Source of the DNA: Paenibacillus hemerocallicola
GTDB lineage: Bacteria; Bacillota; Bacilli; Paenibacillales; NBRC-103111
Assembly: GCF_006265175.1 (NCBI RefSeq)
Contig: NZ_VDCQ01000085.1
Coordinates: 1 to 37,211 of the forward strand
Length of the DNA: 37,211 nucleotides
Direction of reading: 5' to 3'
Numbering within the stretch: the first letter of the stretch is position 1; every line of letters starts with the position of its first letter. The notes beneath the pieces were generated by a model. The model had not been told where the DNA came from and did not search any database. It worked only from the letters and a program-made list of their open reading frames with translations. The position numbers and the translations under genes were made by a program. This document shows, piece by piece, positions 1-37,211 of this stretch.

Positions 1-211
1 AGCTTTCCGCCCAACTGTAGTTTTGAACGTTTTGACGAGCGATCCCCTGACGCCGGCCTCCTCTTGTGCGTTAATTGGGTGGATGACAGATCATATTCTT
101 TCTCAAGCCCGCTGACCAGCGTGATGACGAGCAGCGCGCGGTTCGATATTTTGTGGAGGACTTGAGGTGCTGGGCAGAATAATAATTCCTGAATTTTAGT
201 CCGTTTTATCA

Positions 212-296
212 TATAATGGGAGAAAACATGTCGATCGTTACTGGAGCAGTTGCGAAAGCTATGGAACGGAGCCAGTCGCCCTATGAGACTACATAG
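212..296 (+). promoter_or_regulatory. -10 box, strong RBS and 22-codon ORF overlapping the next gene
   Basis: A perfect TATAAT lies at 212-217; no good -35 box is visible. GGGAG at 218-222 is spaced well for the ATG at 228, which opens a 22-codon frame ending with TAG at 294-296. That frame overlaps the start of the next gene in a different frame. It may be a translational leader, or the true start of the downstream gene displaced by a frameshift. Bases 1-211 hold no gene I can support, only short open stretches without recognisable domains. Confidence 0.35.
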
Positions 297-1773
297 TCAT
301 GCCTATGCAGCCAAAACCCAAGTACGCAACCAAAATCACCAGCCGGCAAAATCTTCAGGCCATTCCGGCAGCGGAACAGTTGCATCACATCCCCTGTTTT
401 CCGCCGGCGGCATTATGCATCTGCAGCGTACCGTCGGCAACCGGGCCGTAGGCGGCTTGCTTCAACGCGCTTTGACAACCAATCATCAACTAACTCAGCA
501 AGGGAACCCCTACATGGCGGAGAGTCCGGCTATTCAGCGGACGCTTGAGATCAACGGATACGAGAAAACGGCAGAAGAAGTGCCGGCGGACTATGATGAG
601 CTGAAGAGCAAGAATATCAAAGGGCTCACCGAGGACAATTTCGAACAGGCCAGAAGCATCGTAACAGGCTGGGCGGAACGGAATATGGTCAAGTCTTTTA
701 CGGATATGAATATGGCATTTACCGCAGCGGTCAGACAACTCGGGGAGTTTCAGGATTTCAAGGATCAGGGCGGGAACCAAGACCTCGAAGACGATTTGCG
801 TGGGTTCGGTTTTACGCAGGAAGAGGTATGGAGGATTTATGATGTCCTTGGAGATTCCGGTATGTACATGGAAAAACCGATGGCGACGGAGCTGCAAAAT
901 TTCAAGGAGGTTCACGAGTGGACCGGCGTTGATATCTGTTGTTCGGCGATGGGGTATGATTCTTTTGAAACTCTGCTGCTTGGGATGAAAGGGAAAAAAT
1001 TCGCCGAGCACGCCACAACAATGGGGGTAGCTCATCTGGCCGAAATCGCGGGAGGAAAGCAGCCTGCCGACGTCCAAACGCTTATCACGAATTTAGGGGC
1101 CCCCTTCTTGGCGACTATCCCCGCTGACGTAGCCCAATTAATGATTGGCGCGCCGGCGCGGCAGCTTGCAGTAGCCGCCCATCAAGGCACGATGGGGCCT
1201 TGTCTGGATTCGGTGGCAAGAGCGAACCAGCTGTTCGGTTTGTTGGCCTGGGAATCCCCTGCTAATGTGGCTACGATGCTGGGGTTTCCGGGGATTTCCT
1301 TGGAAGATGTGGAATATATGCGTACACGCAGCGTGAACGGGGGCGTTCTGATCGGGTATTTGACGGAAGCGTCGGAGTACGGAATGTCCGCTGCCGAGCA
1401 GAAATCGATTCTCAATTCGCATGCTAACGATACTTTGCCGAATTTAAAGACGTTTTTGCAGGTGCACGTGGAGGGCAAAGCAGACCTTAAGGGGGCCGAG
1501 ATCGGCAAGCTTTATAAAGATGGCCGCGCTGCTATCTCCTTCAGGGAAACAAGACAAACGGCACAGGAAAGAATTGAAGGCGGAGGGTTTCATATCTTCA
1601 CGATCCAGGTCGGCGGAACCGATGTCGCCAATGAAATTCATATCCATTTCAGCCCGGGTCAGAACCGATTCAAGGAATACTCTGCAGCGCATATTAAGCC
1701 CGAAGCGTTCAGCGATATCCGTCATAATATCGGGTATGAGTTGGCTGTCGAATTGATCGGCGGCATTTCATAA
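283..1773 (+). CDS. Orphan protein with eCIS-associated N-terminal motif
   Basis: A 496-residue protein with no signal peptide or membrane segment. Near residue 47 it carries LQRTVGNRAVGGLLQ, a close match to the LQRTIGNQAVGRLL-type motif found at the N-terminus of many proteins linked to extracellular contractile injection systems (eCIS), including DUF4157 proteins. The region before it is low in complexity and rich in Ser, Gln and His, as usual for that class. The rest (about 85-496) matches no family I recognise; it is mixed alpha/beta and ends in a segment with EIHIHFSPGQNRF. I chose ATG 283, since such proteins often start close to an M-R-x-H sequence; TTG 250 in the same frame is an alternative. 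No eCIS structural genes lie in the window. A cargo or effector role is inference from the motif. Confidence 0.6.
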   Translation: MRLHSHAYAAKTQVRNQNHQPAKSSGHSGSGTVASHPLFSAGGIMHLQRTVGNRAVGGLLQRALTTNHQLTQQGNPYMAESPAIQRTLEINGYEKTAEEVPADYDELKSKNIKGLTEDNFEQARSIVTGWAERNMVKSFTDMNMAFTAAVRQLGEFQDFKDQGGNQDLEDDLRGFGFTQEEVWRIYDVLGDSGMYMEKPMATELQNFKEVHEWTGVDICCSAMGYDSFETLLLGMKGKKFAEHATTMGVAHLAEIAGGKQPADVQTLITNLGAPFLATIPADVAQLMIGAPARQLAVAAHQGTMGPCLDSVARANQLFGLLAWESPANVATMLGFPGISLEDVEYMRTRSVNGGVLIGYLTEASEYGMSAAEQKSILNSHANDTLPNLKTFLQVHVEGKADLKGAEIGKLYKDGRAAISFRETRQTAQERIEGGGFHIFTIQVGGTDVANEIHIHFSPGQNRFKEYSAAHIKPEAFSDIRHNIGYELAVELIGGIS

Positions 1774-2153
1774 ACTAAAGCGCATCCCTTTACAAATGAG
1801 TGAAATCAGGTCTGTTGAATAACTACTAAATGGTAGAAAAGGGGGCGCCGAAATCGGTAAAATGTTTATACCCCTAAAAACGCAGTGATAGGCAAGTAAA
1901 ATATAGGAAAAACCCGACATCAAATAACAACATATTCACGTATCGGGCCATTCGGCAACGATAGTTCAATGAAGCAGTGACAGTCTAGGACTTTATTTTC
2001 TCGTCCTTGGCTGTCGCTGTTTCAATTTCTGGGGTCAGTCTAATACTTATTTTATGGAACTGACGGTTTGGCGATTCGAAAAAACACTGGAATAAAGACA
2101 TCCTGTCTAATACTTTAATTTCTGCTGACACGGGTTCCGTCGGGAATGGGATA
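1774..2153. other. AT-rich non-coding scar, possible mobile-element remnant
   Basis: This stretch of about 380 bp is clearly more AT-rich than both flanks and has no convincing reading frame. It contains a long imperfect hairpin (1967-2027) and two direct copies of GTCTAATACTT (from about 2038 and 2105). The return to GC-rich sequence near 2205 falls just before the topoisomerase-like fragment. A decayed insertion sequence is plausible, but I see no transposase motif or confirmed terminal repeat. Confidence 0.35.
1967..2027. repeat. Long imperfect inverted repeat
   Basis: Arms at about 1967-1991 and 2003-2027 are complementary over about 25 bp with a few mismatches, several of which would be G-U wobbles in RNA; the loop is the 11-nt TTTATTTTCTC. 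No U-tract follows, so a simple terminator is unlikely. It may be part of a mobile-element end or a structured transcript. Confidence 0.5.
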
Positions 2154-2573
2154 ATGTTCTTGTCACGGAATTATCCCCTAAAATGCTCACCAAAATTATC
2201 ATGCAAGCCGGGCCGCGGCGACAAGGCCGGCCCGGGGCAGGCGACGCGCAATCGCGGCAACGCCGAACCCGCCTCCGTCCCCCGGCCGGGGGAACGCGAA
2301 ACGCTCGGCGTCTGCCCGCGCGAAGGGTGCGGCGGCCATATTTTCATGGGCAACAAAGGGTACGGCTGCAGCAACTACAAGCTCGGCTGCAAGTTCGTCA
2401 TCTGGAAGGAAAGCCTCGGCAAAACGCTCACCCCGGCGATGATCCGCAGCTTGATCGGCGAAGGCCATACGAACAAGCTGAAGCTGACCGACCGTTCGGG
2501 CGCGCCACTCGAAGGCTGTATCGTGTTGAGAGACCGCAACACCGGGCAGGTGGACATCGAGCCAATCGTGTAA
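2154..2573 (+). pseudogene. C-terminal zinc-ribbon fragment of DNA topoisomerase III
   Basis: The last 95 or so residues match the C-terminal repeat domain of type IA topoisomerases. A cysteine pair in CPREGC is followed by the family signature KGYGCSNYKLGCKFVIWK, then the IRSLIGEGHT and KLKLTDRSGAPLEG segments. All upstream catalytic domains (Toprim and the active-site tyrosine domain) are missing, so this is about one sixth of a topoisomerase III. The first 25 or so codons read through AT-rich DNA and are probably not ancestral. ATG 2154 has a weak GGGA upstream, so expression as a small zinc-binding protein cannot be excluded. It is best read as a truncated topB-like remnant created at the junction with the AT-rich scar. 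Confidence 0.65.
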
Positions 2574-2591
2574 ACACCTAAACACCGCGAC

Positions 2592-2649
2592 AAACCACAA
2601 CCCCCATGCCGATATAAACTGACGGCCGGAGGTTGTGGTTTCGTTTTGC
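2592..2649 (+). terminator. Intrinsic terminator after the topoisomerase fragment
   Basis: AAACCACAACC (2592-2602) pairs with GGTTGTGGTTT (2631-2641) as a perfect 11-bp stem with a 28-nt loop, followed by TCGTTTTGC. It sits between convergent genes and fits plus-strand termination better, because the minus side lacks a T-run. Confidence 0.6.
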
Positions 2650-2720
2650 GGCTTTATTTGCGAGCCGCGAACGTTTCTTCTATTTTTTGTTCGTCGCCTC
2701 CCTCGGCGACGCGCGGCGGG

Positions 2721-5700
2721 CTAAAATCCGCTGGCCAGCAGCGCGTCAAACCTGATCCAAATGTTCTGCGAATCCGGATTTTTCTCCCCGGTCGCCCGTA
2801 TTTCAATCGTATGCGCACCAAGCGGCAAAACGCCCGTATCGAACACAACATGCTGGAATTGTGCAGTGCCTCGCTTCATAAAATCATTCGTCGTCCGGTA
2901 AATGCCATCCACATAAATGTCGCCCAAACCGCCGTTTGGCGCCAACGTTCCGAGCACCTTTGCCCGCGTTCCATAAAACGGCACCCGCGCGGTCGCGCCT
3001 TTCGCCGTGCCGATCCATTCGCTGCCGCCGTACAGGCTGGCGCTCGTCGTCGTCGTCCCGGAGCCGGAATACATCACGAACGGACTCGTATTGTCGATCG
3101 CGGCCAGGCTGCGCGGGATGATTGCAATCCGCTCCGACGCCGCGGACACGTTGCCGGCGCCGTCGATCGCGTACACCACGTACAGGCCGGAGGCGAAATC
3201 GGTCGTGTCCAGCGCGGCCGCGACTCCCGCCGCAGCCGTCGCCCGAGCGCCGTACACCGCCCCGCCGACCGTGACGACGGACGCCGCTTCAATCGCCGTC
3301 TGCGTCGACGCCGTACCGGCCGGGACGAGGTGCCACACCCCGTTGCGCGACATCGTGGCCGACACCGGGTCACCGATCGCCGCCGCCCCGTATGTCACGC
3401 CGGACAAAACCGGCACCGGCGACCGTTCCAGCGTCACTTCGACGAACGTTGTCTGTCCGTTCTCCACGACGAATACATCAGACAAACCGTCCACGTAATC
3501 CAGCTTCGTCGCGGCAAGCTGCCAGCTTCCGCCCGGTGCGTTAACGATCGTGTAGCGGCCGTTTCCATCCGTCGTCGCCGCAGCGACTTCCTCTTGCCCG
3601 ACAAGCCGCACGACCGCTCCGGTCAATGGAGCGCCCTCCTCGCCGTACACAGTCCCCGTTACGGTGCCGATCGACTCGTATCCGTTGACCAGAAGCGCGT
3701 CAAACCGAATCCAGTTGTTCAGCGAGTTTGCCCCGATTTCTCCCTTGGACACAATGTCCACCGTATGCGCGCCAAGCGGCAAAAGCCCCGTGTCGAACAC
3801 GACCGACTGGTATTGCGCGGTGCCGCGCTTGACGAAGTCGTAAGTCGTCCGGTAAACGCCGTCCACGTAAATGTCAGCCAAGCCGCCGTTCGAAGCCCTC
3901 GTGGCGAGCACTTGCCCCCGCGTCCCGTAAAACGGCGCCCGCGCGGTCGCGCCTTTCGCCGTGCCGATCCATTCGCTTCCGCCGTACAGGAGGCTGGCGC
4001 TCGTCGTCGTCGTCCCGGAGCCGGAATACATCACGAACGGACTCGTATTGTCGATCGCGGCCAGGCTGCGCGGGATGATTGCAATCCGCTCCGACGCCGC
4101 GGACACGTTGCCGTCGCTGTCGATCGCGTATGTCACGTACAGGCCGGGGGCGAAATCGGTCGTCTCCAGCGCGGCCGCGATTCCCGCCGCAGCCGTCGCC
4201 CGCGCGCCGTACACTGCCCCGCCGACCGTGACGACGGACGCCGCTTCGATCGCCGCCTGCGTCGCCGCCGTACCGGCCGGAACGAGATGCAGCACCCCGT
4301 CGCGCGACATCGTCGCCGACACCGGGTCACCGATCGCCGCCGCCCCGTACGTCACGCCGGACAAAATCGGCACCGGCGACCGTTGCAGCGTCACGTCGAC
4401 GGACGTTGTCTGCCCCGTCGTCACTTCGAATACGTCAGATAGCCCGTCAAAATAATCCAGCTTCGTCACCGCAAGCTGCCAGCTCCCGTTCGGCACTTCC
4501 GCAATCGCGTAGCGGCCGTCTTCGTCCGTCGTCGCAGCGACTTCCGCTTGTCCGACGAACCGCAAGACCGCTCCGGCCAAAGAAGCGCCGCCCGCACCGT
4601 ACACGGTCCCCGCTACAGTGCCGATCGGCTCGAATTCGCGGACATCCCGGTAAGCCGTCACCGTGTAGACGTCGGAGCTGCCGTCCGAAGCGGCAACGGC
4701 GAGCGACAGCGGGTTGGCGCCGGGCCGGAGGGCGAGCGGGATCGTTGCCGCGCTGCCGTACGTCTGCCCGCCAACCGTGATGACGGCGTCGGGCCGGTAC
4801 GTCTGCGCCGTGACCGTGAGCGCGGGCACGGCCTCGCCTACCAGCACGGCGTAGTCGCGCGTCTCCGGCGCAAACGGCGGGCTCAGCGCGCCCGGTGCGA
4901 CCGCGAGGCCGCTCAGCGCGGCGGCGGAGGCGATTCGCTGCTCTGCGGCCGCATGCCGGTACCCCTCCGCCTGCACGACGATCCAGGCCGCGCCTTCCCC
5001 GGCCGGCAGCGCATCCGCGGCGAAGGCGATGCTGCCCGGCGAGACGGTATATTGGCCGCTCGCCAGCGGGACGCCGTCAACCGTCACGCCGGATATCTCG
5101 CTCCGCCATGCGGCGGAATCGGCGAACGTCATGGCGAACGCCTGCCCGGGATAGACCGGCCCGGCCGCCGCCTGTAAAGCCGGAGCGTCGGGCAGCAACT
5201 CCTTAATTTCCAACTGGATAAGCCCGAATTTGTAGTTACTCGAACTGGCGTCTTTCCCGTCGTTGACCAGCGTAATCCGGTGCGTACCCGCCGTTAACGG
5301 CATCGTCCCGATCGTCTCGAACGCGGTGCGCGCTCCGCCGATGCTGCTGTAGAAGTCGTAGGTCGCGAGTTCCGTGCCGTCGACGCTGATCTTGTACTTC
5401 CCGTAGCTGCCCGCCTTGAACGGCTTGATCCCGATGGCGTACGCGGCGTCTTCCGCCACCTCGAAGTCGAACGCGATGCTCTGCCCGGCCGCATTCGCCT
5501 CAAGCTGCACCATATTCGAACCGGTAACGTACAGCGTCGGCACCGTCTGCTCCGCGATGTTCAGATCGACGATATTGTACGTTTGCAGCGACCGGGATTG
5601 CGACGACATGACAACGCTTGCCGTCTTCCTCACTCCGTTCAACGTCACCTCGACGCTCACCGTGGCGGTTCCGTCACCGACCGCCGTGACGTTTCCGCTT

Positions 5701-8700
5701 GCGTCGACCGCCAGGACGGCGGGATCGCTGCTCGTAAAAACCGTTTCTCCCGCGGACAACACCGCGGGACTGCCGTCCCGGTTCACCCCGTACACGGCCA
5801 GCGGAACCGTCTCGCCTTTCGGCAAATCCCGCTGCGGCGTTTCCACAGTGATGGCTTGCAGCGGATTGCGGTCCAGCGCTTCCACGTTGGCGATTTTGAA
5901 CGTATGCGCGCCGGTCCAGCTTTTCGCCGGATAAAACATCATCTGCGACGTCCCGTCCGCTTTCAGCTCGAATCCGGGATCGTATTCGGCCAGGACGATC
6001 GCCGTTTGTCCCGCCACGCTGCGGATGTCCCCGATTTTGTAACCGTTCGTCGATCCGTCAGGATGCGTTACGATGACGTATTTCCCTTTCAGGAGGGCGG
6101 CAATCGCCGGATCGATTGGCGTGCTTGTCACGATCGCGTCGTACGGATCGCCGTTCGCCTTGCGTTTCGTGCCGGTAATCGTCCCGGTGACGGAGCCTTG
6201 CGCGCTGATCTCCTTGCTTCCCTTCTTCAGTTCGGTCCCGCCGACGAGGTACATGTTCTGTACGACGCCGTCCTCCACCCGGATAAAGCCCATCTCTCCG
6301 CGCATCGTGATGTCTCCGACGACGAGCGGCTGGTCCGGATGCTCCGGCGAGCTGAGCAAATAGTCCGTGACATCGCCGTACGTCACCTTCACTGCCACTG
6401 CGCCTTCCGGCGACTGGCTTGGCTCCAGCCGTTTGATCGAATCGATCTTCGACCCGGCAGCGCCCGTATATGGCTCCAACGCCGTCACGAACGTGCTGTT
6501 CAAGTTGGCTGCTTCCCGTCTCAACACCAGCTTCGGCATGTCGTATTGGACCGCTTCGTCGTTCGTGTCCTTGCTTTTCCCGGACAAGCGTGTGGAGCGA
6601 ATCGAAGGAGAGCGGGCCAAGTAAAGCTCGTTGCTTCCTTCCTCCAACAAGCCGGTAATTTTCAGGCTTGCTTTGTCCGCGCCATTGTCGGATGTCTTCA
6701 GCGTCACTTCGTACTTGTCGCCCGACAGTTCGGCCTTCTGCACATCGTTCACATAAATGTAGGCGGGATAGTTCCCTGCCGCCGTGCCGCTCTCGTTGAA
6801 AGTTTCGGCCTCGTGCACTTCCGTTCCCGGCGGCAGCAAATATGGGCCGTACGACTCGAGCGGCAAATCCGTCTTGAATTCGGCATCGCGGTTCGCGTCG
6901 CCCTGCAGCGTGTATTCATGTCGGCTGCCACCCTTTACGCGGAACAGATCCAGCACATATCCTTCGCCGCCGTTGCCGTCCGCAAACGGAACGAACCACG
7001 GCTCCCGGCTGTACGTTTCCGTCTCCGCGTAAGCGTTTTCTTCGCTTGCCCGCATCGCCTGGAACGTGCCGACGGAGGCGAAAGCCTCAATCGCCCCGCC
7101 GTCTTTGCCCGCGCCGGCCGTGGTCATGTTTTTGCCGTTGACGACGACGGTGTTATGGCCGAGCGTGGACAGGGTGAAATAGCGGTATTTCGTATACGTG
7201 TACCCGAGATCGGGCAGCAATTCCTGGCCCTGCGCGTACAAATTCAAATTGAGCGGATCGTAGTGCGTATGCCCGGACTTCGGCGTAAACTCCAAGTAAA
7301 GCTGTGTCCGGTCCGCGCCCGTTCCGCCGGACAGGCGGCCGATGCCGGCATCGGGCAGCAGCATAGAGCCGACGTCCGACCGCGGCGCCTTCGCTTTGTC
7401 CGACGCCCACGAATCCTGGACAGGCAGCAGTTGGCCGTTCGGGAAGGAAAGCAGGTTCGGGATTTCCTTCGCTTTGCCGATGATCGGAAAATCGTTATAC
7501 ATATCCAAATTGTCGAAATGCAGTCCCGAACGCGGTGAAACGTACCCGGTCGGGTCGCTATACCCTTGCAGCTGCCCGATCGCCGAATTCAGACCGTCGG
7601 TCGACTGCACGTGGTAGGAGGGCGCCACTTCGTACCAGAAGCCGTCGGACATATACCGCCTGTCGACGTATTCCCTCATCCATTCCACCACGTTATGAAT
7701 GTAGTCAGGCTGCCCAATCGCCTTGCCGGCTTCGATCAGGCCGAGCCATTGGGTATAGTCCATATTGCCGAGCGTCGTCGGATAGCTGAGCGCATAATCG
7801 ACGGACGGCATCACTACTTGCTCGACCAGCTTCTTCTCGACGTCTTCCCCGACTTCCTGGCTCAGCACTTGCAGGGCGTCCGTCTTCTTCACTTCCGTGT
7901 AAGCTTGCAGGAGCGGGCGCAGACTGTTCAGGTCGGATACCGACCAGCGGCTCCACATGCCGCCCCAATAGTTGAACGGCGGGCCGGAGGTGATGTTGAT
8001 CGGATAGTTGTACCAGTTATAGTCGGTCGTCGGCACGTAGCCTTCGTACACTTGCGCGAACCGGTACAGCAGCCTTGCCGCTCCGAGCGGATCGGTTTTG
8101 GCGATCGCATTCGTCTGGTTGAGTGTATACGTTTTTTGCAAATACCACAGATGCGCGGACAAGAAGTACCGTTTGCCTTCGGCGTCTTGGTAGTACGGGT
8201 ATTCCAGCGTTTCCCCTTTCCGGTTGACGGCGGTCACCGTGCCGGATTCCGGATACTGCGCGTTCGGATACGCCGTGCCGGTTTTGGGCGCAACCATGCT
8301 TTTGCCGTCGGCGGACAGCGTATACAACCCGTCCGGATTCAGCTCCGGCATTTCCGGCAATCCGGCGAAGCGGAAGCCGACCCGGTCCGGGATCAATTCG
8401 AGTATGTTCTCGACGGCCGCCGAGGCGGGGGCCGGCGTCACCGGAACGACATCGCCGGCGGGCGACGCCTGCTCCTCGTCTTCGATGCCCGCGTCGATCA
8501 GGCTGTCCCTGTCGAAGGTCAGTACGGCGAACCGACAATCGGCCGGATCGTCTTCGCAGGCCAGTATTTGCAGCTGGTACATGCCGTCGCGAAGCGGCCC
8601 GGGATGCGAGAACGTCAGTACGCTGCGACTTCCTTCCCAAGCGACCTGAACGTCGTCAAGCGTCGTCACGTTGCCGAGCGGATCTATCCATTTCAGCTCA

Positions 8701-9569
8701 AAGACAGTATCAACCGGTTCCAGACTGGTCCCGTCAAAGGACAACCGCTTCGTCGCAAAACCGGTATAGTCGAGCTCCGGTTCGAGCAGCGTCCAAGCAA
8801 CGCCCTGCGTCGTTCGTTCGAAAAAGACGGAGCCGAGCCGCCCTTCGTCCACGACATTGGCCGGCACCTTTACAGCCCCCGACGTATCCCAGAAGCTCGA
8901 CGTGCGGATCGGTACCCAGGAGGAGAGCGGCTTCGTATTCAGATGATGCAAGTGGATGATATTCATCCGCCATTCTGCGCCCGGCGAGACGACGGCGGAC
9001 CCGAAGGCGGATAACGGAATGGCCGCTTCGACCGTAAAGACGCCGCCCGCCAACGACGTTTCACTGGAGAAGGCGCCGATCTTCACCCTTTGCGGATCTA
9101 CGCCGTCGGGCGTCTGGTTCCAGCCCGTCGTGATCGTTCTTCCCGACGGGTTGACCGGTACCGCCGCCACATAATGCAGCCCGCCCGCCGTCTGCGGACT
9201 GATCACGATTTCGATTCGTTCCAGCACTTCCTTTTCTTCCTCGTCAAACGTTCCTCCGATGTACAAATTCGTCTCGTCGTAAGCAACTTTATAGGCGATG
9301 CCGCCGGTCGCCGGCTCGTTGTAATAAGCCGTGCGGAAATCGTCCAGCGGCGCGGCGCCGCTCCATGCCGCCTCATCCAATTTCCCATCGATGACGGGAG
9401 CGGCGGTCCATGCGGGAATCACGTTCCACTTGTTCGTATACGCCTCGATCGGAGCTTCACCTTCCTCAGTAATCGTTTGTCCGGCGGCCGATGTCCGATT
9501 TCCCGGGCCCAACAAACCGTACGGCACAATCATCATCAACGCCACGGTCCAGACCATCCATCTGCGCAA
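2721..9569 (-). CDS. Secreted multidomain heparinase II/III-like polysaccharide-active protein
   Basis: A 2282-residue exported protein. The start is TTG 9569, 8 nt after AGGAGG, giving MRRWMVWTVALMMIVPYGLL as signal peptide. Domains in order (approximate residues): CBM9-like 45-235 (APVIDGKLDEAAW); heparinase II/III-like alpha-toroid 450-730 and beta-sandwich from 740, with the signature GHTHYDPLNLNLYAQGQ near 764; Ig-like Big_2 1250-1330; CBM6/35-like 1335-1457; cadherin-like beta-sandwich 1550-1640; then two repeats of about 315 residues, each with a carboxypeptidase-regulatory-like domain and a distal beta-domain starting IDNTSPFVMYSGSG. There is no LPXTG or SLH anchor, so it is probably released or held through glycan binding. 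Heparinase II/III relatives are polysaccharide lyases acting on uronic-acid polymers; the actual substrate is unknown. It is last in a minus-strand gene series, 53 nt after the oxidoreductase gene. Confidence 0.8.
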   Translation of the reverse strand: MRRWMVWTVALMMIVPYGLLGPGNRTSAAGQTITEEGEAPIEAYTNKWNVIPAWTAAPVIDGKLDEAAWSGAAPLDDFRTAYYNEPATGGIAYKVAYDETNLYIGGTFDEEEKEVLERIEIVISPQTAGGLHYVAAVPVNPSGRTITTGWNQTPDGVDPQRVKIGAFSSETSLAGGVFTVEAAIPLSAFGSAVVSPGAEWRMNIIHLHHLNTKPLSSWVPIRTSSFWDTSGAVKVPANVVDEGRLGSVFFERTTQGVAWTLLEPELDYTGFATKRLSFDGTSLEPVDTVFELKWIDPLGNVTTLDDVQVAWEGSRSVLTFSHPGPLRDGMYQLQILACEDDPADCRFAVLTFDRDSLIDAGIEDEEQASPAGDVVPVTPAPASAAVENILELIPDRVGFRFAGLPEMPELNPDGLYTLSADGKSMVAPKTGTAYPNAQYPESGTVTAVNRKGETLEYPYYQDAEGKRYFLSAHLWYLQKTYTLNQTNAIAKTDPLGAARLLYRFAQVYEGYVPTTDYNWYNYPINITSGPPFNYWGGMWSRWSVSDLNSLRPLLQAYTEVKKTDALQVLSQEVGEDVEKKLVEQVVMPSVDYALSYPTTLGNMDYTQWLGLIEAGKAIGQPDYIHNVVEWMREYVDRRYMSDGFWYEVAPSYHVQSTDGLNSAIGQLQGYSDPTGYVSPRSGLHFDNLDMYNDFPIIGKAKEIPNLLSFPNGQLLPVQDSWASDKAKAPRSDVGSMLLPDAGIGRLSGGTGADRTQLYLEFTPKSGHTHYDPLNLNLYAQGQELLPDLGYTYTKYRYFTLSTLGHNTVVVNGKNMTTAGAGKDGGAIEAFASVGTFQAMRASEENAYAETETYSREPWFVPFADGNGGEGYVLDLFRVKGGSRHEYTLQGDANRDAEFKTDLPLESYGPYLLPPGTEVHEAETFNESGTAAGNYPAYIYVNDVQKAELSGDKYEVTLKTSDNGADKASLKITGLLEEGSNELYLARSPSIRSTRLSGKSKDTNDEAVQYDMPKLVLRREAANLNSTFVTALEPYTGAAGSKIDSIKRLEPSQSPEGAVAVKVTYGDVTDYLLSSPEHPDQPLVVGDITMRGEMGFIRVEDGVVQNMYLVGGTELKKGSKEISAQGSVTGTITGTKRKANGDPYDAIVTSTPIDPAIAALLKGKYVIVTHPDGSTNGYKIGDIRSVAGQTAIVLAEYDPGFELKADGTSQMMFYPAKSWTGAHTFKIANVEALDRNPLQAITVETPQRDLPKGETVPLAVYGVNRDGSPAVLSAGETVFTSSDPAVLAVDASGNVTAVGDGTATVSVEVTLNGVRKTASVVMSSQSRSLQTYNIVDLNIAEQTVPTLYVTGSNMVQLEANAAGQSIAFDFEVAEDAAYAIGIKPFKAGSYGKYKISVDGTELATYDFYSSIGGARTAFETIGTMPLTAGTHRITLVNDGKDASSSNYKFGLIQLEIKELLPDAPALQAAAGPVYPGQAFAMTFADSAAWRSEISGVTVDGVPLASGQYTVSPGSIAFAADALPAGEGAAWIVVQAEGYRHAAAEQRIASAAALSGLAVAPGALSPPFAPETRDYAVLVGEAVPALTVTAQTYRPDAVITVGGQTYGSAATIPLALRPGANPLSLAVAASDGSSDVYTVTAYRDVREFEPIGTVAGTVYGAGGASLAGAVLRFVGQAEVAATTDEDGRYAIAEVPNGSWQLAVTKLDYFDGLSDVFEVTTGQTTSVDVTLQRSPVPILSGVTYGAAAIGDPVSATMSRDGVLHLVPAGTAATQAAIEAASVVTVGGAVYGARATAAAGIAAALETTDFAPGLYVTYAIDSDGNVSAASERIAIIPRSLAAIDNTSPFVMYSGSGTTTTSASLLYGGSEWIGTAKGATARAPFYGTRGQVLATRASNGGLADIYVDGVYRTTYDFVKRGTAQYQSVVFDTGLLPLGAHTVDIVSKGEIGANSLNNWIRFDALLVNGYESIGTVTGTVYGEEGAPLTGAVVRLVGQEEVAAATTDGNGRYTIVNAPGGSWQLAATKLDYVDGLSDVFVVENGQTTFVEVTLERSPVPVLSGVTYGAAAIGDPVSATMSRNGVWHLVPAGTASTQTAIEAASVVTVGGAVYGARATAAAGVAAALDTTDFASGLYVVYAIDGAGNVSAASERIAIIPRSLAAIDNTSPFVMYSGSGTTTTSASLYGGSEWIGTAKGATARVPFYGTRAKVLGTLAPNGGLGDIYVDGIYRTTNDFMKRGTAQFQHVVFDTGVLPLGAHTIEIRATGEKNPDSQNIWIRFDALLASGF
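2734..4634 (-). repeat. Tandem duplication of about 0.95 kb inside the heparinase-like gene
   Basis: Units at about 2734-3680 and 3688-4634 are highly similar over their full length and encode the two C-terminal modules. Differences are scattered and mostly conservative; one unit has an extra Leu codon (SASLLYGG versus SASLYGG). The similarity is strong enough to allow recombination or slippage and could confuse short-read assembly. Confidence 0.85.
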
Positions 9570-9622
9570 TTGCCATTCCTCCTCGAACACGTTTATCTTC
9601 GAGCGTCTGCGGCCCGCCAACA

Positions 9623-10612
9623 TCAGATGACGGCGACTTCCTCCGCTCTGCCGGTTTCGTGGGAGCGATATGCGGCATCGACGACGGCGGAGACGGTTTG
9701 GGCATACGTTCCCGTTATCGACAGCTCCGAGCCGTGCCCGATGGCGTTCAGCAAATCATCCCACTGCGGGGCGAACGGTTCGCCCGTTGCGCCCGTGTCG
9801 ACAGGCTCGTAGCCGTTTGCTCCGCTGATCCAAAGCCCTTTTCTCGCCGCGATTTTCAGCGCTCCGTCCGTAAACAGCAGCTCCGTCTCATTGGCCGGCG
9901 GCGCGCCGCGATAGCCGAAGAGCGAGACGGAAGCCGTCGCTCCGTGCGAAGTGCGCATAAGCAAGCTGGCGCTTCCTTCGACATTGCCCCGTTCGCCGTA
10001 ATGCGTCAGCTCCGCTTTTACGCTCGTTATTTGGCAGTCCGTCAACCACTGGATTTTATCGATCGAATGACTGCCGATATTGATGACGATCCCTCCGCCG
10101 GAAGTTTCCTTATCCAGAAACCAGGCCGGACGCTTCTCGTCGTAATAATACCCGTAGCGCCGATCGATGATCGTCACGAGCCGCCCCAGCTTGCCGGACT
10201 GAATCAGTTGCTTCGCTTTCACATTTTCCGCAAAATAATGCTGCATATGTCCCACGGCCAGCACAATGCCGCAGCGGGCAGCCGCAGCGTTGATGTCCGC
10301 GCATTCGCGCGCATTCATCGCCATCGGCTTCTCCAGCAGCACGTGGCACCCTTGCTCCGCGCACCAAATCGCCGCTTCTTTGTGCAAAACATGCGGCAGC
10401 GTAATGACGACAATGTCGGGCTTCTCCGCCTGTACCATCGCCCTGTAGTCCGTGTAAGGCCTGATCGCGTAAGCTTCGGCCGCCAAGCGAGCCCGCTCCC
10501 CGGCAATATCGGCGACGCCGACAAGCTCGGTTCGTTCGCTCGCCGCAAGCGTCCGCAAATGAAGGTTGGCGATCGTCCCCGCTCCGACAACAACTGCACG
10601 TAAAGTATGCAT
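9623..10612 (-). CDS. Gfo/Idh/MocA family NAD(P)-dependent oxidoreductase
   Basis: A 329-residue cytoplasmic sugar oxidoreductase, typical family length. The N-terminal Rossmann fold has the dinucleotide motif VVVGAGTIANLH (GxG at 10-12), and EKPMA near residue 94 supplies the family's conserved Lys95. A C-terminal alpha/beta substrate domain follows (GGGIVINIGSHSID). Family members oxidise or epimerise sugars, inositols and uronic acids; the specific substrate is not deducible. GAGGAG lies just upstream of ATG 10612. It sits between the solute-binding lipoprotein gene (90-nt gap) and the heparinase-like gene, so it probably processes a product of that enzyme. Confidence 0.85.
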   Translation of the reverse strand: MHTLRAVVVGAGTIANLHLRTLAASERTELVGVADIAGERARLAAEAYAIRPYTDYRAMVQAEKPDIVVITLPHVLHKEAAIWCAEQGCHVLLEKPMAMNARECADINAAAARCGIVLAVGHMQHYFAENVKAKQLIQSGKLGRLVTIIDRRYGYYYDEKRPAWFLDKETSGGGIVINIGSHSIDKIQWLTDCQITSVKAELTHYGERGNVEGSASLLMRTSHGATASVSLFGYRGAPPANETELLFTDGALKIAARKGLWISGANGYEPVDTGATGEPFAPQWDDLLNAIGHGSELSITGTYAQTVSAVVDAAYRSHETGRAEEVAVI

Positions 10613-10702
10613 CTCTCCATCTCCTCTATATGTCGGGGAACAAGTTTCGACTTGTTCCCCGGACTTCTGTATCTGCTACTTCTGCAAAATAAAACTTCTT
10701 CT

Positions 10703-12040
10703 TTATTTTCTCGCATTTTCTTCGATGATTTTGGTCGCTTCCTCTTCAATTGTGCGGAACGCGGTGTTCATGTCCGTCTGGCCCTTGACGATGGCTTCGA
10801 TCTGCTTCGAATACAGTGCTGAAATAGCCGCATCGCTGACCGTCATTTCCGGGAAAGCCGCAAATTTATTATAATTGACCGCATTCCAGTTTTTCCCTGC
10901 CGGCTTCGCTTCGGTTGCGAATACGCGCTTGATCGCATCCGTCTGCTTCGGCACGAGATAACCAATCTTGGCGAGGTCGCCGAGAACTTCATCCGAGACC
11001 ATATACTTGATCACATCCATCGCCGCTTCCCGATTCCGGGTCTGGTTCGTCAGCCCCCAAAGCGTCGAGTTCATCGGACTGCCGGTTTTCGGCGCTTCCT
11101 TAAAGCTCGGCAACGCTACCATATCCCAATTGACTTTTTCCTCCTGCAGTGCCTTGTCGATAATGCCGATATTGGCATTGAACAAAACCATCGCCGTGTC
11201 GCCTTCGGTCAGATTTTTCGCCCCGCCGCTGAACGCCTTGTTGTTCGACTTGAGTGCATCATTCAGAACAGAGTTGCCGTAAATAATCTGGAAGTACGAG
11301 CGCCAGCGCTCATCGGTATTGATCGTCGGCTTTTGCGTCTTCGTGTTAACCAACGGGATCGACAACTGATTCGTTGCCGTCATAATGCCGGTATTTCCGG
11401 CGAATCCGTAGTATTGTTTGCCGCCCTCGTTGCGGGTCATCTTGGCTGCAAGCTGCATCGCATCGTCCCAGCTCATCCCGTCCTTCGGATACGCTACGCC
11501 GAATTGGTCAAACAACGTTTTGTTGTAAAAGAGTACGTGGTTGATGGCGCTTCCACCCGGGATGCCATACATGCCGCCTTTGGAAATGCTGCGGACGAAA
11601 TTGACCAGTTGCTGTTCGAAATCCTTCGTCTGAACGCCGGCCTGATTGAGCAGCGGCTCCATATTGTACTGCAGCTTGTTAACGACTACGTCGTTCTCGA
11701 AGACGGTCGCGGCGCGGCCGATAATATCGATCGGCGTCCCGTTGGTTAGCAGATCGGTAATCTCCGATCCTTTTGTAGCCTGGTTATAGCGGTTAATCTT
11801 GTAGTCCGGAAACTTCTTGGCCAGCCGTTCGAGAAATTCCGGCGTAATCGTCGCATCGGGTGTCACGAGATTGATCTCGACCGGACCGCTCGGCTTCGCC
11901 GGCGCAACCGGCTCCGTTCCTCCGGCCGTCGCTTCTCCCGCTTCCGATTTACTTCCGGATCCTCCACCGCAAGCACTCAGCATGGCCGCCGTTCCCATAC
12001 CGATAATACCCAGCTTCAACCATCTATTCATGTTTTTCAT
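10703..12040 (-). CDS. Extracellular solute-binding lipoprotein, carbohydrate ABC transporter
   Basis: A 445-residue family 1-type substrate-binding protein. The signal peptide ends in the lipobox LSAC with Cys24 as lipidation site, followed by a Gly/Ser/Glu linker. The mature protein shows features of sugar-binding proteins, for example IPGGSAINHVLFYNKTLFD and DGMSWDDAMQLAAKMT. An AGGGGG RBS precedes ATG 12040. No permease or ATPase gene is present in the window, so it must use distant partners or is a leftover of a larger transporter operon. Its neighbours, a sugar oxidoreductase and a polysaccharide-active enzyme, point to oligosaccharide capture. Confidence 0.85.
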   Translation of the reverse strand: MKNMNRWLKLGIIGMGTAAMLSACGGGSGSKSEAGEATAGGTEPVAPAKPSGPVEINLVTPDATITPEFLERLAKKFPDYKINRYNQATKGSEITDLLTNGTPIDIIGRAATVFENDVVVNKLQYNMEPLLNQAGVQTKDFEQQLVNFVRSISKGGMYGIPGGSAINHVLFYNKTLFDQFGVAYPKDGMSWDDAMQLAAKMTRNEGGKQYYGFAGNTGIMTATNQLSIPLVNTKTQKPTINTDERWRSYFQIIYGNSVLNDALKSNNKAFSGGAKNLTEGDTAMVLFNANIGIIDKALQEEKVNWDMVALPSFKEAPKTGSPMNSTLWGLTNQTRNREAAMDVIKYMVSDEVLGDLAKIGYLVPKQTDAIKRVFATEAKPAGKNWNAVNYNKFAAFPEMTVSDAAISALYSKQIEAIVKGQTDMNTAFRTIEEEATKIIEENARK

Positions 12041-12099
12041 GGGTCAACCCCCTAATTTGAAATTCTCATTGTAAACTTCCGCCCTGCCTTCTGCTCCCG

Positions 12100-12527
12100 C
12101 TACGGATCCGACAGCTCAAGGAAAAACGGAATTGGCGCTATGTCGACAGCGGTCTCGCCCTGTTCGAGAGGCATCGCTCGCAGCTCGTTCATGTCCATGT
12201 AGCTGCTCAGAATCATCGAAAGCTTTCCCACCCGGCACAGCTTGTTCTGATCGAGATTTCATTCGGACAACGAATTGGGTGTAATATAAGGAAACTTCTC
12301 ATGGATTTTGTCTCCGAACCTCGCCATAAAGCTGGCTTCGTCGAAATCCCCGGGCGACGAATAAAACACCAGATCCATCGGTTGTTTTTGCTCCGGCGCC
12401 TGACCGGTTGCTTCGTCCGCTTTGTTACCGCTTTCATTTTGCCGCCGGCGCAAGCCGTCAGCGAGGCTGCCGTCAGCGAGGCTGCCGCCAGTACGGCGGC
12501 AAGCAGCCATCGTCGATCCCTCCGCAA
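12100..12527 (-). pseudogene. Broken solute-binding lipoprotein gene
   Basis: Pieces of a second sugar-binding protein lie here in different frames. One frame encodes a lipoprotein signal (LLAAVLAAASLTAASLTAC), read from TTG 12527 just after the regulator's stop. A second frame continues with MDLVFYSSPGDFDEASFMARF and stops at about 12259. A third frame resumes with GKLSMILSSYMDMNELR and ends at 12100. The middle of the gene, more than 200 codons, is missing. The last piece resembles a segment of the solute-binding domain in the adjacent regulator (GKLSMILNTYM). A 15-bp tandem duplication lies inside the signal-peptide region. At least one frameshift and a large deletion make function impossible. 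Confidence 0.75.
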
Positions 12528-12529
12528 GT

Positions 12530-13918
12530 TCAGTCGCCCGCTTCGCTCGCGCCCGCCCGCGTTTCGCCGGACAACGCGCCGCGAATCCGGTCGCACAATT
12601 CGTTTTCGTCAATCATATCGGCCAAATAAGCTTTCAATTGTTGAAATATTTTGGGCAAAGACATAACCGGGATGCCCAAATCGCTATGGGTGCGGTAGGA
12701 AAACATCATCTCGCGAAACAACGCGTAACGCTCCGGGCGGTTGATGCCGACAGACGTCGAGGCGGCCGGCGAATAAGTGGGCAGTTGCGTGCTCGGAATG
12801 CTGAGCGTATGCTCGTAAATGTAATTCTGCGCACCGGCCGAAACGAAATAATCGGCCAGCAGCCGCGCCTCTTCCTTGTGTGCGGACTTGGCGCTTATGC
12901 CGATGCCGAGAACGATAACAAGCGTCCGCGGCTCGTAAATGAACGGAACCGGCGCCACATCGTACTCCAGATTCGCATGTTTCCACAAGTTCAGCCCCAT
13001 GTAGGTGTTCAAAATCATCGACAGCTTGCCTTCCTCGAACATTTGCAAAATATCGCCGTTGCTCTCGGACAGAAACAGCGGGAACGCCTTCCGGTTATGA
13101 ATGATCCGTTTGTACACCTTCATGCTCTCCAGCAGCCGGGTGCCGCGCAAATCGTTCAACTGTCCTGCGTTCCATTCGAACCGTTCACCGCTTTGCAGCA
13201 AAAAAAGAGGCCATCGATTCGTATCCTGCGCGTGAAAGCTGAATCCGTATCTGCCTTTGCCGTCCGACAATTTCTCCGCGCAGCCGAGCAAGTTGTCCCA
13301 TGTCCAGCTTCCGTCCGGCTCCATCAGCCCGCATTCGCGGAAATGCGCTTTGTTGTAGCAAAGCACGATCGGCGAGAACACGACCGGCCGCATGTACAAG
13401 CTTCCCTCAACCGCAAACTGCCTGGCAAGTCCCGGGTACATGTCCTCGCGCCCGGTAAGCGGCTCCAGCTTCTTAATGGCTCCGTCCTCGACCATGCGCT
13501 GAAACTGATAATTATCGGCCAGCACCAAATCCGCGTCTCCCGTATTCCCTTGCCCATCAATCCCATGGGTCTCTACCGAAATCCACGGAAATTGCCGGTG
13601 GAAGTTGTCCAGCAGCCCGGAAAGCTCGAGATTGCGCTGCGCAACAACGTTGCGGGCCAGCACCAGCTTCACCGGAGGGCGTCCGGCCGCGACCCGGTTC
13701 CCGATTCTCGGCACCTTCTCGATCCAGCCTTCGCGGACGAGCGTTTCCAACGCGGTGCGCACCGCGTTGTTGCTCATGCGGAATCGTTCCATCAGCGTAC
13801 GCTCCGTCGGCAAATATTCGCCTAGGGCATAGCGGCCTTCGATCATTTCGTTGCGCAGCGTGCCGGCCATTTGCTCCAGTTGCCGGTTAAATTGTTCCTT
13901 GGTCGGTCGTATTCCCAT
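12530..13918 (-). CDS. GntR-type regulator fused to a solute-binding-protein domain
   Basis: A 462-residue cytoplasmic protein without a signal peptide. Residues 10-78 form a GntR winged helix (YLPTERTLMERFRMSNNAVR). From about 83 on it has a periplasmic-binding-protein fold of the extracellular sugar-binding type (FSPIVLCYNKAHFRECGL and WTWDNLLGCAEKL). This arrangement, a transporter-type binding protein reused as a ligand sensor on a DNA-binding domain, is common next to carbohydrate loci in Paenibacillus. GGAG lies about 10 nt before ATG 13918. As first gene of the series it probably controls the polysaccharide locus in response to a sugar. No clear operator was found. Confidence 0.8.
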   Translation of the reverse strand: MGIRPTKEQFNRQLEQMAGTLRNEMIEGRYALGEYLPTERTLMERFRMSNNAVRTALETLVREGWIEKVPRIGNRVAAGRPPVKLVLARNVVAQRNLELSGLLDNFHRQFPWISVETHGIDGQGNTGDADLVLADNYQFQRMVEDGAIKKLEPLTGREDMYPGLARQFAVEGSLYMRPVVFSPIVLCYNKAHFRECGLMEPDGSWTWDNLLGCAEKLSDGKGRYGFSFHAQDTNRWPLFLLQSGERFEWNAGQLNDLRGTRLLESMKVYKRIIHNRKAFPLFLSESNGDILQMFEEGKLSMILNTYMGLNLWKHANLEYDVAPVPFIYEPRTLVIVLGIGISAKSAHKEEARLLADYFVSAGAQNYIYEHTLSIPSTQLPTYSPAASTSVGINRPERYALFREMMFSYRTHSDLGIPVMSLPKIFQQLKAYLADMIDENELCDRIRGALSGETRAGASEAGD

Positions 13919-14193
13919 CGTTCAACGCTCCAATGTCGGTCATTTTCAACTACCGCTTAGTTTATCATGAACTTATACTTCCCGCCTCCCCGTCTGCATA
14001 AGTAACCCCTGAAACCGCCTTCTGACTCTCAAAAATAAGTTAACATGGGAGTCAAGGTTATAAAAAAACAACTTTCAAGAACAATTTCATTATATATGAC
14101 CAAAAAAAACGATGTCAATCCATATTTATCTAAGTCAAATTAATAAATTATTAATATTATCAGAGTCAAATGACTGTATTAGAAAAGCCCGTA

Positions 14194-14712
14194 TTATACT
14201 CTGTGGAGGTTGCGGTATTGGGAGGAACTCATCTTCATCGCTTTGGAAAATACCCGACTCAAGTAATAGGCGTTCTGGTAGCCGGTTTTGTGCGCAATCG
14301 TTTCCAGCATATCGTCCGTTTCGACCAACAAGGCGGATATTTTCTGAAGGCGCAGCGCGGCCATATTGACTGGGGGAAGTCCCTCCGTATAACGTAAAGA
14401 GATGATTTCGCGCGAGCTTTTCAGCTTCTCGACATAAGTCAGAAATGAAGATATTTGAGGAAACGTATACTTTCCGTAATACGGGAACGGGATCGCCGAA
14501 TTTTCCGAAAAGCAATGAAGCTCAAATACCGCAAAATGAAAAGCGATCGTTGTCATCGCTTTGCGATAAAGCACTTCGCCAGGCGGACGCCATCCAATTT
14601 CGTGGCGCCCGCGATCAGCCGGCCGTATTCGTCCGATAAGCGGCGCGAGCTTGCTTGCGATACGTTCTATCAATTGCCCCGCCGTTTCGCGCGGCTGCTT
14701 CGTCTCCTTCAT
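14194..14712 (-). pseudogene. Truncated AraC-family regulator
   Basis: The last 50 residues are a good second helix-turn-helix of an AraC regulator (IAHKTGYQNAYYLSRVFSKAM, ending SSSQYRNLHRV). The first helix-turn-helix is largely deleted: the chain jumps from REIISLRYTEG to ALRLQKISALL. The N-terminal sensing domain is short and matches nothing I know. The frame is open from ATG 14712, but the lost DNA-binding helices make it very likely non-functional. It sits beside another remnant, so this interval appears to be decaying. Confidence 0.6.
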
Positions 14713-14808
14713 GAAATCCCATAGTTTCCCGGAAGCAACGAATCTCTTTTCTGAAGGGTCGAGCGCAGGAAGCGGCTCCTTCCCGCCGTTCAGGACACAC
14801 AGATTGTG

Positions 14809-15408
14809 CTAGCGCCTGTAGCCGATGTACAGCCAATCGAGCTCTATACGGTCGACACGGCTCAGGACATGCCCGAGCAGCGCCGCAACGGTAGCCCGGC
14901 ATGTCTTGTCCCTGAAATCGCTGACGAGCGGATAAATGCCCTCCAACGGGAGCTCGTCGCGGAAAGACTCCCAGTACCGGTTGCCGGGCCACTGCGGCCC
15001 GTCGTGATCGCGCAAAAACGCCTGTTCGAACGGCGTCGGCTCATACGGAAGGTCCGGGCTCCACATCGCTTTCGCGAGCGTATCGAGCATCGGGACAAAC
15101 GGTCCGATACCGGGCTCGTACGCCTCGTAGACGACGCCGTCCACGCTCTCCTTCCGGAACGATCGGAGATCGTCCAAATAAATCGGCAAATTGGGCCACG
15201 GCAAAGCGAACAAGTTCTGGATCATCCTATTTTCAAAAACGTACAGTGTTCCCGGATAAGCGGCCCGCCATTCCCGGAGACGCTCGAACAAATACCGGTT
15301 GACCGGGACGTCCGCCGCCTGCCCGTCGACTTGATTTTCCGTGCCGTTCTTGTACGGGAAATCCGCATGCTCGAGCGACTCCCTGCTACAGATTGTGTTT
15401 GTGTTCAA
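14809..15408 (-). pseudogene. C-terminal fragment resembling DUF4838 proteins
   Basis: The open frame encodes NRYLFERLREW, LFALPWPNLPIYLDDLRSFR and LDTLAKAMWSPDLPYEPTP. This pattern resembles the C-terminal part of DUF4838 proteins, large carbohydrate-related proteins of about 700 residues. Only about 190 residues remain. The start has no ribosome binding site and the upstream sequence is a repeat cluster, so the N-terminal two thirds are lost. It probably belonged to the same carbohydrate locus as the AraC remnant. The family assignment rests on pattern memory and is moderate. Confidence 0.45.
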
Positions 15409-15524
15409 GGAAAGCGCAACATAATGCCGCCGGAGCGTTTTGCCTGTCGTTACTTATTGCGCGCCTTCGTTTAACAATGGTTGCCTTGATCGCCCGCTTT
15501 CGTCCCGACAGCGAAGGGATAGCG

Positions 15525-15712
15525 AAATAGCGGAAGGGGCTTCCGCTATTTGCCCGACACCGAACGTCCACCTCAAAATAAAGGAACCGTATTCCGCTAT
15601 TCGCCGTTTGCGCCTCTTATCTCCCCGAAAAGCTTGAATTAGCGGAACTCCATTCCGCTAAGTTCGGAAATATGCGGAAAACCGTTGCGCTAACGGAAGT
15701 CCGTTCCGCTAT
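15525..15712. repeat. Cluster of AATAGCGGAA...TTCCGCTATT palindromes
   Basis: Four palindromes lie at 15525-15551 (perfect 12-bp arms, 3-bp centre), 15575-15603, 15637-15662 and 15688-15712. The last three, with their spacing, recur at 32250-32392. The rest of 15409-15872 holds no gene, only the terminator at 15731-15760. Confidence 0.8.
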
Positions 15713-15730
15713 GGTTCCCAGTGCTTTTGC

Positions 15731-15760
15731 AAAAAAAACAGAGCCCCGTCAGCGGGACTC
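15731..15760 (-). terminator. Intrinsic terminator of the rtcB-kptA-tatD operon
   Basis: On the minus strand GAGTCCCG, loop CTGA and CGGGGCTC form an 8-bp stem (one G-U pair), followed by TGTTTTTTTT. It lies about 110 nt after the tatD stop. Confidence 0.8.
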
Positions 15761-15872
15761 CGATTCGTTCGCGGCGTTAACCGTCAAGCCGGTGCGGCTC
15801 CTATCGTTTGCCGGCCGGACACGATGCTTGCGGCCGCTCACCGCGCCATGCTCCGCAGCCGCGCCTGTGCGG

Positions 15873-16679
15873 TCAGGCCCCTCCGGCCAGCCCGAACAAG
15901 CGCTCCGCATTCCGCGTCGTCTCCGCGGCTACGTCCTCGAACGGCCGTCCCGCGCAGCTCGCTATCGTCCGCACGATATGCGGCAGAAAGGCCGGCTCGT
16001 TGCGCGAGTCGGCCGGCTTCGGGCGCAGGTCGCGCGGCGTGAGGAAGGGCGCGTCCGTCTCGACGAGCAGACGGTCGGACGGTATGCGCTTGACGAGCTC
16101 CCGCAGAAGTACGCCCCGCCTTTCGTCGCAAATCCAGCCGGTAATGCCGATGTACAGCCCCATGCTCACGTAGGCGTCCAGCTCCGTACCCGTCCCCGTA
16201 AAGCAGTGAACAACAGCGGCCGGATACCGTCCCGCGTAACGGGTCAATATGCGGGCAAAGTCGTCATGTGCCTCCCGCTCGTGCAAAAACAGCGGCATGC
16301 CCAGCTCGCATGCGAGCTCTACTTGCGCTTCGAACCAGAGGCGCTGCACGTCCCGAGGCGAGAAGTCGCGGTTATAGTCGAGTCCGCACTCCCCGATGGC
16401 AACCACTTGCGGCGACGACGCCAAACGTCTCAGCCGGTCGATCGTCTCCCGGCCGCATTGCTTCGCGTCGTGCGGATGCACGCCTGCGGTGGAATAGAGC
16501 GCCCCGGCAGCCTGACGGCCGACGTAGGCGGCCGCTTCCTCGCTGCTCCGGAGGCTCGTGCCCGTCACGATCAACGGTGCGACTCCGGTCTCCGCCGCAC
16601 GGCGAACTACCTCCTCCCGGTCCGCATGGAACGACCTGTGCATCAGATTGACGCCAATATCGATGAATAGATTTTTCAT
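15873..16679 (-). CDS. tatD: TatD family metal-dependent nuclease, E. coli TatD type
   Basis: A 268-residue TIM-barrel hydrolase. TatD proteins are metal-dependent 3'-5' exonucleases active on single-stranded nucleic acids. Metal-ligand motifs are visible: STAGVHPHD, GECGLDYNRDF (Glu97), PLFLHERE (His133), VVHCFTGTG (His158) and LVETDAPFLTPRDL (Asp209). The N-terminus MKNLFIDIGVNLMHRSF, with GLYIGITGWICDERRG and SRNEPAFLPHI, is much closer to enterobacterial TatD than to the usual Bacillota YabD/YcfH type. The start is ATG 16679 with AAGGAG 10 nt upstream; it overlaps the kptA stop as ATGA, so translation is probably coupled. Its place beside KptA and RtcB suggests trimming of damaged RNA ends. 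Confidence 0.9.
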   Translation of the reverse strand: MKNLFIDIGVNLMHRSFHADREEVVRRAAETGVAPLIVTGTSLRSSEEAAAYVGRQAAGALYSTAGVHPHDAKQCGRETIDRLRRLASSPQVVAIGECGLDYNRDFSPRDVQRLWFEAQVELACELGMPLFLHEREAHDDFARILTRYAGRYPAAVVHCFTGTGTELDAYVSMGLYIGITGWICDERRGVLLRELVKRIPSDRLLVETDAPFLTPRDLRPKPADSRNEPAFLPHIVRTIASCAGRPFEDVAAETTRNAERLFGLAGGA

Positions 16680-17251
16680 CCGGTACGTTCTCCTTCCCCG
16701 TTCGTTTCGATTTTGCAGCAGGAGGGCGGGACGAAATCGGCCAGCCATACTTCGTTTCCGGCATTATAAAACTTCACTCCAGCCCGCATAGCCACCGCAG
16801 TATTGACAGCCACGATCGCCAGTCGTCCCTTCCGGCTCCCCGCCAGCGTGGCGAAATGCTGCCCTTCCGATAGATGAACGTACTGCCGGCCCATCGGCCG
16901 AATCCCTTCCCGCAGCAGGACCGGAGCGGTTTCGCCACTCGTTCCGTGATACAGCACGGCAGGCGGGGTTCCTTCCGCGTAGCCTACTCGACTGTAGCTG
17001 TGTCCGTACCGGGCACGGATGCGGTCCCCGAACAGCTCGAACCGCTGTTTATCGGAGTCGCGCACGACCTCCCGGATCTGTTCCATCGTCAGCGCCTCCC
17101 ACCCGTCCAGCCTGCGGACCGCACGCAGCAGCTCTTCCGCCTCGGTCGAGCCGTCGCCCGGATCGAGCGCGATACCGAAGGCTAACGGGTCATGGCGCAG
17201 CATCTTTGTCATCAGCTTGCTTAATTTCTTCGAATTTTCCTTGCTTAACAT
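16676..17251 (-). CDS. kptA: RNA 2'-phosphotransferase KptA/Tpt1
   Basis: A 191-residue enzyme of normal family length. Tpt1/KptA removes an internal 2'-phosphate from RNA using NAD+, giving ADP-ribose 1'',2''-cyclic phosphate. Conserved elements are visible: MLRHDP (Arg19, His20), the RIRARYGHS segment (His84), LYHGTS (His102) and REGIRPMGRQYVHLS. It follows the short rtcB by 25 nt and overlaps tatD by 4 nt. RtcB ligation does not leave a 2'-phosphate, so the substrate here is not obvious. It may serve RNAs made by another ligase, or use the ADP-ribosyl transfer to RNA ends reported for some family members. Confidence 0.9.
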   Translation of the reverse strand: MLSKENSKKLSKLMTKMLRHDPLAFGIALDPGDGSTEAEELLRAVRRLDGWEALTMEQIREVVRDSDKQRFELFGDRIRARYGHSYSRVGYAEGTPPAVLYHGTSGETAPVLLREGIRPMGRQYVHLSEGQHFATLAGSRKGRLAIVAVNTAVAMRAGVKFYNAGNEVWLADFVPPSCCKIETNGEGERTG

Positions 17252-17276
17252 TTCATATCCCTTCTTATTCGCGTCA

Positions 17277-18503
17277 TTAATCTTTGTACGGATCGAATTC
17301 GTCCGCGCCGGCCATACAGACGCCGATGGGCTTCAGCACGTGCAGCACCTCGATCGTGTCGCGGTGTGCGTCGAGCACCTCTTGCAGCTTACGGTACACG
17401 AAGGGGCTTTCGTCCGTTCCGGCGCCGCGCAGCTCCACCCCGTAATCGCGAACCGCCTGCTTCATCCGCTCGACGGATATCGCTCCACCGCTGCGGGTGC
17501 GCGTCTTCCAGTTCATTTTGCCCGCCGCTTGCGTACGGCTCATGATGCGGCCCGCCCCGTGTACGGTGCTGTAGAAAGCATCGCGGTTTTCTTCCGTATC
17601 CTTGCCCCTCACGATCACGGAAATATCCCCCATGCTGCCTCCGATAAAGCCCGTTTGCCCGGGTGCCGACGGCGTGGCGCCTTTGCGGACGACGATGCAC
17701 GAGCGTCCCTCGTGCTCTTCCGCCCAAGCGAAGTTATGGTGGTTGTGCACGGCGAATTCCGCTTCCGTGCCGATTATCGCCAGCACCTCGTCGATGACGT
17801 GATCCCTGCCGGCGTAGGCATACCTTCCGGCCAGCTTCATAGCCCGGAAATACATGTCTCCGAGCTCCTTGCTCATCTCGAATAGCACGGGAGGCTGGTC
17901 CATCTTCTCGCCCGGAGCGTTGCCGAGAAATTCCCGATTTGCGGCCAGATTGAGAAAACCGCTCGCCGTCTTATGTCCGAACCCGCGGCTGCCGAAATGA
18001 TTCGCCACCCACAGCGCGCCCGTCGACGGCTCCTCGAACAAATCGACGAAATGATTGCCGCTTCCGACTGTCCCCAATTGATCGCGGGCGAGCGCCTTCA
18101 GCTTATCGTGCTCCTGCTTGCCGACCGCCCGGTAGACGGCCCAATCCGGGTCGTCGAACAGGTCGTGGTCGACCTTGACGTCGTTCGTCCGGCCGATGCC
18201 GAACGAGATGCGCGCCGCGATCTCGTCCATCAGCTTCGGCAGCCGGTGCTTGATGTCGCGCGCCAGCAGCTTCGTGCGGACCGCCTTGTTGCCGCAGGCG
18301 ATGTCGTAGCCGACGCCGGACGGGGAAATTTGGCCATCGTACGCCACGACTCCCCCGATCGGCTGGCTGTAGCCTTTATGGTGATCGGCCATAAGCAGCG
18401 TTCGCACGACGTTGCCTGTCGCGGCGCATGTGATCGCTTGGGACAGCGCTCCTTCGTCCGGGCTGCCCCAGACGCGGACGCCGTCTATCGTTTCGTATGC
18501 CAT
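17277..18503 (-). CDS. RtcB-family RNA ligase, short form
   Basis: A 408-residue RtcB paralogue, shorter than canonical RtcB. RtcB joins RNA 2',3'-cyclic phosphate or 3'-phosphate ends to 5'-OH ends with GTP and Mn2+. Catalytic elements are all present: GYDIACG (Cys70), LGTVGSGNHF (His151), ANHFGSRGFG (His169), AVHNHHNFAW (253-256), KGATPSAPGQ and TVHGAGRIMSR, whose His315 corresponds to the guanylylated histidine. In place of the usual HSGSR it reads NHFGSR. The start is ATG 18503 with AAGGAG about 10 nt upstream. It leads the rtcB-kptA-tatD unit. It is probably an active ligase of a different specificity from the full-length copy 2.5 kb upstream. Confidence 0.88.
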   Translation of the reverse strand: MAYETIDGVRVWGSPDEGALSQAITCAATGNVVRTLLMADHHKGYSQPIGGVVAYDGQISPSGVGYDIACGNKAVRTKLLARDIKHRLPKLMDEIAARISFGIGRTNDVKVDHDLFDDPDWAVYRAVGKQEHDKLKALARDQLGTVGSGNHFVDLFEEPSTGALWVANHFGSRGFGHKTASGFLNLAANREFLGNAPGEKMDQPPVLFEMSKELGDMYFRAMKLAGRYAYAGRDHVIDEVLAIIGTEAEFAVHNHHNFAWAEEHEGRSCIVVRKGATPSAPGQTGFIGGSMGDISVIVRGKDTEENRDAFYSTVHGAGRIMSRTQAAGKMNWKTRTRSGGAISVERMKQAVRDYGVELRGAGTDESPFVYRKLQEVLDAHRDTIEVLHVLKPIGVCMAGADEFDPYKD

Positions 18504-18589
18504 AATTGCTTCTCTCCTTATATAAATTTCCTTGGTTAGCTTACCGGAAAGTCGATACTGGTGCATATCCCGGCGATTAACGAACCAAA

Positions 18590-18724
18590 TTGTTCCTGCT
18601 TTGGTATAGAGAGACGGACGCCGTGGGCATACCCGTGGCGCTGTTCCACTACATGCTGATGGGTCTCGTCTCGGTAACGACCGTCACCTCGTTCGAAAGC
18701 GTCGGCGCGATTCTCGTCGTCGGC
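18590..18724 (+). pseudogene. Fragment of a metal ABC-transporter permease
   Basis: About 35 codons encode DAVGIPVALFHYMLMGLVS followed by VTTVTSFESVGAILVV, characteristic of the membrane core of manganese/zinc ABC permeases of the MntD/TroD/ZnuB type. Both flanks are lost: before it there is no membrane segment, and after GAILVV the expected AMLI-type continuation is replaced by unrelated sequence. It is therefore a short internal relic on the opposite strand to its neighbours, and its right edge near 18725 is a recombination junction. Confidence 0.55.
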
Positions 18725-19284
18725 GGTCGGCTTAACGAACACCGTAGACCTTCCTGCGGCTCTTTCAGACACGTTTTTCCCACCCATAAGAGCGTTCCTG
18801 TCCGTTAGCTCGGGCTATCTGGGTCGACTGCGTTCCCCGTCCTGTGCGCTTGTTGCAGACCATGCTCTGACAGAGTCACCTGCACCTAAATAGTTACACC
18901 AAATTTCACTGTTTGTGAACCTGAGTTCAGCATTATATAGGTTGGACTAAAGGTTTTAACGTTCATTCCATTCCGGAAGGGATTGCCTTGCAGCTTCAGA
19001 CAGGTTGTTTTGAGTTGCTTTGAATGAATAGCCTACGGCAAAGGTTGAAGCTTGGGAGCCAAGACTCGCTCACAGGGCAATTCCCTTCTTCCATTGCATT
19101 AGGCTACTCTTAGCTGATTCTTTAGTTCATCTTATATAGTAAAATTAGTTCGAATTTCTAGATAGGGGTTATCGAAAACCAAGTCTGGGAACTTGGAAAG
19201 CAGAATGTAAGGCGAAGCGGAGCGCCTAAAAGATCATTGAAATCAGTACAGGCGGTGCTGCCGAAATAGAAGCCTTTTGGCTGG
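18725..19284. other. Unassigned non-coding stretch with local hairpins
   Basis: No convincing gene is present. The sequence has uneven composition and local pairing, for example GCCTA (from 19031) with TAGGC (near 19100) and the hairpin CTTGG-GAG-CCAAG inside it. On the minus strand an open frame starts MGGKNVSERAAGRSTVFVKP but runs into the antisense of the permease relic. It could be a remnant of a structured RNA element such as an intron, but I recognise none. Confidence 0.3.
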
Positions 19285-19504
19285 ATTTCATCCGTCCGTG
19301 CCACAATAAGGCTGGTTTCAACACTATCCGCATCGTTTTCCCGCTTCGCGCCGACTTTAGTGCCCGTTTCAACCTTATTTCCTTAAGCAAGCCGGATTTC
19401 GACAGGAATTCATCCGTCTGCGCCACAAATAAGGCTGGTTTCAGCACTATCCGCATCGTTTTCCCGCTTCGCGCCGACTTTAGTGCCCATTTCAACCTTA
19501 TTTC
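19285..19504. repeat. Two tandem copies of a 97-bp repeat
   Basis: Units at 19285-19381 and 19407-19504 are nearly identical, with a period of about 122 bp. Each unit is itself bounded by an inverted repeat: AAATAAGGCTGGTT near the left and TTTCAACCTTATTT at the right. This is typical of a small palindromic intergenic element; no gene is needed to explain it. Confidence 0.8.
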
Positions 19505-19639
19505 TGTCTTCCCGCTTTATCGGCGGACCAAGCCGGTCTAAGCAGTAATAATTAGGTTCACTATTGCCGCGAAATTGCTTGGAACGGGCAAAATAGCGCA
19601 CTGAAGTTCACTGTGAGCGTAACCCGGTTCACTATTGCC

Positions 19640-19665
19640 GTCTCCTTGCCTGACGGCAAGGAGAC
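19640..19665. other. Perfect 11-bp hairpin after the AAA+ ATPase gene
   Basis: GTCTCCTTGCC, loop TGAC and GGCAAGGAGAC form a perfect stem about 30 nt beyond the stop of the minus-strand ATPase gene. No T-run follows on either strand, so it may block 3' exonucleases or cause Rho-assisted termination rather than act as an intrinsic terminator. Nearby GGTTCACTATTGCC occurs twice (from about 19554 and 19626). Confidence 0.55.
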
Positions 19666-19695
19666 GATCGCAGTGACGGCTCTCTTGATTCAACC

Positions 19696-21054
19696 TCACG
19701 CCCCGATAAAGCCCACTCGCCCGTCGGAGGGCTCCTTCATCCACGCGTTCGTGCGCCCCTTCGCCAGGTCGCCCTTCATGCCGCGCACGAGCGCTTCGAG
19801 CCGGACCTCCCGCTCGTAATGCCACTGCAGCGCCGCCGAGACGTACAGCTCGTTCAGCTGGGCCAGCGTAAACGATTCGGTCAGCTTGGCCGCGTCCGTC
19901 ACCGCCTCTTCCCCGAGCATTTCGGCCAGCCCCCGCTGACGCAAATACCGGGCGCGCTGCGCCGCATCGGGCAAAGCGATCTCGTAGGCGCGGTCGAACC
20001 GGCCTGCGCGGTTCATCAGCGCCGGATCGATTTTCTCCGGATAATTCGTCGTCCCGATCAGAAAGATGCCTTCCTTGGAGGTGGCGCCGTCCAGCGTATT
20101 CAGGAAATACGAGCGGACCTGCTCCGGCATCGAATCGATATCCTCGATGATGAGCACCATCGGGGCCATTTTGACCGCCGATTCGAACACCTCCTGAATG
20201 GAGCCGCTGCTCGTGTGCTCGGTAATTTGCCAATAAGCCGCAGGCGCCCGGACGCTGCCCGCAATCGCCTTTACGAGCGTCGTCTTGCCGTTGCCCGGCT
20301 TGCCGTACAGCAGAATTCCCCGCTTGTAAGGAATATGGAACTCTCGGAAAAAACGTCTATCCTCGGCGAAAAACTCGTCGATCGAGCGGAAAATGTCCGT
20401 TTTCAGCGCTTCGTCCATCATGACCTCGTCCCGCTCGATCTTGCGCGTCAACGGCTCCTGCGACTGGTCGATCCCGTGACGCGTATCGCTGAATACGGTC
20501 ACCCGGCTGCTGTCGCGGTCTTGGCGCCGCCGCTGCATATATGCGAGAAACCGGCGCAGCGCCCCGTCGCTTTCGGCGAATACGAAGTCGTCGCAATAAA
20601 TGCCGTGCTCGCGGAACGCCGGGACGCGCGCGAGCGCCACTCCCTGCGCCGGATATGCGAATACGTTGTTGCGCAGCGACGGATATACCCGATAACCGCT
20701 CTCCGCCTGATCCGGCTCTACGCGATAGCAGAATGCCCGGGACTCGATCAGATCGTATACCCGGGCCACATACTCGACTTCTTCGCAGCCGCCTTGAACG
20801 TCCTCCTCCAGCAGCTCCCAGAAGTCGTCCCGGCCGTTGTCTTCGCTGACGTACAGTTGAAACGGCGTCCCGTACTTCCCGTTCAGCAGCTCCCGGATCC
20901 TGTGGATGACATGGGCATATTCCGTATATTCGGGAATCGCCTTCCCGTTCCCTTCCCCGTACGAAACGACCGTCTCTATTCTCGATTCCTTATCTTCAAT
21001 ACTATTGCTGTGAATAATCGTTACGCTCCTTTTACCGTCGCGAGCGGCTTGCAT
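19696..21054 (-). CDS. AAA+ ATPase linked to RtcB
   Basis: A 452-residue protein: an unfamiliar N-terminal region (about 1-205), then one AAA+ module resembling BCS1/Cdc48-type ATPases. Walker A is GKPGNGKTTL (251-260), Walker B is VLIIEDIDSM (300-309), sensor 1 is IGTTNYPEKIDPALMNRAGR (Asn337), and arginine-finger candidates are Arg349 and Arg352. There is no membrane segment. ATG 21054 overlaps the rtcB stop by 34 nt and lacks an RBS. A strong AAAAGGAG at 21033-21026 sits 7 nt before an in-frame ATT at 21018, so a rare ATT start (440 residues) is possible. Co-transcribed with full-length rtcB, it may remodel RNA-protein complexes or the ligase; that role is inference. Confidence 0.8.
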   Translation of the reverse strand: MQAARDGKRSVTIIHSNSIEDKESRIETVVSYGEGNGKAIPEYTEYAHVIHRIRELLNGKYGTPFQLYVSEDNGRDDFWELLEEDVQGGCEEVEYVARVYDLIESRAFCYRVEPDQAESGYRVYPSLRNNVFAYPAQGVALARVPAFREHGIYCDDFVFAESDGALRRFLAYMQRRRQDRDSSRVTVFSDTRHGIDQSQEPLTRKIERDEVMMDEALKTDIFRSIDEFFAEDRRFFREFHIPYKRGILLYGKPGNGKTTLVKAIAGSVRAPAAYWQITEHTSSGSIQEVFESAVKMAPMVLIIEDIDSMPEQVRSYFLNTLDGATSKEGIFLIGTTNYPEKIDPALMNRAGRFDRAYEIALPDAAQRARYLRQRGLAEMLGEEAVTDAAKLTESFTLAQLNELYVSAALQWHYEREVRLEALVRGMKGDLAKGRTNAWMKEPSDGRVGFIGA

Positions 21055-22472
21055 TTGGCCACTACCCGGGCCAATCCCGCCCCCGCGACGCTCTCTATGA
21101 TTTGATCCACGTCTTTGTAAGCCTGCGGCGATTCGTCTACGATCGACTCCAGCGTCCGCTGGTTGACTACGATTTCCGATTCGGTACCTATCCGCAAGGA
21201 AGCCTTGAATTCCTCGACGGTGACGAGCCGTTTCGTCGCGCTGCGCGAACGGATTCGCCCCGCTCCGTGGCAGATCGAGTAATAATTCGATTGTCCGCCC
21301 GGAGCGCCGACCATCAAGTAGGACGACGTCCCCATCGATCCCGGGATGAGCGCGGGATGGCCCGTTGCCAAGTACGGCGCCGGATTGTCCGGGTGGTTCG
21401 CGGGAAGCGCCCGAGTCGCGCCCTTGCGGTGGACAAAGTGCGATCGGCCGTTGTGCTCTTCTTCCCAAGCGTAATTATGCATCAAGTCGTAAAGCGTAGA
21501 CAGCTCGGCCTTCGGGCCGAAGACGTCGCGGAATGCCTCCCGGATGCCGTGAGCGATCAAGTGCCGGTTCACGACCGCATAATTGAGCGCCGAATACAGC
21601 AGGTGCACATACGATTGCGCGGCGTCCGTCTCGAGCGGCGCGAAGATCAGCTTCGGATCGGCCGTACCGAGGCCAAGACCGCGCATCGTCTTCGCCAACT
21701 CTCCGCCGCACTGCTGGTTGACCGCTCCGCCCCAAGCCCGCGAGCCGGAATGGACCATAACGATTACCTGGCCGTCGAACAGCCCCCACGCTTCCGCGAC
21801 ATGCCGGTTGCCTTCGTCGATCCGAACTTCCTGGATTTCCGCAAAATGGTTGCCGTTTCCCAACGTTCCGAGCTGCCGGTGCGCACGATGCCACACCGAT
21901 TCGGGCAGCCGGTCCAGATGCTCCTCGTCGAAGCCGAATTTGGCGCATTCCACATGGGTAAGCGAGGTCGCCTTTCGCGGCGTGTAGCTGTCCGGCACGT
22001 ACTTTCTGGGCAGGCCGTGAAGACCTTTCTTGATTACGTGCTCCAGCCGGATATCCGAGAAGTACCCCCGCGCATGCTCCTCGACCGGCAAGTAGGATTC
22101 GATCGCCTTCACCAGCTTGCGGCGCTGTCTGACGTCGCGCAGCTCCTCCCCGTGCAGGTTGGTCAGATGGACGCGCATGCCGCAGCCGATATCGCTGCCG
22201 ACAATCGAGGGCGACACGTACCCGCCGGCGGCGTTCCATACCGCCGTCGTGCCGATGCACGTCCCTACGCCGACATGAACGTCCGGCGTGTAGCTCATAT
22301 ATACCCGTTCCGGAATTTGCAAATTGTTGTTCGCCATCTCGAACACTTTATAGTCCATCGCACCGAACAGCGCATCCGAGGCATACACGTGCAGCCGCCC
22401 CGCAGGCAGCTCCACTTCCCGATAAAACAATGGTTGATCCTGAGAAAGGTCTTGATTACTAACAGTAAACAT
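21021..22472 (-). CDS. rtcB: RNA-splicing ligase RtcB, full length
   Basis: A 483-residue protein of canonical RtcB length. All signature elements are present: SDIGCGMR (Cys97), GTLGNGNHF (His209), VMVHSGSR (His241), MHNYAWEEEH (His332), HRKGATRA, IPGSMGTSSYLMVG and ICHGAGRIRSR, where His402 corresponds to the histidine that forms the covalent GMP intermediate. The enzyme joins 3'-phosphate or 2',3'-cyclic phosphate ends with 5'-OH ends, as in tRNA repair. ATG 22472 follows AGGAGG at a rather long 12 nt. Its messenger begins at a consensus promoter about 300 nt upstream and contains a leader ORF and a terminator before the gene, suggesting attenuation control. Confidence 0.93.
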   Translation of the reverse strand: MFTVSNQDLSQDQPLFYREVELPAGRLHVYASDALFGAMDYKVFEMANNNLQIPERVYMSYTPDVHVGVGTCIGTTAVWNAAGGYVSPSIVGSDIGCGMRVHLTNLHGEELRDVRQRRKLVKAIESYLPVEEHARGYFSDIRLEHVIKKGLHGLPRKYVPDSYTPRKATSLTHVECAKFGFDEEHLDRLPESVWHRAHRQLGTLGNGNHFAEIQEVRIDEGNRHVAEAWGLFDGQVIVMVHSGSRAWGGAVNQQCGGELAKTMRGLGLGTADPKLIFAPLETDAAQSYVHLLYSALNYAVVNRHLIAHGIREAFRDVFGPKAELSTLYDLMHNYAWEEEHNGRSHFVHRKGATRALPANHPDNPAPYLATGHPALIPGSMGTSSYLMVGAPGGQSNYYSICHGAGRIRSRSATKRLVTVEEFKASLRIGTESEIVVNQRTLESIVDESPQAYKDVDQIIESVAGAGLARVVAKCKPLATVKGA

Positions 22473-22544
22473 ATAGGTGTATTCCTCCTGATTAATTTCA
22501 TTCCAAACGCGCCTTGTGCGCAAATAAGCTCCCGAATGCAAACG

Positions 22545-22581
22545 CAAAAAAGCCACGGACTCCAAAAACGTCCGTGGCTTT
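22545..22581 (-). terminator. Intrinsic terminator in the rtcB leader
   Basis: On the minus strand AAAGCCACGGAC, a 9-nt loop and GTCCGTGGCTTT form a perfect 12-bp stem followed by further T residues. It lies between the leader ORF (stop at 22624) and the rtcB start (22472), so rtcB expression requires read-through or antitermination unless another promoter exists. Confidence 0.88.
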
Positions 22582-22591
22582 GGCGCGGATA

Positions 22592-22622
22592 GGCCGATTT
22601 TGCGTATGCAAACTATTCGGCC
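22592..22622 (-). promoter_or_regulatory. Leader hairpin upstream of the terminator
   Basis: GGCCGA (minus strand, 22622-22617) pairs with TCGGCC (22597-22592), and TTTGC-ATAC-GCAAA pairs inside. It begins 1 nt after the leader ORF's stop, so a ribosome paused at the end of the ORF would cover it. Its TTTGC/GCAAA arms could also pair with TTTGC copies just after the terminator. Confidence 0.5.
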
Positions 22623-22623
22623 G

Positions 22624-22731
22624 TTACGTGACAGCAGACCCGAAGAGGCCGGCGAAGAGCGAACGGACATATGCGGTTGCGGAACGGACAAACGTGCGGA
22701 TGTACGACTGCGAGCGAATATCGCGGATCAT
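22624..22731 (-). CDS. 35-residue leader peptide ORF of the rtcB operon
   Basis: ATG 22731 follows AAGGAGG at 9 nt, an excellent ribosome binding site, and the frame ends with TAA at 22624. The peptide begins MIRDIRSQSYIRTFVRS and ends LFAGLFGSAVT. Five Arg are spread through the first 23 residues and Leu/Phe/Gly through the tail. It lies between a consensus promoter and the terminator preceding rtcB. It may be a regulatory leader peptide whose translation controls the terminator, or a real small amphipathic protein. I recognise no family. Confidence 0.65.
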   Translation of the reverse strand: MIRDIRSQSYIRTFVRSATAYVRSLFAGLFGSAVT

Positions 22732-22763
22732 CTTCCTCGACCTCCTTCCAAAATATAGTACTC

Positions 22764-22793
22764 ATCATAACGGGTGTTCCCGATTGCTGTCAA
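22764..22793 (-). promoter_or_regulatory. Consensus sigma-A promoter of the rtcB operon
   Basis: The minus strand has TTGACA (22793-22788), an 18-bp spacer and TATGAT (22769-22764). Transcription would begin near 22757, about 25 nt before the leader ORF, and run through the terminator into rtcB. Confidence 0.88.
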
Positions 22794-22900
22794 TCCGTTT
22801 TGCCGGAAAAAATAAATATAATTAATCGGTTCAATAAATTTATTTTATCACATTAAAGCGGTGCCCCGACGCCGGAGCAGAACCGTTTGCGGCCGATTAA

Positions 22901-22929
22901 GTATAAAACGCCCGGTCTGGTGAATACTG
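22901..22929 (+). promoter_or_regulatory. Candidate sigma-G promoter of the germination operon
   Basis: GTATA (22901-22905) fits the sigma-G -35 pattern. After 17 bp, AATACTG (22923-22929) matches 5 of 7 positions of the -10 consensus CATWHTA. It lies 33 nt before the first gene. Forespore-specific expression is expected for germinant receptors, but the match alone is modest. Confidence 0.4.
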
Positions 22930-22961
22930 GGTGAAAACGTTACTTAGTCAGGTGATCCGCC

Positions 22962-24488
22962 ATGCCCCATGAAATGAACGACTTTAGCCAGCTGGCATTA
23001 CCGGAAAAAGTACAGCTGCTGCGACAGCAATTCGGCAACAGCAGCGATCTCGTCACACGGGACCTGCCGCTCGGAAAATCCGGGCAAATCCAGACGGCCG
23101 TCGCCTACATGGACGGGCTGGTCGATTCGCCGTCGGTTAACGGAATCGTGGACTCGCTGCAGCGAATGCTGCGCCGGGAGACGCGTTTGCCGGAGGAAAT
23201 GGCCGTAACCGGCTGGACCTCCTTGCTGAGCAAATTTCCGGTGTCGGCGGGAAGCGTCCGCGGCTTGAACGAGTGGCAGGCGATCGAGCATGCCCTGCTC
23301 TCCGGCGATACCGTTCTGTTTCTCGACAGCATCGGCGAATGCATCGCCGTCGGCACGGGAGGCGGCGAGCAGCGGGCCGTCGGCGAGCCGTCGACGGAAA
23401 CCGTCGTACGCGGGCCGCGCGAAGGCTTCTCGGAGAGCTTGAGAACGAACGTCGCGCTTGTCCGCAGAAGAATCAAGGACGCCGATCTGTGGGTGGAAAC
23501 GAAACAAATCGGCCGTGTCACCAATACCGACGTAGCCCTCGCGTACATAAACGGCATTGCCCAGGACAGCGTTGTCGCCGAAGCGAGAGCGCGGCTCGAG
23601 AGGATCGATATCGACGCCATACTGGAGAGCGGCTATATCGAGGAAATGATTCAGGACGAGGCGCGCTCGCTGTTCCCGACGATGACGAGCTCGGAGAGGC
23701 CGGACGTCATCGCGGCCGGTTTGTTGGAAGGGCGTATCGCCATCTTCGTGGACGGCACTCCGTTCGTGCTGATGGCCCCCGTTTTGTTCATCCAATTTTT
23801 CCAGGCCGCCGAAGATTATTACAACCGGTACAATTTCAGCATGATTCGGCTGCTGCGGCTGCTCTCTTTTTTTATTGCCATGCTCGCCCCGGCTTTTTAC
23901 ATCGCCCTGACCACGTTCCACCAAGAGGCGATTCCTACTCCGCTGCTCATCAGTCTGGCTGCGCAAAGGGAGGGGATTCCGTTCCCGGCCTTCGTAGAGG
24001 CGATGATTATGGAAATTACGTTCGAAATATTGCGCGAAGCCGGAGTTCGCATGCCGAGGGCGATCGGGCAAGCCGTCTCGATTGTCGGAGCGCTCGTGCT
24101 GGGCGATGCCGCCGTTCAGGCGGGACTCGTCTCGCCGGCAATGGTTATCGTCGTCTCTTTGACGGCTATATCCAGCTTTGTCATACCGGCTTACGATTTG
24201 GCCATCTCCACCCGGATTATGCGGTTTATTTTCATGATTCTGGCCGCTTCCTTCGGCTTGTTCGGCATTTCCGCCGGGATCGTCGCACTTGTGCTGCACT
24301 TGTGCAGTCTGCGTTCGTTCGGCGTCCCGATTCTGTCTCCGTTCGCGCCGCTATCGGCTGCCGGACTCAAGGATAGCCTGATTCGCTTCCCGTTATGGCG
24401 GCTGCATGTGCGGCCCAGGTTTCTAAGCCCGCGGAACAAAGTCCGCGAGCGCGGATCGGGACCGAAAAAACCGATGGCGAGGAAATAA
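22962..24488 (+). CDS. GerA-family germinant receptor A subunit
   Basis: A 508-residue spore inner-membrane protein. The soluble N-terminal domain (about 1-260) ends in the family segments VRGPREGFSESLRTNVALVR, RIKDADLWVE and VALAYINGIA. A membrane domain follows with several hydrophobic helices (about 290-465) and the conserved ending FGVPILSPFAPL before a basic tail. ATG 22962 has AGGTGA 7 nt upstream. With the B and C subunits it forms the complex that senses small-molecule germinants in dormant spores. The germinant cannot be predicted. It is the first gene of a four-gene operon (gaps 27, 5 and 12 nt). Confidence 0.92.
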   Translation: MPHEMNDFSQLALPEKVQLLRQQFGNSSDLVTRDLPLGKSGQIQTAVAYMDGLVDSPSVNGIVDSLQRMLRRETRLPEEMAVTGWTSLLSKFPVSAGSVRGLNEWQAIEHALLSGDTVLFLDSIGECIAVGTGGGEQRAVGEPSTETVVRGPREGFSESLRTNVALVRRRIKDADLWVETKQIGRVTNTDVALAYINGIAQDSVVAEARARLERIDIDAILESGYIEEMIQDEARSLFPTMTSSERPDVIAAGLLEGRIAIFVDGTPFVLMAPVLFIQFFQAAEDYYNRYNFSMIRLLRLLSFFIAMLAPAFYIALTTFHQEAIPTPLLISLAAQREGIPFPAFVEAMIMEITFEILREAGVRMPRAIGQAVSIVGALVLGDAAVQAGLVSPAMVIVVSLTAISSFVIPAYDLAISTRIMRFIFMILAASFGLFGISAGIVALVLHLCSLRSFGVPILSPFAPLSAAGLKDSLIRFPLWRLHVRPRFLSPRNKVRERGSGPKKPMARK

Positions 24489-24515
24489 CTATTAACATCA
24501 AGGGAGTCACAGGAC

Positions 24516-25718
24516 ATGCTGAAACGAATCGCCGTTGCCGCGCTTCTATGCTGCATATGCCTTGCGCTCGCGGGATGCTGGAGCCGTCGCGAATTGAATG
24601 AGCTGTCGATCACGGTCGGGCTCGGCATCGATAAGACAGGGGACCAGTTCACCGTGTCCGCGCAGGTCGTCGATCCCGGACAAGTGGCGATGAGGGCGGC
24701 CGGCAGCGGTACGCGGGTGCCGATCACCGTGTACAAGGAATCCGGTCCGAGCATTTTGGAGGCTCTGCGCAAAATGACGACGATTGCCCCCCGTCGCATT
24801 TATTTGTCCCACCTGCGCATGCTGATCATCGGCGAAGAAATGGCGCGCAGCGGTATCAGCGAAGCGCTGGATTTTTTGTCGAGAGGACACGAGACGCGCA
24901 CCGACTTTTTCATCGCGATCGCCAAGGGCAGCCGGGCTATCGATATTTTGAACGTGTTGACTCCTCTGGAGAAAATACCGGCCAACAACTTGTTCTCCTC
25001 GCTTGAAACGTCGGCCAAATTTTGGGCGCCCACCCACGGCATTTTTCTGGACGAGCTCGTGAACGGCTTGGCCGAGGAAGGGAAAAGCCCTGCGGTTACG
25101 GGTATCCGCATCAAAGGAAATACGGAGAAGGGCGACATCATTCAAAATATCCAGTCGATCATCCCGCCGGCCGAGCTCGAATACGCCGGTCTCGCCGCCT
25201 TCAAAAAAGACAAGCTGATCGGCTGGCTGACCGACGACGAGAGCAAAGGCTTCAACTACATTCAAGGATTCGTCAAAGAATCGGCAGGCCATCTCGATTG
25301 CCCAAACGGCGGCCGTCTCGTGACGGACGTCATCCGCACGACGACGAAGGTCAAGGGGAAAGTAATCGACGGCAAACCGGCGATCGATATCGTGCTGTAC
25401 GCCGAGGGGGATGTCGCCGAGGTTGCCTGCAGCATCGATTTGCAAAACCCGAAATCGATAACGGAGCTAAGCCAGCACATTAACGAAAACTTCAAACGGC
25501 TGATCAACAAAACGCTAAACAAAGCGCAAAACGGACTGAAAACCGACTTTATCGGCTTCGGCAACGTCTTCCGCAAATCGTATCCGAAGGAATGGAAAGA
25601 ATGGAAGCGAGATTGGCAGGAGCTCTTCGTGACGCTGCCCGTCGATGTCCATGTGGATTACCGGATACGACGGATCGGAACGATTACGAATTCGCTTATG
25701 GAAGAAATGAAGGAGTGA
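24516..25718 (+). CDS. Ger(x)C-family germinant receptor lipoprotein
   Basis: A 400-residue lipoprotein C subunit. The signal peptide ends at LAGC with Cys21 as lipidation site, followed by WSRRELNELSITVGLGIDK, typical of Ger(x)C proteins. The body contains LRKMTTIAPRRIYLSHLRML and GRGHETRTD-like family segments (here SRGHETRTDFFIAIAKGS). It anchors on the outer face of the spore inner membrane and is needed for receptor function. It follows gerA by 27 nt. Confidence 0.92.
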   Translation: MLKRIAVAALLCCICLALAGCWSRRELNELSITVGLGIDKTGDQFTVSAQVVDPGQVAMRAAGSGTRVPITVYKESGPSILEALRKMTTIAPRRIYLSHLRMLIIGEEMARSGISEALDFLSRGHETRTDFFIAIAKGSRAIDILNVLTPLEKIPANNLFSSLETSAKFWAPTHGIFLDELVNGLAEEGKSPAVTGIRIKGNTEKGDIIQNIQSIIPPAELEYAGLAAFKKDKLIGWLTDDESKGFNYIQGFVKESAGHLDCPNGGRLVTDVIRTTTKVKGKVIDGKPAIDIVLYAEGDVAEVACSIDLQNPKSITELSQHINENFKRLINKTLNKAQNGLKTDFIGFGNVFRKSYPKEWKEWKRDWQELFVTLPVDVHVDYRIRRIGTITNSLMEEMKE

Positions 25719-25723
25719 GGACC

Positions 25724-25957
25724 GTGTGGCCTGTAATCGGCTTGATCGCCGGCGCGGCAATCGTCTCCGTCCTCGAAGTGCCCGCCATGGTGCGCGGCCG
25801 CATGAAGAAGGATTTGGCGGTGTTCGCCTGTTTGCTCGCCGCCGCTTTGACCATCAGCATTTTCTATACGCTGCACGTCGCCGTGCCGAATCCGACGCAG
25901 CTGATCACGCGGTTGTTTATGCCGATCAGCAAATGGCTCGAACAGTTGCTTTCCTAA
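25724..25957 (+). CDS. Small two-helix membrane protein of the germination operon
   Basis: A 77-residue protein starting at GTG 25724, with GGAG 9 nt upstream and 5 nt after gerC. It has two hydrophobic helices (about 2-17 and 30-50) separated by the basic loop MVRGRMKK. Size, topology and position fit the D-type subunits described for some Bacillus germinant receptor operons, which modulate germination. It has no catalytic motif. Confidence 0.7.
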   Translation: MWPVIGLIAGAAIVSVLEVPAMVRGRMKKDLAVFACLLAAALTISIFYTLHVAVPNPTQLITRLFMPISKWLEQLLS

Positions 25958-25969
25958 GGGGGAATGGAG

Positions 25970-27091
25970 GTGGAACAGGGTAAAATCGCGCCGCGCCAGT
26001 TTACGATACTCGTCATCATGTTTATTATCGGAAGCTCGATTCTGCTCGTACCCGCCGCGCTCGGGGCTCAAGCCAAGCAGGATGCCTGGATATCGGCCAT
26101 ACTGGGCGTCGCCGTCGGCCTCGGAATCATCGTGTTATTGGCTGCCGCAGGGAGCCGGCTGCCGTCCGCATCGCTGACCGAGTCGTTGAAGGGGCTGCTC
26201 GGCAAATGGCTCGGGACGGTTGTTGCCATTTTCTTCGTTATCCATGCGTTTCTTCTCTCCGTATTCATGCTCCGGTATATCGGGGATTTCATGGCTACGC
26301 AAATTATGCCGGAGACGCCTGTCGAAGCGATTCATATCGTCTTTATTATTTTGGTCATTATGGCGGCAAAGCACGGACTGGAGACGTTTACCCGCTCGGC
26401 GGAAATTTTCTTGCCCTGGGTGCTGATCTTTTTATTCATTCTTACCCTTTTCGTGCTCCCCCAGATGAAGCTGGACAATTTGCTGCCGATCATGCATAAC
26501 GGATTCGCCCCCGTATTGAAGGGCTCTCTTCCGCTGATCGGCATCCCGTATTTGGAGCTCGTGCTGCTTCTGATGGTATACCCGCATGTGGACGATCCGT
26601 CCAAAAGGACGCGCGCCTTCCTGCTCGGCGGGACGATCGGAGGCATACTGATCATCCTCATCACGGTGCTGACCTTATCCGTACTCGGGCCGTATTTGAC
26701 CGTACGAAACATTTACCCCAGCTTCGCGCTGACCAAGAAAATCAATATCGGTTCATTTTTGCAGCGGATCGAGGCGCTGTTGGCGATCACGTGGTTTTTG
26801 ACCATTTATTTCAAAACGACCGTCACCTTCTACGTAACGGCTGTCGGGATCGCGCAAATATTCAAGCTGAAGCGGTATCAGTCCGTGCTCGCGCCTCTCG
26901 GCTTCCTTGCCGCCATCTATGCCCTGATCGTCTACCCGGATATCGTGTACGGGATCCGTTTCGCCGGAACGATATGGACTCCGTACGCTGCCGTATTCGG
27001 TTTGCTGCTGCCGCTCGTCCTTCTCGGCATAGCGATGCTGCGGAAAATCGGGGGATCGGGCAGGCGCAAGAAAGGCGCCGGTTCCCGCTAG
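25970..27091 (+). CDS. GerB-family germinant receptor permease-like subunit
   Basis: A 373-residue integral membrane protein of the amino-acid/polyamine/organocation superfamily, with about ten helices. The start QGKIAPRQFTILVIMFIIGS is typical of GerAB/YndE proteins. I prefer GTG 25970, where AGGGGGA is well spaced; ATG 25964 lies too close to it. B subunits bind the germinant. The C-terminus is short and basic. It is the last gene of the operon. Confidence 0.9.
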   Translation: MEQGKIAPRQFTILVIMFIIGSSILLVPAALGAQAKQDAWISAILGVAVGLGIIVLLAAAGSRLPSASLTESLKGLLGKWLGTVVAIFFVIHAFLLSVFMLRYIGDFMATQIMPETPVEAIHIVFIILVIMAAKHGLETFTRSAEIFLPWVLIFLFILTLFVLPQMKLDNLLPIMHNGFAPVLKGSLPLIGIPYLELVLLLMVYPHVDDPSKRTRAFLLGGTIGGILIILITVLTLSVLGPYLTVRNIYPSFALTKKINIGSFLQRIEALLAITWFLTIYFKTTVTFYVTAVGIAQIFKLKRYQSVLAPLGFLAAIYALIVYPDIVYGIRFAGTIWTPYAAVFGLLLPLVLLGIAMLRKIGGSGRRKKGAGSR

Positions 27092-27102
27092 AAACCGACG
27101 CC
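27074..27102. terminator. Weak hairpin between convergent operons
   Basis: GGCGCCGGTT pairs with AACCGACGCC with one mismatch and spans the gerB stop. No clear T-run follows. It may help termination of both the gerB and the transglutaminase transcripts, whose stops are only 20 nt apart. Confidence 0.3.
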
Positions 27103-27110
27103 CTATCCCC

Positions 27111-27962
27111 TTATTTCTCCAGAACCGTCACGCCGACGCGTACGTCCAGCGTATGGCGCCCTCCGCGGTACACGCCCTGCAGCGGACTGACGTCCGCATA
27201 ATCCCGTCCGGTGCCGACGCGGATATGGGAGCCGAGCGCTTCGACGTTGTTCGTCGGATCCAGGCCGACCCAGCCGATGCCGGGAATCATGACCTCTACC
27301 CAGGCATGCGTAGCCGCATCCCCGACAAACCCCGAATCTTCCCCTATGTACAAATACCCGCTTACGTAACGGGCCGGCACTCCCTGCGAACGCAGCACGC
27401 CGATCATGACGTGAGCGAAATCTTGACAGACGCCTTTTCCGAGCGCGTAGGCCTCGTTGGCCTTCGTATTTACGCTCGTCGCCTCTTTGTCGTAGGCGAA
27501 CGTATCGTGGATATGCTTCATCAGCTTCAAGGACAGACGTACCGGGTTGTCCGCGGAGCCCGCCTCGGCTATAATCGTCTCGATTTGCTCCTGCTCCATG
27601 AATGTGTACGGCGTTTCGTTCAGAAATGCCAAGTAATGCTGCCGGAATAAAGAAGAACGAAAAATATCTTGCATTTCCGGCGAATATTCCACCCTCCCGA
27701 TGTAAGGGCTGCGCTGCACGCTGACCATGGAAGTCGTCTTGACCGACAAGGTCCGGTGCTGCTCGGGAATAAAAAACGTCTCCACATGATTGCCCCACAA
27801 ATCCGTATACTCCTTGGACATGGACATCGGACTGATCTCCGACCGGTAGGTCAACAGCCTCTGGCACACATCGGTCCTCGGCTTCAGCCGGACGTGATTC
27901 AGACTCTGATCCACCGGGGCTTCATAATGAAACGTGTTCGTATGCTCGATCTTGAAAATCAT
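27111..27962 (-). CDS. Transglutaminase-like cysteine peptidase/transferase
   Basis: A 283-residue cytoplasmic protein: an N-terminal beta domain of the bacterial transglutaminase N type (about 1-90) and a transglutaminase-like core. The catalytic triad is visible as Cys179 in GKGVCQDFAH, His219 in ATHAWVEV and Asp235 in WVGLDPTNN. It is the last gene of a three-gene unit with an alpha-E protein (9-nt gap) and a circularly permuted ATP-grasp protein. This trio is widely conserved and was predicted by comparative genomics to make and cleave amide bonds in an unknown peptide or conjugate. No product is known here. Confidence 0.88.
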   Translation of the reverse strand: MIFKIEHTNTFHYEAPVDQSLNHVRLKPRTDVCQRLLTYRSEISPMSMSKEYTDLWGNHVETFFIPEQHRTLSVKTTSMVSVQRSPYIGRVEYSPEMQDIFRSSLFRQHYLAFLNETPYTFMEQEQIETIIAEAGSADNPVRLSLKLMKHIHDTFAYDKEATSVNTKANEAYALGKGVCQDFAHVMIGVLRSQGVPARYVSGYLYIGEDSGFVGDAATHAWVEVMIPGIGWVGLDPTNNVEALGSHIRVGTGRDYADVSPLQGVYRGGRHTLDVRVGVTVLEK

Positions 27963-27971
27963 GAATACGGA

Positions 27972-29060
27972 TCACTCCTGTATGCACATCGTCGCCTCGG
28001 TTCCGGCCGACCCGCCCGACTGCAGCTTGTCGGTCAACAGCGCGCCGACCGTATTGCAGTTATCCTGCACCCGGTCCAGAAATCGCTCGAGATCGTCCAG
28101 CGGCCAATCTCCGATGCGGACTTCTCCGAACAACCCGTTCAGCCCGGTTAGCGCTTCGATCAGCTGTCCCGAATACAGCGATACGCCTTCTTCGTCCAGC
28201 CGGTCGATCCCTTGGATGACATGATCGACGCAGTAGCGGATGGAGCGCGGAAAAGCGGGATCGGCGATCAAAAAGCCCAGCACGTCCTGCGGGTTCATGT
28301 ACGGCGGGTACTGCCTCAGAAAAGCATCGTACCCGCCCACCAGCTCGAGCGCCGTAAGCCAATGATAATATTGGCGGGAATGCGGCCATTCCTCGGGCTT
28401 CGTCGCATTGGTGCAAACGACGTTCAGAATGCGGGCGGTTTTCTCGGCGCGTTCGAGCCATTTGCCGATTTGCAAAAACAAATACGACTCGCCACGGGGC
28501 ATCAACGAATCGATGACGCCATGCGTCGTGAACGAGCCTTGCTTGACCGACTGGAGAAACGCATGGAAATCGCGCGGCACGGCGCCGTCTCCGTCGGCTT
28601 GGCGAACGTTCCAATACATCTCGTTCAACGCCTCCCACAATTCGTGGGGGAGCGCGTCCCTCGCCGATCTCGCATTGTTGCGGGCATTGGCCACGCAATT
28701 CAGGATCGAATTCACGTTATCCCCGGACACGGTCAAATACGTTACGATCGCGCCCGCCTCCAAGGCGGTATGCTTGCTCCGGTACTCGGAGAACGACGCG
28801 CATATTTCCAGCAAATCCTCCCACTCGCCTTCGGCCCTATCTGCTGCCTCCAGCCCTGCGGCCGCTTCCCGCTGCGCGGCTTCCCCGACCCGCATTTCCT
28901 CGGGCAAAAGCGATTCGGATCCTGCCGGTTCGCCGGCGGCGGCCGCATTCCACGACTCCGGAAGCCGCCCCAGCCTTGCGGCGATGATGCGCGAGTTATT
29001 CTCCGCGCGCTCGATGTTGCGCGCCATCCAGTACAGCGTCTCGGCCACACGGCTCAGCAT
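27972..29060 (-). CDS. Alpha-E domain protein (DUF403)
   Basis: A 362-residue all-alpha protein starting MLSRVAETLYWMARNIERAE, the hallmark of the family. Residues about 45-105 form an Ala/Glu-rich insertion (AAAAGEPAGSES onward) that is probably a disordered or helical extension. The remainder is helical with family segments such as YLFLQIGKWLERAEKTARIL. The start ATG 29060 overlaps the end of the ATP-grasp gene by 7 nt, so the two are probably translated in coupled fashion. It is a partner of the ATP-grasp and transglutaminase proteins; its biochemical role is not known. Confidence 0.85.
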   Translation of the reverse strand: MLSRVAETLYWMARNIERAENNSRIIAARLGRLPESWNAAAAGEPAGSESLLPEEMRVGEAAQREAAAGLEAADRAEGEWEDLLEICASFSEYRSKHTALEAGAIVTYLTVSGDNVNSILNCVANARNNARSARDALPHELWEALNEMYWNVRQADGDGAVPRDFHAFLQSVKQGSFTTHGVIDSLMPRGESYLFLQIGKWLERAEKTARILNVVCTNATKPEEWPHSRQYYHWLTALELVGGYDAFLRQYPPYMNPQDVLGFLIADPAFPRSIRYCVDHVIQGIDRLDEEGVSLYSGQLIEALTGLNGLFGEVRIGDWPLDDLERFLDRVQDNCNTVGALLTDKLQSGGSAGTEATMCIQE

Positions 29061-30520
29061 ACGAGGCCGCCCCTTTCCTGGAGCACCCATGTGTCTTTGC
29101 CTCCGCCGCCCTGCGACGAGTTGACGACGAGCGAGCCTTCCTTCAGCGCTACCCTCGACAGCCCTCCGGGCAGCACGTGCGTGCTCTGCCCATGCATGAC
29201 GAATACGCGCAGGTCGATATGGCACGGATAGACGCGATCATCGTCATGGTGATAGGTCGGCGCCCGGGACAGCTTGACCGTAGGCTGAGCGATATATTGC
29301 TCCGGGCTCGCCATTATTTTGGCCCGGAACCGCTCGAGCTCCTCCTCCGAGGCATGGGGGCCGATCAGCATGTCATAACCTCCGGAGGCGCCGACATTTT
29401 TGATGACCAGCTGATCCATTCGCTCGAATACGAACTCCCGCTGCTCGGGATCGTGCAGCTGCAGCGTCGGCACGTTCGGGATTACCGGCTCCTCGTTCAA
29501 GTAGTATTTGATCATGTCCGGAACGTAGGCATATACCCCCTTATGGTCCGCCACCCCGTTGCCGATTCCGTTCAAGATGGAGACGTTGCCCCGGCGGTAC
29601 GCTTCGAACAGACCGGGCACGCCGATCATCGAGTCCGGCCGGAACGTCAGCGGGTCCAAATAATCGTCGTCGATGCGCCTGTATATAATATCGACCCGCC
29701 TCAAGCCGCGAATCGTTTTCTCGTATACGCAATGATCCCGCACGACCAGATCGCTCGATTCCACCAGCTCGATGCCCATTTGCTGCGCCAGAAAGACGTG
29801 ATCGTAATAAGCCGAGTTGTACGCTCCCGGCGTCAGCAGCACCGCGGTCGGGCAGCCCGGACCGCGAAAGCGGACCGGCGCATGGCCCAGCATCGTTTCG
29901 TGCAGGACACCGAGCTGATGCTCGAGCGAGGTGATCTTCTGGCGGCGGAACAGCTCGGGAAATACCTGGCGCATGATATTGCGGTTCTGATACACGTAGG
30001 AAAGCCCGGACGGATTCCGCAGATTGTCCTCCAGCACGCGGTATTCCCCGAACTCGTCGCGAATGAGATCGATGCCCGCGAGGAAGATGCGGTTGTTGCG
30101 GGGCACGTCCTGCCCACTCGCGCAAGCCGGGTTATAATACGGATTGTTATGTACGAGACGGGCCGGTACGATATCGTCCTTGACGATCAACTGGTGCCCG
30201 TATACATCCTCCAGAAAGCAATCCAACGCCCGCACCCGCTGGACCATCCCCTGCTCGATCCTTCTCCACTTGTCGGAGGGCACTATAATCGGAATCGGAT
30301 CGAAGGGCATCGTCCGCTCCGACCCGGCATCGTCGCTATATACGGTAAAGGTGACGCCTTGGCGCAGAAAACGGCGCTGCGCCGTCTCGTGCTTGCGGCG
30401 CAGCTCGTCGGAGGACAACCGATGCAAGGTCCGGTAAACCGTCTCGTAGTGCGTTTTCGGCGTCCCGCAAGGCTCCAGCATTTCATCGTAAAAAGACCCG
30501 GTTTCATATAACATGTGCAT
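29054..30520 (-). CDS. Circularly permuted ATP-grasp protein
   Basis: A 488-residue predicted amide-forming ligase. Recognisable segments are FDPIPIIVPSDKWRRIEQGM, NRIFLAGIDLIRDEFGEYRV, LEDNLRNPSGLSYVYQNR, LTPGAYNSAYYDH, LNGIGNGVADHKGVYAYVPD and VIKNVGASGGYDMLIGP, which match DUF404/DUF407 (CP_ATPgrasp) proteins. I prefer ATG 30520, preceded by GGGAGGAG about 11 nt upstream; ATG 30565 in frame has no RBS. It heads the three-gene unit with alpha-E and transglutaminase partners. ATP-grasp chemistry activates a carboxylate for condensation with an amine; the substrate is unknown. Confidence 0.88.
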   Translation of the reverse strand: MHMLYETGSFYDEMLEPCGTPKTHYETVYRTLHRLSSDELRRKHETAQRRFLRQGVTFTVYSDDAGSERTMPFDPIPIIVPSDKWRRIEQGMVQRVRALDCFLEDVYGHQLIVKDDIVPARLVHNNPYYNPACASGQDVPRNNRIFLAGIDLIRDEFGEYRVLEDNLRNPSGLSYVYQNRNIMRQVFPELFRRQKITSLEHQLGVLHETMLGHAPVRFRGPGCPTAVLLTPGAYNSAYYDHVFLAQQMGIELVESSDLVVRDHCVYEKTIRGLRRVDIIYRRIDDDYLDPLTFRPDSMIGVPGLFEAYRRGNVSILNGIGNGVADHKGVYAYVPDMIKYYLNEEPVIPNVPTLQLHDPEQREFVFERMDQLVIKNVGASGGYDMLIGPHASEEELERFRAKIMASPEQYIAQPTVKLSRAPTYHHDDDRVYPCHIDLRVFVMHGQSTHVLPGGLSRVALKEGSLVVNSSQGGGGKDTWVLQERGGLVC

Positions 30521-30745
30521 GATCGATTCGGCTCCTCCCGATACATGGATAAACTTTACATTCATTCATTACCCGTTCCGGAGACCGATTAAACAAACCG
30601 TGCGTCCGGCCCGTCCGAAGTATCGGCGGCGGCGGCGACTCGGGAGCTGACGCAAACGGGTATAAGCCGTCCCCGCGGAAAGGACGGCTGTGCGGAAGCC
30701 GGTCACGGCTCGTCCGCTTGTATGTGGTTTTAGATTGGATTCGGC

Positions 30746-30805
30746 ATGCCGGCCGCCTACTTCAGAGAATCTGCGATGCCGGCCGCCTACTTCAGAGAAT
30801 CTGCG
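30746..30805. repeat. Perfect 30-bp tandem duplication over a gene end
   Basis: Two identical 30-bp copies (30746-30775 and 30776-30805) each encode, on the minus strand, the last codons GIADSLK and a TAG stop of the chemoreceptor-like gene. Only the upstream copy's stop (30787) is used. It looks like a recent slippage event. Confidence 0.9.
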
Positions 30806-31668
30806 ATGCCGGTCAGCCTTTCCGCCAATCCCGCTACCTCGCCGACGGCTTCGACCATTTGCCGGGTCGCCGCCGCCTGCTCGTTGCTCTTCCTGGCGCT
30901 GTCCTCGGAGGCCGACGTGATCGCCTTCATCTTGTAGCCGATTTGCCCGGTCAACTCGGCGATTTTCTCGGCGTTCTCCTTGGACTGCGCCGACAGCTTG
31001 CGGATTTCCTCGGCGATGACCGCGAAGCCCCGCCCGTGCTCCCCGCTTCGGGCCGCCTCGATGCTCGCGTTCAAGCCGAGAATGTGCGTCTGGGACGCCA
31101 CGTTGCGGATAAAGTCCAGCATCGAGCCGATCTGCCCGGAAATATGCTGCACTTCCTTGATTTGCGAGGCCAGGTGACGCTCGTTCGTATCGATTTCGCC
31201 CGCCGAGGCGGCGATCCGTCCGATGCCGGCCGTAATGCCGTCCGCGTTAAGCTGCAGCGCGGCCGACACCTCCTGCAAATCGTGGCCGATCCGCTGGACC
31301 AGCTCCCGGTTCATGCCGCGGATTCGCGTCGACAAGCCTTTCATGACCCGCCATGCCAGCCCGCCGTCCTCCAGCATCAGTCTGCGGAACGCCTCCTCGT
31401 GCAGCAGCGCCAATCTCACCTCTCCCGCCGCCACCGCCGTGCCGCTGCGGGGCAATCCTTCGAGCAGCGACATTTCGCCGAAGAAATCGCCTTTGCCGAA
31501 TTTCGCCACCGGGATGCGGTTGCCGTCTTGCTCCAAAACCAATTCCACCGTGCCCTCCAGCACGACATACATATGCTCGCCGGCGTCCCCCGTGCGGAAC
31601 AGCACGTCCCCGCGCCGTTTGCTCACGACCTTTCCGGCGTCGATCATCGCTTGCTCGTTCAGGTCCAT
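30787..31668 (-). CDS. Soluble cyclic-nucleotide-binding/chemoreceptor signalling fusion
   Basis: A 293-residue protein without membrane helices. Residues about 12-115 form a Crp-type cyclic-nucleotide-binding fold ([20 protein letters not shown], then [20 protein letters not shown]). A linker helix leads to a short chemoreceptor signalling coiled coil (about 150-293) with the conserved hairpin tip [20 protein letters not shown] and [15 protein letters not shown]. There is no HAMP domain or methylation-site bundle. I prefer ATG 31668 (GAGG upstream); ATG 31686 is an alternative. It probably passes a cytoplasmic signal to CheA/CheW or acts as a stand-alone scaffold. Whether a nucleotide binds is not certain. 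The C-terminal codons are tandemly duplicated. Confidence 0.82.
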
Positions 31669-31891
31669 CACGTTTTCCTCTCCCATGCCGCCGCCGATTG
31701 GCCGCCGCTGCGCTGCGCTTAGAGACTGCACACGCCTGACCCGATCCCCTGTTTAACAGTCGGCAGTTTTTGTCAACACCTATCATAGCACATGGGGAAA
31801 CGGTCGAGATAGAAGCGGAACGGCCGTTAACCAAAAAGAAATAATCAGGTCGCAGCGAAGCGGCGATTGTGCAAAATCCGTTATAACGAAA

Positions 31892-31986
31892 CGTTCCATG
31901 GAACGGCGCCGGACAATGCGTTATGATGAAATCACCTTAGGAAAGGAGTGATGCTCAAAATGACAAACAAGGTGATTTCGGTTTAA
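31892..31986 (+). promoter_or_regulatory. Palindrome, -10 box and RBS-enclosing hairpin of a tiny transcription unit
   Basis: CGTTCCATGGAACG (31892-31905) is a perfect 14-bp palindrome at the -35 position of a consensus TATGAT (31922-31927), so a regulator or an unusual sigma factor probably acts here. The transcript would contain GAAATCACCTT (31928-31938) pairing perfectly with AAGGTGATTTC (31969-31979), with the AAAGGAG RBS in the loop. A second palindrome, TTTCGGTTTAAACCGAAA (31976-31993), overlaps the right arm and could form a competing stem. Confidence 0.6.
31960..31986 (+). CDS. Possible 8-codon peptide MTNKVISV
   Basis: ATG 31960 lies 11 nt after AAGGAG and encodes MTNKVISV, then TAA. 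An in-frame ATG at 31951 would give 11 residues but lies only 2 nt from the RBS. The frame is enclosed by a -10 box and a strong terminator, with no other gene downstream on this strand. It may be a regulatory mini-ORF in a small RNA or a true micropeptide. Confidence 0.35.
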   Translation: MTNKVISV

Positions 31987-31999
31987 ACCGAAACAGACC

Positions 32000-32037
32000 G
32001 ACCCCGGCGATCCGTCGCCGGGGTCTCTGCTTTTTTT
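32000..32037 (+). terminator. Strong intrinsic terminator of the tiny unit
   Basis: GACCCCGGCGA, loop TCCG and TCGCCGGGGTC form a perfect 11-bp GC-rich stem, followed by TCTGC and seven T. The terminator ends a transcript of only about 100 nt. Confidence 0.92.
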
Positions 32038-32249
32038 CCGCGACAACATCATTCGCGTACAGAGCACATGTACCGCATGAGCGGTGAAAGCCGACTGTCT
32101 TCGCCGCTTTTCGCACCGCGCGCCGCTCCCGTCCCGCGGTGTTTCGCTGCATGACGGAGGGCGGTCGACCCCCTGGTCGCTTGCGGACCGCGAATCCATC
32201 CAATAACGGAACCGGCGTATGCTATTGCCTCGAGTTCCTCCGGTTGTTT

Positions 32250-32392
32250 GCAAAATAAAGGAAAACCGTTCCGCTATTCCGCAGTTCGCTCCCCATTTTC
32301 ACCCTGAAAAATCGAAGTAACGGAAGCCAGTTCCGTTATCTTCAAGCGTGCAGCGGAAATTGGGGCAATAGCGGAATACAGTTCCTCTATTT
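32250..32392. repeat. Second copy of the palindrome-rich 145-bp element
   Basis: Three imperfect palindromes (32253-32280, 32315-32342, 32366-32392) show the same order, orientation and spacing (62 and 51 bp) as those at 15575-15712, with related sequence between them. The interval 32038-32249 holds no gene I can support. Confidence 0.8.
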
Positions 32393-32453
32393 ACGGCCAC
32401 ACGCTGCATCAACAGGCTTTCAGGTTGCATGCGGATGATGCCGCCGCAGTTTT

Positions 32454-32705
32454 TTATTCCCGCAAAGCGTCTCTCAGCCGGCTCGACATGACGCCGGCCT
32501 GAGCGGTGCGCAGCTTGCGCATGTCCAGCTTCAGCCTATCGTTCTCGGCTTGAAGCCGTTCCGCGTTCTCCCGCTCGGCGGCTTCGCGGCGCTCCAAGCC
32601 GTCCACCAGCCGCAGCAGCTCCTCGCGCTCCCCGTCTCTATCCTCGGGCAGCCGCCTTAGAACCGCACGTATCGTATCGTAGTCGTTATGGCTTGAGTCG
32701 TTCAC
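32454..32705 (-). CDS. Small coiled-coil protein of unknown function
   Basis: An 83-residue acidic and Arg-rich protein. After a short start (NDSSHNDYDTIRAVLRRLP), residues about 22-65 are a continuous coiled coil (LLRLVDGLERREAAERENAE). I prefer GTG 32705, where AGGGGG lies 6 nt upstream; ATG 32711 is directly adjacent to that sequence. There is no membrane segment. I do not recognise a family; it could be a small cell-envelope or spore scaffold protein. Confidence 0.6.
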   Translation of the reverse strand: MNDSSHNDYDTIRAVLRRLPEDRDGEREELLRLVDGLERREAAERENAERLQAENDRLKLDMRKLRTAQAGVMSSRLRDALRE

Positions 32706-32913
32706 AGTCATCCCCCTGCACCGGCTTCGCAAAAGCTTCGGTTATCGTTCCATCTATTGTACCACCCGCATGCACGCGATGCACCCCGCTGCCGATATCC
32801 ATCCGTCGCTCTCTCGGCGCGACGAGAAGAAGCCTCCCGTCCCTCTGCTGTCGAGGTTGGAAGGCTTCTGCCCGGTTATGCGAGGCTGACGTTTTACGGT
32901 CCGCTTAGCATAT

Positions 32914-33057
32914 TTATTGCTTAGACTCCGTTTTGGACGGCGTTCCCGGATCGACAGGATCGCCGCATACGCACTTATTCTGGTTCATGCAGCCGCCGAG
33001 CAGCAAGACCGCCGCCAACGATGCGGCAACAGCCAGCTGCTTCCATTTTCCGAACAT
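32914..33057 (-). CDS. Small lipoprotein, 47 residues
   Basis: ATG 33057 with GGGAGG 10 nt upstream opens a 47-residue frame. It begins MFGKWKQLAVAASLAAVLLL and continues GGC, a lipobox with Cys23 as lipidation site. The mature part is only about 25 residues, polar, with a CVC pair (Cys29, Cys31) followed by GDPVDPGTPSK. The protein is probably an envelope-anchored micro-lipoprotein; the Cys pair might bind metal or be redox active, but nothing proves it. An imperfect hairpin, AGAAGCCTCC with GGAAGGCTTCT (about 32829-32870), lies after it. Confidence 0.65.
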   Translation of the reverse strand: MFGKWKQLAVAASLAAVLLLGGCMNQNKCVCGDPVDPGTPSKTESKQ

Positions 33058-33223
33058 TCGTTCCCATCCTCCCGCCCCCGATGTTCCCGCTGCTTAGCCC
33101 TGTACGGGAATCGCCATTTCGCTTAACGATCCTTCCTACATATGGACGCTAAACACGGGCGCAAGGTTGCCGGAGACGAGCATATCGCGAATTTCGGCAA
33201 GTCTTACCTCCGCTCCCAGCGGA

Positions 33224-34249
33224 TCAAAACGCTCGGGCATACTGCTTCGGAGCCGGAATCGCCTCTTTGCCGGCTACGGCTTGAACCGCGTGGATCGCCC
33301 AATACGGATCGCGCAGCATGCCGCGCGCCACTCCGACCAGATCGGCGTCCTCGTTCGCTACGGTAGCATCGGCCAAAGCCGGATTGTCGAGCATCCCCAC
33401 GGCGATAACGGGAACGTCCAGCGTTTCTTTGAACGCACGCGCATACGGTACTTGGTAGCCGGCATAGTTGCCCGGCTTGCGCTTGCCCGCCGGCCCTTCC
33501 CCACCGGTCGAGACGTGGAACATGTCGACGCCCGCTTCCCGGTATTTGCGGGCGATTTCGAGCGAATGGTCGAGGTCGTACCCGCCGTCGATATATTCGA
33601 TTGCGGAAATGCGCAAGATGAGCGGCATGTCTGCCGGCATTACGCTTTTCACCGCACGGATCACCTCTACCCCGAACAAGGACAAATCTTGGCCGTATTC
33701 ATCCTCTCTCTTGTTCAGCGCCGGAGAATGAAATTGATGGATCAAATAGCCGTGCGCGCCGTGAAGCTCGATCGTATCTACGCCGGCGGCGATCGCCCTG
33801 CGGGCGGCATCGCGGAATTTGGCGACCATCGCCATCGTTTCTTCCGTCGTCAAGGCGCGCGGCGTCTTCGAATTGGAATCGACCGGAATCGCCGACGGGG
33901 CGACCGGCACTTCGGCATCCTCGGCTTTCCGTCCCGCATGGGCAATCTGGATGCCGATCTTGGCGCCGTGCGATTGAACCGCGCTCACGATCCGGGCATA
34001 TGCCGGGATATGGTCGTCGGACCATAAGCCCAAGTCGTAATCGGATATGCGGCCGTCCGGCTCCACATCCGTCATTTCGATAATGACCAGCCCCGCGCCG
34101 CCGACCGCTCTGGAAGCGTAATGCACGTAATGCCAATCGTTCGGCTTCCCGTCCTTGGCCGTAACCGAATATTGACACATCGGAGGCATGACGATCCGGT
34201 TGCGCAGCTGCAGGCTTTTGTATGAGAATGGGGTGTTCAGTCGGTTCAT
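33224..34249 (-). CDS. namA: NADPH dehydrogenase, old yellow enzyme family
   Basis: A 341-residue FMN-dependent TIM-barrel ene-reductase of the YqjM/NamA class. Diagnostic residues are Cys25 and Tyr27 in PPMCQYS (YqjM Cys26 and Tyr28), the His163/His166 pair in ELHGAHGYLIHQF, and the FMN-binding segments IQIAHAGRK and GVARGMLRDPYW. The start ATG has AAGGAGG upstream. The enzyme reduces electrophilic alkenes, quinones and nitro compounds and helps detoxification. It is divergently arranged with an HxlR-type regulator that probably controls it. Confidence 0.93.
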   Translation of the reverse strand: MNRLNTPFSYKSLQLRNRIVMPPMCQYSVTAKDGKPNDWHYVHYASRAVGGAGLVIIEMTDVEPDGRISDYDLGLWSDDHIPAYARIVSAVQSHGAKIGIQIAHAGRKAEDAEVPVAPSAIPVDSNSKTPRALTTEETMAMVAKFRDAARRAIAAGVDTIELHGAHGYLIHQFHSPALNKREDEYGQDLSLFGVEVIRAVKSVMPADMPLILRISAIEYIDGGYDLDHSLEIARKYREAGVDMFHVSTGGEGPAGKRKPGNYAGYQVPYARAFKETLDVPVIAVGMLDNPALADATVANEDADLVGVARGMLRDPYWAIHAVQAVAGKEAIPAPKQYARAF

Positions 34250-34301
34250 TTCCTAATTCCTCCTTGGATTGCATCGAAAAATAGTGTTTCCTACAAGGGA
34301 T

Positions 34302-34370
34302 ATTATAAATTCATCACTTTATTTTGGAAAGTAGTGAACTTATTTTCACTTAGTTACTTATTAGTAACTA
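34302..34370. promoter_or_regulatory. namA/HxlR intergenic promoters and two candidate operators
   Basis: Two inverted repeats share the same geometry: AGTGAA-N6-TTCACT (34333-34350) and TAGTTAC-N6-GTAACTA (34351-34370). They abut each other. On the minus strand TATAAT (34307-34302) is a consensus -10 for namA. On the plus strand TTCACT and TAATAT (34369-34374, 18-bp spacing) may serve the regulator gene, with the second repeat lying between them. This layout fits binding of a dimeric winged-helix repressor of both genes. Confidence 0.6.
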
Positions 34371-34442
34371 ATATGTATTGCAAAGCGATTCGGGCATTTG
34401 ATACAGTGAAGGAAACCAGTCAGAAGAAAGAAGGAAACGGGC

Positions 34443-34775
34443 ATGGATGAACCGATAACGTTGTCCAAGGGCACTCCCGGAACGGAATGCGCGATCGCCA
34501 AATCGCTGGACACGATCAGCAACAAGTGGACGTTTCTTATCGTACGCGACCTGCTGCTGGACGGCACGGTCCGTTTCGGGGAGCTGCAGAGGTCTCTCGA
34601 CGGCATCAGTGCCAAGACGCTGACGCTTCGGCTGCGGGAGCTCGAGGAGAAGGGGATCGTATCGCGGCAAGTGTACCCGGAAATCCCACCGCGTGTGGAA
34701 TATTCGTTGACCGACAAAGGCAAGCAGTTGGAGCCGCTGTTCATCGAACTGAAGCGATTCGGCATGACACTCTGA
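34443..34775 (+). CDS. HxlR-family transcriptional regulator
   Basis: A 110-residue winged-helix protein. The HxlR pattern is clear: Cys16 in TECAIAKSLDTISNKWTFLI, then RFGELQRSLDGISAKTLTLR, the wing YPEIPPRVEYSLTDKGKQLE. In YodB, HypR and CatR an N-terminal Cys senses quinones or disulfide stress; Cys16 is in the matching area. It is divergent from the ene-reductase gene with 193 nt between them. A role as quinone- or electrophile-responsive repressor is therefore likely but inferred. Confidence 0.88.
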   Translation: MDEPITLSKGTPGTECAIAKSLDTISNKWTFLIVRDLLLDGTVRFGELQRSLDGISAKTLTLRLRELEEKGIVSRQVYPEIPPRVEYSLTDKGKQLEPLFIELKRFGMTL

Positions 34776-35081
34776 CCGTCATATAGACTTTGCGTTAATG
34801 AACCAATTTCATTAATAGCAAACCTCAGTTCACTAATTCGCTCATAAGCAGCAGCAGATCGACAATTACTGAACCGAATTTAACGGTGCAGCGTTTCGTA
34901 AATTCGTACCCGTGGCCGTCCACAACCTCGATCGTGTAGTCTTCGATCCGGACTTCCGCGAAGGGAACGCCCTGCGGCTGAGGCGCGCAATTGTGCCGGT
35001 GACAGCCGTCAGACAATGTCGGACCGCGCGACAGCGCTACGAGCGGCGGGAACAATCCCGGCATCGGGTACGTCCGGAGGC
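34776..35081. other. Non-coding interval with a possible coding remnant
   Basis: An open minus-strand frame (34825-35142) includes GVPFAEVRIEDYTIEVVDGH, which reads like genuine protein sequence, but there is no RBS or plausible start, and its N-terminal end runs through palindromic repeats. It may be a gene fragment. The left part is AT-rich and contains short GGTTCA/TGAACC-type words also seen near 18590 and 19555. I cannot assign a function. Confidence 0.3.
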
Positions 35082-35268
35082 TGCCTGCAATTGTGCATCT
35101 TTTTTGGTCCGCCTTCGACCTTGTTGACCCTTTTACCTGCAAATGTGCAGGCAGATCGCGCCTTCACTCGCTTAATACGGTTATTTCCGGGAAGTTACCT
35201 GCACTTTTACAGGCAGATAGCCGGCTGAAGCCGTTTTTGACCGAATCTGCCTGCACTTTTGCAGGTCA
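35082..35268. repeat. Cluster of CCTGCA...TGCAGG palindromes
   Basis: Four copies occur at 35082-35103, 35133-35156, 35195-35220 and 35244-35268, with the core CCTGCA-n4/5-TGCAGG flanked by TTA on one side and CAGAT on the other. The third and fourth are in opposite orientation. The third has a mismatched arm (TACAGG). No gene is present between 35270 and 35470. Confidence 0.75.
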
Positions 35269-35470
35269 GTTGGAAGGCGGCCGTCGGTTCCATGACTCTC
35301 CGTCGGCTGCCGGTATGTCGAAGCTTGGTTCCGACATACCTATCGTTACGGCCGGGCGACCTTACCGTCGCGTCCGCGTGACGACTTTTCGCAAAGAGAA
35401 CGGCCTTCCGAAACGCTGTTCATATTAACGTACTTTGGTTCATTAATCCGCTTTGGATCCAAAAACGTTC

Positions 35471-35525
35471 AAAAAAAAGCGATCCGCACAGCGCCCTCTA
35501 CGGCGTGCTGCTGTGCGAATCGCTT
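35471..35525 (-). terminator. Intrinsic terminator of the thioredoxin-like gene
   Basis: On the minus strand AAGCGATTCGCACAGC pairs with GCTGTGCGGATCGCTT (one mismatch) around an 18-nt loop, followed by a run of T residues. It begins directly at the gene's stop. Confidence 0.88.
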
Positions 35526-35528
35526 CGT

Positions 35529-35852
35529 TTACGCTTGCGGCAAAGCGTTCAAATATTCCCGCACCTGATCCGGCGTCTTCGCAAACTTGCTGTGCAAGTG
35601 CGCGACCTTTTGCCCGTTGCGGTAGACGAGTAGGCTCGGAATGCCCCGCACCTCGTTCTCCTCGGCGATTTCCTGAAATTGCTCGGCATCCATCTCGAAC
35701 CATTGCTTGTCCGCATGCTCGGTCACGATGTCGCCGATAAACCGGTCCAGATTTTTGCAGTCCGGGCACCAGGTCGTATAATACTTGACTACCGAGAACG
35801 AATCCCGGTTCGTGATTTCCTTGAATTGCTCCACGCTTGCTATACGGTCCAT
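35529..35852 (-). CDS. Thioredoxin-like protein, YtpP type
   Basis: A 107-residue single-domain thioredoxin fold. The active site is WCPDC (Cys29 and Cys32) in YYTTWCPDCKNLDRF instead of the classical WCGPC. The cis-Pro segment is VRGIPSLLVYRNG, followed by KVAHLHSKFAKTPDQVREYL. The sequence closely resembles Bacillus YtpP. The start ATG 35852 has GAGGTG about 8 nt upstream. A thiol-disulfide exchange role is expected, possibly linked to low-molecular-weight thiols. It is monocistronic with its own terminator. Confidence 0.88.
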   Translation of the reverse strand: MDRIASVEQFKEITNRDSFSVVKYYTTWCPDCKNLDRFIGDIVTEHADKQWFEMDAEQFQEIAEENEVRGIPSLLVYRNGQKVAHLHSKFAKTPDQVREYLNALPQA

Positions 35853-36041
35853 AGGATTCACCTCTTCATATTGGTTCGTTATCGAAACTTGTTCTACAGT
35901 ATACCACTTTACTCCGCGGAGGCACAACGGACGGCAGTTGCCGATTCGCTTGCGGTCCACGCGATGCCTGATTCTTGATGCGTGCTGCGATCTGCTCCTC
36001 GGGCTGCATCCAGCCGGGACACATTGGCGACATTGCTTATC

Positions 36042-36542
36042 CTACAGGTCGTCCAAATTGACCAGCATCCAATCCGGCGTACCGTCCCGCGTCAAAAACC
36101 ATGTATCCAGAAACGAATCGTTAGGCTTGCGAATGTGTTCCCGGGCCGCCCATATTTCGCTTAAGCGGAACGTAGGCGAAGCGTTGCGAATGAGCAGCGA
36201 GATCGGATAAGCCGGATCGTATGCCTGCTTTTTCGACTCCTTGCGCCGGATCAGCTCGTTCAGCTTCGCGATCAGATGCGCCAGCGTAATCGGACCGGAC
36301 GGACCGGTTATGCTCCCGTCCCGACGGCCGAGAAGCGCCTTCGCTTCGGTGGCGTCGTAGAACAGATGGGTAATCTCAAGCCCGATTTTGCTTCCCCGCG
36401 AATCCTGCAATACGGCATCGGGGCGGTCGTGCTGGTACAATAGCCGCAGCTTGACGGAATTCCGGCCATTGTACAGCCGAATAAATTCGCGGACGGCGGC
36501 TCGCTCCAGCTGCAGCTTCTCGTCGTTATGTCCATCGGTCAT
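36042..36542 (-). CDS. Protein of unknown function, possibly nuclease-like
   Basis: A 166-residue soluble protein with a good RBS (GGGAGG) before ATG 36542. The segment RPDAVLQDSRGSKIGLEITH resembles the PD-(D/E)xK pattern of restriction-type nuclease folds: Pro-Asp, then about 10 residues, then Glu followed by Ile-Thr in place of the usual x-Lys. A Lys-rich helix (IRRKESKKQAYD) and a C-terminal LDTWFLTRDGTPDWMLVNL follow. No family is recognised with certainty. The nuclease idea rests on a short motif and may be wrong. The neighbours give no functional hint. Confidence 0.6.
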   Translation of the reverse strand: MTDGHNDEKLQLERAAVREFIRLYNGRNSVKLRLLYQHDRPDAVLQDSRGSKIGLEITHLFYDATEAKALLGRRDGSITGPSGPITLAHLIAKLNELIRRKESKKQAYDPAYPISLLIRNASPTFRLSEIWAAREHIRKPNDSFLDTWFLTRDGTPDWMLVNLDDL

Positions 36543-36773
36543 GAGGGTCGCCTCCCGTATGGGCTATCCTTTCTTCGTCGTACTCGTTTCCGTTATTTCC
36601 GGCACGCCAAATCGGGGAGCCGATTGATGCCATTGTAGCACAAACGGAATCCCCTATTCATCAAGCCTGTGTAAACGGTCTGCCGTTCGGGATCTCCCCG
36701 GGAGCCAGTCCTCCCGCAGCATGGCTGTCTCCCGAGTCCGGGTCAGCTCGGCTCTGCAGCTGGAGCGTCCCCC

Positions 36774-36802
36774 TTTTCATCGGACGCTTGAAAAGGTACA
36801 AT
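36774..36802 (+). promoter_or_regulatory. Possible promoter of the YciI-like gene
   Basis: TTTTCA (36774-36779) and TACAAT (36797-36802) are separated by 17 bp. The -10 is good and the -35 matches 4 of 6. The rest of 36543-36773 shows no gene. Confidence 0.4.
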
Positions 36803-36865
36803 GCAAGAGGAAGCAACGCCGGGCCGGCAAACGGCCCGCCTACTCGAAAGGAGCTCGAAGCCGCT

Positions 36866-37135
36866 ATGCTGTATGTCGCAATGCTTACGATTATCGATGC
36901 CGATCTGAACGCCAAAGTCCGTCCCGCCCATCTCGACTACCTCGACAAGCTGTACAAGGAAAACAAAGTCGTCATGGCCGGCCCTTTTGCGGACAAAAAA
37001 GGCGGCATGGTCATTTACCGCGCCGATTCCCCGGAAGAAGCGAAAACGCTCGCCGAAGCGGACCCGGTCGTGGCCGAAGGCGCTCGCACGCTGGAGCTGC
37101 GCGAATGGAACGCGCTCCAATTCCCGCTTGCTTAA
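36866..37135 (+). CDS. YciI-family protein
   Basis: An 89-residue small alpha/beta protein of the YciI/YCII dimeric ferredoxin-like family. Typical segments are VRPAHLDYLDKLYKENKVVM, the following AGPFADKKGGMVIYRADSPE and AEADPVVAEGARTLELREW. The His in PAHLDYL and the Asp in EADPV occupy the positions of the family's conserved pair. ATG 36866 has AAAGGAG 12 nt upstream. Family members are stand-alone proteins of poorly defined function, sometimes thought to be enzymes of small-molecule metabolism. Confidence 0.85.
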   Translation: MLYVAMLTIIDADLNAKVRPAHLDYLDKLYKENKVVMAGPFADKKGGMVIYRADSPEEAKTLAEADPVVAEGARTLELREWNALQFPLA

Positions 37136-37211
37136 TCGCGGCGCCAGCCGACAAACCGCCAGGAGAGAGGCTGATATTATCCCCTTTAAGTAGACAGTGT
37201 TAAGAATCGAC
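37136..37211. other. Window edge, no gene
   Basis: The last 76 bases contain CAGGAGAGAGG, which could be an RBS, and a segment (TTTAAGTAGACAGTG) that looks like the end of an insertion sequence. Neither can be confirmed from the truncated sequence. Confidence 0.2.

Follow-up and report, generated by a model that had tools for sequence, protein, structure and literature searches.

The rtcB operon of Paenibacillus hemerocallicola is preceded by a leader that is probably a ribosome-mediated transcription attenuator for RNA-repair genes, one that would sense stalled elongation without fixed control codons. Attenuation as such is well supported by comparison: almost all relatives that were read retain the ORF, the terminator and the promoter. 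The attenuator-like arrangement proposed in a preliminary description of this DNA is to that extent borne out. The window, i.e., the whole stretch of DNA that was analysed, comprises 37,211 nt of contig NZ_VDCQ01000085.1; its numbering is used throughout, and both the leader and the rtcB operon lie on its minus strand. The genome measures 9.65 Mb; among named relatives, Paenibacillus oceani and P. ginsengarvi are closest.

The leader promoter, TTGACA-N18-TATGAT (22764..22793, minus strand; TTGACA at 22793-22788 and TATGAT at 22769-22764, separated by an 18-nt spacer), agrees with the consensus at 11 of 12 positions, looks like a σ70-type promoter, and a promoter of the same type stands ahead of the leader in the relatives read. 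The pattern alone means little, since shuffled sequences yield 3.6 promoter-like sites for positions 20000-27000, compared with the 2 observed; it is conservation in relatives, and not the promoter pattern, that makes the leader more than chance. Downstream, on the same strand, are the SD sequence GGAGGTCG (22738..22745, with GGAGG from 22745) and a leader ORF (uORF) of 35 codons (22624..22731) that runs from ATG at 22731 to TAA at 22624 and translates as MIRDIRSQSYIRTFVRSATAYVRSLFAGLFGSAVT. A hairpin, GGCCGA...TCGGCC (22592..22622, minus strand), starts one base past the stop, and a GGYCG...GGCC pair past the stop can be seen by eye in P. oceani (L010) and P. ginsengarvi (L011) as well. The intrinsic terminator with its T-run (22546..22581, minus strand) has a perfect 12-bp stem, AAAGCCACGGAC...GTCCGTGGCTTT, at 22581-22549, six T at 22551-22546 and a hairpin fold energy of -21.7 kcal/mol. 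Thus, the promoter, the 35-codon ORF with a good ribosome binding site, the hairpin 1 nt past the stop and the terminator ahead of rtcB are all where the preliminary description had placed them. A strong second promoter between the terminator and rtcB, which that description had named as evidence against its proposal, did not turn up: a pattern scan of positions 20000-27000 found no promoter-like site there. A long ORF beyond the promoter (22962-24488) is oriented opposite to the leader, and therefore the terminator is not that of an upstream gene.

In a scan of named genomes, 80 rtcB loci were kept from 243 relatives, and the leader is present at 79 of them (78 by pattern or eye, L050 by covariance model); none was found at the L081 rtcB locus. 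The covariance model R1, built from 53 sequences, matches 71 of 104 family genomes at E ≤ 0.01. Of the 104, 66 have an rtcB that shares 68% identity or more with that of the window, and the leader is found in all 66: in 65 by an R1 match, counting G010, where leader and rtcB are on different contigs, and in the last one (G018) by eye. The 38 family genomes without that rtcB gave six R1 matches, which belong to an AAA remnant (G012), rlaP (G055), hen1 (G080), kptA (G088) and a protein without a family (G100), the match in G062 being false. Across the order, R1 matches 208 of 392 sampled genomes from 24 of 49 genera at E ≤ 0.001. The two further genomes of the genus that have this rtcB, those of P. 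oceani and P. ginsengarvi, retain both a 35-codon ORF and a terminator, the absence of which in close relatives would, according to the preliminary description, have told against the circuit. No R1 match was found in the two same-genus genomes that lack this rtcB.

Ninety-nine leaders were compared by sequence reading: 79 of the rtcB type, including that of the window, 16 ahead of hen1 and 4 others (L050 and L081, missed by the pattern search, are outside this set). A short ORF with an SD stands between promoter and terminator in all 99. The terminator was called in 97, against 14-16 when the post-stop sequence was shuffled, and under a stricter rule in 96 against 0-2; the two leaders missed by the terminator finder are L014, where a terminator is present by eye, and L034.

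The leader ORFs span 23-50 codons. In 99 of 99 leaders the ORF is open through an element complementary to the SD (anti-SD element) and stops just past it, a count in which, where several starts fitted, the one giving the latest stop was taken, slightly favouring long ORFs. Positions of the element were set by motif before counting wherever the finder had misplaced or missed it (L011, L025, L062, L063, L066, L067, L072, L078, L080, L083, L088 and most hen1 leaders). In the window, the element CGGCCTCT (22644..22651, minus strand) lies within the ORF end, with the stop codon 18 nt past it. Further counts were made over the 47 leaders that are below 80% identity; these share ancestry, and the counts are not of independent events. 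The stop follows the element by 7-29 nt in 47 of 47 (by 47 and 49 nt in two hen1 leaders outside the set). The element ends in frames 0, 1 and 2 in 12, 19 and 16 leaders, respectively, and the ORF frame is open through it in 47 of 47; the +1 frame is open in 1 of 47 and the +2 frame in 11 of 47, and shuffles predict 14. A conserved leader peptide can be rejected, as peptides differ between clades and the shared nucleotide elements fall in all three frames. Control codons of the kind used by a trp-type amino-acid attenuator are likewise absent, all 61 sense codons being used over the 47 leaders. Judged from sequence, the conserved entity is the RNA and not the peptide, and the SD pairs with its complement near the ORF end.

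A further conserved motif, ACAAYTGCATA, is located ca. 34 nt before the end of the anti-SD element in 38 of the 47 leaders (null mean 7.4, maximum 14) and occurs in all frames; its copy in the window is GCAACCGCATA (22670..22680, minus strand). No pairing partner for it was found within the leader in the five regions tested. The motif plays no part in the attenuator model, and this counts against the model.

The helix between SD and anti-SD element was the sole proposal of RNAalifold for the 53 sequences. Of the cells in its 13 pairs, 83.7% are paired, and double changes occur in 7 of the 13. Its covariation score is 0.211, compared with 0.180 ± 0.008 for shuffled sequences; 0 of 500 shuffles scored as high, and the score is above that of every slid version, although kinship among the sequences inflates covariation counts. 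Further pair types did not exceed the shuffles, 84 of 500 of which did as well, and the helix has 21 double-changed cells where the -1 slide has 27. In the window, the mean pairing probability of the helix is 0.02 without constraints and 0.47 with a ribosome at the stop. Within the family, the helix would thus provide an anti-antiterminator overlapping the uORF; in the fold of the window itself it is weak. The alignment of related leaders suggested in the preliminary description returned the terminator and a covariation score above shuffles but no conserved peptide.

The putative antiterminator pairs the 5′ arm of the terminator with the anti-SD element. When 46 leaders were folded as they would be before synthesis of the 3′ arm, the probability of this pairing was 0.18 in free RNA, 0.35 when the SD was blocked and 0.03 when a ribosome stood at the stop, as estimated by equilibrium folding, which ignores co-transcriptional kinetics. 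A blocked SD leaves the element open to any partner, and shuffled arms are therefore needed as a control; with the SD blocked they gave 0.256 ± 0.029, and 0 of 30 sets reached the real value of 0.35. In 17 of 45 leaders, the terminator contains a complement to the distal 4-mer of the leader's own anti-SD element, compared with 9.4 after permutation (P 0.001); in L047 and L056, for instance, CATT meets AATG, and in L146 TATT meets AATA. By duplex energy, cognate partners were favoured over swapped ones at P 0.027 with a narrow element, but with a wider element there was no cognate preference (P 0.41). The best partner of the arm lies near the anti-SD element in 40 of 46 leaders (33.7 ± 2.8 expected); tested against the whole ORF, the arm exceeded shuffles at P < 0.05 in just 2 of 46, and the hen1 leaders were not above shuffles. 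For the leader family, this mixed support leaves an antiterminator probable. In the window, the narrow pairing is absent and worse than in shuffles (z +1.65), and folding pairs the arm instead with its best partner inside the ORF, TGTCCGTTCGCTC (22657..22669, minus strand), just upstream of the anti-SD element, at P 0.27, which is not above chance; the antiterminator is therefore unproven for the window sequence.

The model that we propose has four competing RNA segments: the leader SD (segment 1, the anti-antiterminator strand), the anti-SD element (segment 2) and the 5′ and 3′ arms of the terminator (segments 3 and 4). Without a ribosome, segment 1 would pair with segment 2, the terminator 3:4 would form, and the operon would be off. 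It would also be off during normal translation, when the ribosome would traverse segment 2, halt at the stop codon just past it and keep segment 2 from segment 3. If a ribosome stalled within the ORF, it or those queued behind it would cover the SD, leaving segment 2 and its flank free to pair with segment 3; the terminator would then fail, and rtcB and its partner genes would be transcribed. As the SD itself serves as segment 1, stalls at many codons should be effective, in line with a peptide that is not conserved and with ORFs that draw on all 61 sense codons. A stall-driven switch had been suggested in the preliminary description, and the conserved ORF and terminator fit it; its key element would be the SD:anti-SD pairing, which had escaped that first reading. 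What we infer in this model is the succession of its events, the antiterminator and that, in nature, ribosomes stall because tRNAs are broken or missing. Damage to tRNA is a plausible natural signal; it is one cause of stalling, and antibiotics and amino-acid starvation are equally compatible with these sequences.

The genes behind the leader were read for 106 distinct R1 matches, drawn from 68 of 78 matches of the family search and 40 of the order search (among the matches listed), with three false ones (L135, L136 and L138) set aside beforehand; L241, L242 and L243 were also judged false on reading. One hundred of the 106 precede an RNA-repair gene, i.e., rtcB, rlaP (PF10127, whose Pfam name refers to an RNA-repair pathway), the AAA gene of the operon, kptA or hen1-pnkp, counting an AAA remnant in L146 and a broken rtcB in L223. 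Of the other six, L141 and L211 run into contig ends, and L123, L125 and L207 are orphan or decayed copies that adjoin neither a repair gene nor a leader-type terminator (L123 has another hairpin with a T-run further downstream). In the sixth, L133 (G100:C27), an intact leader stands ahead of a 218-aa protein that neither Pfam nor NCBIfam matches; its gene is a candidate for a new function in RNA repair or translation stress.

In the window, the first gene that the proposed model would place under control is rtcB (PF01139; 21021..22472, minus strand, starting at 22472). It is followed on the same strand by an AAA+ ATPase gene (PF00004; 19696..21020, approximate start), a gene for a second, divergent RtcB-family protein (17277..18566, whose start may be further inside) and one for a KptA/Tpt1 RNA 2′-phosphotransferase (PF01885; 16676..17251), co-transcription with rtcB being assumed for the last two. 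Among the AAA+ families that the AAA+ ATPase weakly resembles is the anti-phage ATPase IetA/IteA. An ORF for a TatD-family nuclease (15873-16748) overlaps the end of kptA, and in the ORF at 19226-19495, which separates the AAA gene from that of the second RtcB, the stretch ALKSARSGKTMRIVLKPAL is present twice; no tandem repeats were called in 18500-23000.

The hen1-pnkp system, a repair system non-homologous to RtcB, was reached via four weak R1 matches (24-32 bits). Its first protein carries Hen1_N and a methyltransferase domain, and its second AAA_33, metallophosphatase and PNKP_ligase domains. The leader is present at 16 of the 30 hen1 loci read (45 genomes have Hen1_N matches). Among the 14 loci without it, 12 share another conserved upstream block, hen1 of L179 lies directly after the second rtcB, and L181, counted as leaderless, resembles a leader that has lost its start. 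The other block, of the form CGTAATACTTTCACCCTGTTC...AAGCGAAAATACGAT, occurs upstream of the genome's second rtcB (G000:C92, L234; 60% identical) and of the 12 leaderless hen1 genes (L162-L167, L171, L177, L182, L185, L189, L190), and is perhaps an alternative-σ promoter. A permuted-tRNA-like RNA precedes hen1 in L162, L163, L165 and L167; in an Rfam scan, those of L163, L165 and L167 matched the Y RNA-like family YrlA (RF02553) at E 2.6e-5 to 2.2e-4, which is short of the gathering score, and ARAGORN called no tRNA in these three. The two repair systems also meet in operons: hen1 shares one with rtcB and rlaP in L198 and L200, the latter being a single rtcB-rlaP-hen1-pnkp operon.

Outside the order, a class-wide R1 search matched 24 genomes at E ≤ 0.01. 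In nine of them (G404, G453, G481, G511, G539, G564, G569, G625 and G657) the match lies just upstream of YrzI (PF09501), in a YrzI search that covered 299 of 398 genomes, so that some of the other 15 may fall outside it; in G589 and G649, which were covered, the matches are not near yrzI. The leader build was found at 19 of 30 yrzI loci, at 17 by one script (0-1 of 30 in 20 shuffled sets) and at L266 and L271 by another; at the other 11 it was not found by these rules. Three of the 19 (L249, L251, L252) adjoin, by eye, an apparent formate-transporter gene. Like the rtcB leader, the yrzI leaders of other Bacilli have a promoter, an SD of the GGAGGTCGAA type that pairs with the ORF end, an ACAAYTGCATA-like motif and terminator-like hairpins; unlike it, they often have two such hairpins and precede small peptides annotated without function. 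With R1 matches upstream of yrzI and SD:anti-SD pairing in common, the R1 leaders and the yrzI leaders are, at the level of sequence, one RNA family. One paper reportedly deals with a bmrCD attenuator. In B. subtilis, yrzI and bmrCD mRNAs rise upon depletion of the tRNA maturases RNase P or RNase Z, according to excerpts of PMC10100781, and an excerpt of PMC7604286 tables a yrzI reporter for protein-synthesis inhibition, citing Hutter et al. 2004; the yrzI 5′ UTR of B. licheniformis is given as 301 nt in an excerpt of PMC3871023. The shared build and these two responses of B. subtilis yrzI lend the attenuator model some support from outside; the excerpts on the responses do not deal with the leader, and PMC10100781 treats the rise as a matter of mRNA stability, which counts against it.

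Tentatively, these leaders may form a Bacilli-wide, codon-blind class with the SD as switch strand, which in Paenibacillales might act as a common on-switch of RtcB/RlaP/KptA and Hen1-Pnkp, the broken tRNA reporting its own repair via the ribosome. If true, this would be a concrete switch common to two non-homologous repair systems and tied to the yrzI operon of Bacillus, which responds to translation stress. More generally, it points to a design in which the SD serves as anti-antiterminator strand and stalls are sensed without dedicated codons.

Several other explanations have to be weighed. The leader could answer mainly drug-stalled ribosomes, RNA repair being induced since such drugs accompany RNA damage. 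We consider this rather unlikely: the logic is shared with the vmlR leader, as described in an excerpt of PMC9226507, and yrzI is listed as a protein-synthesis-inhibition reporter in that of PMC7604286, but there is no conserved drug-arrest peptide, and RtcB and Hen1-Pnkp are enzymes that mend and seal RNA ends rather than drug-resistance proteins. The strong conservation of the SD and its role as switch strand would also suit a sensor of initiation or of the 16S rRNA 3′ end, where tail-less ribosomes could not bind the SD and the SD:anti-SD helix would set the output. In our model, however, lost SD binding would lead to SD:anti-SD pairing, termination and repair being off, and such a sensor would need no conservation of ORF openness or stop position, which makes it very unlikely.

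Control by decay of the mRNA is equally hard to credit. Here, a Rae1-like ribosome-associated nuclease would cut the leader or operon during translation, and stalling would alter stability and not termination; yrzI is among the candidate Rae1 targets in an excerpt of PMC10632193, and the yrzI effect is discussed as one of mRNA stability in that of PMC10100781. Against this stand the conserved terminator and the candidate competing pairing in the leader, as well as the lack of a conserved codon site in the ORF. Finally, the presence of an SD and a start codon and the invariably open frame are what one would expect of a functional small peptide, a toxin or regulator, with a terminator that merely tunes its level; since the peptides vary by clade and the shared nucleotide elements fall in all three frames, we regard this as extremely improbable. 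Of the readings set out here, we consider ribosome-mediated attenuation the most likely.

Rfam release 15 gave no match in the window (gathering score), in the leaders of nine relatives (E ≤ 1) or at four yrzI loci, and a T-box riboswitch was rejected on the same searches of the window and the nine relatives. In the open-access literature, neither a leader ahead of rtcB or hen1 nor Gram-positive induction of RNA repair is described among the matches listed, and an RNA leader controlling rtcB appears to be undescribed. Attenuators of the trp type have four competing segments and a leader ORF. In our model, the leader studied here would likewise have four competing segments, along with its ORF; it differs in having no control codons and in using the SD as segment 1.

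The circuit as a whole had been thought new in the preliminary description, and this appears to apply to the RNA leader but not to the principle: control of rtcB by damaged tRNA is known from Salmonella, where RtcR binds tRNA fragments (excerpt of PMC7790460). There, as in E. coli (excerpt of PMC12606134), the rtcB operon is turned on upon RNA damage, in the form of tRNA fragments, but by a CARF-domain protein activator and a σ54 promoter instead of an RNA leader. Closer in build is the vmlR leader of B. subtilis, which, as an excerpt of PMC9226507 has it, consists of a uORF, an anti-antiterminator, an antiterminator and an intrinsic terminator, and in which stalling on the uORF prevents the anti-antiterminator. 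There, the uORF encodes a tripeptide and lies in a bulge of hairpin 1, with the SD in a single-stranded region, whereas in the rtcB leaders the ORF has 23-50 codons and the SD is itself a hairpin strand; and the gene that the vmlR leader controls encodes a resistance ABC-F protein (same excerpt), whereas the leader studied here precedes RNA-repair genes.
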